From Climacium dendroides (Eukaryota > Streptophyta > Bryopsida > Hypnales > Climaciaceae), in contig OX467083.1 of assembly GCA_950106755.1 (NCBI GenBank), positions 28,081,029-28,145,028 of the forward strand: a DNA stretch of 64,000 nt. Direction: 5' to 3'. The notes under the pieces are model-generated. The model had not been told where the DNA came from. It searched no databases and saw nothing but the letters and a program-made list of their open reading frames with translations. The position numbers and the translations under genes were made by a program. Below, one piece after another: positions 1-64,000 of the stretch. Within the stretch, counting starts at the first letter, position 1, and each line of letters starts with the position of its first letter.

Positions 1-13
1 CTGTGTCCCCTAG

Positions 14-1215
14 GGTTGTTGTTCGGGGTGCCGATGCCAGTGCAACCCATGAAGTCGATCGCGGCTGCTGCAATCACTCCCGGTCATCTCCTCACCATTC
101 CCCAGATTATGGCCGCTGGAATTTTAACCGGAAGCATTCTAGTCGGTCTGGGCGTCACAGGTTTGATGACTCTCGTGAACCGCTTGGTCCCTCTCCCTGT
201 GGTGCGCGGCATTCAGCTCTCGCAGGGATTATCCTTCGGCATCACCGCCGTGAAGTACATCCTGAACGAGCAGAATTTCTCGAAAGGCAAAGCCGGCGGG
301 CACCGCCACTGGCTGGGCTTGGACAGCAAGCTGCTCGCCATCGCCGCCATCGTTTTCATAGTGCTCGTCAGCGGGGCCGGCGAGTACACCATCAACCCTT
401 TCCCCAAAGATTCCGTCGAGCGCGACGCCGTGATTGGGGATCCCAACCCTCGTCGCAGACGCACCTGGCGGGAACGCCTCCAAATGATCCCCACCGCGCT
501 TTCAGTCTTCCTTCTCGGGATTGTGCTTGCGTTCATCCGCGACCCCGGGATCGCGGGGCGCCTCCGCGTCGGCCCGTCTACGCCCCAAATAGTGCACATC
601 AACGCCCACGACTGGCGTGTGGGATTCGTCAGGGGCACCATCCCGCAACTACCGTTATCAGTGCTGAACTCCGTCATCGCCGTTTGCAAGCTTTCCCACG
701 ATCTCTTCCCAACAAAACTGGAAGTCACGCCCATGAAAGTCTCCACGAGTGTCGGGCTGATGAACGTGGTGGGGTGCTGGTTCGGCGCAATGCCGGCGTG
801 TCACGGCTGTGGTGGACTGGCGGGGCAGTACCGGTTTGGTGCTCGTACCGGCGCGTCCGTGGTGTTCCTTGGCTCACTCAAAATCGCGATTGGGCTGCTC
901 CTGGGAAGCTCTCTTCTGCAAATCCTGCGTCACTTTCCCGTGGCGCTGCTCGGGGTGTTGCTGGTATTCTCGGGGCTGGAGTTGGCCATGACGTGCAGGG
1001 ACCAGAACACGCGGACGGATGCGTTCATCATGTTGTCAATTGCGGCGGTGTCGCTCACGAATTCGAACGCCACGATGGGGTTTGTGGTGGGGATGGTGCT
1101 CGCCGTCTTGATCAAAATGAGGGATCCCGAGACGTGGAAGATGCTGTACCGGTATACTCCGTGGGGCAAGCGCCGAAGCGCGGCCATCCCGCAGCCAGAT
1201 ACTCACCACGTCTGA
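14..1215 (+). CDS. MOT1: MOT1-type molybdate transporter, terminal exon (5' part outside window)
   Basis: This exon encodes about 400 residues of a multi-pass membrane transporter of the MOT1 group, which is related to sulfate permeases. Known members carry molybdate across the plasma, tonoplast or mitochondrial membrane. Two family signatures are visible: PMPVQPMKSIAAAA near the start, and GCWFGAMP followed by CHGCGGLAGQYRFGAR at about residues 253-278. Hydrophobic segments run through the protein, and it ends with a hydrophilic tail, ...DTHHV, before TGA. There is no start codon at the edge. Bases 1-13 are pyrimidine-rich and end in TAG, which reads as a 3' splice site, so the exon probably begins at 14 and roughly 50-70 N-terminal residues lie upstream. 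The exon is far richer in GC than the DNA after it. No frameshift is seen. Specificity for molybdate rather than another oxyanion is inferred from the family. Confidence 0.93.
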
Positions 1216-1583
1216 TCAATACGAACCTCCCAGTGGCGTGTACAGCATGTTCTCCTCTTTGCAATTTCATGAAAACGGGAATGAAAGCACCGGAACGATG
1301 CAGCTTGAGTACGTGCTTTGACGCAACCTCGCAATGTGGTAAAATCCGTCTGCAACTCGTCATCAGATTCGATCAGAATAAGGGTAGGAATTTCTGTGAC
1401 CATACGCGCTGGGGTGTTCGTGAAATTGGCCGTGCAAATTGGCGTTGCGCATTGTCTGAAATTGACTGAATTTCAGTCCCATGCCAATCTATTGTAACAT
1501 TATCACGTTTTGTAGCGGACTAACTGCAGATTGCTCGGAGTGTTCCTAGCCTGCAAGTCTGTCATTCTGTATCCGAAATATCG
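1216..1583 (+). other. Probable 3' UTR and downstream flank of MOT1
   Basis: This non-coding stretch follows the MOT1 stop codon. GC content falls gradually towards the AT-rich intergenic level. No clear polyadenylation signal or second gene was seen. Open frames overlapping it are extensions or shadows of the transporter exon. Confidence 0.4.
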
Positions 1584-1707
1584 GGAAACACCTCGTTTCC
1601 GTTTTAATTGTAAGTCCTTCGGAAACACCTCGTTTCCGTTTTAACTGTAATTTCTTCGGAAACACCTCGTTTCCGTGTCGTAAGGCCTTGGGAAATATCT
1701 TGTTTCC
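1584..1707. repeat. Tandem array of small hairpins (GGAAAC-N5-GTTTCC), four units
   Basis: Three perfect copies of GGAAACACCTCGTTTCC start at 1584, 1621 and 1658, so the period is 37 bp. A diverged fourth copy starts at 1691 (GGAAATATCTTGTTTCC), and a further relic lies near 1776. Each copy is a 6-bp inverted repeat around a 5-base loop. The array lies 370 bases after the MOT1 stop, so it may fall within its 3' transcript. Function is unknown. Confidence 0.8.
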
Positions 1708-2379
1708 GTTTTGTAATTTCTCTGGACACATTTCTGTGTTTCTACATTCGATTTTGATCAACGTTTCTAGCATCGGGAAACATCTCGTGTACGTGTTGCA
1801 ATGCTTCATTTTGTTATTTGATTCGATTTCACTTGAAGTTCCATCAAATGCTGACCGTGGTTCTTTTCGTTTTCTATTTTGAGTGTGCATAGGATTTGAG
1901 TACTGCATGCTGAATTGCAATTAGTTTACTGCGCTGTGAAATACTCCATTGAAAACACCATTTTAAAAAGATGGGCAATTTTGTTAAAATGGCGCTATTC
2001 CGCTACTTTGGCAGTTTTTACTGTTCTACTCTGGCAGTCTGAAATGTGTATCTTTCCTAGATGTTTGAAATCTACACTTGTGCTAGATGCTACTTCTACA
2101 ATTCAGATTGTGTGGTTTGAAATCTATACCTTTCCTAAAAATCTTTAATCTAAAAAAGTCTAAGATTTTTTAAATCTATATTTGTTTTAGATGTCACTTT
2201 TACAGTTTAGAGCAGGCAATCTGAAAATGGCACATTGAATACTGTCATTTTAGAAATTTTTCATAAAGAGATTGCTAAACAAAAGGACAATGATGAATTT
2301 AGTTTCTTTGCTTGGCTAGAGTAGAATTTGTATTGAATGTCCAATGTTTCTGAGCAAGTCTAAAGTAGGGAGAATAGTA
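1708..2379. other. Intergenic, AT-rich, no gene seen
   Basis: Short open frames occur on both strands but none has recognisable domains or the higher GC of the flanking transporter exon. AGATGTnnnAAATCTA-like words recur near 2055-2190 without forming a clean repeat. Confidence 0.4.
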
Positions 2380-2665
2380 CTATGAACCTTGAAGTCACTA
2401 CCCATAAGATAGACAAGCCTATTAAGCTATTACCACCCTAATTAGCAATTTGAATACTTTAGGATTCAACTCTAAAAGGGTATATATTTTTTCAAAGTTG
2501 TGCATTTGTTTCACAAATCAAACCTAAGTGGAATTATAATTGTTTTTAGATTAAAATTTTAATTTTTGTGAATTTACAAAGCGTTCTACCTTGAAATTAT
2601 AAAATTGCTCATAGAGTGGAGTCATGAACATCCTACAAACAACCCACAAGTACTCTCCCATGTAT
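2380..2665. repeat. Dispersed repeat, copy related to 51180-51440
   Basis: This stretch aligns by eye, in the same orientation, with about 51180-51440. Shared landmarks include AGACAAGCCTATTA versus AGACAAACCTATTA, AAGTGGAATTATAATT, and a common segment ending in AACAACCCA. No coding potential is seen. The class of element is unknown. Confidence 0.5.
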
Positions 2666-2686
2666 CCAATGGTACTTAACCCTTAA

Positions 2687-3588
2687 CCCCTGAAGGACGA
2701 AGGCCTTTTTTTTGCAAAAAAACACTCAAAACTACCATTTCTATAGCAAAGAGTAAAAAATTTGAAAATTATTCTTTTTGCACATCTAATTGTTAGAATT
2801 TTGCACCTAACTAGTATAAGAATATGTAAAAAAAAATTCAGAAATTTTGACCTCACAGATTGCAAGATATTTGTGTTTAAAGTGAAAAAAGCAAGTTTTT
2901 CAACACATTGTGAGACTAAATTTTTTCACTTTGAACCTTCTTAATTTAAATTTTTTGCACTACAAAGTTTTGAGCTTTAAATCTTTATGGTGGGAAATTG
3001 AGTTGAGAGTCTAGGGGAAAAAAATTCAGAAAAACTTAATTCTCATTTTTTAAATAATTGTTAAATAGAAGTAGGTATGATATAGAAGGAAAATCTAAAT
3101 TATTAATATCTCTAAAATGTAATAAAACACACTAATTCCAATAATGAGATTGTTTTATAAAGCAAAATAAACCATACGGAAATTTTTTTGATGAATTATA
3201 AAAATTTCATTTAGAAATGAATCCTACAATTTATTTTTTTAAGAAGATCCTCTAATTGCTTGAAAAACAAGATTGTCTATAACTTTCTCATAACATATCC
3301 AAATGGAATGAATCAAAGCTTTCCATGTAGGAAAAAAAATATAATCTACAAGAAAAAAGATTTTAAAATTCAAACTCAAATTTTGAAATTTCTTTTTGCT
3401 GCCTCTTCTCCCTTGTTTTGAGCTTATTTGGGTGTAACTTTTGTTCTTGGGCATTGATTGAAAAAAAATTATATTCTCATGAAACTTATCATTTTTTATA
3501 TTTTCAAAAAATCATAACAAAAATTCTACTTGTAGATACCTACCCAAAATCCCATTTGTCCATCAAGGAAACAATGGTCTTTTAGGGG
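2687..3588. mobile_element. TTAA-flanked non-autonomous element, 902 bp (piggyBac-type MITE)
   Basis: The element lies between TTAA at 2683-2686 and TTAA at 3589-3592. It begins CCCCTGAAGG and ends with the complement of CCCCTAAAAG. TTAA duplication with CCC ends is the hallmark of the piggyBac superfamily. There is no transposase inside, only AT-rich DNA with short chance frames. A related copy occupies about 62993-63866 and shares internal sequence, for example around the CACTCAAAA block near each left end. Confidence 0.65.
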
Positions 3589-3592
3589 TTAA

Positions 3593-5969
3593 GTGCTCCA
3601 ATGTCTAATTTTTAAACAATGAATAGATTCATATTTTTGTTTCTTTTTTACCACTATTTGGATGAAAATCATTCTAATCTGTGGAGATACTTTATCAAGT
3701 TGTTGTCCTATCTAATGATTGGATTTGGTATTATTAGGGTACATGTTTTTCTAAAACTACAAATGTGGAAGTATGTCAAATGGTTGACCAAGTCAAAATT
3801 GCAATGGCTCTAATTCAAAATTGAATTTGCAAAAATGAGGTCGCAAATGTAAAAAACACAAAAATTCAAAAATTCACCATGCCAAGAGAACTTCCTTTGA
3901 AATCCATTCCAAAAAGTTTTACTTAAAAATGATAATATTTTGCTTGTAATCAAAATTTGAAGGAATTTTAAAATTTTTCTTTCAAAATTCATAAAAAAAA
4001 TATTGGTGATAGTAGTGGTGAATCTAATCATATGGATGGAATCTAAAATTCAAAATCTACAACTTTCATTTATATACCAATTCCAAAATATTCTTTCAAA
4101 TAGTACTCTTTAATGATTTTTTCCAAATCATAAATCTAGAAAAAGCTCAAGACATTTAGGGGTTGTATTCACCATTTATAAAAGATTGATATATTATCCT
4201 TTATTGGCATTAATGCAATGATTTTGCTTGAAAATGAACAAATTTGGATGAATTTTGGAATGGAATTGAGGCCACTAATAGGATGATGAAATCAGATGGC
4301 TTGTAGAAATGAATTCACTTACCTTAATTACCCTCATTGCATTTACAATTTTTTTAACAAAATAATGGAAAATTAGAAAATATCCCACATGTGTTTTAGT
4401 CATCTCATTTTTGAAGAAAAAAAATGATCTGTAATAAGCAATAAAAGGAAAACCACATTGTTTGTCATTGTAGACCATAGGAGGTGACTATTCCTACATT
4501 TTTGGATGCTAATGTAATTCTCTTAATTTCTAAATGGTTCCAATGATGATCAAAAGGTTTACCTTCATGTTGTCAATGAAATAAAAAATGAATCTATTGC
4601 CATGTGTAAAAGTGTCATATTGTGGTTTCTAGCAATTTAGGAATCATTATACGTAATAATTAGTTTATGTAAAGTAAAAAAATTAATTAGGCATCCCAAA
4701 ATCATATATTAAATTTAAGCACTCATCCAAATTGTTCTTACAATTTTGGGATGGTTGCTGCTATTTTCATCCTAGGTGACCACATTTACCGAAACCCTTG
4801 TCTTAACCTCTAAACCTTAAACTCTTTACCTTATAAGTTAGGATTTTGTTAAGTGTTAGGGCTTATTGTATGTGTGTATGTGTGAAAGGATTACCTAATG
4901 TATAGAAATTCAAGTCATTCTACACAATCTTGCATATTTTTCTTTATCAATAATTATAAACATATATTGCAAAGTTTTTTGCCTCACTAGGTCTCGCATT
5001 AGGTCAATAATTTTCCAAAAATTTTAGATACCTTTTTAATTATTTATTTTAATCAAGTTATTAGAACACTATAATAGTGGTAAGTGGTGTTCATTAATAT
5101 CATAAAATGGTGATGTTTATGCTAAATCAAACTTTTTAAACTTCAATTCTACAATAAGTGTAATTTGCACTTTATTGAGATGCAAGAGAATGAAATTGCG
5201 TTATATACAAGGGATCCAAATTTGGATTGGAATCTATATTGGGTTTGTCTACCTTAAAGCTCATTTGGCCTTTGTAGAACTATAGTACAAAAACTCCAAA
5301 TTATTTATCTTAACAAATAAATGTAAAAATTGTGTTTAGTATATAATTGTTAAATTGAATATTTTAAAAAATCTTGTATCTAATTCAATGTTTTTGATTC
5401 CAAATATATATTCAAGATTCCCAAACATTATTACTTGTGATAAGTAATAAATTTTTGAATTTTTTCATAGAGGAAAAATTTAGAGGTAGTTCAAAGAGAC
5501 CAATTAAGATCTAGTCCTAACTATATATCATATTTGTTGTCTACATATGCTTGATATGATCTTCAAAATTTTGAATGTGTAAAGATGAAATAATATTAAG
5601 GCCTTTATTCTACTTATATGGTGAATTTACACTAGCATTTTCTCTACACAGGAAATCATAACCAACTTGCAAATTTGACATATGAAATAACCACTCTCAC
5701 TATCAAAGTAAATGAATTTACTTTCCAAGATCCCTTTGCTAGCACGAGCTTGAGCCAACTGTTGATGTTTCTTCTCCTTGTTGGTTGTTCTATATGGCCT
5801 TCATTATAAGGAAAAGGCATGTAGATAAGTTTAGTTCCTATTCGGAAATACCTAAACTAATAATAAAGTTCATTCCAAAGGAGGTCTTTTTAAATAGGGT
5901 TGTCTCTAATTAGAATACTATTAGGCCAAACCAGTCATTGCAACCAAAAACACAAGAAGAAAATGTTCC
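3593..5969. other. Intergenic, AT-rich, no gene seen
   Basis: About 2.4 kb with no supported coding region. A CATTTAGGGG end near 4150-4163 resembles the right end of the TTAA-element family, but its TTAA and a matching left end were not found. Confidence 0.4.
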
Positions 5970-5973
5970 TTAA

Positions 5974-5986
5974 CCCTTCAGGGCCG
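5974..5986 (+). repeat. Left terminal inverted repeat of the piggyBac element
   Basis: CCCTTCAGGGCCG follows TTAA. It matches the inverted right end at 11770-11782 at 12 of 13 positions. Confidence 0.85.
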
Positions 5987-6885
5987 ACTGCTTGGTAGGG
6001 TTCCGGGAGCTTCAGAAAGTGACATTTGAGTTTTGATTTTTCACAAGTTTAGTATAGGTATTAAAGGAAAATTGACCGTACCAATGTGAACTCCAGTATG
6101 TCAAAGAAGGAAAAAAAAAATTTGGAACCTTGAGGTTCATCGTAGACCTTGCATCGGTGAAGTACAAAGTGCTGTCTCTGCATACGACAGGTGAATCTTA
6201 GGTCATATGAGTTCTATAATTGCTCGGATCAAGCAACTCCCATGGACTCTAGAATTGAAAGAATGGAATTTAGGAATATCTGATGTGCTGAAGCCGATGG
6301 ACTTGGAATTTCGGAGAAAAGAATTCGAGTGTGCGATGAAGAAGAGGGTAAACTCATGAGGTTTCTAGGCCTACGAATAATACAACAATCACCCGAAACT
6401 TTGAGGATTTTTAGGAAAATCACAGTTGAGTTGATTGAAAATCCAACCGTCTAAGTTGACCTCTTTGTGGTAATCGACAACAATGATTTTTTGTGAAATC
6501 AAACAGTCCACAGACGCAGGGAATTCACTTCGTACTTGTGTCGAGAGTGTAAGCTCCGGGTGAAGAGATCGTATCTGAATTTCATTGGGTCAAGGGTTGT
6601 GTTGGACCCCTTCACCCGGCTAACTGCTGGCAGAATACAAGGACAACCACGCGATCGCGCCACTTATTCCCGCCAAAGTCAAGGCGGGACTACACTGTAC
6701 CAAGAACTTCGCGCCTAAAATTGGGTCCTCTTGTTCCAATATTGTGCATGAAAAGTCGTGGAAAATTCAAGAGAGGAGGCAACATGGAAACATCGCAATT
6801 GCATTACAGATCCCAAGAGTCTTACACGGAGGAAAAAAAAGGTTCTTGCAAGATCAATAGACGTGGGAAAAGCCACACCACCGTC
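5987..6885. other. Non-coding left (3') arm of the piggyBac element
   Basis: This stretch lies between the left terminal repeat and the tandem duplication. Only short, unconvincing open frames are present. It is downstream of the transposase, so it may hold the 3' UTR and subterminal binding sites. Confidence 0.45.
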
Positions 6886-7135
6886 AAGTTCAAAGTTCGT
6901 AGTACAACTAAGTGCGGCTAACATGCTGCTACAATTGGACTCTTCAAAATAGAATTGTATGCGCGGTAAGCAAGACACTAATAGAGTGATTTAGTTTCTA
7001 CTCAACCATAAAGTTCAAAGTTCGTAATACAGCTAAGTGCGGCTAACGTGCTGCTACAATTGGACTCTTCAAAATAGAATTGTATGCGCGGTAAGCAAGA
7101 CACTAATAGAGTGATTTAGTTTCTACTCAACCATA
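6886..7135. repeat. Tandem duplication, two 125-bp units
   Basis: The unit beginning AAGTTCAAAGTTCGTA at 6886 is repeated at 7011 with only a few substitutions; each unit ends CTACTCAACCATA. The near identity implies a recent duplication. It sits just downstream of the transposase stop, inside the transposon. Confidence 0.88.
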
Positions 7136-7299
7136 CAAGATAGCTCACTAATGCTGGACTGAACTCTCCGTCAAGCGGGCTGTCAAGGGAAATGTCTGAG
7201 AAGTCGTAGCACTTCAACTTCAACGGCACGGACGGAGACTCTGCTTTCAGTTTCATAACACTGAGAAGCTTGCCTACACAAGCAACCACAAGATCGCCT

Positions 7300-7530
7300 T
7301 CATCTCAGTACTAGTGCAGCATACCGAGCTTGTGTGTGGACTTTGTAATAGCAATCCCCATCGCACATGTAAGCTCCATTGCAGCCAGGACAGTAACGGT
7401 TCATGACCTTCCCACAAATCTTACACTTCTGGCGTCGCTTGTTGCCTTTACCAGCAAGATAATGGATGCCTTTGTTCTGGATGTTGAAGGCCCCATAGGT
7501 CCGACCTGTCTTCATCCAATGATCGCACAA
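7300..7530 (-). pseudogene. piggyBac transposase C-terminal cysteine-rich zinc-finger segment, after in-frame TGA
   Basis: This 76-residue frame is in the same phase as the catalytic frame upstream and is separated from it only by a TGA at 7531-7533. It contains a cysteine cluster of the kind found at the C terminus of piggyBac transposases: CKICGKVMNRYCPGC, then CDGDC and a terminal H. In piggyBac the C-terminal domain binds the transposon ends. No ATG occurs until its sixth codon, so it is best read as the continuation of the transposase. The TGA could be a CGA-to-TGA decay mutation, or could be read through. A short intron is not supported by obvious splice sites. Confidence 0.75.
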
Positions 7531-9189
7531 TCAACAACCAATCTTATATTGATATTTTTCTCTATCTAACGGCTTCACTAATCCTGTTTCCTCTACATGA
7601 TTCTTGTACACGATATAACTGTTTCCAATGGAAGAGTCTAAAACAAATATAAGAAGTCTGTGCCACCACTTTCGAGTTTGAAGTTGAGATGAATACTCGT
7701 GTCTATGTTGATCAATGACGTCGATCCCTCTCATATTCTGCTGATACTCAAGAAGGATTGGACTAGTGTAGAAGTCCTTGTGCTCACTACCGATCCAACA
7801 CTTACATGTCAACCCCTCAGACGCTACAGGATCTGATGCGGTACTAATCAGAGAGTCAGGCTGCGCATCTTGCCACACAATCGCAGCCATTTGCTTAAAG
7901 CGATGCATTTTGGTCAGCAAGGTCCCTCGGGTAAGTTCGAAGTCTGCAGCATACTGCTTCAGAATTGGCGGCATGCCTACACGCCCTCGTTTGACAGTAC
8001 CAGTCCCCCAAAATCCTCGACTGAGTAGTGTGTCGAGGAGTCTCGGTGAGGTAAAAAAATTATCTGTTACAATAATGTGACCACGGTGACTCAAGTTTTC
8101 CGTTAGCTCGAGAACAACTCTCATTCCAAGGTCTAGTTCTACTTTCCCTCCTTGTGCCCCTAAATAGACTTGTAAATTCCAGATGTACGTTGACTGAGAG
8201 TTGGCGGCACACCAAACTTTGATTCCATATTCCACTGGCTTTCTAGGCATGTATTGTCTAAAGTCACAGAAGTGTCCCTTGTACTTTATCATAATCTCAT
8301 CTACTGTTATGTATTTCTGACAATTGTAAAGGGACTGACTAATCTTCACAAAATCTTCTATCAACCACCTTACTTTGCCCAACTTATCATAACCAGGGCT
8401 ACACTTGAGAACCAGTTTGGCATTATCAACAAGATGAATGCACCGAAGGATTGCCTCGAAGCGATCTCGACTGAGAATAGACTTGATGACACGACACCCA
8501 AATAGAGCACGCTTTTCCCAATACGACCTAATTTGAGGAAGTTTCTTCAGACCCATGAATAAAAGGATCCCAAGAAATCCTCTCAACTCGTCAGGACACA
8601 AGTCTACCCAATTTGTTCCCCCATTTAGGCCTTCTTTTCTTGGTTTAGTAGGTACTTGTTTAGCATACATATTTGTTTGATCACAAATCTTGCTCAACGT
8701 CTCTTGGGGCCAAAAAGCATTAAAGGCTTCATGTAAAGCCATCGGCCTTCTAAGGTTTTGCCTAATTGGACCGGGAGAGGGACCAGAGAAGTTATCTCGA
8801 CTCCCCTCCAATCGAGTTGATGTTTCCTGCCAATTGGATTCATCGTATTTCATAGCAAACGACAAGGACTCAAGTGATTCACTCGCACTCTCCAGTAACT
8901 CACTACAATCCTCTGGGACTATCCAATCCGAATTACCTGAATCAGAGGAGTCGACGAAGTCACCGTACCGTGCAACCCATTCATCTTCAAGCGACTCATT
9001 TGAGGAAATCTCCTTCACATTCACGTCCCCCAATCCAAGATAGCCCGGGTAGTCACAAAGCAGAGTGGGCAATGATCTCTTCACCGGAGTGAGCTGAGGA
9101 ACATCAACGCCCTCGAAAACCTCATACTGTCCAAGACCATTATCTTCCACTATAAGAAAACCTTGTTTTAGGTGACAGATTGACATCAA
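7531..9189 (-). CDS. piggyBac-type transposase, catalytic ORF (5' end supplied by a MITE)
   Basis: This 552-residue frame holds the RNase H-like DDE transposase domain (DDE_Tnp_1_7 type). Visible piggyBac motifs include GFLGILLFMGLKKLPQIR-like sequence near residue 205, YITVDEIMIKYKG with the first catalytic Asp at D297, HIIVTDNFFTS with D376, and FVLDSSIGNSYIVYKN with D518. All three catalytic acidic residues are present. A Ser/Glu-rich acidic region precedes the domain at about residues 55-115. The apparent start (residues 1-14) lies inside the 9148-9377 MITE; true transposase sequence begins at the Glu at residue 15, which is encoded by the target-site duplication. The frame ends in TGA directly before the in-phase zinc-finger segment. 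The piggyBac assignment is firm; activity is doubtful. Confidence 0.9.
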   Translation of the reverse strand: MMSICHLKQGFLIVEDNGLGQYEVFEGVDVPQLTPVKRSLPTLLCDYPGYLGLGDVNVKEISSNESLEDEWVARYGDFVDSSDSGNSDWIVPEDCSELLESASESLESLSFAMKYDESNWQETSTRLEGSRDNFSGPSPGPIRQNLRRPMALHEAFNAFWPQETLSKICDQTNMYAKQVPTKPRKEGLNGGTNWVDLCPDELRGFLGILLFMGLKKLPQIRSYWEKRALFGCRVIKSILSRDRFEAILRCIHLVDNAKLVLKCSPGYDKLGKVRWLIEDFVKISQSLYNCQKYITVDEIMIKYKGHFCDFRQYMPRKPVEYGIKVWCAANSQSTYIWNLQVYLGAQGGKVELDLGMRVVLELTENLSHRGHIIVTDNFFTSPRLLDTLLSRGFWGTGTVKRGRVGMPPILKQYAADFELTRGTLLTKMHRFKQMAAIVWQDAQPDSLISTASDPVASEGLTCKCWIGSEHKDFYTSPILLEYQQNMRGIDVIDQHRHEYSSQLQTRKWWHRLLIFVLDSSIGNSYIVYKNHVEETGLVKPLDREKYQYKIGC

Positions 9190-9377
9190 AAGGAACGGAT
9201 TTTAGGTGACATCAAAGGTGACATTGAAAAAAACAAACCCATGTTTTTATGTCAACAATGATGTCCATTGATGTTATATTGGACATCATTGTTGACATAA
9301 AAACATGGGTTTGTTTTTTTCAATGTCACCTAAAATCCGTTCCTTTTGACATCAATAAATTTTGGTTTCTTATAGTG
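9148..9377. mobile_element. CACTA-type MITE (230 bp) inside the transposase gene
   Basis: The element begins CACTATAAGAAA and ends in the complement TTTCTTATAGTG. It is flanked by the 3-bp duplication TTC (9145-9147 and 9378-9380), as expected of the CACTA (En/Spm) superfamily. It is nearly one long palindrome around 9265-9280, with two TTTTAGGTGACA blocks on one side. A diverged family member lies at 62104-62321. It contributes a stop codon to the N-terminal frame and a false start to the catalytic frame. Confidence 0.88.
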
Positions 9378-9881
9378 TTCGGATGTACGTTGTCCAAGCA
9401 ACACTGGAAATTGAGATGGGTCTTCGTGACTTGAGGACGTACTGTTGTCTTTCTGCGGTTGTGGTCGACCACCAGCAATGACTTTGCATTCACGTGCTGA
9501 CACAGCTCGATGTCCAAGGTATCCGTCGAAGTGAAGCATATATGTCAACTCCCCTGTAATTTTGTGAACAAAGCGGCGAGTGACCTGTCCGATGACTGAG
9601 AACTCCTCGTACCTTGATGGAGTATACTGGAATACATCTTGAGCTACTCGAACTTGCTTACCAATCATGTCGCTGTCAGATCCAGAGTGGCTACTGCAAT
9701 TGATATACCAATCCAAGGAATCCCGTTCACTTAGATCCTTCTCGGTTGACTTACAACCGCAGTGCTCAGCCTCTTTGCAGTCTACGTGAGTGTTGACGGA
9801 TCCTCCTCCAATGTCAGTAACATGTTCATTTGTTGGCAAAAGCCGTTGACCTCCATGTGTAGCAAAATTGTGGGGACTCAT
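9330..9881 (-). pseudogene. piggyBac transposase N-terminal segment, cut off by the MITE
   Basis: This 183-residue frame starts at ATG 9881-9879. Its first 168 residues belong to the transposase; the last 15 are read into the MITE and end at its TAG. Residues about 73-138 (GKQVRVAQDVF through ARECKVI) alternate short beta-strand-like stretches with aromatic residues and a HFDGY motif. This resembles a Tudor/Agenet-type beta-barrel, but that is inferred by eye. Residues 25-50 include four cysteines and two histidines (HVDCKEAEHCGC). After conceptual removal of the MITE and one TTC copy, the frame runs directly into the catalytic frame, giving about 705 residues up to the TGA. An upstream exon is possible. 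Confidence 0.72.
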
Positions 9882-11769
9882 AGCCCACTATAAAGACCTA
9901 GCTAAAGCTAAGGCAGGAGGAGATTGCGGCCGGTCTTCCTCCCAAATGCTTCGCACAACGCGACTCCCTGATTCACGTCGCGGCCTCAAAATCCGTGGTG
10001 ATCGGTCACCATGAACCAAAATTGGTAGCCTCTTCCAACCCTCCGGCGATTCGGTATACTCCGGAGTTATAACTGAATCTCGAAAACTCTCTTCGTCTTC
10101 TAATTGCCCATGTCCTCGCCCACCTTTTGATCGTCCGTGACCCCTTCCTCACCCACGACCCCTTCCTCGCCCACATCCCCTTCCTCGACTTCGACCTCAA
10201 ACCCTTCCACCTGAATCACATCCACCATCTTCCTCCCCCCCTCCCCCTGCTCCATGTAACCCATCTCCCAATTCAAATTCTGGGCTTGCGAGTGCTTCGC
10301 CAGCCACCAATGCAGTCACCCCCCCGCTTTCTTCTTCCTTGGAAAGCGCAGCTTTGGTGCTTGCTTTCCCTTTCCTTGCGTGCTCTTCACAGCCCCCTCC
10401 GTGGCTTGTAGCAGCGCATTCACCCCATCGCCGTTTGCATCCAATTCCATCGGTGATGGCAGGACCAATTGGAGGCACCCCTTGCTCAACGATTGGGGGA
10501 CGACGTTGTTGGTTGATCCCAGGTGATCGTCCAACAATGGCGAGGGGGGGACTTCCTGACGAGTCAGGCGGCGTTTTGCTTGACGCTTGACTCTCATCTG
10601 GGTCCTGGGGCTCCTCTGCAACAATCGCTTCTTTGCTACATCTCTGCTTGCCTCCTTCAACGAAAAGTGGGGTGACATTTGGGATGCCATCTTCAATATC
10701 AGGCCAAATTCGATGTGAAACTTGACTCACCAGCACTGGAAAATCAGTTTGCTTACAAAACCCTAATACATTAGCAATGTGTCTATAAAATAGATATTAC
10801 CACTCCTTTGCTGTAGGGTTTGCAGTGAGAGGCCTACTCTTCAATGGCAAAGGCAAAGTCAACAAATGCTTCTCACTCAAACAATTGAGGACCCCTACTC
10901 TCTCAGAATCAGTCTTCTTCTCTGCAACCATCCAATTATCAAGTATCTCAGCTTCTTCTTCCAAGTGATCGGGGAAGCAGGCTGGCCTCGTGTACCCGCA
11001 TTTGTATCCTCCTCCCTCCATTGCAATTGCAACGAGCTGCAGCTTGAGCGGCAAAATTTGTGGCGGGAGTCTCCAATCCTCACAGCTTCAAAAGTTGTCA
11101 AACCGCCAATTTTCAAGCCTTCCTCGACAGTAAGGCAATCCAGGATGCTCCAACAAGGATTGTCGCTTCCACCACTCATAGCCATACTTTTCCTGCTCCA
11201 ACAACGATCGCCGCGTCCACCACTCATAGCCATATTTGTCCTGGGAGATTGTGAACATACTAGCAAGGACTCTAAAGGTGTTCCAAAAATGACGTCCACT
11301 ACCAATTTGGCAGAGCACGTCCACAACAACATTATTCTAATGCATTCCATTGTCAGGACAAGTGCGGAATGCCGGCTGCATCGCTCCACAATGAGAGTGC
11401 CTACGCGAAACTCCAACGACCCTGAAGCCATAGGAAGTCCTGGCGAACGGACAAGCAACGACCAGCTTGTTGATTTGGAATTTGCGCCAAACCCTGAATC
11501 CGAAGAAGCGTCCGGTGTCAGACATGCAACCATCAGGTGACATCATCTTCTCGCTGGTGTTTCGGGGATGCTTTTGCAGCAAACCCTCGACCTGTTCTGA
11601 TGTTTCATGCTCCTTCTTCCGATTTGTAACTCCGATCTTCAATTAGAGACGCCCCTCTGAAACTAGACCCTAAACCGCACACATTCTTTGTTTGTTGCCA
11701 AATGATTCACAGTACCCTAAACCCTAGAAATTCAGCTTCAAACTTTCAGAAGGCAATTTTTGCCTCCTC
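9882..11769 (-). other. 5' arm of the piggyBac element with overlapping unrecognised ORFs
   Basis: This GC-richer 1.9 kb lies upstream of the transposase. Minus-strand frames include 10197-10736 (179 aa, rich in Gly, Pro, Ser and Glu), 10316-10696 (126 aa, ending in a basic stretch PKLRFPRKKK), 10895-11533 (212 aa) and 11337-11642 (101 aa). None matches a family I recognise, and they overlap in different frames, so at most some are real. Possible readings are 5' UTR and first exons of the transposase, a captured host fragment, or a second element gene. A 48-bp unit containing CCACCACTCATAGCCATA is repeated at 11169 and 11217, and short GEEG-coding repeats lie near 10127-10195. Confidence 0.4.
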
Positions 11770-11782
11770 CGGCCCTGAGGGG
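11770..11782 (-). repeat. Right terminal inverted repeat of the piggyBac element
   Basis: Read on the minus strand this is CCCCTCAGGGCCG, next to TTAA at 11783-11786. It pairs with the left end at 5974-5986. Confidence 0.85.
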
Positions 11783-11879
11783 TTAACCATCTAAAACTAT
11801 CATTATTCCTCACTTGGTAACACTAATTCCAGAATTTAAACTCTCCCCTCTTAATGGCCACAAGGGTTAAGAAATCATC

Positions 11880-12645
11880 CAAATTGGTTCTTTCAATTTT
11901 TAAGCTTTAAATCTTTCTCCAAACCGGATGCACCAGCACCACAACCTGACAAAACCTTATCTTTTAAATTGGTCTTTTCAGCTTCCAACTACCAAATGGG
12001 TCTTGTCAGTCTTGTTCATCACATTAGCATCCTTTCTCACCAACTCAAGACTTGACACCTCTATTTTAATTTTGTCTCCAACTTGGGTAGCATTACATCT
12101 CCAATTAACAACCAAATTCTATTCTTTTACAGAATAGACCTTTCTTACAGTCCGATTCGGTTTTGCTTCTATCAATTTTTTTAATTAACTAACAACCTCC
12201 TTAACCAGTTCAGAATTGACATAAACTATCACTAATCTCAGTAATCAACACCAAATCGGAATTTAACTCCCACAACACTCAATCTGATGACTCCCAATTC
12301 GGACTCAAACAGCCAAACAAATTATAACAGAACCTCCCGATTTGGATCATTTTATAAACATTAAACAATTCCATTAAAATACTCTCAATTCGACCTCATA
12401 CAATCTGTCAAAACATTCACCAACTTCCAATTTGGACTAAAAAAAACAAGTCAAAACATAACCAGAACCTGACTTGGAATAAATTAACACAATTTCAATT
12501 AACCAAACATCCCAACTTGGATCACATCACTGGTTAGACTTTGCTTCCAAATTGGAATTTAACTCCGTACCTGCAAACAAATCATACCCAAACAGGACAC
12601 CAATTTGGCTTGAAGAAAATTTATTATAATACCGAATTGGTGAAT
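11880..12645. repeat. Array of dispersed CCAAnTTGG-like motifs
   Basis: At least a dozen variants of CCAATTTGGA or CCAACTTGGA recur about every 35-50 bases, for example near 11880, 12081, 12291, 12338, 12426, 12510, 12547, 12600 and 12633. The intervening sequence is not conserved enough for a clean tandem repeat. The motif is close to palindromic, so orientation is ambiguous. It could be a decayed satellite or a set of protein-binding sites. No gene is seen here. Confidence 0.5.
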
Positions 12646-12720
12646 AAATCACCATTCACAATTTTTATATGTTTCTCAAAACTACTTGATTAGAGTTCTC
12701 AACATCTTGACAATCATTTA

Positions 12721-12973
12721 TGGCCATATTTGTTAAAATGAGACAAAACGTTCATTTTGAGACTTCAACCCTAAAACAATTATAGTGATTTTATCCTCGA
12801 GTCGAAGATAAAATGAGAGTGCAACCTTTGGACATCAAAGGTTTTTATATATATTAATGTATAAAAGTCTCAAATTATCGAATAGTCTCAAAATTGAATA
12901 GTTATAATAATTTATCTTTGAGTCGAAGATAAAATTGAGACTACACTTTGTCTCATTTTAATGAATATGGCCA
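12721..12973. mobile_element. TA-flanked MITE, 253 bp
   Basis: The element begins TGGCCATATTTGTTAAAATG and ends with the complement of TGGCCATATTCATTAAAATG, flanked by TA on both sides (12719-12720 and 12974-12975). GAGACAAA follows each end, extending the repeat. An internal GAGTCGAAGATAAAAT block is present twice. TA duplication suggests a Tc1/mariner-type MITE. There is no coding sequence. Confidence 0.75.
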
Positions 12974-13339
12974 TAATTTTCATCTTCACTGCATACTCTC
13001 CAACTTAATCCTCCTTCCAGTCCTCCAACTAGAACTTGCACAACTTACTTCACACAAATATTTTTAATTTTTATGTGTATATATATATAAAAATTTTCTA
13101 CTTTTGTATTTGCTAGCTATTTCTTCTAGCTAACATCTAATCCACTTAGCATCCAGTTTAGGTTTCAACATCCTCTTCTTATCTCATCATTCTTCACCCG
13201 AATAGGATTAAATTCATAAAATAAATTTATGCCAACCCAGCATTTGCTTATAACATCTCACCAACTCAGAATACTTCAAATTCCATAGTTAGACACACAT
13301 ACACATCTCCACTTAAATTCCAAGACCAACTCTTCATGT

Positions 13340-15470
13340 CAAGGTCAAGTGTTGTCGTGTTGAGAGCGGTTTGCCTTGGGAAATCACGAAGATTCTGGCT
13401 GCAACTAGAAATGGCTAAGGAATAAAAATATGATAGGAGAATAAAGGCAAGTGGACTTGTCACTTGCAAACCCAGTCTTCTAACTAGAATGATGAAGGTG
13501 AGTGAACTTGTCACCCACAAATTCACCAGTCAAATACAAAATGATATTGTACAACAACAAAATTTGTTGTCTCTCGTGAATCTCTAATCTTGGTCTTCAA
13601 ATCTTGTATACGGTCGTCGAATCATCAATCTTCAATCTTCAAACTCCTCCCCGTTGGCCTATCCTGTGGTGGCTCTATAAGAGTAAGGGTAAGGGTAAGG
13701 TGATAAGATCCCACGGCCTCGGACGGGTAAAACGGGACAGCCAACACGAGTGACCGTCCGGATGATGGGACCCTAAACTTTCAAATCCACGGTGACCAGG
13801 AAGCGCCTTTCACCAATGGGAACAACATAAAAGAGCAACCAAGTGGGTGATTAAATCCCAAATAGTCTCCACAAACACAAAATGGAGCGCTTACTGGATA
13901 ACCACGGCTCGCAACAGTTTCACAATGCTGAAATTGAAAATTGCAACTAGCCTCCAAAACCGGCTGAGAATAACCATAGAAAGACAACGAGCCCCCAAAT
14001 CCGGCTAGGAATAACAAGCCACAAGCCACAACACACGAGTCTTCAATCTTTGTGTCTTCAAATTTCAACTTCAAATCATCACTCAAAGCTCCACCTCAAC
14101 TTCAACTTCAAATTTTCACTCAAACTCCAACTTCAAATCTCTACCCCAACTCCATCTTCAAAGCTAAACTTTGAATGATCACCACCGTTGCTTCACAACT
14201 TCAAATGGGTTGCATGATAACTCTCTGGAAAGCTAACACAATTCTCTCCATTTCCTCGAAATCTCAACTCATTCCAATACTCTGACCCAAAACTATGGTC
14301 ATCCAAAGTTTCGGCCTCTACAAGTGAGGGCAACAGACCCTCCTTCACTCCTACACTCACAACTTATTCATAAATGCTCCAATTACTTCGAATGATAGCT
14401 TCTTAGAAAGCTAACAAAACTTTACACATCCTCTCCAAAACTCAAATCAAATTAACACTCTGTCCACTTTTCATGGCCACTCAAAGTTTCGGCCTCTAGA
14501 AATGATAGGCAGCAGACATTCCTTCACTTCTACACTCGTAACTCACTCATACAAGCTCCAAATAGAATGAGTGAGATCTTCCTAGAAAGATAACTTAATT
14601 TCCTACACTTCCTCCAAATATCAATGCAAACCAAGAACCTGTCCGTCTTTTATGGTCGGTCGAAGTCTCTGCCTCTTAATTTCGAAGGCAACAAACCTCC
14701 CTCCACTCAAACTAGCACAACTTTTGATTCACAACTCCAAATCAAGCAAGTGAGATCCATTTAGAAAGAAGACATCATGATACATAACTCCACCAATTTT
14801 CATTTCAAAATTCCAAAAACCCACAACACAATGGCCCTCCAAACATTCGGGTCTTTCCCTAAACTCACAATGGGAGAGAAGATGAATCCTATCCAACTTT
14901 TCCTCTACCTTATCTACTCTCAACCACACAAACAAGTGGGGTCCGCCTCTAACTCACTCTTAAAACTCCTCTAACAATAATTGAGCACTTATTTGGCCCC
15001 ACTACTATCTCCTTATCTTTATCTTTGAAGGAAATTTACTTCAAGTTCACCTAGAAGGCAAACCATTTGAATATTTCCTTACAACTACTTCACAAACACA
15101 AAATTATTATAGAAATTCACTCTAAATATGGAATGAAGAACTAAAACTCAACGTACACCTATTAGAGGTAAAAAAACTAGAATTCCAATTTCATCTTGGG
15201 ACTCAGAAAAAACCCTCCAATTCAACATACTGAATCTATAACAAATAATGAAGAAAACTACTTCAAGTTTGATGGAATTCTAAGATGGTAACCTAATCTT
15301 ATATAGATGACTCAGGCCATCGTAAGAAGGCGTCACCTTGAAGCCACTAAAGATGATGTCATTATTCTCCTCATATTCGTGAAAACCAAATCAATAGAAA
15401 TAAAACATTACCACACTTTTTTACACTATGTACGCATTTACAGTGCGACAGCGTAAATTGCAAGACGATG
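13340..15470. repeat. Long dispersed repeat, copy 1 (about 2.1 kb)
   Basis: This region aligns by eye with 30545-34080 in the same orientation. Shared landmarks are GTTGGCCTAT...GTGGCTCTATAAG (13655 and 30655), ACGGGACAGCCAA (13731 and 30734), a TGACCAGGAA block, and a TACCTTGAAGC / CACCTTGAAGC block near the right end. Roughly 14090-14950 consists of imperfect subunits of about 190 bp, each with AAAGTTTCGGCCTCT followed by GCAGAC. A CTATAAG box resembles a promoter, but no polymerase gene or clear terminal repeats were found, so the class is unknown. Confidence 0.6.
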
Positions 15471-17230
15471 AGATTTCAAAACTCGCGGTTTAAGAAGCAA
15501 TTCAAGGAGCAACCAACTCTTCATATCATGGTCAAGCGTAAACTGCAAGATGATGAGATTTCCAAGTTCATGGTCCACTCCAATAATCACATTGTATATA
15601 CATTGATTTGCACTACAACTATTTAATTAAAAAATGCAAAGGAAAAAACACTTACACGAGTTGTAGATAACATGAACTTGTAAACAATATGAGCTAACCA
15701 ATTAGAGTACGCTCCAACATTGAATAAGCTATTAAATAGCTTCTATCGACAAAATTCCATCTGCAGCACATCAATAGAAAATGAGTTACTACAAAGAGCT
15801 TATACATGCCATAGCATATTTCTCACAATCAATTGTTTAGGAGTACCTAATTGAATAGTAAAAAAGGCATGACATGAAAATGAGTTCTTTGATTTAAATA
15901 GATGCAATTACTTGTACCTTGAAGTCTTAGGGTGCACGGAGTTTGGAGGCTTTTCCATCAATTTGCTTCATGACTTCTGCAAGAGAGAATATTGCCATAA
16001 ATTAGTACTTAAAATTGAGTATACTACTTCCACAAATAGAAACAAAACCATAATTTAGAACCATCATGACTTAGTGTCATCTAAAGCTAATGCATAATAA
16101 CTGATGAGAAAACTTGTTACAAGTACTCTTTGCAATCACTAAGAGAACCAAAAAGAATGTACTCTAGACAACATAAATCAAAAAATTATTTCTTCAATTT
16201 GACTTCCCAAATTGATTCAATACACACAACAAAGTTTCCATAACACATCGCACCACCTACAAGAAAGACAAAAGTAAGAATCTCATCACGCCAATATACA
16301 AAGGATTTTAGGTAGAATTAAAATTTGGATCATCACTAGAACACTACACCCTAAATAAACAACAAAACAAGGAATTCTATTCAATCTTAATCTTAATCAC
16401 AATCTCTAACACTTGCTCACTCAATGGTATATATCTACATAGAGACAACACTTACTCTTGAAATGAAAAAGATTCAAAAAGTATGATATCCTATTTTCCT
16501 AAAATATGTAGAATTATATGGCAATTCACAATATAATTATATTGCTCTCGTGTATGCATTGTGGAGAGGACATCGCGAAGAGGACTCATTGCGGAGAGGG
16601 CACCAAACTTTAATCAATAACTACAACGTGAGTCAATCCTCAACATTAGAAAGCACAACATGAGTAATAGCTTATTAGAAGCACATTGTTCATGCTAACC
16701 AACAAGCTATCCTTTATAAAAAGTTGGTCTACAAATGAACAGGAACTCCCAAAAAATTGATCTCTTTTCATAGTTGTTGCACAATTTCTTGTTGTAACCT
16801 AGTTATGAGGCATATTATAGCTCTTTAATAGCACATTCACAAAGCTTTCCAATAAAAAAATTGTAAATAGTAACTCATCTTGAAAGTTCAAGTGCAACCA
16901 TTGATTATTTCATCTCTGATAGCTACAAACTATTATATTCGACATTTTGGTTTAGAAGTTAATAGTCATGAACCACTTCTATTAATGGACTTGAATAAAA
17001 TAAAGGTGATTTTCAATTAATTAAGCACTAAAGGACAAAACTAATGAATGTTTACCTTAATCATACCCACGGTGCCATTTCAAAGCTAAAACATATAGCA
17101 ATTCTTAACTAGTAGAGAGATTGCCTAGGTGGGTACCTTAGTATTAGCATTAATTAGGTTCTTATTCACCGATATGTTTCATTTGTATAACTTAAGAAAA
17201 TATAAAAAATAAAAAACAACCCTGAATATG
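15471..17230. other. Intergenic, AT-rich, no gene seen
   Basis: No supported coding region or RNA gene. The GATGAGATTTC words near 15470 and 15555 form a small local duplication. Confidence 0.4.
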
Positions 17231-19316
17231 CACTATTAGAAAATGCATGTTTTATAACTGCAATGAGTCAAAAATCTTAAAATATGACTCACGCCAAAAT
17301 CATTGTAAATGATTCAAAACATGACTGGATTCAATTATTACCGATGAGTCGTATTGAACATTAGTCATATTAGCAGTCATATACATTGGGGAGTATAATT
17401 AGCCATAATTAGCCATTTGTTGCCAACTATATATTGACTATTTTTTTGGGCTTGGCTTTTTCTTGAGTTGCCCGAAAAGAAGGGAAAAAAAACTATAGTT
17501 ATATTTTTGGCTAACGTAGAATATGACTCCATATAGTCATATTTTTGGCTAATGTGGAATATGACTGCAATGAGCTATATTTTTGAATGACTTGGAATAT
17601 GACTGTGGTGATTTATATTTTGGTTCATATAGAATGTGACTACAATGAATCATGTTTTTGATTAATATGAAATATGACTACAATAAGTCATATTTTGGCT
17701 AACATGGCATATGATTTTGTACAATCATATTAATTTTTTTGTTGATGTAGAATATGACTCTTATAAGTAATATTTTCTACTTATGTGGAAAATGATTCTC
17801 TCAAGTCATATTTTTGAATGATGTGGAATATGACTCATGAATTATATTTATACTAATGTGAAATATGACTTTCGTGAGTCATATTTATAGTTGATGTAGA
17901 ATATGACACTTGTGAGTTATATTTTTGAATGATGTGAAATATGACTTTTGTAAGTCATATTTATGGTTAATGTGGTAGTTCACATGGATATGATTGGTAA
18001 TTTATAATTGATTGCAATTATGTTTTTAAAAGTGCAAAGTCACCTTTTGGCATGTATAACTATGAGTATTATATGACTACAAGAGACATTTATGCAAGAA
18101 AAAATATGACTTTCTTCAATGATATTTACTAGTCATTGATAATATATATATTACAATGAAGCATTTAAACAAATCAATAGGGTTCATATTCTTTACAATA
18201 ATGCGAAGATGGTTCTATTGGGTTGTAAGTAGCTTCCAACAACTTTGTTTCAACTTTTCATGTCTACATATATACAATTAAAGAAATGGGAGGTTAATTT
18301 TTAGTGAATGAACAACAAAGCTCAACCTTCAAAAACTTACAACAATACAAAATATGTAGTACAAGTTTAAAGTAGAAAGAATAACAATGATAATGGAATG
18401 AAAAAGAAGGAAAAAATAGTAAGTGTTAAAAAATAACAACAAGCAGGAGTTAAGATGCAACAAGGAGCTACAACTAAGAGACAACAAGAAACAATAAAAA
18501 AGTGAGAGTTAAAATGCAACAACAAGAAAAATAAAAGCAAAAAACTAAAAGCCAAGAAAAAGAAAGAGTTTTGATACAACAAGAATTTTTTTTTTGATAC
18601 AATAAGAAGAAACAAGAAGTATGACCTAAAAAGCACAAAGAAACAAGAGTTAAAATGCAAGAATTTTTTTTTTATACATTAATAAGAAACAAAAGGCATG
18701 AACTAAAGAGCAAGAAGAAGCAAGAGTTAAACTATGAACTAAAGAGCAACAAAAGACAACTACTAAAAAGCAAAATCAAGAAGCAACAAGAAATAAAAGG
18801 TACAAAAAAAACAAGGCAAAGAAGAAGAGTCCAAAGAAGTGACGGCTAGGATTTCAAAACTTTAAAGAAGTGATGGCTAGAGTTTCAAAATCTTAGAAAA
18901 GTAGTGGCTAGGGTTTCAACATTCTTAAACAATGTCTTAACCATATTTTTTGGGGATTGCCCATATTTTTTGAAAACTACCCTAAAAAATATGACTGAAA
19001 ATATAACTAAACCAAAAATATGACTAGGTACTTTTTCAACAATCTTCTTGCCCAAATTTACTTTGCACTGCCCAAAACAAAAAAATGTAATCACTATAGA
19101 GATATTACTATAATTATGACTAAAAAAAATATGATTGTAAAATATGACTCTGTGTTCCCAAATATGCTCTCTATGGTTCCCTATGAAGTATTTGGCGTTC
19201 CCAATGAGTGTATACTATATACCCATGAAGTACAAGGTCAAAATATGACTGCAACTAGTTGCTAATCATCCTCAGTTATATTTTTGCAATCATAAAATAT
19301 GCATTTTTTAGTAGTG
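17231..19316. mobile_element. Non-autonomous CACTA element, 2086 bp
   Basis: The left end CACTATTAGAAAATGCATGT pairs with the right end, whose complement is CACTACTAAAAAATGCATAT. The flanking 3-bp duplication is ATG (17228-17230 and 19317-19319). Many subterminal motifs of the type ATATGACT / AGTCATAT occur inside, as in CACTA elements where such motifs bind transposase. The right half contains a purine-rich AACAAGA stretch (about 18370-18850). No transposase is encoded. The long frames near 18367-18850 are products of the low-complexity run. Confidence 0.85.
17440..17990. repeat. Subterminal hairpin repeat array of the CACTA element
   Basis: About eleven units of roughly 50 bp, each built as GAATATGACT, a spacer of about 5-9 bases, then AGTCATATTTTTG and a short linker. 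Each unit can fold as a hairpin through the ATATGACT/AGTCATAT pair. Spacers vary, while the stems are best preserved in the central units. Confidence 0.75.
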
Positions 19317-19369
19317 ATGTGACGCATAATCACAAATGCTCAAGACAGACATCTCTTGACTAGCCAAGG

Positions 19370-19722
19370 ATTGAAACTTGCAATCATATGGACTTTGACT
19401 TGGGACTTAAACTTAACCTATAGCACTCCGATGCTTCATGCTTGTACTTGCAATTGGTAGTTTTGCCATTAATTGAAGGCAATCAACTAGTATTGAGACA
19501 AAATAAGTTACAAAAGTTTTCAAATCCCTTAGTCTCCATACGCCAAGATTGAAACTTGCAATCATATGGACTTCGACTTGGGACTTAAACTTAACCTATA
19601 GCACTCCAATGCTTCATGCTTGTACTTGCAATTGGTGGTTTTGCCATTAATTGAAGTCAATCAACTAGTATTGAGACAAAATAAGTTACAAAAGTTTTCA
19701 AATTCCTTAGTCCCTATAGCTA
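19370..19722. repeat. Tandem duplication, two units of 178 bp
   Basis: The unit beginning ATTGAAACTTGCAATCATAT at 19370 is repeated at 19548 with few differences, and both units contain AACCTATAGCACTCC. There is no coding signal. Confidence 0.88.
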
Positions 19723-21214
19723 CAAGCACAATGCTCATCCAACAACATCCCTGTGATAAAGTGTACCGGTGAGCATTGACACAATTTTATCCTTGCAATG
19801 ACAATATATTTTGTCTTTGTAGTGTGTCTTGAGTTTCATGTAAGGATTCAAACATAAAAACAATCAACGTTTGGAGGACCTAGAAGTGGCTCCAGTTAGT
19901 ATCCTTGAGCTGTGATTTTTCCTAATTGGAGTGATTGAACAATGTTTTTACCCAAAATTTACTCTGATTTTTTGGGGTTGTTTCAAATGCAAACCACTAT
20001 CGTACGTTCATTACCCTATTCTTAGATGTGTAAAATTAGAATCATTTGTAAATTGGTGTTATTATGAGAAACAATTCTAAATGAGGGTTCACCAAGACTT
20101 GGAGAAATTTAAGATTTTTATCCAAGGTTTGAGTCTACACAAACTCTTGAGCTTGAATTGTTGGCCATGAGTAACTAGCATGATTTTGGCCAGATGCTAT
20201 GATGGAACATCTACATGGCATTACTTAACTATGTTACTTTACAAACTAAAGCATGCACAATTTTAATTGTCCTGTCGCTTGCATTGATGCCTTCGCAATC
20301 CAACATGTACCATTTGCAAACGGCTTCATCCCGGGCTTCATAGCTTTTCCATCTTGGAAACTATAAAGACACATGGTGATGTTACAAAGTTTTGCTATTA
20401 GGTTTAGAATAGCACAGGGATTTTTTTGTGAAAATGCTTTGTAAGTAGTATCTAATGTTCTTAAATTTCTTAAATAATAATAAACCTACCCTAAAACTCC
20501 CCTTTTCCCAAATCCCTATCCTACAATTTCTACTATATTCTAAAAATTGTCATACTTAGCTTTGGTTTAGCATAACTTTTGAAAAGTAATTCCAAACAAC
20601 TTGAAACTTTGCCACAATGTAAATCAATTATCCAGATATTCATTTACCAAATTTTATCATATTTTAAGACACTATTCAATTTTGGTGAACATTTTCCTAC
20701 TACTGACTTCCTAATTCTTCATTGCCTCTTCAACCTGGTTGTATTTAATGCATAACTCCTAGATCCTAAGTCCATTGAGGCTAAGATTTTGATAAAATCT
20801 AGAAGATAAAATAAGAAAGATACCCTCAAAATTTTGTTTCCATTGAACACAATCTCAATAAAAATAAGCTCCTCAAAAATGTCCTTCTGACTACCTTTGA
20901 ATCCAAACACCTCCACTTTAAAGCCTCATAATTTTTTCTTCATAATAGATTTAGATTTGAAACTTGACATCATAGTAAATCAAGTACTTAAAAACTCAGA
21001 TCCAAAAGTTTGTATCCATTTATCACTTAACCAAAATGCAACATGAAACTCCTTCAAATCAATGTTCCTTTCAACATAAAACAACAATAAGTACACAACT
21101 AGAACTTTAAGTGCCTCCCAGACCTCCCAACACACCAAAAAGCAAGAGAGAGAAACAAGGGACCAGCCCTTGCTTCAAGTAGCAACCCTAAATCCCAAGA
21201 TGGCTACTAAGGGG
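19723..21214. other. Intergenic, AT-rich, no gene seen
   Basis: No supported gene. Small open frames such as 20719-20916 lack any recognisable feature. Confidence 0.4.
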
Positions 21215-21774
21215 GGGGGCACTTAAAGTGTCCATTAAAAACCATGTGCAAACAAAACTTTGGACTCCCTGTATACTTTTTGAATTTTAAATAAAATTAA
21301 ATGAAAAAAATATGAATAAATTTTTCTACTTTGAAAGTTTATGTTTTGAATTATTGATATTTTTATTTGTTAATAATAATTAGTTACAAATTTTTGAAGT
21401 AAAAAGATACATTGTAGAATTGAAAAATAACTTTCACACCCCTATATTATATAAGAAAAAATTGTCTAAAAAATGAACAAAAATTCCTAAAAATAACTCT
21501 TTTTTGAAGCTCATTTTGAATTGAATATTGATGCAATGGTCATCTAAATGTGCTCTTTAAAAATATTTGAGTTAAAAAAACATACTATTTTAGTGCATTT
21601 TTAACCTCTTTTAGAAATCATTCTATATTTTATTTGAATTTGAAATTTTGGGAGTAGAATCCTAGTCATTAGTAAACAATGCTCAAAATTTGAAGTTAAA
21701 ATTATAGTTTATTAGAAATCACTTGTTTGCACATGGTTTGTTGTAGTAGAGCTAAGTACACCCCTTGAGGACAG
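21215..21774. mobile_element. Inverted-repeat element, about 560 bp, class unknown
   Basis: The outer ends are imperfectly complementary over about 40 bp: GGGGGGCACTTA at the left against the complement GGGGTGTACTTA at the right. They include a perfect inner match, ACCATGTGCAAACAA (about 21241-21255 and 21728-21742). A run of nine Gs blurs the left boundary and no target duplication could be fixed. The interior is AT-rich without a gene. Confidence 0.55.
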
Positions 21775-22168
21775 CTAGCCACCGGCTAACTCTAACCCTA
21801 ATATTATTAATCCAAATATCAACTACTAACCAACCAGTTATCAATTAGCTTCTACCAAGCTAACTAACACAAGCTCAACATCAAGCTACTAACATCAAAC
21901 TTCTAATACCAAGTTTTTAATACCAAACAACTAGAAACACTAAACACATTTTTACTAATAAATAAAGACGTCATTTCAACTATTAGACGACCCAAATCAC
22001 AACAACGAGAATGGAGACAACGACGATGATGGCATGTGAGCCACAAGGCCGCAACTATTTGTGTGACAAAGTTTGAAACTCTAAACCTAAAAAAATTACG
22101 TGACTTCAATGGGGAGGTTCCGTTGCTACCACCTGATCTAATATTGCCGTCGATCTTAAAGCCCTCAT

Positions 22169-22432
22169 CATGATGAAATCGGAGTTGTAGCTGCAGATGA
22201 AGAATCAAAACCACTCAATGAACCAATTGCTTCCAAGGATTCTGGTGCCAAGGAAATGTCGTGTCCTAATGCTCCTCTTCCGGCTACACTACGAATTCCA
22301 CATCCTTTACCAACTAACGTACCTTCAAAGCGACCAGCACACCCTCTCAAACCACCAGCAAAAAAAGCAAATTCTTCAGCAATTGTGTTTCATCTACCTC
22401 GATGTGTTGCACATCCATGGGGCCTTTTTTAG
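22169..22432 (+). other. Possible proline-rich coding remnant
   Basis: An open frame of 87 codons with no convincing start ends at TAG 22430-22432. It reads as a Pro/Ala/Ser-rich peptide (PNAPLPATLRIPHPLP, then SKRPAHPLKPPAKK). The patch is richer in GC than its surroundings and has overlapping frames on the minus strand (22168-22350 and 21903-22214). I do not recognise it. It could be a gene fragment or chance. Confidence 0.2.
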
Positions 22433-22449
22433 TTTTGCTCTGTAGTGCT

Positions 22450-24190
22450 TCTCCTTGTCCCACACAATCTTTATACCCTTCCAATTAAGCACACACCTCA
22501 AATTCTAATCTACAGTCTACACTGAAATTTTCCTTTGCTCTTTCAAAAACTCCCCCTATCGGATCAACATGCTCATGTTATTTGAAGTACAGCCACGGTG
22601 ATGCTCTTAGCCATGATTGTTGGCCCCTAACTATAACTATTAGTTTTTATTGTGGTAGTTGTTGCCAAGTTTTTGGTATTTGGTTGCCAATTTTTGGCAA
22701 TTAAACGAATTTTTTCTGGGTTTCCTTCATGGAACCCACACAATTAAAATAAATAAGAAAAATAGTAACTAAGTGTAAAGCTTTGCCGTCTAAGGAAGTA
22801 GTCCAAACTCTTAAAACTAAAAATTAGTCCCATGTTGATAGCTTTGCTGTGTGGGTGTTTTGTTTCCAAACTTGAATAATAAAATGAAAATAATAACAAC
22901 TAGGAACTTTTGAAAATTGGCTTGGGGGCAATAGCTTTGCCATATGGTGGGTTAGCACCACTTTCCAAGACAATGATTTGATTAGGTGGGTTAGTATAGA
23001 CTTTTAGAGGCTTGGTTTCAACCCAAACTTTTTTTATGACTTCAAAACAAACATGTCAACCATTTATTCTCCATGTTTAGGCTTTATGGGGATTTTGTTC
23101 AATGAAACATTGTGAAGTTCCATACAAAAAAGCTCAATGGAAAATTGTTAGTATTTTATGACAACTCTAAACACAATTAGAGTTAAAAGCAAACTCTAAG
23201 GGATTCTAGCAAACGGCATCACCAAAATTAAGTTAAAATGTTTTTAGGATTAGTACCACACGCAATATTTAAATAAGTGGAAAGATTTCAAAGGACTAAA
23301 CCATTCAAACGACTCAATGCACAAAATTAGGAAGGCAATACTCAAGGGGACTCCCACGTCTTTTTAAGCTCCTTTTAAGTAAGTGACAAAATACATAATA
23401 GGGAGCAAATGGCTCCAATGCAATTCCACAAGCAAGTTTTTGGGTCCAAATGGCCAAAATTCAAACAATGCTAATAAACTTGGCAAATAATAAAAATGCA
23501 AGATAATAACCTCAAAACAACCTAACAAGAAAATAAGAAAAAAAGATGCAAAGTAAGAGGAAGGGAGATATTTTATACTTTTTCAAGGTCTCCTTCTCCT
23601 CTCAAATTACTTAAAACTATTTATACTAAAAATAAAATTAACGCTAACTATTAAAATTCTAACTTACTACTGTGATCATTCTAACTTTGGAAAAATGCTC
23701 CAAATGTGAAACGGAATGCGCCATTATCTTAGAAAGACCCAAATTAGTCTAGAGTACTTTGTATCCCCTACTTCCATGTCATTTCACAAGCGAAAATTAA
23801 CGATGAGTAGACTAGTGAAAAAGGTAAAAAATTCAAATATTGGAGTTTGTCTTTTCTTAAAGTTTTGACTAGCTTGGTGTAGAATGAAGATTTCGCTTTT
23901 TAGGTTACTTTTTAGTTTTTATTGGAAAAGTATATAGAAAGTAGTCTAAAAAGTAGGAAAAATAGCTTAAAAGTAGGCTAAAAACACTAAAAAGTAGAAA
24001 GTAGCTAAAAGAAATCCGAAAAGTAGTTTTTAAACTTTATGTAGTGTGAATAGGGCAATGTGGATGGATGAAATCTGAAATCGGATGAAAAACTGAAAAT
24101 AGATGAATGGGTTACAAATTGGATGAATGGGACGCGATTTGGATGAAAAATTGCAAAATGAATGGAAGAGGTGCGGGACCTTCTTCCCAC
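22450..24190. other. Intergenic, no gene seen
   Basis: No coding region or clear repeat was found. AGTAGnnnAAAAAGTAG words recur at about 23940-24030. Confidence 0.35.
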
Positions 24191-25760
24191 TTCTTAAAAG
24201 CCAAAATTTTTATTTTTTGAAACACAGTGCATTCAGGAAGAAGCACTCGTCAGTTGTAATTCTTTGTGCAATTTCTAATTAAAGTTCATTCTGTGCAATA
24301 TTGTGTAATTTTGTGAGTTGTGAATCGCAAGAATTTCCTGTCTTTCTTTGTGTAATCGGGGATCGGAACACTGGTTGTTTGTTTTGAAATCGCGGCAGTC
24401 GCAAGTGGTGAAAACAGCAAACTTCAGATTGCAATAACTTTCGATCTAGGAGGAATTTGAGGGCGTGCTATATACCGATGGAAAGAGGAAGGAAAATCAG
24501 TTAGAATGCACCCAGAAATTTCTCAAATCGGATAAAAACTGGGAAAGATTTCAGCAGTCGAAGTTTGTGAAGCAGTGGTGGGAGAATTGCATCTCAACTA
24601 CAGTTTCGACTCAATCTTCAAGAATTCTTCAAATTTATGGGCTGGATAGAATCGCAGTAATGCGGCAATAGGATCAAGTGTTGAATTAGACAGACGCTGC
24701 CAATTAGCTTGCGTCACTGAGGAGGAAGAATTCGAACTGATCGGGAGGAGGAAGTTGCTGTATCGGAACAGACCTTTCTCGAAGGCAGACTCCAACACTG
24801 GTTGCAGATTGGATTGGAAGAAGCTCTCCGTGCGTGTCGAATCGACCAGGGTGCGGAAGAATTGCGGAGCAGTTCCGACTCCAGGCGCGATAGGAAGAAA
24901 ATCGAAAATTCGAGGATCTGGTCGGCGTCGCAACATCAGCAAACATCAAAATTAGGGATTTGGAATCCCAGACCGACCTTGGGTGAAGACTTGTTGCCCA
25001 CGGTAATAGGAGAACGGGCACGGTCATAGGACTGATCGCATGGCCATAGGCCCCCTTTCCCACGGTTTTAGGCCATTTGGTCATTTAAATGTAAATTTCA
25101 GTGTTTTCAGGGCCTGTTTTGAATTTCAAGTTCATTCGCATGGTTTTGGGCTGGTCCTACATGGTCTTAGGTCCCTTGGTTGATTCTTTATAAAATTTCA
25201 GCGTTTGGTCTTAGGTTTTATAAGTTTGGTCAATTTATAAATTGTCTCAATGTTTTGTGTTTGGAATTCAGGCAATTAACCAATGTGGTTTTGGACTTGT
25301 TGCCCTGAGACCTGTTGTCCAATTTTAAAAGAAAGAAGAAAGCTCAAAGACCAAGAATCTGGTACTTTGTCCTAAACCTTTCATACTCCTGCATACTGGA
25401 CTTGTTGACTACTGTGACAGATTCGCCTAGGCATTTTGCACATAGATTCGAAAAGCTCAAAAAGAGCAATTACTGGACCTGTTGCCCCAACACATAAAAA
25501 AAAATGTTAATTAATAAATTATTTGTATACTTTAAAAGTATTATCTTGTATATATATAATTAGGTCATAGGTTGCATCCATGTATAAGACGTGTTGCCTA
25601 GCCTGACGTGTTGCCCACGATGTGTTGCCTACCCTAGAATATTATATAGGACCGGGACTCTTAGATCATTGTGTCTGCATTAGTGGTAATGGACTGTCCA
25701 CCAAATTGAGAAAACCTGGGAATAAGGGAAAAGAAAAAAAAAAAAAAAAAAAAAAAAAAA
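24191..25760 (+). other. GC-richer, transcript-like stretch ending in a poly(A) run
   Basis: From about 24230 to 25060 the base composition is clearly richer in GC than the neighbourhood, with overlapping open frames on both strands (for example 24598-24942 and 24704-25084 minus, 24465-24671 plus). None is recognisable. Phrases around TTGCCC recur (TGTTGCCC at several points, 24990-25630). The stretch ends in an unbroken run of 27 A at 25734-25760, which would fit the 3' end of a retroposed transcript. No target duplication or reverse transcriptase was found. Confidence 0.3.
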
Positions 25761-28666
25761 GAATAGAGGTATAAGAATAAAGTTTCCAGGTATATTCCAC
25801 AAAGTTAACTTACACATAACCTAAATCTACTTTAAAAGTGACGTTAGACGCACCAACGATAGACTACGTTGGCTTATCCACGGATGAACCCCTATACTAC
25901 TGGTACTTGACAAAGAGTAAAAGTTAGTGAAAAAGTACCTCACACTTAGGTTGTTTGGAAGGTTTAAGAAAGTAATTCTAGGGTCCAAATTGACTTCAAT
26001 CAAACATTGTCTCAAACATCGTATACTCCTGGTACATCAATCAATTCATTGCAAATCTTGCAAATTAGTTAAAAGTCATTGTTGCTACTAATTTTTGTAT
26101 TTGTTGGTGTCAAAATGTTGTGAAATTTGTTTGGGCACTTATTTAAGCTAAAACATACTGTCTTGATTTTTAATAGGATTTTACCACTACTTGGATTTTT
26201 CTATGAATTTCTCAATGCTGGTAAACATGGTTGACTTCCCATAGAGTCATCTTCTACAATTTAGAAAAATATAAAACTTTTAGGAAAAAATTTAGAAAGT
26301 CCACTAATGCTAAATGCCAATTTATACTTTTACTTTGCACTAAATAGCAAGAGGATCTAAATTCAAACCTCTAGATTTAATTCCTCCAGAGAGAAATCAT
26401 TCCCATACTAGGATATCTTAGCAAATTGACTTCACCGTTGCACTCCTGGCATGTTTTTATGCTAAGAGAAATTCTTTGTATTCTTTGGTCATATGAATTT
26501 TGGTACTGTGGATGTTTACCTACAATGTTACAACATGATTTTTTTTCCAGTTCTTGTGAATTGAATGATGACCAATACATGGATTTCCTATAGGGGCTTC
26601 TAAGATTGAGTAAGGCTTTTGACAACTTGTCTACCCACTCTTCTAGCTTATGACCTATCACATGCACACTACAGATAAATCTAATAAAAGTCTAATTTTG
26701 GTATTTTCTACTACTTTAGCCATGAGGGCTTGAAACCCTTAATCAACATTCAAATCCTTAATTGACATTCTAAACACCTAATTAGATATTGAAAATGGTA
26801 AATGAAAGTGCTTAAAGCACTTCCGTACTTTTTAAGAACAATACACCGTATCTATAGGGACTTCTACCAAACATGATGTCAACACTCTTTTTATATCTTT
26901 TTGGATGAAAATATTAATAAAATGACTTCTACCCAACACAATGTCAACACTCTTTTTATATCTTTTTGAATGAAAATATTAATAAAATAATTGTGCAAAA
27001 GTGAAAAAAAAATTTGAGGCTTAGGTGATAACTACGGGATTCACATTATTTGATGGGATATTTAAATCTCATAGATGCATACTTAATGATATGAAAAATT
27101 TACATTTGGTATCTTGCTAAAGTCAAGACAACTTTCTTGGCATTAGAAAATGGTGGAGGGCTTTATGGATCTTCGTGAGTCTCTATATACAAACTCATGC
27201 TTGTTGTAGGGATTGAAGAGTTATGTGTTTTGTGTTTGTATATTTTTTTCAATTGTAATATGTGTTGTGTGAAAATGGATGGATTTGGGGTAGTTGATTT
27301 GCAAATGAACTATTTATAGTCTGGTGGTTGTTGTGTTGATGAAGCTAACGAAGCTAATGAAAGAATAATAAATGCAAAAAGAGCTTCCAAACAAATAGGA
27401 TTGTTGCCAAGAAATAGCAAGAGTTGAGTTGAATCTGAATCAATAAAGAGTAGTGGTTTTGAGGAAGTCAATTTGGAATCACAACAACTTATTATGAATA
27501 AGCAAGACGTTGGAGTTGAGTCAGAATGACCTTACAATAAGGTTTTTTGAGGCATTGCAAATTCTTGGCATGACCACTTTTGCTTTGTATTTTTTTTTAC
27601 TAAGTTCATGACATACTCTTTCCTCTTCAAGCTACCATTCTAAATCAGATAGACATGTGAATTTCATATTGTTGCAACATTCTTCATTTTGTAGGGATTC
27701 ACTCCATATTTGATTTTATGAACCAATTCTGCAAGTGTTGTATATGAATACTTTCCAAAAAGACCTAAACATTCATGTGTTCTCTTGTAAGTAGTAAATC
27801 TAGCATTGTTTAATTACAATTTGGTTGTGACAACCATCATTGGAAAGATATTAGATGAAGAAATGGCAAGTAATTTATGGACATTCTTTAATATTGGGGG
27901 TGTAGTTGGAGGTATCTTATTTGGTCATATATCAAACAATATTGAATGCAAAGGACATCACAACCTATGAGATTATGTATTGTGCAATTTCAGCTTAGTT
28001 TCTTTATAGAACATATGGCAGTATCTCCCTAACACTTAATATCATGTTGATGGTAATTGTAGGATTATGAATCAAAAGTCAAATGCTTGGGTCAAATGCT
28101 AGCCAAAGCTTCAACTTTGACATTCAATTTAGCTGTGTGAACTAATTTTGTAATTAGTAAATGTACGTGTGAAATTTTAGATAAAGAAGCTCATATGGTT
28201 GAAATTGTTGTCTCTAGTATAGAGACTTGCAGATCTTGAAAGAGACATCACATGATTTAGGTCTATTGTGAAGTAAATATAAAAGCAATTGCAAGAATTG
28301 AATTGACTCCATCAAAGTCTCAGCTAGCCAATTTTGCCACTTTATTTTATTTTTTTCAATAATATAGTGAAGAAATTTGAAGGAATTTATTTATATGGTT
28401 ATAGATGAAAAAACAATTTCAAACCATGGAAATGCAAGATCATGTGTAGATGAACATGTAAAAGTTTCTTAGCGTTCCTTGTTACATTGATCAAGAAAAA
28501 ATCAACCTATGGAAAAATTCTTGTAGACCAATTGTCCATGCTTAACGCAGCGGGAGCCTTCCTCCATCAAGCCTTTTGCAATGTAACGACCCAAAGGCCT
28601 CCCACGATGTGAGGGCTCTAGCTTAAAGGCAAGACTGAGCTCAGCCTAAATGTTGACCTCGTACTA
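25761..28666. other. Intergenic, AT-rich, no gene seen
   Basis: No supported gene over 2.9 kb apart from the 65-bp tandem duplication listed separately. A GC-richer patch at about 28545-28660 has no recognisable identity. Confidence 0.4.
26861..26990. repeat. Tandem duplication, two 65-bp units
   Basis: CTTCTACCAAACATGATGTC at 26861 recurs at 26926 as CTTCTACCCAACACAATGTC. Each is followed by AACACTCTTTTTATATCTTT and a shared tail ending in AATAAAAT. Confidence 0.85.
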
Positions 28667-28900
28667 AGGTAGGAGCACCCAATGGTATGAGCATACCCAA
28701 ATGCGTGACTTTCTAGGTAAGAATGTAAATGTAGGTAGAATGATTTTAGAATGTAAATGTAGGTAGACTATAGATAACTTATTACTTCGGTCAATAAAAA
28801 TAAGCTATCTACAATTTATCTGCATTTAAGTTCTGAAATGACTGTCATGTGTAGAAAGTCATGCCATTGGGTACACTCAAGCTATTGGATGCTCCTACCT
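28667..28900. mobile_element. TA-flanked AGGTA-family MITE, 234 bp
   Basis: Ends AGGTAGGAGCACCCAATGG and the complement AGGTAGGAGCATCCAATAG, flanked by TA on each side (28665-28666 and 28901-28902). ACCCAA and TGACTTTCTA also recur in inverted positions. No coding sequence. Confidence 0.78.
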
Positions 28901-28902
28901 TA

Positions 28903-29967
28903 CATCACGAAAATGGCACTCACTTTTTGAGTATTTTTGCAGTACTGCATTAATAGAAATAGCGTAGCTTAATAGGATAGTACCTATTTTATACTATTGC
29001 AATACTGTGTTTGCACAATATTATACTTATACTCATATTGTACTGCATTAAAGAGTAAAATAAAGTATATTAAGAATACAACATTTATCATAATATAATA
29101 CACTGATATTACTAAAATTCAATACTAACATTATCAACTAAATTTACAGTAAATATATATATATAAAACATATGTATATTATATTTTATTACACTTAAAC
29201 AAATCAAAATATTTCATACAAAATAATTAAGATTATTGTACTAATAAATCCTTGCATTTTTGTACATTAATTAAATAATTTAGTTATTTCAAATATAATC
29301 ATTTGCAGTACTGCTAAAATAAAATAAATTGGTTGTGAAATATAATATTTGTAATCATCTTTGATACAAAAACAACATAAGAATAGTTACATAACAATAC
29401 TAATGTAATACTGCAATAATTGAAGCTTCCAATCTTCTTGTGACATTTCAATATCTTTTATTATTCATTATTTTAATAGAAATTCAATAAAATATATCAA
29501 TAAATACATATAACACATGTAAGATGCATTCACCATATAAAGGATTCGATGAGACAGGAAAATTATATTTTCATATTACAAAAACAACATTTGCATTTAG
29601 TAGCATCTTATAGGCCTCTAAGCATCTACAAATGTAACCAATACTCCAATCCTTCAAGATGTAACCACTAATCCTATGTTGAAGTACTAGTACAGTTTCT
29701 TCTACAATACTAACCTTTAACTTCATTTATGCTTGACCTTTCAGAATCTCTAGCTTCAAACACATGGTCAAATGATAATCCCAACATTCTTATACATTTC
29801 AAAACAAAAGAAGTAAGCTTTAAGAGAAGCCATAAGACAAGTACCAAAAACATAAAAATCAACTGCTTCACTACATGGTTAAAACTTCAATAAAAAAAAG
29901 TATACTCAAGAAAAAGTTTCCTAATTTCCTAATTGAAACTCGATTGATTGATATTTTCATTCAACCT
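28903..29967. other. Intergenic, very AT-rich, no gene seen
   Basis: Words such as GCAGTACTGC and CAATACTG recur at 28945-29420, as they do at about 44395-44640 upstream of CLPT, so a shared diverged repeat is possible. No gene is supported. Confidence 0.35.
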
Positions 29968-30512
29968 CTAGAAATATTTAATCCTCTGAAGAAGAGGAGG
30001 ATCCCAGATCCGTCTCCAATACATTATGTAGGGCATCACCAATGTTCTCACTTCATGTATCACATTAATCCGCTTGATTGAGTCAAGTCTTTGTAGTATA
30101 AATGCTCTGTAGCCCTTTATAATTGCTTTGTGAAATTTAATTTCCGAATGCTTCATGTTCTTATCTTCATCCATAGTCAAACCCAACTATAAAGGCAGAA
30201 ATATTAGTTTCAATATCAAAAAGTTCAATAACATAAAATTCAAAAGAAAAACTACAAGTTATATATAAAACTTATCATATAAACAAACCAAGCCAATTGG
30301 TCTGGGAGCATCAAAATGGGGGTCCGCATGGAGTAGTTCTTTCCATTCATTATGCATGCAATGGCACTAAATACGGCATCCGATCCAAATGGGTCGTCAT
30401 CTTTCCATCGCCAATTGTTGTATAAAAATAATGTTTCAAGGCTAGTTTTCCAAGTTTTCAAATCTGCTTCGCTTTCATTAACAGGTTTTGGCACACCTAA
30501 CAGTCGCCACAT
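29968..30512 (-). pseudogene. Two exon-like segments of an unrecognised minus-strand gene
   Basis: The upstream segment (30512-30284) encodes about 76 residues with a composition typical of real protein (WRLLGVPKPVNESEADLKTW, then NNWRWKDDDPFGSDAVFSA) and follows an AG acceptor-like site. After about 95 bases with GT and TATAG borders, the second segment (about 30186-29968) reads LGLTMDEDKNMKHSEIKFHK and ends ...WRRIWDPPLLQRIKYF before a stop. I recognise no domain. The segments probably belong with the exon-like frames at 34042-34790 on the same strand, with an intervening repeat between them. Confidence 0.35.
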
Positions 30513-31069
30513 CTTTAATAGTGCAGTAGAGGCAAATCTACCCCGTTGTCAAGTTGAGAGAGTTTGCTTTGAAAAATTGTGAAGATATTGGCTGCGATTG
30601 GGAATATTTTGCTAGAGAATTCAGTTGAATCTTCTAGTCTTCAATCTTCTCCATGTTGGCCTATTCTGTAGTGGCTCTATAAGGATAAAGGTAAGAGTAG
30701 GTGATAAGAATCCACGGCCTTGGACGGATAAAACGGGACAGCCAAACTACGAGCTAACGTCCAAAGTATTGGCTCCTAAACTTCAAATCTACGGTGACCA
30801 GGAAACAACGAATGACTAATGGGAACAACAAATAAGATCAACCATGTAGGTGATCAATCCCACTTCGTCGCCATGAACACAAAACAAGGTTAATAACTAT
30901 TATTTAGAATAATTACATAGCCCACAATAGAATTTACAATGCAAATATGAAAACAAGCCTCCAAAACTGACTAAGAATAACAATGAAAAAAACAACAAGC
31001 CTCCAAAACCGGCTAGGAATGAGAAGCCACATGCCACAATACACGAATATTCATTCTTCAAGTCTTCAT

Positions 31070-32272
31070 CACTAGTAGAAAAATACAGTGACCAAATTAA
31101 CAAAAATCAACAGAAAAGTGTTGATTTTTTTTGTTAATTTGGACGTGTTAATTTGGGCACTTTTGAACAGAAAAGTGTTGATTTTTGAACAAAAATGTGT
31201 TGTTTAAGAACAAAAAAGTGTTGAATTTCTAACAAAAAAGTGTTGTTTTAGAACAAAAAAGTGTTAATTTTTTTGTTAATTTGGTCACATTATTTTTTTA
31301 AATTATTATTTTTGAAAAAAAATGAATAAAAGGTGACACGTGAAAATGCCATGTAGGCACCCCCAACTAGCCACGTGGCATGCCACACAAGCTACTTGAA
31401 TGCCACATGGACAGTCCAAATGCCACGTTGGCAATTCACGTGGCCAACGTTGGCATCAAGGTTTGAACCTTGAACCTCATGGTTGAGGCCCAAGACTCAA
31501 ACCAATGCACCACTTATACATATACATGTATAAAGTGTATATAAAATCTTATTTGTTTAGTTTTTCATTTTTTTCCCATTGTTTTTTAAAGTCAGCGTAC
31601 TTCAGGGATGGTTTTGACTTAGTAAATGACCTTTTCTCAAGAAACTTTGAACTAATAAAAGTTGGAAAATCAAGCCAACTTTCACCTCCAACAATCCGTT
31701 TGAGATTTCGATCCTCCAATCAAAAGTTATGGACAAAAATCAGAGAGGGGTTTTAAAAATGTAAAAGAAATGATTCATTTTCACCCCTCTCTGATTTTTG
31801 TCCATAACTTTTGATTGGAGGATCGAAATCTCAAACGGATTGTTGGAGGTGAAATTTGGCTTGATTTCCCAACTTTTATTAGTTCAAAGTTTCTTGAAAA
31901 AAGGTCATTTATTAAGTCAAAACCGGCCCTGAAGTATGCTGACTTTAAGAAATACCGAATTGTTAATGTTTAGTTTTTGAAAAAATCTACATTGTACAAT
32001 TAAAGATTCCAAGAGATTCCAAGAGATTCCAGGAGATTCCAAAAGATTCCAAAAAGATTTCTAAAAGATTCTAAAAGATTCTAAAAGATTCTAAAAGATT
32101 TAACAAAATTTTGTTGATTTTAGTTGCACTATCCAAATCAACAAAAATAATGTGACCATTTTGTTAATTTGGGCAAAATCAACAAAAATTTGTGAAAATG
32201 GACAATACAGTACCCAAGTTAACAGAAATTTGTTGACTATTTGTTGATTTGGTCACTGATTTTCTACTAGTG
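31070..32272. mobile_element. Non-autonomous CACTA element, 1203 bp, with long internal hairpin
   Basis: The left end CACTAGTAGAAAAATACAGT pairs with the right end, whose complement is CACTAGTAGAAAATCAGTGA, and both are followed by AGTGACCAAAT and AACA. The 3-bp duplication CAT lies at 31067-31069 and 32273-32275. Subterminal short repeats are prominent: about five AACAAAAAAGTGTTG units on the left, and GATTCCAAGA / GATTCTAAAA runs on the right (about 32005-32100). Two arms of about 180 bp (about 31585-31765 and 31775-31950) form a long inverted repeat. No transposase is encoded. Copy 1 of the host repeat gives the empty site. Confidence 0.9.
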
Positions 32273-33369
32273 CATGTCTTCAAATTTCAACACTTCAAAC
32301 CTTCAAAGTCCTTAAGAAAGTAGAAATGAAGTTCTAATTCAACCCTAGTGAAACTGCGCTCTTCGATCTACTACCAAAAATGGATATCAATTCCAAATGC
32401 AAAGTATGATAGTTATTTAAAAAGCTAATGGGATAATCTAACACCCCTCCAAATCTCAAATCAAACCAACATATTGTCTAAAAGTTGTGAACAATCAAAG
32501 TCTCGGCCTTCTTAATTGAAAAACAGCAGACCTCTCCTATCTCAAACTCCTATATCTCCTTCAATTTTTCTTCAATTTTAAAGTGCTATAGCTTTCTAGA
32601 AATATAAGCTCACAAAATAACTTCCCCTTAAGTTTCAAACCATTCTAAATTACTGTCCAAAAGTTATGGACAAGCAAAATCTTGGCCTTCTCTTTAGAAA
32701 GGCAGTAAACTCATTATCACTCAACAACTCATAACTCTTGACTCACAACTTCAAATGCTTTGAATCAATAGTCTATAGAAAGCCAAGAAAAATTTCTCTA
32801 ATGCCTAAAATTTTCAAAGAGAGAAGTAAAAAACAAAAACATTGGTAGTCGCCTGAATCTTTGCTCCTCTTCATTGGATGGCAGCAGACCCTCCTCCACT
32901 CACACGCTTGTAATTCCTTACTCACAACTTCAAATCAAGCAAGAAAAGTGTTTATAGAAGCGCAATTTTATAAAAAACAAACCTTTAAATTTTAATTGCA
33001 AATTTCTTGATACAACAAAAGTTTTCACCGATTCAAGTTTCGGCTCACTACACACATTCTTCTTCACCCAAAAACACATACACCCCAAAAACTCTACAAG
33101 TTCGACTTGGAGGAGGAAAGAAGATGCCTACCTACCTTCTAGACCCTTAAGGTAGGTGGAATCAGTTCATGTATACATCACATGGGCCTCCTAACACCCA
33201 TTAGCTCAAGGAAAACACCTAAAAATAAGTTTATATTTAACTTTTAAAGCCAATGAACCTTAAAGGATAAAACTAGGAGGTAAACTATTCCTATTCTCCC
33301 ATCTTTCAATTATTAACACTCAAATGCAACACAAAATATTAGTATTAGGTATTAAATTTTAACTAAAAC

Positions 33370-33760
33370 AAAGCGGAGGTAAAAACTGAAGTCGAAGGAT
33401 GCGCCTGATAGTGTTGGTCACGTAATCTGTACGTTCAGCTTTTGTTAAAAGATTCACTGGCTCTTTCAACCAACGTTGATGGCCAGTGCCTTCTTTGTCT
33501 GACCTCATCATACAAAAATACTAGTCTTCATTCAAGCACTCGTAACTTGCTTCAAATATCACATCTTGTGTGCCTAGCTCAACACATCCCACTTGAAGCA
33601 AAATCACCAAAGTACGGGCGTTTCTATCAAGATTCTCATGCCATCGTTGTTCCACACGAGGTTTCTTCAACGGACGAGAAGGTCCAGTCTCATCTAGCAA
33701 ATACATTGCAAACGGTGAAGAAATCACCGGTCGGAATGGCTGAATTGACAACAAGCATTA
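33370..33760 (-). pseudogene. Unrecognised minus-strand coding remnant
   Basis: The minus frame at 33754-33521 (PFRPVISSPFAMYLLDETG, then SRPLKKPRVEQRWHENLDRN) continues past one stop, in the same frame, into MRSDKEGTGHQRWLKEPVNL. The mixed polar and charged composition across about 125 codons with one stop suggests former coding sequence. The plus-strand frame 33442-33765 overlaps it and is the less convincing of the two. No family is recognised. Confidence 0.25.
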
Positions 33761-34041
33761 ATTGACAAGAAAAGCTCTAATTCCGCCTCTGGTTCAACCT
33801 CTAGATCTTACAACTCCATAAAAATCCTCAAGTTTGACATTTTAGAGTCAAATTTGAAATCTAAATACAAATTCTAAAAGAACTTGAAGGAATACTTCGA
33901 ACTAGTGAAATTTGTTTGAGGCTCTTGCCTTTTAAACAATTCCATTGGCAACAAGCGTTACCTTGAAGCTATTAGAAGCGTCACCAATAAGTTTCGTTCT
34001 CTAAATCAAAAATATTCTCAAAATATAAATAAATACAGATT

Positions 34042-34790
34042 TTATATAATGTAGATATTTACATTAGGACACCGCCTGTTAATAATAGCTGTTTTCACAT
34101 TTGTTTTCACATTTGTTTTCATACCTTCTTTCCAAACCCTCTCAAATGCAGAACGTTTATAAACGTCTCCCTCTCCAACATTAAATACAGTCAAAATATC
34201 TTGTTTCACATGATCTTCATGAAGAAACATTCTACATTTGGTTGCATCCACATCCAACATTAATTTTTTTGCAATTTTCTTCAAATGGGGTTTTACAAGC
34301 TCCCATTTCGCTACATCTAGTGTAGGACTTTCATTCAATTGATTGTTTACCAAGCCTTGTAGTAAACGGTTGTTTGCTCTCATATCATTCATTTGTGCTT
34401 CCATATTTCTTATTACCCTCCTACCCTCCTAAGTGTATTGATCTGGCTCTCCAATGCCATGATATGGGACTGCGGTGGTCGTCCACCAACACTTGGAGGA
34501 GTAAAAATAGGCACATAGGGATTTTGTGAATTTGGAACATAAGAACTTGGAGTAGATGGATTTTGAAACGAAGAATTTAGAATAGAACTTGGTTATTCGA
34601 ATGGAGCAACTCTTGGAGACGTTGGCAACCTCGATGTGCTAGAAGGTTGATAATCACCACGGCGTGCACTTGGCTCTCCATCTCTTGAAGCTGCTCTTGG
34701 CGACGTTGGCAATTATTGTATGCTAAAAGACTAATAATCACCCTAGTGTGCAAATGACTCTTCATCTCCTGTATCAAAACTAGCCATCTT
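34042..34790 (-). pseudogene. Degenerate exons of an unrecognised minus-strand gene (5' part)
   Basis: An ATG at about 34786 opens MASFDTGDEESFAH, then the same frame continues to about 34425 but is broken by four stops. It contains two copies of a GDY...LPTSPR(A/V) motif within a Ser/Pro-rich region ending PPSVGGRPPQSHIMALESQI. The next frame, 34404-34042 (120 aa), begins MEAQMNDMRANNRLLQGLVN and looks like a short coiled coil followed by an alpha-helical segment (WELVKPHLKKIAKKLMLDV). No known domain is recognised. The nearest downstream exon-like frames are at 30512-29968. Likely a decayed gene. Confidence 0.35.
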
Positions 34791-34799
34791 GTGTTTGAC

Positions 34800-36329
34800 T
34801 ACCCAAGAAAAAGCTACCACGCCACCTCCCACACTAGAAGTTGACACTTCAATAATATATCTAGAAATCTGAAAAGGTCATGACAAATTCCAAGCTCAAA
34901 AAATCAAGAAGCTCCTTTGAAATCCTCCATTGCTACAATGCAACTTGAACCCTCATAAACAGAAAAGAGAACATGCACCCATTGTTATATCACAAAATCC
35001 TCAATAGAGAAATAAAAAACCTTAAATTCTCCACAACAATAAAAACTAGAAAACTAAATGAGTGCAAAGGGGATGACTAGTAGTAGTACCTGTGACAAAG
35101 AGGTTGATAAAGCCCTGAAACCCTAAAGCTTAGTTGAAGTCCTTGTGCCCTCGTATAACTTTGGGTCCCTTTTACCATTTAACCCAATTGCACTTTAGTT
35201 TCAAAAGCTCCACTCTAAGTGACTTATCTTCATTGATATTGGGTACAAACAAACTAGCAAACGAGTTGTCAAATTATCTTACTTTCAGTGGAGACAAAAT
35301 AAACACTATGGGAATAGATATAATGTTCATTCATTGGAGACAAAATAAAATAAAAAACTATGAAAATACATATAATTGAAGGTCCATTCCCACTTGTTGT
35401 TAGAAGTGTTGTGTAGAATGAAAATTTGATTCAAAAGTGTATCTAAATTTGTTCCAAAACTTCTCAAAGCTTGTGGATCGTTTTCCAAGCAAACAATACT
35501 ACATTTTAGACTACAAGTCAGTAACAAGTGGCTTCTAATAATAAGTTTTTTATAAAAAAACTCCAAAATTTCATTTAAAAAAAATTGCTACAAGTACTTT
35601 AGAAAATTTGCTTCAACGAAAAGGTGTTAAAGAGTGTTTTCATTGAAGGTATTAGGACCTACTTCTACACTGGATTCACATAGAGGACATCAGACAATCC
35701 ATTGAAGAAGGGGCTAGTTGCACATTTTGTGTCACAAAACAAGTACCTATAAATTCAAGAACAAAAGTACAAATCTTTCAAAACATGCTTCATTCTCAAA
35801 ACAAGATATTCAGTTAGACCCTTACCTCAAAAACGAGGCCAATTGCTTACTTGACAATACAGACTCCACTACACAATTAAATGGGGGTGACGAAGTTTGA
35901 CATCTGAGAGATAGAGCCAATCACATGCAAATCAGTTTACGCACGGTGAGGCATCATTCAAAGTACAAAGCATCGTATTCTTGTGTTTGCGTTGTGCGAC
36001 TAGTTGTGAGTCTTATTGTTGCGTACTGGAGCCGTACATGCAGCGTGTTCCTGTACTATGGGCGACTCACATATCCTGTTGGAGCAACAAACAATGGCAC
36101 ATTGACTCAGACCCTACAAATCTAAGATCAGCCAACCCACAAAAAGCAGATCACGCAAAGCCCTTGAACTTATTCTACTCAGCCAATTCACAAGTACAAC
36201 CCACCTTGGCACCGCGTAGAAGGTCAAGGATAAGAAGCCTGGATTTGATTAATCTATGGACCACCATGTGTCCAACAGGCCCAACTGAAGATTGAATTGC
36301 AAGCTGACCTGACCTATCAAACTTATGTA
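34800..36329. other. Intergenic, no gene seen
   Basis: Short frames at 35925-36300 lie in a slightly GC-richer patch, but their reading frames overlap and nothing is recognisable. Confidence 0.35.
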
Positions 36330-36904
36330 AGGTAGTGGGATCATAGATCCATCCTTTAAGGGCTGATTGGGCTAATTTGCCATTTTCACAGATTTCCATG
36401 GACAAAATGATTTTTAATTCATTTTTTAGAGAATGAAAACACTACTAGAAAATTTTGTTTTTCTGTTGTTTTGGTCGCGCTGATCCGGTCAAAATCTGAC
36501 AAAAATCTGTTGGTTTCAACAGATTTTTGTCAAATTTTGACCGGATCAACGAAACCAATTAACAGAAAAACAAAATTTTCTAGTAGTGAAAATAGATGGG
36601 GAACACAACACAAATAGTTTCGTATTTTTCCAAGCATTTTTGAATTACTTGTGAATTTTCAAAGATTCAGGTCATAGGTATCTATTTGTGACCATGCTAG
36701 ATGTCCCAAAATCCATCCCCTTGTGACTTATAAAGAAATGTGCAGAAATCGAAGACAATGATTGGCTCTTATAATTAAAAATAATTATTTTCCTTGAATT
36801 CATTAACAGACCAAAGAAGTCCATTCAAGGGTCACTTGGCATCCATTCTTCAATTACCTACAAGACAGTTTGAAGAAGAGGGTCAAGATTAGATCCACCT
36901 ACCT
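36330..36904. mobile_element. TA-flanked AGGTA-family element with a CACTA MITE nested inside
   Basis: The left end AGGTAGTGGGATC and the complement of the right end, AGGTAGGTGGATC, are inverted. TA flanks both sides (36328-36329 and 36905-36906). The interior aligns with 50723-51119 and, reversed, with 52614-53003. Shared landmarks are a GATGnGGAAC block, CACCTATTTGTGA-like sequence and AATAATTGGCTCTT. The 149-bp CACTA MITE at 36440-36588 interrupts this alignment. Confidence 0.75.
36440..36588. mobile_element. CACTA MITE, 149 bp
   Basis: It begins CACTACTAGAAAATTTTG and ends with the exact complement. AAA flanks both sides (36437-36439 and 36589-36591). The whole element is an almost perfect hairpin around 36510-36520, with GATCCGGTCAAAAT in one arm and ATTTTGACCGGATC in the other. 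Confidence 0.9.
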
Positions 36905-36906
36905 TA

Positions 36907-38655
36907 AGGGTTGAAATTGAATTTTAAATAGGTGATAAATCTTGAAATATTTTTCATTAAATTTTCTTTGAAAGACAATAAGAATTCACATCTAACCCAA
37001 GTTCTTTTGTATTTTTTAGAACTGTATGAAATTGGTTATATAATTTGATGTTGAAATGGAATACGGATTTAAAATGGGTCATCCCTAAAATTTGCATTGT
37101 ATATACATTATTACAAGCTAATAAAAAGAAACATGTACAAATAGTGTACATTCAAGGAGTTCGTTAATTTTATAGCTTTAGCGCATTTAAAAGCTTTGTC
37201 CTTAGTTGTTGGAGAATTTTTGGAATTCCTATGAATTTTCAAAGTGAAAGGTTGAACAATCCTTAAATACCACAAGCCTTTTGGGTGTTTCTAGGAATTT
37301 GCTATAAATTGAACAAAAAATCTATAACTTGATAAGTTGAATCAAATTTTTTAATTTGTAATTGTACAAAATCAAACTTCAATTGTTGAAAACCACATAG
37401 TAAAATATACACAACAATATTACTTATGGATTGAAAGATTATAATGTTTTACTACTATGAGGGTGTTGAAAATGCCAAAGTGATTTGAAGTCTTTCACTC
37501 TTCTTTTGGCATGTTTAATCTAATAATTGGGTCACCAATAGAATATGAGATTATAGGGCCAAACAAGTATAAAGTCATATTTGTACATTTTAAACATGAG
37601 ACGTTCACTTGGTCTAAACATAAAATGTTCAAATTTAAATTATTAAAGTTTTATAAATTAAATTAAAAAATAATTCATATTAGTAAATAATAAATAATTT
37701 AGTAGAAATTCATATTATTAATAAAACCTCATATATGAACTCCTAAACATCCATGCATCCAAACAGTCAATGCACTTGGTTAAACTCAATTGTAACTTTC
37801 AAAATCACTATGTTTCGAATTTGATGCAAACTAAGGAAATGAAGCTTGGCAAGTTTTGTTTCTATATCATTTTTAAATTTTGAAAAATGACAGAAACTAA
37901 AAGAATTATTGCAATTGAAAAATAAATATGTTAGAATCCAAATAATGCATTATGGAGTGTTTTTCATTCATATTTTCTTTTCTTAAAATGGATTTTAGAT
38001 TTAAAACATAAAATTATGTTTCTTATTCAACCCTCCATTTATTGAAAAAACTACAAAGTATTGTAATCATAAATGTTGAAAAGAATATCACAAAAATAAA
38101 ATGAAAATTCTTACTAGTAGAAAATATCAAAATTTTATACATCAAGTAAATAAGAAGATAAGTCTGGTTTAATAGTTGAATTTGACTTCAAATTCTTTGT
38201 TGTGGTTATTTTGGGTGTAAACATAAAATAAACAATTGAACTTTGTTCACACTAATCTCCATAGCTCTCCATAAAATTATGTTTTTGCTGTTTTTACTTA
38301 TTTAAGTTCAATTTTCACAACAAAAATGATAACAATTACAAATTTTCACAAGACAAATTAAAATTTCTCATAGAGATATACAAATCATAGTTTTAAGTGA
38401 AAAAAACATAAGATTGTTGTTTGACCACAATTTAGAAGTCAAAATTGTGCTTAGATACAATGTTTGACCATTTCACAATGGATGAAGTTCTAATAGGGTA
38501 AACCTTATAGTTCCTATATTTATATATATAGGAATAGGAATAGAACTAACTTCTAAATATCCACACATCCTAAAAGTGGATGCACCTTGAACAACTTCAA
38601 TTGCAAATTCAAAATAACTTATTTAAAATTGAATTTGTAATTGGATTAGAACATG
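36907..38655. other. Intergenic, very AT-rich, no gene seen
   Basis: About 36907-37175 resembles the interior of the 49352 and 58093 elements (AAATTTTCTTTGAAAGACAA, then CATCTAACCCAAGTTCTTTT), so it may be a further member without preserved ends. The rest shows nothing. Confidence 0.4.
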
Positions 38656-38659
38656 TAAA

Positions 38660-41600
38660 AAAGGAGGGGGCTTATCTAACAGTGACATAGATAGGTTGTT
38701 CAAACAAGTGTTGTTCCACCCATCATTCAAATTAGAAGATGTTATAGTGAAATCACCTAACGATGTTCAAAACTACGAAAAAACTTTCTACAATGAAGGA
38801 GATGGATGGAAAAAAGAAGAAATCGAAGGAAATGTTTTAAATTATCGGGATCCAATTATTGCGTTGAAAACGTTGTTTTCATCTCCTGTTGTGGCCGAAA
38901 ATTTTATTCTACGACCATCAATGACACCACAACAAGAAGGTTCAAGGGAAAAATATATTCAACTCCTGCAACAGGAAATTGGTGGCATGCAATGCAAGTA
39001 TGTTCCCTAAATCACAAACTTATAGAAAAAAATTTAGTTTGTATTATATAGCTTTTTATTTAAATCTTTGTGAATGTTTAAAATTTGGAATATATAATCA
39101 TATTGGTCCTATAAATGGTTTTCACATCTTCAATTTTCATTCTACATAACTAATTATAAACTTATGTTTGTATAGGAACATGCAAACTTAGAACATGGAG
39201 AAGGCATGGTGATTGCACCTATAATCCTATATAGTGATAAAACATCTTTATCAAATAGTGGCAAAGTAAGTGGGCATCCCATTTATTTTAGTATTGCAAA
39301 TATTTCTTGCGAAGATAAATACCTCCCAGAGGGGCATTGCTTGCTAGTAGTTCTACTTGATATTAATGTCATTGAAAATGACCCCTTGAAGCGATTACAA
39401 CTATTTCAAAAATGTCTTTCACATATTTTAAAACCACTAAAAGACACAAGTTTCAGGTAATTCTATTTTCCATTCAATCAAATTCTTTTGCAATTTATTT
39501 CAGTGCTTATGATGTAGTTATCAAGTAAGATAATGTAATTGTTCATTTGTTAACATACTAATATTAAAGATTTGTATGTGAACTAATAAAAAAAATTGAC
39601 TTTTTCATGAATTGCAATTGTGTATTACCTCACTATATTGTAAGAAACATTAAAAGATTATCCTAAGGACACATGCAAATATTTTTTAATAGTTTCTATA
39701 TTTGAATGTAGAATTCGTGAATTTTCAAACCAATATTACTTATGTTTAATTTTTTGACATTGGTATTTGTTAGTGGGATATCTTTATGTGATCCATTTGG
39801 CAACGAACAGAAAGTGTATCCTCGATTGTATGCTTATATTTGCGATCATTCAGAAGGTTGTAAGGTAACATAATTTCTACAAATGCAATGGCAAAGTAAT
39901 CAAATGATATTGTTGTATTTCTTATGTATCAAATGTTTTTAATATTTTATAAATTTTCTAAACATGTATGTTTGCTATGAATAGGTAACTTGTACATATG
40001 ATACAAATAAATCTCGACATCCTTGTAGTATGTGCATGTGTTCAACACTTTCATTAGTAAATGTTGAAAGAGGACACAATGAATATCGCACAGAAGCTTC
40101 TATGAAAAGAGGTTTACAACAAATGTCTCCACAATCAAGAAGGGTGCAAAAAACAATTGCAAAATTACATTCACTTCATCCAGTGGAAGTAAGTTTTATT
40201 CATACTGTAGTAAAAACTTATGTTGAAGTGGTATAGAATATTAATATTTTTCTATATATACACTGATTAATTAGAAGGAAAATCATAAATATATCCCCTT
40301 TGGTTCCAAAATTCTCATTCAATTTCTTTTTATAAAATTGCAAATACTAGTTTTTGTTTAGTTTTATTCAATGGAATTGGTTATCCAATACATCTTTGTA
40401 TTTTTAGAATATTGTATTGTGTTTAATTTTTAACAATACAAAGGTAGTATTTTAGAATATCAACAAAAGGGATGTTGACATTGATAAAATGTATACTTCA
40501 TTGTTCAATAGTGTGTGCTATGAGACTTTGCTGGAGGAGATACAGAGTTTGGAAGTCCATATTTTGCAATCAATGTCGACATGTTACATCAAGCTAATTT
40601 GGCATCTTCAAAACTCTTATGGACATATTGCAAAGTATGTCTAAGGAATTAACAGTCTCCCCTCTTCCTGAATTGGATAGAAGGCTACTAGTAATCAAGG
40701 AATCTTCACGATTTTTCCAATTCATGGTACTTGGAACTAACAAAGGTAGATACTTTACTTCGAATGCAAATTTTGTGGCATTTGAACACCGTTGTGTAAT
40801 GCAAGTTAGTACTATTTCAACCTCTATACCACTGTTTATCTCCATCACTATGTCAATTTAGCATTTTAAATATAAAAATATGATTTCATCTAAATAACAA
40901 TAGATTTATATCATAAAAAGGTGGATGATGATTGTAATGACTAACAATTCTAATTGTTCATTGATCATTTATCTTCCTAGGTGGTAGTTTTTTGCATGTT
41001 GGGACTATTCCCCAACTTCTTCATTGAGGCCGTTGTAAATTTTTTACAATGGTATCAATTAGCTTGTCAAACAAAAGAATTTTCTGAGGAATCTCTAACA
41101 GCAATGGATGACTGCATGAAAAGGGTATTATTGTACTATTTCAATGTAAATATCCTAAAGATTTCAAGATGTCTCACAAAGGTTTGAATTCTAGTATTTG
41201 AATTTTTAAATGTGGTTTGCTTAAATGTACACCATTCCATTCCATATTTGTTCACAAGCAATAATGGCAATATAATTATTCAATAGTTTATATTTCATTG
41301 TGCACTAGTAAAAAGTATGTGAATTTTTAGAATGATGGGGACATATTTCATTTGACAAAATGAGGAATATGAATAAATCATCACCTATGATAACATAGTA
41401 GTGTAAAATATACTAGTATACAAACAAAAAATATATAAATTTATGAATACAAAAAAATATGAAAATCAAAATCAAGACACAAGGGTGACAAAAATGTTGA
41501 GTATTTTATTCATGTTTTAATGAATGTGGTGTATGCTACAGGGCTATAATGACATTCAGAACTCGTCTAGGAACGTGGCAAAAATCAAATTTCAATTTGG

Positions 41601-42750
41601 TTAAAATTCATGCCATGAAACATTACTCTTCTTCCATTTGTTATTCAGGAGCTCCAGTTGAATATAGTTCGAACATGTATGAAAATTTGCACATAGCATT
41701 GGTGAAAACTGCATACAGAGCTAGCAACAAAAAACAATTCCTTGATTTTATTGTAAAATACAATAGAAGATTGGAAGCACTATGAATGAGTGCATTGGAA
41801 AGGGATGGATATTGTCCACCAATTGGAAAAAATACAGTATTAGAGATGGTATGTCAATATTTCTTTTCAAAAGACCATCATTAATTTTTAGTCTTCTCAT
41901 TGAAAGCACATTTAATTATATAATATTCAAGATTGTTTACATCATTCCATACTATTCTTCTGAACTTCTAATTTGTCTTCTATGATTATTTTATGATGAT
42001 GGTAGACTTTAGAGGATAGACATCATATTTTGGCCAGCTTTCAAATTAATTTGAAAATGGAGTTGTTTGATCTTGATCTTCATACTACAAGAGAAGTATA
42101 TTTGGAAAATGGTCAATCAAAGAAGAAGTGCATTATGGCCAGGATTTTACAACCAAAAATTTTCACGAAATTGAAATTATCTTTGGAGACATATATGAAT
42201 CAAAATAATTTGATGGGGGCACAGGTTTGTACAATTTTCCGTAGTTAGTCTATTATTGTGAATTTTATTTTAATTTTTTTATTTCTTCAAAAAACACTTA
42301 TATCTTAATATTTGACTATATTATTACGTATTACAATCTTATAGATATGTGACTCTATGCCCTGGTGGAAGTTCAAGATATGGAGACACTCCAATGTTTA
42401 CACGTGCTACATCCTCTTTTCATGAAAAAGAATGGTTTGGAAGTGTCTCAATTAAGATGGAAGACGAAGGGGAGGAAGAGAAGACATCATATGGACAACC
42501 TTGTTTGCTCTTCAAATGTTGTATGAAATTAGGGCAACAAAATACAAACGTAACAAAAGAATTGTGTCTAGTGCATATGTACGAAGAGGAAGAAGTGCAT
42601 ACAAATTTGAGATGTCCAAAATTGAAATGGGTAGAAGATGGTCCTGCATCATACAAAGTAATAGAGATAGCATCAATTTTGAAAGCTATTCATGTTATTC
42701 CACACTTCCAAGAAGATGGACATTTTTTTGTAAACAATTTTAAATTTTAA
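38660..42750 (+). pseudogene. Plavaka-like (CACTA-related) transposase, multi-exon, decayed
   Basis: Ten exon-like blocks read in order as a Plavaka-type transposase: 38660-38996, 39176-39456, 39774-39864, 39985-40188, 40456-40804, 40981 to about 41180, about 41542 to 41845, 42006-42224 and 42345-42750, most with GT-AG borders and matching phase. Family-like motifs include RDPIIALKTLFSSPVVAENF, ATGNWWHAMQ, GISLCDPFGNEQKVYPRL, VDMLHQANL then IFKTLMDIL, GLFPNFFIEAVVNFLQWY, KIHAMKHY and the C-terminal GHFFVNNF. Disruptions are a frameshift before TGNWW (about 38960), a missing base near 40588, a frameshift near 41590, an in-frame TGA at 41783-41785 and a frameshift near 42405. The N terminus is missing or upstream. 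No CACTA ends with a duplication could be assigned. The family call rests on recalled motifs. Confidence 0.75.
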
Positions 42751-44635
42751 ATAGAAATTATATTTCACATGGAAACACTAAGATGTAATTAAGTGGATGT
42801 TATATGATTTGTGCATGATGTAATAGCTTTATTGATCCTAGGAAATATTGTGTAAAAATGATGAATTGCAATTGTAAACATGATGCTTCTCATTCTCTAA
42901 AAATCCTAAACCAAACTTTACCAAAGTTACCAAAGTAACATTCTATAGCACTTCAATCTTTTGTTGTTAGACTTGTTTCCCCTTAGGCATATTCAGTTTA
43001 ATGCCTAAAGCAATAAACAATGTTTTTTTGGCAATGTAGCAATTTTGGGCAGCTCATTACAAATGAATTTTTAATTTTTTTTCTTTCGATTTTTTACACA
43101 AGATTAACCCAATGAGTAGCTTTAAGGCTAAACTATTTCTTAACTTTTTACTACATTGTCAAAAAGTTATTGTATAGTATGTCATTTTACTCCTCAAAGG
43201 GCGCCAAGGCAATTTACAATTATGCTTTAAAGTAACTTTAAAAAAAATTGAAATTGATTTTATAGATTTTTATATACATAGAAAGCTATAAATGATTCCA
43301 TTTTGATTAATGAGATGAAAGTTATAAGGATTTAAAGTTTGAGTGTAGTTATGGAATCTCCACTCTAAAATACACTTAGAAGTCTTTTATTTAACTCAAT
43401 TTTCAATACTTTTGAATATATAAATAAATTATTACCAATTTAGTGTCTTGAATCATTTAGGGAATCATTTTGGACTTCTATCTACTTACTATTTTTTCCC
43501 TACATGTTGTACATTTCCAAATGATTTTAAATGTTTCAAGACAATATAGAAGCAGCTTGCCTTGAAGAATGAATCCAAGGAGTAATTATCATATTACCCA
43601 TTTTTTCATACATATGTGATTATGTGAGCTTGTAAAGCACAGCTACCCAGTTTTTTGATGGGCCAAAAAATGGATATTTGTCAAATCAAACCTTACTATC
43701 TTGCAATGTACATGGTGAAAGATTTTGACATTTTTTCCACACCTTTTCAAACCAACTTACTATAAGATCTTACGATTACATGTGTCCAAAAATGGATTTC
43801 CTTAATATTTTGCACTTCATTGTACTAGAAATGACAAAATTGGAGTGCTTTTAGTGAAAACAAAGTCAAAAATTTGACAAAGTGGATGTTTTTATTTGGA
43901 AAATTACAGAAATAGATACATTTCAATATTGTAACTGATTTTTTCATATTTTTCAAAAAATTATATGTCAACAATCAATTTAAGAGTAATTATATATTAG
44001 TAATTTTTAAAATTAATTTCTCGTTTATATATTTTTTATTAATTGTTTTCATTTTATTTATTTCCTTCTAGAAGAGAAAAGAAATTAAATTTTTTTTTAT
44101 CCTAGTTCATTTTGAAATTGTTAATTCAAATATTAAAATGAATAAAAATTACGTAGAATGTAAAATCCTAAACCACTCATGCATTGATCAATAATTGCAT
44201 CCAATCTTGCCATTTTTATCCAAATTCATATGGGTTGTAATCATCAAACCTTTTAATTATGTATTCAATTTCATTCAAAATTTTATGTCAGTGATGATAT
44301 TGATAGTGTATTGCCTTATGATTAATGCTATATTGTTATAATATATCTTCTCAGTATTTTTTTGCACTACATGAGTATGAGTATAATATCATTAAAATGC
44401 AATACTGCAATAGGATGAAAGATATACTTAAATTTTGAGTTACCATAATATTATTTTTGTAGTACTGCAGAAATATTAGTAAAAGGATTGTTAACGTACA
44501 TATTGCAATTGATATATAATTAGATAAAAATGACTATAAAATATAATAATAAAATATTAATAAAATACAAATGCAGTATTAGGTTTTTTCTTTAAAATAA
44601 CGACTGTCTTTGTATTGCTGCAGTACTCTAGTCCG
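42751..44635. other. Intergenic, AT-rich, no gene seen
   Basis: No supported coding region. CAATACTGCA and GCAGTACT words at 44395-44625 resemble those at 28945-29420. Confidence 0.35.
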
Positions 44636-44639
44636 CGTT

Positions 44640-44932
44640 CTCAAAGTTCCCCACCCCGTTCCCCCCCAGTTCCCCCATATCCTCATCGTCACGCTTCCCC
44701 TTGACGGGACTGCTGCCTGCCCCTCGCTTCTTCTTCCGTTGCATGAAATTTATCCAACTCTATCCATAGCCATCGAATTCCCCACCCGCTGCTGCCAGCA
44801 TCTTCTCGTCTTCTCTCGCATCTCCATCGCCGCTGTGGTCGCAGCAGCAGCAGCGGCAAGTGTGGAGGGAGACCTGCCCAGTAAAATTGTGTGAAACTCT
44901 CGCATTCAGAGCTTCCATCAATCTCCACAGCC
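44640..44932 (+). promoter_or_regulatory. Probable 5' UTR and proximal promoter of CLPT
   Basis: Base composition switches abruptly at about 44630 from AT-rich to C-rich pyrimidine stretches (CCCCACCCCGTTCCCCCCC), typical of a plant 5' leader. No TATA box could be assigned with confidence. Confidence 0.4.
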
Positions 44933-47049
44933 ATGGCGGCGTCCACCATGCTCCGCCCGTGCTGCACAACGTCCACCACCGCCGCTGCGCAATCTCTTCT
45001 CCTGCAGCCTCCTCGCTCGTCGTCCAACGCGAGGCTCTGCTGCCCCTTGAGCACCGAGCTGGGCTGGAGCGGTCGCGTGGCTGCTGCTGCGCCATTGATG
45101 CAGAATGCGCAGTCCGTGGTTAGGGTTTCGCAGAGACCGGCACAGATGCGACTCAGTGCTATGTGCATGGTTTTACCTGCTGGAGACATGCAGTAAGTGT
45201 GTGTGTTGGGGGGGGGGGGGGGGGAGATTTGTAGTGGAATTCAGGGCACTGGTGCTTGGATTTTGAGGTTTATGTTGAAAGGCGATGTTGTTGAATTGCG
45301 GTGTCGCGGGATGCGAATTACGGTGTTAGGGTTCTCTGAGACAGGCGCGACTCAGTGCCGTGTGCATGGTGTTACCTGCTGGAAACATGGATTAAGTTTG
45401 TCGTGGAATTTTTATTGGAATTCAAGGCACTGGTGCTGTGATGTTTAGTTGCATGCTGAAGGGCGATGTTGTTGAATTGGGTTGTTGCGGAATGCGAATT
45501 ACGTTGTTAGGGTTCGCTGAGGTAGGCGCCACTCAGTGCTGTGTGCATGGTGTTGCTTGCTGGAAACAGGGATTAAGTTTGTAGGGGGTATTTTGCAACT
45601 CATTCGACTGGAATTTGGATTTTGAGATTAGAAGGAAGGGACACCCAATGTTGCTAGCGTACTGAGCATAGTTACTATTATTAGGCTGGTTAAAAATCTC
45701 ACCTGTTTCCGTGTTCTGTTGGCAACGAAAGAGAATGCCAACGCTCAAAAGAATGCTTCATTTGGGTACCGTTTGCGCTAGTCATGTCAGGTCAAAGTTT
45801 TATGAACCGATGATCTAACACCTCCATCCACCTAACCAATATGCAAGACTTTAGGGTGGCGATTTGGGAGTGCTTACCTTATGTGGTAGAGCCGTCTTAT
45901 TCATTTCCATATTACATGGGATTATTGTAGGTCCCTTATCGGTGCGGCTCTACCATTTAAAGAGTCGTTATGACTTAGACATGTTGTTCATAAATCGTTT
46001 CTGGCAGAGTGGAAGCCCCGAAGGTCAATTGGGAGGCTAGGGCTGTGAAGTCTTTCAGCATGGCTGAGTTGGAGGCTCGCAAGTTGAAGTACCCTAACAC
46101 AGGAACTGAGTCACTTCTACTTGGAATTCTCACTGAAGGTGAGTTCTTGCAACAACCAAATCATGATTGTGGATCGAGTAGTTGGAATATTTCGAATAAT
46201 AGAATAGTTGTTGATGGAGTGGTTGGAAATTTGGAATGTTTCGAGTGTAATTCACTTATTTGGCTGGTCGTATGTAGGTACAAGTGAGGCAGCTAGGTTT
46301 CTAAGAAGAAATGGCGTGACGCTATTTGGAGCAAAGGAGGAGATAATTAAGCTGCTTGGCAAAGCGGACATGTACTTCTTCAGTGCAGAGCATCCAGCTC
46401 TCACTAGCTCTGCTCAAAAGGCGTTGGCCTGGGCTGTTGATCCAAAGAACAAACCTGGTAATTTCGAACTTTGAAGTGAATTTTTGTAGAAGGAGCGGTA
46501 ACCACACGTTTCTTTTGAGGATTTAGGGTTTACTTTTGCTAACGCGACTGCTCAGTCTTTAAATGTTAACCCATTGTTGACGCTTTGTACAAGTTCCTCA
46601 TGTAATTGTTGACCTCTAATTCGCTGGTTCTCGAGAGCAATTTTTGCGAGTTTCAAATTTCCATTTTGACATTTGTTATTTGTTACAGAGGGTGCTTACG
46701 GTGAAGAGTTGAGCACAACGATGTTGATTCTCGGTATCTGGGCTCAGAAGGGCTGCGCCGGTCAAAAAATACTTGAAACTCTCGGAATCAACGATGATAA
46801 AATTGCTGAGCTTGCTGATACTGTAAGTACATCCTTTTGGTGCTGACTTTTTATCGAGGTTTCCGGCGATGACCTTCATGGGATGCTGATTAAACTGTCA
46901 TAATGTTGAGTTAGTGACTAACGTTTGCTGTCCGTGACATCTATTAAAATTGCTTTGGTTTTTATGTGACAGCATGTTAACGATCAATTTTGTATTCGCA
47001 GATGAAGATTTCGCCTGCCAAGAGAGGAAGTTATCAACAATTAGTATAG
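44933..47049 (+). CDS. CLPT: CLPT, plastid Clp protease accessory subunit (Clp N-domain protein), five exons
   Basis: Exons 44933-45192, 46008-46138, 46278-46457, 46689-46822 and 47002-47049 join in phase with GT-AG introns to give 250 residues. CLPT proteins bind the plastid ClpPR core and help its rings assemble. They resemble the N-terminal domain of Hsp100 chaperones but lack ATPase modules. The first roughly 85 residues are rich in Ala, Ser, Thr and Arg and poor in acids, as in a chloroplast transit peptide. Next comes the Clp N-domain: FSMAELEARKLKYPNTGTE, LLLGILTEG, EEIIKLLGKADMYFFSAEHP, LTSSAQKALAWA and LILGIWAQ, with the two-repeat spacing of the family. No Walker motifs occur, and length agrees with the roughly 240-residue Arabidopsis proteins. 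The ATG at 44933 gives the transit peptide; an in-frame upstream GTG is not a start. The gene looks intact. Confidence 0.95.
45119..45590 (+). repeat. Exon 1/intron 1 junction of CLPT repeated three times
   Basis: A segment starting GTTAGGGTT occurs at 45119, 45325 and 45506 (spacings 206 and 181). Each copy contains GACTCAGTGC or CACTCAGTGC, TGTGCATGGT, then ...GCTGGA(G/A)ACA and a TAAGT-like end. Copy 1 is the real 3' end of exon 1 with donor GTAAGT at 45193. In copies 2 and 3 the donor is changed to GATTAAGT, so they would not be spliced as decoys. Confidence 0.85.
45208..45224 (+). repeat. Run of 17 G in CLPT intron 1
   Basis: An uninterrupted G17 run starts 15 bases after the exon 1 donor site, preceded by GTGTGTGTGTT. 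It could form a G-quadruplex in the transcript, and its length may be affected by sequencing error. Confidence 0.8.
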
Positions 47050-47719
47050 TAGATATTCAGCCTCTTTTTTTCCAGTTTTGGTCAATTTTCTAGTGCTGAT
47101 TCACTGAAAAAGAATAGTTGGTAATTTCACTGAGTAATAGTTGGTCGACTTGATGCATTAGAGCATCGTTTTAGGCATCTCATGTGGTGGGACTCCGTTT
47201 TTGTTTGTCTTACACTTCATGAACAAATTTAATCCGGATATTCGCAAAGATTTGCATTAGGCACTTCATGAACAACATTATAGTTGTTTAGTGTTTTTAG
47301 GAGCGTCGCCTGCCTTCCTACGGAGTACTATTCTGAGATTGTATTGCGTTAATTATCTAGCTCAAATTTGTGTTTTTCGAGTGAAGCTTGAGAGGCCCTT
47401 GGTCCTTAGATTCGACCTACAAATGTCGAGCTCGATCTCAGATCGTTCGCAAGTTCGTGTACTTGACCTCTGTATGAATTATGTTCTAAATACGGAACAT
47501 AGAACAGTATATAATGCAATTCAAGACTCGTGTTTCTTCTACGTGCATGAAAATTCTTGAAATTCTTAATCTACAGTAGCAAGCTTCTAGAATCTTACTA
47601 AGCGTTGTAATGGAACCCGATTTCTGTATTTCAATATTTCCATTCGGTGCAGTCGGTGACATTAAAAGTCAAATCTGAATTTTTACATAGTTCTTGATTT
47701 TAAATTTCTCTAGGCGTGA
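47050..47719 (+). other. 3' UTR and flank of CLPT
   Basis: Non-coding sequence after the stop, with intermediate GC. No clear polyadenylation signal. The open frame at 47291-47560 has no recognisable feature. Confidence 0.4.
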
Positions 47720-47723
47720 TTAA

Positions 47724-47913
47724 CCCCTAAATGTCCAAGGCCTTTTGTGAGTTTTAGGAATTTGCTCTAAATTGAACAAAAAGCCAACATAAATTGTGGA
47801 AAGTTCTTGAACTTTCCAAAAATATAAACTATTAAAAATAGCATCTTGGTTAGGTTTTATTTAACTTCAAAGTTTTGCAAACACCAAATTTTGGTGCCTT
47901 AGGTATTTAGGGG
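47724..47913. mobile_element. TTAA-flanked MITE, 190 bp (piggyBac-type)
   Basis: TTAA at 47720-47723 and 47914-47917. The left end is CCCCTAAATGTCCAAGGC and the complement of the right end is CCCCTAAATACCTAAGGC. No coding sequence. Confidence 0.82.
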
Positions 47914-48284
47914 TTAACTATCAATTTCTTGAAGACTAATAATAAGAATTGATTTAAGGTAAACTACCACCCCAATTCCAAACTCTTGGCAAGGATGAAT
48001 AAACAACTAAGGAGGATTGACCTCTTTATTGCCCCATCTAAGGGTTTAGGTAAAAATTGCTTCCTATTTTGTATTACATAAATTTGTATTTTTATGCCTC
48101 TCCTAGCTAATGTTGGACCTCTAATTGATGAGCATCTTAGATTGTGTAGAGACAGCATTGCAAATTACCATTGTTGGCAAGTTTGCTCATATCAATTATA
48201 AGCACAACCTTCATCAATTAGAAGTGAGAATTTTAATCTTAGTCTAGATGTATGTTGATTCGTTCCAAATACTCCATAGATTAA

Positions 48285-49246
48285 CCCCTAAAGGAGTAGA
48301 TCCATTCTAAAATAGTCAAACATCATAGTTGAGCTAAATTTTTCTTTTTAAATTGTATTCAAATATCAATCTTGTATGTTTATTACATAACACTATGAAT
48401 TCTTAATCATTATGAAAATTTTCACTTTATTTCATGAAAAATTGTCATAATTATAATTTTTGAGACTAAAAGTGAAAATAAATTTGTAAATATAGCAAAA
48501 ATAGTCCAACTAATTTGAAGAGGTGTAAGTAATTCAATTATTTTGTTTTATTTTTTACACCCAAAACATCCGAAACAATTACCTTCAAGTCAAATTTCAC
48601 TATCAAACTAAATATATTAGTGGAATTTCCGTATATCTTCCGTATCTATATTCCATATGGATATGTACATATTCCATATGTCCTTTTTCTATAAACTTGT
48701 CTATAAAATTCGAAATAAAGATATGTGTGGTAGTTTTAGATATTGAGTAATTTTTTAATATTTCCCTATTATACAATTGATATATATAGAAAAAATCTTG
48801 ATATTTTCATGTGTAAAAAAGTGAATTTTCTATTGATAATGATTTTTATAAATTTTGATTGAATCTTAAAATAATTATAATTTTTTAAAGAAAAAGGTGG
48901 AAATAAAATTATATCAATTAGAATATATATTAGAATAATTTTGTATTTTACCATAAATGAGGTTTAAGTTAAAAAATCTAATTTTTTTAAAAACATTATG
49001 AAAGAAGAAAATTTGAATGAAAAAAAACACGAGATGGTATAACATGGATTTTGACACTTGGATCTTGCAATTGCAATAATTCTTTCAATTTTTCAAAAAT
49101 TTCAAAAAATTTAATTGAAATAGAATTTAAACTTGTAAAGCATTAGTTTTTTTAGTTTAAAATACATACCAATAATAGATATTTGAAAGTTACAATCAAA
49201 GTTGACTAAGGTCCATCTATCTTTTGGATGCACAAACCTTAAGTGG
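48285..49246. mobile_element. Possible TTAA-flanked element, about 960 bp
   Basis: TTAA at 48281-48284 precedes CCCCTAAAGG, and TTAA at 49247-49250 follows an end whose complement is CCACTTAAGG. The ends match only over about 10 bp with mismatches. The interior is AT-rich with no gene, and pairing of these two ends is uncertain. Confidence 0.35.
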
Positions 49247-49351
49247 TTAAAAAAAATATCGACTCCAAGGCAAAAGTTTGTATACTAGTCATGCTTGAAT
49301 TACATCATAATGTTTAGTTGACTAATCAATGTAGTTGTGTCAAGTGCTTTA

Positions 49352-49679
49352 AGATAGGAGGTCCATAAATTGCCTACTTGAGAGCTAAAACTAAATTATG
49401 AGGAGGTGAAGCTTCTTGAAATATTTTTTAGTAAATTTTCCTTGAAAAACAAGTGAAATTGGCATATAAACCAAGTCATTCTATATTTTTTTTGGAGCTT
49501 TGTAGAATTAGTTATGAAATTTTGAAGTTGAAATGGCATAGGGCTCTAAAATCACCCTCCTCTTCAAATGTACATTGTTTGTACATTGCTCAAGGCTATG
49601 AAAAGCAACATGTACAAATAGTATATATTTGAGGAGGTGGGCGATTTTAGAGCATGTGCAGTTTTAGAAACTCCTACCT
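49352..49679. mobile_element. AGGTA-family element, degenerate ends, copy of the 58093-58420 type
   Basis: The interior aligns with 58093-58420 over almost its full length. Shared landmarks are GAAGCTTCTTGAAATA, TGAAATGGCATAGGGCTCT-like sequence, a GTACATTG...AAGCAACATGTA block and GTGGGCGATTTTAGAGC. The ends AGATAGGAGG and the complement of ACTCCTACCT are mutated and the TA flank is not clear on both sides. Confidence 0.65.
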
Positions 49680-49919
49680 ACTTGAGAAGGCAATGGTGCT
49701 AGTTTGTAAGCACGAAAATGTGAGCTTTGAGCATACATATAAGTAGATATATTACAAATATTGAAGGTGCTTATAATATCAATTACATTACAATCATGGA
49801 AAGTTTCTTGTAATATAGACACCTATAATATAGGTGTATAGTCTTTTAGGCTCATGGTGCTCATACTCCTAGGCTCACATAATAGCACCCCTCTTTAAGA
49901 AGGATAGGGAACTTATTAA

Positions 49920-50559
49920 TCCCTAAATGCCCGAGGTACCAAAATTTGATTTTGACAATACTTTGAAGTTAAATAAAATCTAATCAAATTTCTATTTTTA
50001 GTAGTTTATATTTCAAAATTTTGAATCTATTTTTAGCATCAAAAATCCAATTTTGAAAATGATTGATTATGATTTTTCTATTCAAGATTTTGTACAAATG
50101 TGTCCATTGCAATCTTGACTTTCCACAGTGTTGAGGTTTCTTAGAAATGAGCATCAAATATACTAGAACTTGGAGAAAAAATCACATTAGAAATTCATTT
50201 AAAAAAATTATAGAGTAGATTTTGTGAATCTATAAATTGTTTGGAATTATGCATGTTAGGCCCTTCATCCTTGGATTTTTTTTGCAACCAACTTTTTAGA
50301 TTTGACATGTCAATAGAGGATTAAAAGACTTCAAACCACTTTTGCAATTTTAACAAGCTCATGATCAAACATTATAGTCTTTCAATCTGTACATGATATT
50401 GTTGTATTTCCTTTTCCTATGTGATCTCTAACATGTCTAGTTTGAATGTGTATGGTTACAATTCAAAAACAATTTATACAATGTATCAAAATGTTGTCTT
50501 TTTGTTCGATTTAGAACAAATTCATAGAAGCTCAAAAAAATGCCTTGGGCATTTAGGGG
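49920..50559. mobile_element. TTAA-flanked non-autonomous element, 640 bp
   Basis: TTAA at 49916-49919 and 50560-50563. The left end TCCCTAAATGCCCGAGG pairs with the complement of the right end, CCCCTAAATGCCCAAGG, at 15 of 17 positions. The interior is AT-rich. The open frame at 50421-50651 overlaps the right end and has no recognisable feature. Confidence 0.8.
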
Positions 50560-50722
50560 TTAAGTTGTATCCCAGACTGCTGTCTAGATTTGAGCTCTCT
50601 AATGAGCTCGAAGAATGCAGTTTCAGAATGATGTGCTTGGTTCAAAAGTAAAACTTGGCAGTAACTTATGTTCAAAGACCTTGAGATTTCTGGCTCTCAG
50701 AAGTTTTCCATTTCATGATGTA

Positions 50723-51119
50723 AGGTAGTGTGGCCTTAAAGCAACCTGGTCCCCCTTTTTCAAAGGTTGCATGATAGAAATATTTTTAGATCATCTTTCA
50801 GAGAAAGAAAAATGGATGTGGAACGTCATACAAGTGGTTTCATATTTTTTGAATCATTTTTGAGTTATTTATGAATTTTCAAAAAACCCTGTTGTAGGCA
50901 CCTATTTGTGATCCTAGGTCTTCCAAAATCCGACCACTTGCAACTTCTAAAGTGATTTGAGTAAATGAAGGCCAATAATTGGCTCTTGCAATAAATAATG
51001 CTTTTCTCTCCATTCTCTCAATGGCTTGAGAGGTTCATTTAAGGACCACCTACTATCCATTTCATACCTAAATATAAGGGCAATTTGAAGAGGCCGCTCA
51101 CTTTTAGAGCAAACTACTT
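50723..51119. mobile_element. TA-flanked AGGTA-family element, 397 bp
   Basis: TA at 50721-50722 and 51120-51121. The left end is AGGTAGTGTGGCC and the right end CAAACTACTT is slightly mutated. It matches 52614-53003 in opposite orientation and 36330-36904 in the same orientation (GACCACTTGCAACTTCTAAA, GAGGTTCATTTAAGGACCAC). Confidence 0.75.
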
Positions 51120-51179
51120 TATCTAAAGTTAGTGACAATTTTATTGGGTATGGTGATTTGTAGGTTTCCATTATCAAAA

Positions 51180-51440
51180 CTAAGGTAGACAAACCTATTA
51201 CCATCCCGATTTGAAATCTGAGTATCTTGGGGTCAATTTCAAGAGGGTCACATTATTTAGAGGTGTGCACTTGTTTCATGGATCAAACTTAAGTGGAATT
51301 ATAATTTTTTTTGATTAAAATTGTAATTTCTGTAAATTTGTGAAGTGGCCTGCCTTGAAATTACAAAACCACTTGTAAAGTGGGGTCAATAATGTCCCCT
51401 AAACAACCCATTACTGCCTTAACATGTATTGGCACTTGAG
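51180..51440. repeat. Dispersed repeat, copy related to 2380-2665
   Basis: It shares AAGTGGAATTATAATTTTTT, a CCTTGAAATTA block and a CAACCCA end with the copy near the start of the window, in the same orientation. A related AAGGTAGGCAAACCC start recurs at about 52436. Confidence 0.5.
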
Positions 51441-52613
51441 TTCCCACCAATGAAGGATTGACATGTTATCCCTTTTGTCATTAATGCACTAAATTGTTAA
51501 AAAAAATGAATTGATTTGGATGTTGCAGTGAGTGGAATGGGGGTTAAAACTAGGGAAATGGAATCGGGTAGTGAATGGTGATGGGCTGGTTTCCTTGTTT
51601 GTCATCAGTCCCCCCATTGTGAACTACTTGTGGCTGTGACATCGTTGCCATCTCTCTCCATTCTCTAGCATTCCCTAAAGGTGCTGCAATTTCCTCATCA
51701 TTAGGGGAGTATCAATGTCTCCCAATAGGGTCCGTAAAAAAATTGGAATTTTTTTTCGTATACTAGTCTAGTTTGTATGGCTAAAATTTCATATCAATTC
51801 AAAAAGTTATGAGTGACTAAAAAGCATTTTAGTAGAAGGTGGTTTAGCCTTGTATGTATTTTTTACAACTTTTCTTGCTATTTTTTGACATTTCAAAGCC
51901 ATTTCGCACTCACAATGAGTCAATTGAATGATATTTTCTTTCACCAATGTGTTTGTATGTTGGATTTTGAATCACTTAATAGCTTAAAGTTTTTTCATTT
52001 GAGTAGGTTTAGAAATTGTTCACCTCCAAATGTGTTGCTAGGAAACTTTTAGCATCCTTTTCAACACTAAAACATTATAATCTTGCAATCTATGTGACCA
52101 AATGACTCCAAATTTGATTCTTGTCATCTATAACACGTACACTACAAGATTGTATGGTTGAGATTTCTATACCTTAATGACATTTAGATCTGTAACACTT
52201 CAAAAGCAACAATGTTTTCTGAATCCCAAAAGGCCTTGGATTTTCAAGGGTTAAGGTATGAACTTGTGTGCTTTAAGCCATTACCACAATCAAAATAAAA
52301 GTGAAAGTAATTTTCTAATTTTTTTTATTCATAAATACTTTGAATCAAAAACTCCAAACACAGTAAGGTACATTCTAATAACTTAACTGTTCATGTAATT
52401 GCAATAGGAATGTGATATTGGTCTCAGGCATGCTAAGGTAGGCAAACCCAATTCCAACCGGTCCCTAATCCCACACCCTATAACAAGACTTCTCAATGTG
52501 CCTCGGCAATGTGTAGTAGGGTACTATATGTCGTGTCCTAAATGTGTTGGGTGTTGATGAGGACAAGTGGGCATTGATTTCAAAGTTTGAAGGGCTTGAT
52601 TTAAGGTAGTTTG
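51441..52613. other. Intergenic, no gene seen
   Basis: A CAAGGGTTAA end at about 52248-52257 looks like the right end of a TTAA element, but no left partner with TTAA was found. Confidence 0.35.
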
Positions 52614-53003
52614 CTTTGAAAGCGAATGATCTCTTCAAATCGCCCCTACATTTAGGTTTGAAATGGATAGTAGGTGGTCCTTAAATGGACCTCTCAAGCC
52701 ATTGAGAAAATGGAGAGAAAAGTAGAGCCAATTGTTGGCCTTCATTTACTTAAATCACTTTAGAAGTTGCAAGTGGTCGGATTTTGGAAGACCTAAGGTC
52801 ACAAATAGGTGCCTACAACTTATGAATTTTTTTGGAAATTCATAAGTAATTCAAAAATGCTTCAAAAAATATGAAACCACTCGTGTGACATTCCACATCC
52901 ATTTTTCTTTTTATGAAAAATGATCCAAAAACATTTCTATTCATGGAAACCTTTTAAAAAGGGGGACCAGCCCTTAATTGGTCGTTTTTAGAGCATATTA
53001 CCT
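52614..53003. mobile_element. TA-flanked AGGTA-family element, 390 bp, reverse orientation
   Basis: TA at 52612-52613 and 53004-53005. The left end AGGTAGTTTGCTTTGAAAG corresponds to the complement of the right part of 50723-51119. The right end ATATTACCT is diverged. The interior matches in reverse, for example TGGTCCTTAAATGGACCTCT. Confidence 0.75.
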
Positions 53004-53005
53004 TA

Positions 53006-54278
53006 GGTGTCTTCATTGCAACTTTCTCAACAAAGGTGCTTGACGATGGAAATGAATTGTTCTTGTATGCTTGAAATTTGGGGCTCCAAGGCTATAGAGT
53101 AGGCGATCCATTTCCACCACCACCCCCTTTCCCAACTTATAAACTGTCATGTTTTTGTGAGTTGTGGCGTAGTTCAAGGAATAGTTGTGGTGCATTATGA
53201 TTGGCTACAAGGCTATCAATATTGCAACCAGTCCTAGGTCGATTCTACAATTAGCCTGTTGTTAGAAATAGAGAGGTCTATATAATCATTATAGGTTTTA
53301 ATAAAATCTTCTATTAAAAAATTCATAATAATTACATTTCGTGTAATAAAATTTTGAAAAATATGCAATCCTTCCAAACTCTATTTCTATGCATGGGAAA
53401 AATTCTGCACACAAAAAATTGTGCTCCAAATATGTGTAATTGCTTAAGTGGTTGGAAATGGGTCGTTTGCTCTATTTGAAGTATTGGCTGGAAGTCAGGC
53501 AGTGACGACAGTGTCGTCATTAGCGTCTTACAGGGGGCGGGATAGGGTGCATTATTGATGGTATTTCATTACACCAACAGTCAACCAAGTGTTTTGAAAG
53601 TGTGCACCACAGGGTCAAAATGAAACAGCCATCATATTGGTCTACAAGCGATTTTAGGAACATACAACTTCTACCTTTGACCTTCAATCAATCATTTTCC
53701 ATGGTATCATTGAAAAAAATTGGCATCCTTGCACTGGTGTCACTGCCTAATTGTTTGATTGTTTCCTTTGATTTCTTGGATTCATCTACATACCCAATAC
53801 GCTTAAACAGACAGGTATGGGTTTGCCTTCAACCTGAGTTGCATTCCTCATCAGAGCAGCGACATCCAAACTGACAACAACATGCGATTGACAGAGTATA
53901 TTTTTTTTGTCATCCTCCTGATCCAGAGATGAAACCCTAACAATACCAAGGAGCAATGTTTTTTTACTGTAGAATTTGTGTTCCTGGCAGCATGCCATTG
54001 CATTATATTTGGAGGGACATCAGGGTATTTGTTTCTTTCTGTCAGAATTGGTGTTTAAACACCAGAGGACCAAAAAAAAAAAAAAAACTGCTACCAACCA
54101 AACTCATTCTTGACAATTTGGTTTGCAGCACTCATACAGTAAGCTTATGTGCTACTTTGTTCAAACACACGAGTGACTCTTAGTCAATTTGCCTGAAGCA
54201 AGAAGAAGAGTAGCTTTGGTCATGGACCATAGTGAATGAAGAGTTTGTTGGGGATAGTTCTACTATCCAAGTCATGTA
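53006..54278. other. Intergenic, no gene recognised
   Basis: Frames at 53602-53874 and 53786-53998 overlap on opposite strands and show no known motif. The part at about 53955-54060 is a copy of 56810-56920 (TGCATTATATTTGGAGGGAC in both). Confidence 0.4.
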
Positions 54279-54735
54279 AGGTAAAACAGCCCATTGCGGT
54301 CACCTAGGAAATGACCCCATTGTGATTTTTTTCAGTATGTGAGATGTGGGTCATGATGCATGTCTTACATGATAGAAATGGAGTGAACAGTGACCTCATT
54401 AGGAAATTGTAACTTTTCAGTGTGAAATTCATTGTAAAAATTGATTTTTTTAGGCCTTCCATGATAGAAAAATATTGTGATTGTATTAGGTAATAAGATG
54501 AGCATTATGGATTCAGATTTTGTTGGTTATGGAGTAGTCTACAGACTCTTTGGGGCCATGATGCACTGAACATTTCAAAAATTCCAAGCAAATTCATACT
54601 TTGTCAAAAAAAAATATAATTTCAATTGTACTTGCTGTTTCTCACACTTGTATTAATGTGGGAAAATAATTGAAAAATTTTAGCAACAAGATAATGTCAA
54701 ATTCCTCATTCTAATCACAATGGGCTATTTTACCT
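54279..54735. mobile_element. AGGTA-family element, 457 bp (uninterrupted copy of 58018-58806)
   Basis: The left end AGGTAAAACAGCCCATTG and the complement of the right end, AGGTAAAATAGCCCATTG, are inverted. TA is present on the left (54277-54278); the right flank is TC, probably mutated. The whole length aligns with 58018-58806 apart from the insertion there. Confidence 0.78.
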
Positions 54736-54739
54736 TCAC

Positions 54740-57238
54740 TGGAAGAAAACTATGTTGCCCATGTGTTTAAACTGCGTTGGGAACAAGCAAACCATGTCAT
54801 ATGGATTTTGTTGAGAACCTCGTTTCCAACGCAGAATTTTAGCGTTGTAGATGAGACCTATTTTTGAATCGATATGTATTTAAAATCACTCCTTCAAAAA
54901 TAGGTATATATTGATTCAAAAATAGGTACATATTGATTCAAAAAATGTTTACAGTATGAGTATCTCATCATATGGCACCTTTAGGTATTTGGTGCATTTG
55001 GGTGTTTCTACCTTAATATTCACCAAACTTGTAAATAATTTTATTGTCAAATCAATATAAGTACATTTGATTTGAAGATTTACTTATGATATAATTAATT
55101 TTCTTGATATTTCAATTTAGGTATGATTGGCTAAAACTATGAAGTCATCAATATGGCATAATATTAATATTCAATTTCTTATTATATGTGTTCAAAGTTC
55201 TAAAATTTTCAACATGTGTTTTGAGGAGACCAAGTTTAGACTATTGGTAGATTACTTTATTTTATTTCTAAAATATATTCTAGCATAAGCATTAAGTTAT
55301 CATTAAAAATTTGTCATTTAATTATAATTTAAATTTAAAAATACAAGAATATAATATTTTAAAAGTGATGCAATGTCAATTGGTCTCTATTTTGTACCTA
55401 GTTTACTTCTTATTTGGATTGTATCCAAAAAAATTCAATTTGTATTTTTATAGAAGAAGTAATGTATATGCAATCTAATCACTTTAGATTGTCTAATCAT
55501 ATCAATTTGAATTTTAGGCCCTGCCCTTGCAAAAAGGTGGAAATTTGAAAAAAGGTTCATAAAATTTAAATTTCTTTATAAATTGAAAATATTGTAGGGA
55601 TTGATATGTTTCAATTTCAAGATACATCCAAGATACAGTCATAGATTTGTTTCCAATAAATTTTAAAGATGTAATCCCAAAAAATCACCTAAAATACAAT
55701 TTGTGTTTTTAGCATTTGAAAATTTCTATGTATAGTCAAAATTTTAGTTTCAATTTATTTGTGAAAAAGGCATAAGATTCAAATATAAAATATGAGTAGT
55801 TTCTCCAAGTAGTAAATTTTCCAAAACTAGACAAATACATGACAATTTGCACTATTTTCCTTATAATTTTTAATTTTCTCTTACTAATCTTAGTTTTGAA
55901 AAAAAAATATAAAAACAATGCAATCTAGTTTGTATTGATGGAAGAAAGAATCGAAAAAAAAACATTGTGTCCGAGAGCGTCGTCTAAAGTTGGACAACAA
56001 CAATAAATGAAGTGGTTGATTGGAAATTTATGGTTTAATAATAAAAGTCAAGGTTTTTTAAATTTCTTTTTTCTAGACCTTCAATTCAATTTTATAACAT
56101 ATAAATAAATAAATAAAATCCTTTAATGCAAACATTTTAAGTTAAGAAGATTAAAAGTCATATACCATTGTGCATAGAAAATGTTTCTTATCACTTTAAA
56201 AGTTGGTATTAGTATCTTTCAAGGTTTTTGAATTTTCTTCACCACTTTATCTTAATATTTTATTATAAAATTATAAGATCCCATGGTTGGATAGGAATAT
56301 ATATTTATAAAGATATAAGCAAAAAGATGCCAAATTTCAAGAAAATATTCAAGTGCTAAGGAACTAAGAGCATCGCCACCAACTCTCAACAACGCCACTC
56401 TAGACTTACCGCTCCTATCCAAACAAAAACAACGCCTCACCAACACCTTGTCATAGTATAAGTTGTACCATTCATCCCATCACTCCCACATTTACTCTGC
56501 AAACAAAGGACCTTTGTAACAAACAATTTTATACTCACTCCAACTTAGTCAACTTTGACTGTGGCCTTAGCAGAACGCTAAATCCATCCCACTTTGTCAA
56601 ACAAGAAAAATGAATATATAGGAAATTTTTTATTTGCCAAACATGAAAAAATTTGCAAATTTTGAATTAATATTTACAATGAGAGAGCCCAAATTAGCTA
56701 GGGGAGGTCAAGTACATATCCAGAACACAACACAAAATAGGGGTTGAGATTTTACTTTTACCTTAGAGAACCTGCATTTTCACCCTGTTGGTACCATTTC
56801 ATGGCAACGTTTTTTTTTACTGTAGATCTTGTGTTTGTGGCAGCATGCCTTTGCATTATATTTGGAGGGACATCAGAGTATTCATTTCTTTATGTTAGAA
56901 CTGGTGACATATTGCAAAAAAAAAACCTCTGCTTTGTGGGATGCATTTCGCTTCCTGCATGGCCTTGGTAGAAGACGTGGAGGGTAACTTAGTGAGAGGT
57001 TTGAGAAGAATGGGAAGAACTTTAACAAGGACTTTAAGTTAATAGGTGGGTGGTATCATATGGAGCATGAGGTCTTGAGTGCACCCAGTCCTGTCAGGCA
57101 GTCCAGAGTCAATAAGAATAACCAAATCAGTATGCAAAACTTCAGAATGGCCAGAATGGCCAGAAGTAGAATTCTGTAGCCTCAACTAAAATTTTGAAGC
57201 TGCTAAAGTAGAATTGAGCCCACGGAGGTCACTCAGGA
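54740..57238. other. Intergenic, AT-rich, no gene seen
   Basis: 2.5 kb without a supported gene. About 56810-56920 is a dispersed copy of 53955-54060. Near 54895-54945 the phrase AAAATAGGTA(T/C)ATATTGATT is locally duplicated. Confidence 0.4.
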
Positions 57239-57871
57239 CACTAAGGTAGGTGGCTCTTAATCCGACCCTTTAAGAGCTGATTGCATTTTTGGGACAGCTA
57301 AACATCTCAAAACAATTTTCAGTGAATTTCGGTAGGAAGAAAAAAGGAATAGGCATCTAATCCAAGTCGTTTCATATTTTTTGGACCTTTGTGGAATTAG
57401 TTACAAATTTTTGAAGTTGAAACGCCGTGGTTTCTAAAATCACTCCCCTTCTGAAATGTACACAGTTAATACATTTCAGAAGTAAAATGTACTAGATCGG
57501 TTTTAGAACCAGATCGGTTTAAGAGCCACCTACCTTAATGATGATAAATAGTGTTATGTTGTGATTAGTGTTACTTCGACTTTTACCCCGGTCACTCTAA
57601 ACTTCAATTAGTTGGCATTTAGTGTTGTATTCACTTTTCTGAATAGTAACTTTTTTGAGCATGTAATAGGTTTCTTGGGTTCATATGTTTTTTTTGCATT
57701 TTGATGAAATAGTTAGGTAACACTAAATATAAACTTGTAAAAAATTTATACCCAATAGTTGACAAATAGTGTTTATGTTGACATTTAGTGTTGGTAACAT
57801 TAACTAGATTGTTGACAATTAGTGTTATGCTTCGTGATTAGTGTTGCCAATACTATTTATCATCATTAGTG
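57239..57871. mobile_element. CACTA-ended MITE, split at its first five bases by a TA-flanked element
   Basis: The right end, read inwards, is CACTAATGATGATAAATAGT. The left end is CACTA at 57239-57243, then an AGGTA element, then TA + ATGATGATAAATAGT from 57536. Taking out 57244-57535 with one TA gives 20 bases identical to the right end. Subterminal TTAGTGTT motifs recur inside (57565, 57620, 57788 and 57822). Without the insertion the element is about 339 bp. The outer 3-bp flanks (GGA and TAG) do not match. Confidence 0.75.
57244..57535. mobile_element. TA-flanked AGGTA-family MITE, 292 bp
   Basis: Ends AGGTAGGTGGCTCTTAA and the complement AGGTAGGTGGCTCTTAA match over 17 bp. TA duplications are at 57242-57243 and 57536-57537. 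The interior resembles 58093-58420 and 49352-49679 (CATCTAATCCAAGTCGTTTC). Confidence 0.85.
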
Positions 57872-58017
57872 TAGCTTGACAATGTGGAGAAAGGGTCAAA
57901 GCCCGGAGCAGACAACTGGAGCTTTTGGTTCTCACACATGTGGCTGTGATACTAATAAAGTGATCAAAACTTCCAATGCCAATGAGTTTCATTCTAGCTT
58001 AGCTTCAAAACATATTA

Positions 58018-58806
58018 AGGTAAAACAACCCATTGTGGTCAAATGTCCCATTGCAGTCGCCTAGGAAATGACCCATTGTGGTTTTTTTATTAAGGTAACA
58101 GATCCAAAAATCACCCACCTAAGAGCTGAAACTGAATTTTGAGGATGAGAAGCTTCTTGAAATAATTTTTGGTAAATTTTCCTTGAGAGACAAGTGGAAT
58201 TGGCATCTAACCCAAGTCGTTTCATATTTTCTGGAGCTTTATGGAATTAGTTTTAAAATTTTGAAGTTGAAATGGCATAGGGCTCTAAAATCGCCCACCT
58301 CCTCAAATGTACACAATTTGTACATTGTTAAAGGCTATGAGAAAGCAACATGTATACATACTGTACATTTTGAGGATGTGGGCGATTTTAGAGCTTGTGC
58401 GATTTTAGAGCTTGTTACCTTTTGTGAGATGTGGGCCACAATGTATGTCTTACATGACAACAATGGAATGAACACTGACTTCATTAGCAACTTTTGATTT
58501 TTCACTATGAAGTTCATTGTAAAAATTGACTTTTTTGGCCTTCCATAATAGAAAAATATTTTGACTGCATTAGGTAGTGAGTTGAGCATTACAGATTCAG
58601 ATTTTGTAGGTTTTAAGGTAGTCTACAAACTCTTTTGGGTTGAACGCTTCAGAAATTCCTAGCAAATTCATACTTTGTCAAAAAAATATAATTTCAATTG
58701 CACTTGCTGTTTCTCACACTTATACTATTGTGGGAAAAAATTGAAAAATTCCAACAACAAGATGATGTCAAACTCCTCATTCTGACCACAATGGGCTGTT
58801 CTACCT
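58018..58806. mobile_element. AGGTA-family element, 789 bp including a nested member
   Basis: TA at 58016-58017 and 58807-58808. Ends AGGTAAAACAACCCATTGTG and the complement AGGTAGAACAGCCCATTGTG. Its sequence matches 54279-54735 on both sides of an insertion at 58093-58420; without that insertion it is 461 bp against 457 bp in the other copy. Confidence 0.85.
58093..58420. mobile_element. AGGTA-family MITE nested in 58018-58806
   Basis: It begins AGGTAACAGATCC after TA (58091-58092) and ends GTTACCT followed by TT. Both ends carry the family terminus AGGTAACA. The interior aligns with 49352-49679. An internal inverted pair, TAGGGCTCTAAAATCGCCCA and GGGCGATTTTAGAGC, suggests a hairpin. Confidence 0.8.
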
Positions 58807-58808
58807 TA

Positions 58809-60322
58809 GTATGCCCTATGTTGCTGCCACAATCAAAAGAAAACTTAATAGTTTCTAATTTTTAACTCATAAAAACTTTGAAATTCAATAACTTTCACAC
58901 CTTAGATCCAAATGCCTCAAAACTAAACCTATGCACCCCTCCTCGTTGAGGGCTTTTCAACAAAACTAAGCATGCGACTAGGAGACTTGTAGTTGAGGAG
59001 ATCTCACCATAACAAACAAACAAATAAGACTTTTTTGGGACATCCCTGATCTTCAAGGCACCACCATGATTCTAGTCTAATTTTTTATACTTCCCTTTGT
59101 TCTTAGAAACTTAATGCACAACATTCACTTTGTGTGATGAGATAATTTACTCAAGAGCTCAATACATAGTAAGATGTTTTAGATAAAATTAACTTCCTTA
59201 CCATTAACAGTATGTTGATTGACAAAGCAGATAGACATATTGTATACAGTACTTTATATACAATCCATAATTTCAATTTTATAGAGACAGATCACACAAG
59301 TCACAACTATTTGAGCATCTTTAGTTCAATTATCATATTTTACATAAATCTTGTATCAAGCCTTGTCATAGCATACCAAACTTCCAACAATATTGATAAT
59401 ATTATAAACAATGTATTAAATGGAATCCAAAGAGTTTTATGTCAAAGATATCAAGCTTATTACTGTCCAAGCATTGACAAATCAAATCAATATCAATTCT
59501 TTACTCCTAAAAGTAAACATAAATTTAGGGTAAGAAATAACTTCACATCATGTATAGATAGTTGTCACTAGAATACAATCAAAATTACACATGTAAATCA
59601 AATTTTAATACAAGGCTAAAACCACAACTGAACCTGAAGACCAGTTGAACATTGCATTGCCCTTTGTGAGGGATCCATTGCAATTTGAGAGTAACCAACA
59701 ACAAAATAAGAAACACTTTGTTGTTGGTATACGAGAGTTTGCTACAAACTCAAAACTCTACAATTTAGTAAGCAAGGTCAAATTAGAAAAAGGAGGGATA
59801 CAAGAGCTTTTCAACTGACATTCTCCCTGTTGAACGTTAAGGCAAAGCTATAATATGTTAGGGTTTGTTGTATAGGCATGCAACCTTGGAAGGTCTGTAG
59901 CCGTCTAAAGTGCATCAAAACATTAAATCATAGCCCTCCTAATAAAGCAATAGTAATTAACTAAGGGTGCCATAAACACTAGGGCTATAATTCCAAAGCC
60001 GACCAAATCTAAGAAGCTAATTAAACATGTGATATGGCTATGGTGGTAGTTAGCTAGTCCAAATCAAATGTACTTTATGCATGAAGTACATTATATTTCT
60101 TGCATATTGTTTTATATCCCTTTCAAATTATAGAACTAGTAGATATTTGCATATCTAAAGTACCATTAGGCCACAATGTCAATTTAAATATTTTCTATGA
60201 AGCATGGAATTCCAAAAGACTTCTTCTAATTTTTCTTTTAACTAAGCCTTGGCCTAGGATTTGAAATCTAGAAAAACAAACAAACAAACAAACAAACAAA
60301 CAACAATCTTAATGGATGGATA
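58809..60322. other. Intergenic, AT-rich, no gene seen
   Basis: The 119-codon frame at 59212-59571 has a low-complexity Asn/Ile/Ser/Tyr composition as expected by chance in AT-rich DNA. An (AAAC)n microsatellite lies at about 60270-60303. Confidence 0.4.
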
Positions 60323-60690
60323 AGGTAGAATTGCCCATGACCACATAGATATGCCATCTAGGTACCTTAGAGAAGCTATTTGTTTGCTCCCATATTTTTT
60401 AGAGATTCAAAAGTTTGAGAGAAGTCAATTGCAAAAAGAATGAAGATATACCAACAAGAAATAAATTTTTTGTGATTTTTCAAAGTGAAAATGTTAATTT
60501 GTGAATAGACCCTTATTGAACCATAAACAAACCCTTGTTAAAGCATGGGCTGATGCGTTCACTCCTCAAGTGCATTGCCATCATGATAATAGGTTGTAAA
60601 GATAGTAGTAATAGATGGGCCATTAACAAAATTGGGAGGATCCTATAGGTGGTGGAATTGGGTGGATGGTGGTATTAGGCAATTCTACCT
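60323..60690. mobile_element. TA-flanked AGGTA-family MITE, 368 bp
   Basis: Ends AGGTAGAATTGCC and the complement AGGTAGAATTGCC are perfect inverted repeats of 13 bp. TA duplications are at 60321-60322 and 60691-60692. The interior differs from the other members. Confidence 0.85.
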
Positions 60691-61043
60691 TATGTGAACA
60701 ATGCATCTAAATTAGGTTAGGCTTCTATATGGAATCGGAGGCTAGACGGCTAGTGGAGTGTGCCAATCATTTGTGGAATGGATGTTCCAGAAAAACATAA
60801 TACCCATTCCATCAGTGATTGGTAGGCTCTACCAACCTTCATCTCCACATGAAGCTTGCCTTTAGTCTAGTGGAAAATTGATTTCAAATTGCTAGCCTGT
60901 TTTGTAGATAAAATTTTGAGCAACTTAAGCAACTTGAGCAATTGAAGAAAATTAATCACAATGGGCATCATTCATTGTTTTGCAAGGCTTCGTCGTTTAG
61001 CTCTGACTCATCAATAATTCCAAATGGGATGTTTCGTGAGTTA

Positions 61044-61441
61044 AGGTATATGCACCCAAATGTAACAAGATCCATTTATAGACATCTAAAATAAACCCTA
61101 AACTAAAGCATAGGTTGACCCAATGTTGATAGGTGAGTTTCCATGTATGCGTCACAGTGATGGGGCCAGATTTTGCGTTGGCCAATTAAATGAGTATGGT
61201 ACAAGCTTAGGGCCTAAAGCTTTCAAGTGTTTCTATGTTCTTTTTGTCTTAGTCTATTGTCCACAATAGGTGCATCTATACACTTGTTCTCACAAATTCG
61301 TATTATGTTCATACAAGCTTGAAAAATATGAAACCAATTTTTTTTAAAACCATTTCATAACAAATGCACATCAATTTATTTTGTACGTACCTTCAAGATT
61401 TGCAAATCTTGAATATGTGTCACATTTAAGTGCTTCTACCT
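61044..61441. mobile_element. TA-flanked AGGTA-family MITE, 398 bp
   Basis: The left end AGGTATATGCACCCAAATGT and the complement of the right end, AGGTAGAAGCACTTAAATGT, match with four mismatches. TA is on both sides (61042-61043 and 61442-61443). Confidence 0.75.
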
Positions 61442-61443
61442 TA

Positions 61444-62103
61444 GACTGGTAGTTCAAGTTGCCAAAAGCTCAGCTAAATGGGGTTAGCAATTCAAATTTA
61501 CCATTAGTTGTGGTGTTCACATATTCTGGAGCTAGAAAATTCATCTAGTAATAGATTTCTCAATTTTGGAATGTGGATTGAGTTGGTGATTGTGGAAATC
61601 ATCTTTTGCATATATACCTTGTGAATCATTTGCTTACAAAATTGAAAACCACTCATTGGAGGTCAAACTATTATGCAAGACCTCCCTTTTCTATACAAAA
61701 TTCCAAAGATGAATATTTGCACATTTGCCTTATATAGAAAGATTCTTTGTCATTTTTTAGCAATATTATAGGAATCAATTTAGTTATATTTCTGAATATA
61801 GACTCTGGCTCACAAATTGATACTCCAGTTGAATCACAAGCCTAGCATTAGGGCGAAATTTAACAACTTCCTACAAAATATCTATGACAACTTCTACTAA
61901 GTTTTGGTTATCAAAAATGCCTACTTTGAAATTGTTAGGTTGTCATATTCATATTTCTCAAAAACAATTGATTTCATTTTCAATTTTCAATTACAAAATG
62001 AAAAAAACTATAAAATATTGTAACCTAATATAAAATGGTAGCATGTAAGTATGCCAATTTTTCACTCTACATGAAGTGAGAAGCTAGCAAAAATCAATCA
62101 ATA
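61444..62103. other. Intergenic, no gene seen
   Basis: AT-rich DNA without a supported feature. Confidence 0.4.
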
Positions 62104-62321
62104 CACTATATGGAATCTACATTTTAGGTGACAAGCTCCAATTTTTATAAATGGATTTTAGGTGACATTGAATGCAACAACCCCATGTTTTTATATCAAC
62201 ATTGATGTTACGTTGAACATTTTTGATGACATAAAAATATGGGTTTGTTGCATTGAATGTCACCTAAAATCTATTTGAAATAATTGGGGCTTATCACATA
62301 AAGTGTAGGTTTCTCATAGTT
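62104..62321. mobile_element. CACTA MITE, 218 bp, relative of 9148-9377
   Basis: The left end CACTATATGGAATCTAC and the complement of the right end, AACTATGAGAAACCTAC, are diverged. The 3-bp duplication ATA lies at 62101-62103 and 62322-62324. It shares GGATTTTAGGTGACAT, CCCATGTTTTTAT and the overall palindrome with the MITE in the piggyBac transposase. Confidence 0.8.
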
Positions 62322-62992
62322 ATACAAATCATTTCTAAATGCATTGGATTTCATACCACACTACTTGATATATACTTCTTCAAAATTTATTGAATCAATT
62401 GCAAAATTTATCATTGCAATTCTCATTTGGACCCCTAAAGTTAATTTCAAGATTCAAACTACTTAGAAATGATGAATTGATATAATTTTGAGCCTAGAGA
62501 CCTTTCCCTCAAGAAGCCATGCTAGTTGAAATTATTAGAACAACTTGCCACGTGAGGATATCGCACAATATAGTTAATATTTGAAGAATAGAAAGTTCAA
62601 ACTTGGTGCATTTTTAAAAACAATGCGTGAAATTTGGACCATATCCTCAAAACTTCAAGACTCCAATTTCAATCCATGAGCATTCAAAGTATCTAATCTA
62701 GGTTTACAAAAATATTCAATAAAAGTCCAAATCCATAATTGAGCATTTCTATCATAAAGAATTATTGGATCATTACGTGGAAAAAATTGTGACTAAATAA
62801 CCTAATGATGTAGAATAATTTCAAACCTTGCTATGCTAATTAACCTTGTATGGATGTTGTAGCCAAAATATGGTTGATGGGTGAATTTTTAGATCATTTT
62901 GGAAATGAAGAATGTACCTATTGGTTCAAAAATTAAATGATTTTTGGCAAAATATCCATTGTGATTGGTCTCATCCACGTAGGAGCATTATG

Positions 62993-63866
62993 TAGGCCTA
63001 AAGTCATTTTTTTTGAGTCAAAAAACCACTCAAAATTGTCATTTTCAATGTAGACAACAAAATTAAATTTTTTTTTGTATATCCAACCATGGGATCCTGC
63101 ACTAAACTAGTATGCGAATGTTTGAAAGAAATTTCAAAAACTTTGACAATAGGCTAATTACAAGATATAAGGGTTGAAAATGAAGGAGATGAGTTTTTTT
63201 GCACCTAGTTTGACTGCACTATAAGGCTTTGAATCCTCTTAACTAAAAATTTTGGGACTACAAATTGTGAATTGATATTTTTTTATATTGAAGAACTGAA
63301 TTAAGGGTTTGGGAACCTCCTATGTGATTTTCATTCTTTAAAAAATTGTTAAGTCAAATTAAGTTTGAGATAGAAGAAAAACTAAATTTTTGATAGCTTT
63401 AAGATGGAATTGAAACACAATAATCCTAATGGTGAGATTGTTCTAAAGAGCAAATTCAACCATGTAGAATTTTTTTTATTGTTAAAATTGTGTTCATAGA
63501 TGGATTCAACACAATACTTTCTTAAGAATTTGCTAAGATGATCCACAAAACAAGAAGCTTCATAACTTTTACATGACTTATCTAAATGGAATGAATCAAA
63601 TTTTTCTACAAAGACAAAAATATAATATATAAAAAAATATTTTAAAGTTATTATTATTATTATTTTTCTGCCCTCATTTATTTTGGACTTATTGTGGCAT
63701 AACTTTTGCTCCTTAGCAACAACAAAAATAAAAATTATATTCCTTGAAAGCTAACTAATTTTCGTATCTTGGAAACTTATTTGAAATAATTTTGCAAAAA
63801 ATTGAGATCGTAAGTATCTACTCAAATCTTTTGAGTACCTATAGGGGATTCTTGGGACTTTAGGGG
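62993..63866. mobile_element. TTAA-type element, relative of 2687-3588, degenerate left end
   Basis: The right end ACTTTAGGGG is followed by TTAA at 63867-63870. The left end, near CCTAAAGTC at about 62996, has lost its TTAA (TTAT). The interior follows the 2687-3588 element in order, for example the CACTCAAAA block close to the left end and an AACTAGTAT block. Confidence 0.55.
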
Positions 63867-64000
63867 TTAAGCTATAAATGAGTACTAGTGCTTACAAAGG
63901 ACAACTTATAATTATTGTGGTTGTGAAAATGACAATATTCATTCATTTTTGGTTGTTGTCAAAGACAACTTCTCTCACAAAATATATGTCAAGGACAACC

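What the first reader, a model, noticed from the sequence alone, without database searches (positions are those of the whole stretch)
9145..9380. A 230-bp CACTA MITE splits a piggyBac transposase, and its removal restores the frame exactly
The MITE has CACTATAAGAAA ends and a TTC duplication on both sides. Deleting it with one TTC joins ...RTSE to DNGLGQYEVFEG in a single open frame of about 705 codons. The host gene was therefore intact when hit, which gives a clear order of events between two superfamilies.
Basis: seen in the sequence. Interest (0 to 1): 0.75.

Follow-up and report, generated by a model that had tools for sequence, protein, structure and literature searches.

The report
Small transposon inside a moss piggyBac
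In a moss chromosome a 230-base hairpin transposon of a common family jumped into one copy of a piggyBac transposon; the insertion is real and two sister copies still show the empty site, but the struck gene was longer than first read, carries five stop codons of its own, and cannot be shown to have been intact when hit.

Summary
Confirmed: window 9148-9377 is a 230-bp CACTA-type hairpin MITE with 12/12 terminal repeats and a TTC duplication, inside a piggyBac transposase gene (minus strand). Two sister copies (97% identical over the whole element) have the uninterrupted site with one TTC, so the MITE is neither an ancestral intron nor coding sequence. The family is abundant: 188 exact left ends; 37 of 39 inspected copies have 3-bp duplications.

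Corrected: the 705-codon frame is not the whole gene. The frame shared with the sister copies runs at least 1,132 codons (10931-7300). The window copy has five in-frame stops, each absent from both sisters; the 705 codons lie between the fourth and fifth. Its lineage was open when it split from the sisters; whether it was open when the MITE landed is unresolved (9-17% on a toy clock).

Beyond the finding: the host is a moss near Ceratodon. Its genome gives 88 piggyBac matches, some open over 1,000 codons, and several transposases share an N-terminal domain predicted as a Tudor/chromobarrel-like barrel. Reports on piggyBac in plants differ: one passage calls it occasional, two others list it in land plants or a fern. 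The nesting itself is ordinary; the moss piggyBacs are the more interesting part.

The parts
9148..9377 (+). CACTA-type MITE, 230 bp, near-perfect hairpin (52 + 34 nt arms, 12-nt loop)
   Evidence: family members
9145..9147 (.). target-site duplication TTC, left copy
   Evidence: single in both empty paralogs
9378..9380 (.). target-site duplication TTC, right copy
5970..11786 (-). whole piggyBac element including its TTAA duplications (TTAA 5970-5973 and 11783-11786; terminal repeats CCCTTCAGGGCCG / CCCCTCAGGGCCG, 12 of 13)
   Evidence: (I10)
7300..10931 (-). transposase reading frame of at least 1,132 codons, now interrupted by the MITE and by five stop codons
   Evidence: in-frame ATG 90 bases further upstream at 11021
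9468..9680 (-). conserved N-terminal domain, predicted Tudor/chromobarrel-like barrel
7531..9144 (-). part carrying the DDE transposase domain (PF13843, E 1.3e-79 for the ORF 7531-9201)
10797..10799 (-). private in-frame stop TAA (codon 45; CGA in both paralogs)
10197..10199 (-). private in-frame stop TGA (codon 245; CGA in both paralogs)
10149..10151 (-). private in-frame stop TGA (codon 261; CGA and CAA in the paralogs)
7531..7533 (-). private in-frame stop TGA (codon 1056; TGG in both paralogs), just before the Cys-rich C-terminus
6885..7134 (-). 125-bp tandem duplication (about 97%), in this copy and not in L009 or L010, 3' of the gene

Best explanation
A non-autonomous CACTA (EnSpm-type) hairpin MITE was inserted by cut-and-paste transposition into a piggyBac copy of a moss, after that copy's lineage had split from two sister copies. 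Shown: the MITE, its TTC duplication, its multi-copy family, and the empty site in the two sisters. Shown: all three copies changed mainly by C-to-T/G-to-A, at the highest rate per site in CG and CHG. Inferred: this is deamination of methylated cytosines in silenced elements; the MITE was moved by a TNP2-type transposase of the genome's CACTA elements; it landed at the present site rather than shortly before the copy's last jump; and the struck copy had most likely (about 0.8) already gained at least one stop codon. The MITE gave no new function that I can see; it is one more lesion in a dying transposon. The confidence below is for the insertion itself and the order 'sister split, then MITE'.
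For: Anatomy and TSD. Empty site in L009 and L010, one TTC, 97.2% and 96.9% identity over about 5.46 kb, alignments ending at the element ends. MITE family: 39 other copies 97-99% identical to this one (the best 40 scored of 1,077 candidates, so biased upwards), 3-bp TSD in 37 of 39, 188 exact left ends. 150 TNP2 domain matches scored among 825 candidates, so CACTA transposases are plentiful. Private substitutions: window 74, L009 74, L010 94, of which 63, 65 and 81 are C>T or G>A; per site in the window copy CG 24/456, CHG 21/440, CHH 18/1712. Read in the window's frame: five private stops in this copy, two in L009, three in L010.
Against: No autonomous partner found: 12 of the 150 scored TNP2 matches were read with about 4.7 kb on each side and none had paired matching ends, though longer elements would run off those stretches; the single CACTATAAGAAA (L067) continues into sequence unlike the MITE. 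The order of stops and MITE rests on a toy clock. Absence from the sisters dates the MITE to after the split, not strictly to after the jump to this site. No methylation or small-RNA data were available.
Confidence: 0.93

Rival explanations
1. One reading: the transposase gene was intact when the MITE hit it, and the five stop codons came later.
For: All five stops are private to this copy, so its lineage was open at the split from the sisters; the window copy shows no frameshift against P0002 over 492 residues and keeps one frame to the shared end codon.
Against: With one MITE event and five stops on a uniform clock the chance that the MITE came first is 0.17, or 0.09 after weighting by the MITE's 0 private differences (a simple model). 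One of the stops needed two changes (CGA to TAA).
Confidence: 0.15
2. The 230 bp are an intron or conserved part of the gene.
For: The gene-strand 3' end TTTTCTTATAG resembles an acceptor site, and a cryptic donor 11 bases upstream of the MITE (AAC|GTACAT) would give an open product two codons shorter.
Against: Both near paralogs lack it and read straight through; the same 230 bp lie at many other places, with 3-bp duplications in 37 of 39 inspected.
Confidence: 0.02
3. The MITE entered the progenitor of this copy after the split from the sisters, or earlier with loss in the sisters, and was carried here when piggyBac jumped.
For: The sister copies only date the MITE to after the split or require its loss; CACTA elements can excise (established knowledge); one other MITE copy (L002) also has a TTC duplication.
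Against: Both empty copies are clean at the site, without footprint; L002 shares no flanking sequence with the window in 1.5 kb on each side; no other piggyBac copy with this MITE was seen, but I checked only the two sisters for it.
Confidence: 0.1

Closest known systems
CACTA (EnSpm) MITEs of plants
   Same: CACTA termini, 3-bp duplication of varying sequence, short, no ORF, hairpin, many near-identical copies.
   Different: Long and near-perfect palindrome (52 nt at 100% plus 34 nt at 94%); parent transposase not identified.
piggyBac transposons (PF13843; piggyBat and piggyBac structures)
   Same: TTAA duplications, terminal repeats beginning CCC, DDE_Tnp_1_7 domain, aligned aspartate motifs, Cys-rich C-terminus.
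   Different: Transposase frame of at least 1,132 codons against chains of 578 and 594 residues; RG-rich stretch and a predicted Tudor-like domain ahead of the catalytic part; host is a moss.
Nested transposon insertions in plants
   Same: One element inside another, giving relative order; papers on nested insertions were listed (listing only).
   Different: Here the outer element is a piggyBac. I did not search specifically for nesting in plant piggyBacs, so no claim of priority is made.

Membership tests
CACTA MITE | terminal inverted repeat beginning CACTA | tested here: met
   12 of 12 at both ends
CACTA MITE | 3-bp target-site duplication | tested here: met
   TTC here; identical 3-mers in 37 of 39 other copies
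CACTA MITE | short, non-coding, present in many near-identical copies | tested here: met
   228-230 bp in all 40 aligned copies; 188 exact left ends
CACTA MITE | moved by a TNP2-type transposase that shares its ends | tested here: inconclusive
   TNP2 domains abundant, but 12 of 150 read with flanks show no shared ends
piggyBac | TTAA duplication and CCC-type terminal repeats | tested here: met
   scan met in window and L009 (12 of 13) and in the distant copies L011 (13) and L013 (12); not met in L010, L012, L014, L015. L010, whose repeat has diverged at one end, still lies between TTAA
piggyBac | DDE_Tnp_1_7 catalytic domain with aligned aspartates | tested here: met
   PF13843 E 1.3e-79; aligned to piggyBat across the Asp motifs (which residues are catalytic is recalled)
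piggyBac | Cys-rich C-terminal domain | tested here: met
   aligned to P0001 beyond the private TGA
piggyBac | precise excision and transposition activity | not testable with these tools
   needs an experiment
Tudor / chromobarrel domain (N-terminal domain of the transposase) | sequence match to a described family | tested here: not met
   no Pfam match for that stretch up to E 10
Tudor / chromobarrel domain (N-terminal domain of the transposase) | small beta-barrel fold of the Tudor/chromo kind | tested here: inconclusive
   model pLDDT 84.8, five strands; Foldseek's best rows are mostly Tudor and chromo domains, TM about 0.58-0.64 in the first 12, but the best E is 0.068, none is under 0.001, and unrelated small barrels (such as PetP, rank 5) score alike

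The most novel reading that the evidence does not exclude
Mosses carry their own diverse, recently active group of piggyBac transposons whose transposases have gained a Tudor/chromobarrel-like chromatin-reading domain that helps choose where they integrate, while the host silences them by cytosine methylation.
Probability: 0.3. Interest if true: 0.6.

Novelty: new member of a known kind. Interest (0 to 1): 0.35.

Why it matters
As a nested insertion it is ordinary: a common MITE in a decaying transposon, useful mainly as a clean case with two surviving empty sites. It matters more as an entry to piggyBac biology in land plants. A 2025 paper describes the superfamily as occasional in plants, naming red algae (PMC12732532, passages); on the other side a 2015 survey counts PiggyBac among superfamilies found in all its groups, land plants included (PMC4438587, passages), and a fern repeat table has a PiggyBac row (PMC6890710, passage). 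This moss genome gives 88 matched stretches, two of which I confirmed as ORFs over 1,000 codons from ATG. Three sister copies with clear methylation-type decay also allow the history of one small burst to be read.

Tried and rejected
Intron or conserved coding sequence: rejected, empty paralogs. Chance hairpin or assembly artefact: rejected, family of many copies. Dating the MITE by private mutations: tried, uninformative. Autonomous partner: 12 TNP2 loci scanned for paired ends, none fits; the one shared 12-mer in L067 was judged chance; the ten shorter loci L053-L062 were not scanned. Spliced removal: cryptic sites exist, nothing more can be said without RNA. Rfam on the window: 0 matches. 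Exact left end in the prokaryote collection: 0. Paper searches, judged by titles and abstract starts except for passages read in five papers: PMC10619864 only uses the word piggybacking. Other listed papers that hold both words, such as PMC5505980 and PMC10004981, were not opened.

Full report
What was claimed and what is there. All of that is in the sequence: element 9148-9377, TTC at 9145-9147 and 9378-9380, ends matching 12 of 12, internal arms of 52 nt (100%) and 34 nt (94%) around a 12-nt loop. Leaving out the MITE and one TTC gives a 707-codon stop-to-stop frame on the minus strand. The catalytic part is a piggyBac transposase: PF13843 with E 1.3e-79; the two solved sequences matched are piggyBat and a chain named only 'Transposase' (6x67/6x68, piggyBac by my recall).

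Host. The window lies in a 412.6-Mb assembly of 123 contigs. A LEAFY-like SAM domain is present, and two stretches of its gene are 94% identical to a protein of the moss Ceratodon purpureus, the best named hit (342 hits, 120 listed). The host is therefore taken as a moss near Ceratodon; the species is not identified. piggyBac matches lie on ten contigs of 28 to 52 Mb, among them C34, which also holds the best LEAFY match, so contamination is unlikely.

The MITE is a real mobile family. A genome search scored 40 of 1,077 candidates, each also matching in the opposite orientation because of the palindrome. I aligned all 40: each is 228-230 bp, and 37 of the 39 others carry identical 3-bp flanks of varied, AT-rich sequence. 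The 40 are the best matches to this copy, so their similarity is biased upwards. The 30-nt left end (28 bases specified) occurs 188 times, 94 on each strand, and 0 times for the pattern read backwards. TNP2 (Transposase_21) domains are abundant, 150 scored of 825 candidates, but in 12 of those 150, read with about 4.7 kb on each side, I found no element with these ends; elements longer than that could have been missed.

The empty site. A protein search of the genome gave 88 matched stretches from 81 scored of 813 candidates (some copies give two rows). Two are close: C3:39827995 (96%) and C2:17260273 (95%). Fetched with flanks (L009, L010), both align to the window over the whole element 5966-11786 and break exactly at the MITE with one TTC. 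I did not examine the more distant copies for it. The alignments end at TTAA, with 12-of-13 terminal repeats in the window and L009; L010's repeat has diverged at one end but lies at TTAA too. So the element here is a complete piggyBac of 5.8 kb including the MITE, and the copies are most simply explained by transposition.

P0002, a 492-residue database protein, aligns without a gap at 93% identity to window frame 10931-9456, upstream of the MITE, and P0001 (931 aa) aligns through the C-terminus. The frame shared with the sister copies ends at a common TGA at 7300-7302, 1,132 codons from the Met at 10931; an in-frame ATG 30 codons further up would make it 1,162. In the window copy codons 45, 245, 261, 348 and 1056 are stops. 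Each is private: the paralogs have Arg, Arg, Arg/Gln, Gln and Trp, and every change fits C>T or G>A. The 705-codon frame is the stretch between the fourth and fifth stop. The paralogs are broken too: read in the window's frame L009 has two private stops (codons 249, 778) and L010 three (267, 681, 968), and both have indels that shift the frame.

Mode of decay. Private substitutions number 74 in the window copy, 74 in L009 and 94 in L010 (two further columns differ in all three), of which 63, 65 and 81 are C>T or G>A. Per site they are commonest at CG and CHG: in the window copy 24/456, 21/440 and 18/1712 for CG, CHG and CHH, and CG and CHG exceed CHH in the other two copies too. The majority of three copies was taken as the ancestral base, without an outgroup. 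This is the pattern expected of methylated, silenced plant transposons (established knowledge; methylation itself was not measured). The near-equal counts suggest that the three copies date from one short burst.

Order of events. Shown: the MITE entered after this copy's lineage split from the two sisters, unless both lost it without trace. Shown: that lineage was open at the split, since none of its stops is shared. Not shown: that the MITE landed at the present site rather than shortly before the last jump, nor that the frame was open when it landed. The MITE has 0 private differences among 40 copies (its 2 substitutions and 1 indel against the majority are shared with other copies). If it were as old as the split, about 1.5 private changes would be expected, and 0 has probability 0.21. 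With one MITE and five stops on a uniform clock, the chance that the MITE came first is 0.17, or 0.09 with the weighting.

Consequences of the insertion. The MITE adds an in-frame stop after ...RTSEHYKKPKFIDVKRNGF. On the gene strand it ends in TTTTCTTATAG plus TG, and a cryptic donor (AAC|GTACAT) 11 bases before it would give an open spliced product two codons short; there is no RNA evidence. A transcript would hold a hairpin of -130 to -132 kcal/mol, which could feed small-RNA silencing; that is inference.

What else the locus shows. Five copies (window, its two sisters, L011 and L012) share a conserved stretch ahead of the catalytic part (window 9468-9680), 15 of 71 columns identical; the two sisters are 93-94% alike to the window there, so the independent evidence is L011 and L012 at 29-30%. 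P0001 aligns in this stretch, L015 does so poorly. The model is confident (pLDDT 84.8) and its best structural neighbours are mostly Tudor and chromo domains, but the best E is 0.068, other small barrels score alike, and Pfam gives no match. In a tree of 22 sequences (four moss copies and 18 of the 19 proteins; P0002 left out as it lacks the catalytic part) the four moss copies and the unnamed P0001 form one group (100/99) apart from the others, whose named members are animals; the moss copies alone are not shown to be a clade, and wider plant sampling is missing. Six of the 88 matched rows lie in open frames of 850 codons or more without a stop; three of these were read as ORFs from ATG, 872, 1,045 and 1,054 codons.

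Place in the literature. piggyBac is described as occasional in plants, red algae named (PMC12732532, passages). Against that, a repeat table of the fern Ceratopteris has a PiggyBac row (PMC6890710, passage), and PMC4438587 counts PiggyBac among superfamilies found in all groups it studied, land plants being one (passages). So piggyBac-labelled DNA in land plants is not new. My searches for piggyBac with moss, bryophyte, Physcomitrella, Ceratodon and mosses listed no paper whose title or abstract start deals with moss piggyBac elements, within an open-access library only and without opening most of them.

Verdict. Observation confirmed; interpretation partly supported. A normal MITE insertion, well documented by two empty sites, in a piggyBac copy that has decayed by other means as well. 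Interest moderate to low for the nesting, higher for the moss piggyBacs.

Noticed in passing
9468-9680 (minus strand); L011:3579-3788, L012:4092-4298: Conserved N-terminal domain of moss piggyBac transposases, predicted as a Tudor/chromobarrel-like barrel with no Pfam match; poorly aligned in L015.
   Followed up: partly
G000 genome-wide: 88 piggyBac matches in a moss genome, six rows in open frames of 850 codons or more without stops.
   Followed up: partly
62104-62321: An older relative of the same MITE (76-79% over about 120 bp) with worn CACTA ends and apparent ATA duplications, read by eye.
   Followed up: partly
31070-32272: A 1,203-bp candidate non-autonomous CACTA element, ends CACTAGTAGAAA, duplication CAT.
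   Followed up: no
36440-36588: A 149-bp candidate CACTA MITE, ends CACTACTAGAAA, duplication AAA.
   Followed up: no
6885-7134: A 125-bp tandem duplication 3' of the transposase gene, absent from both sister copies.
   Followed up: partly
G000:C34, C38, C2, C41, C3: Five places match the LEAFY SAM domain, one strong and four weaker, all over the family cut-off; more than I would expect for a gene usually of low copy number (recalled).
   Followed up: no
L014 (G000:C34:28607000-28616900): A more distant relative of the same piggyBac (67-77% in aligned pieces) that is itself split by about 5 kb of other sequence.
   Followed up: no
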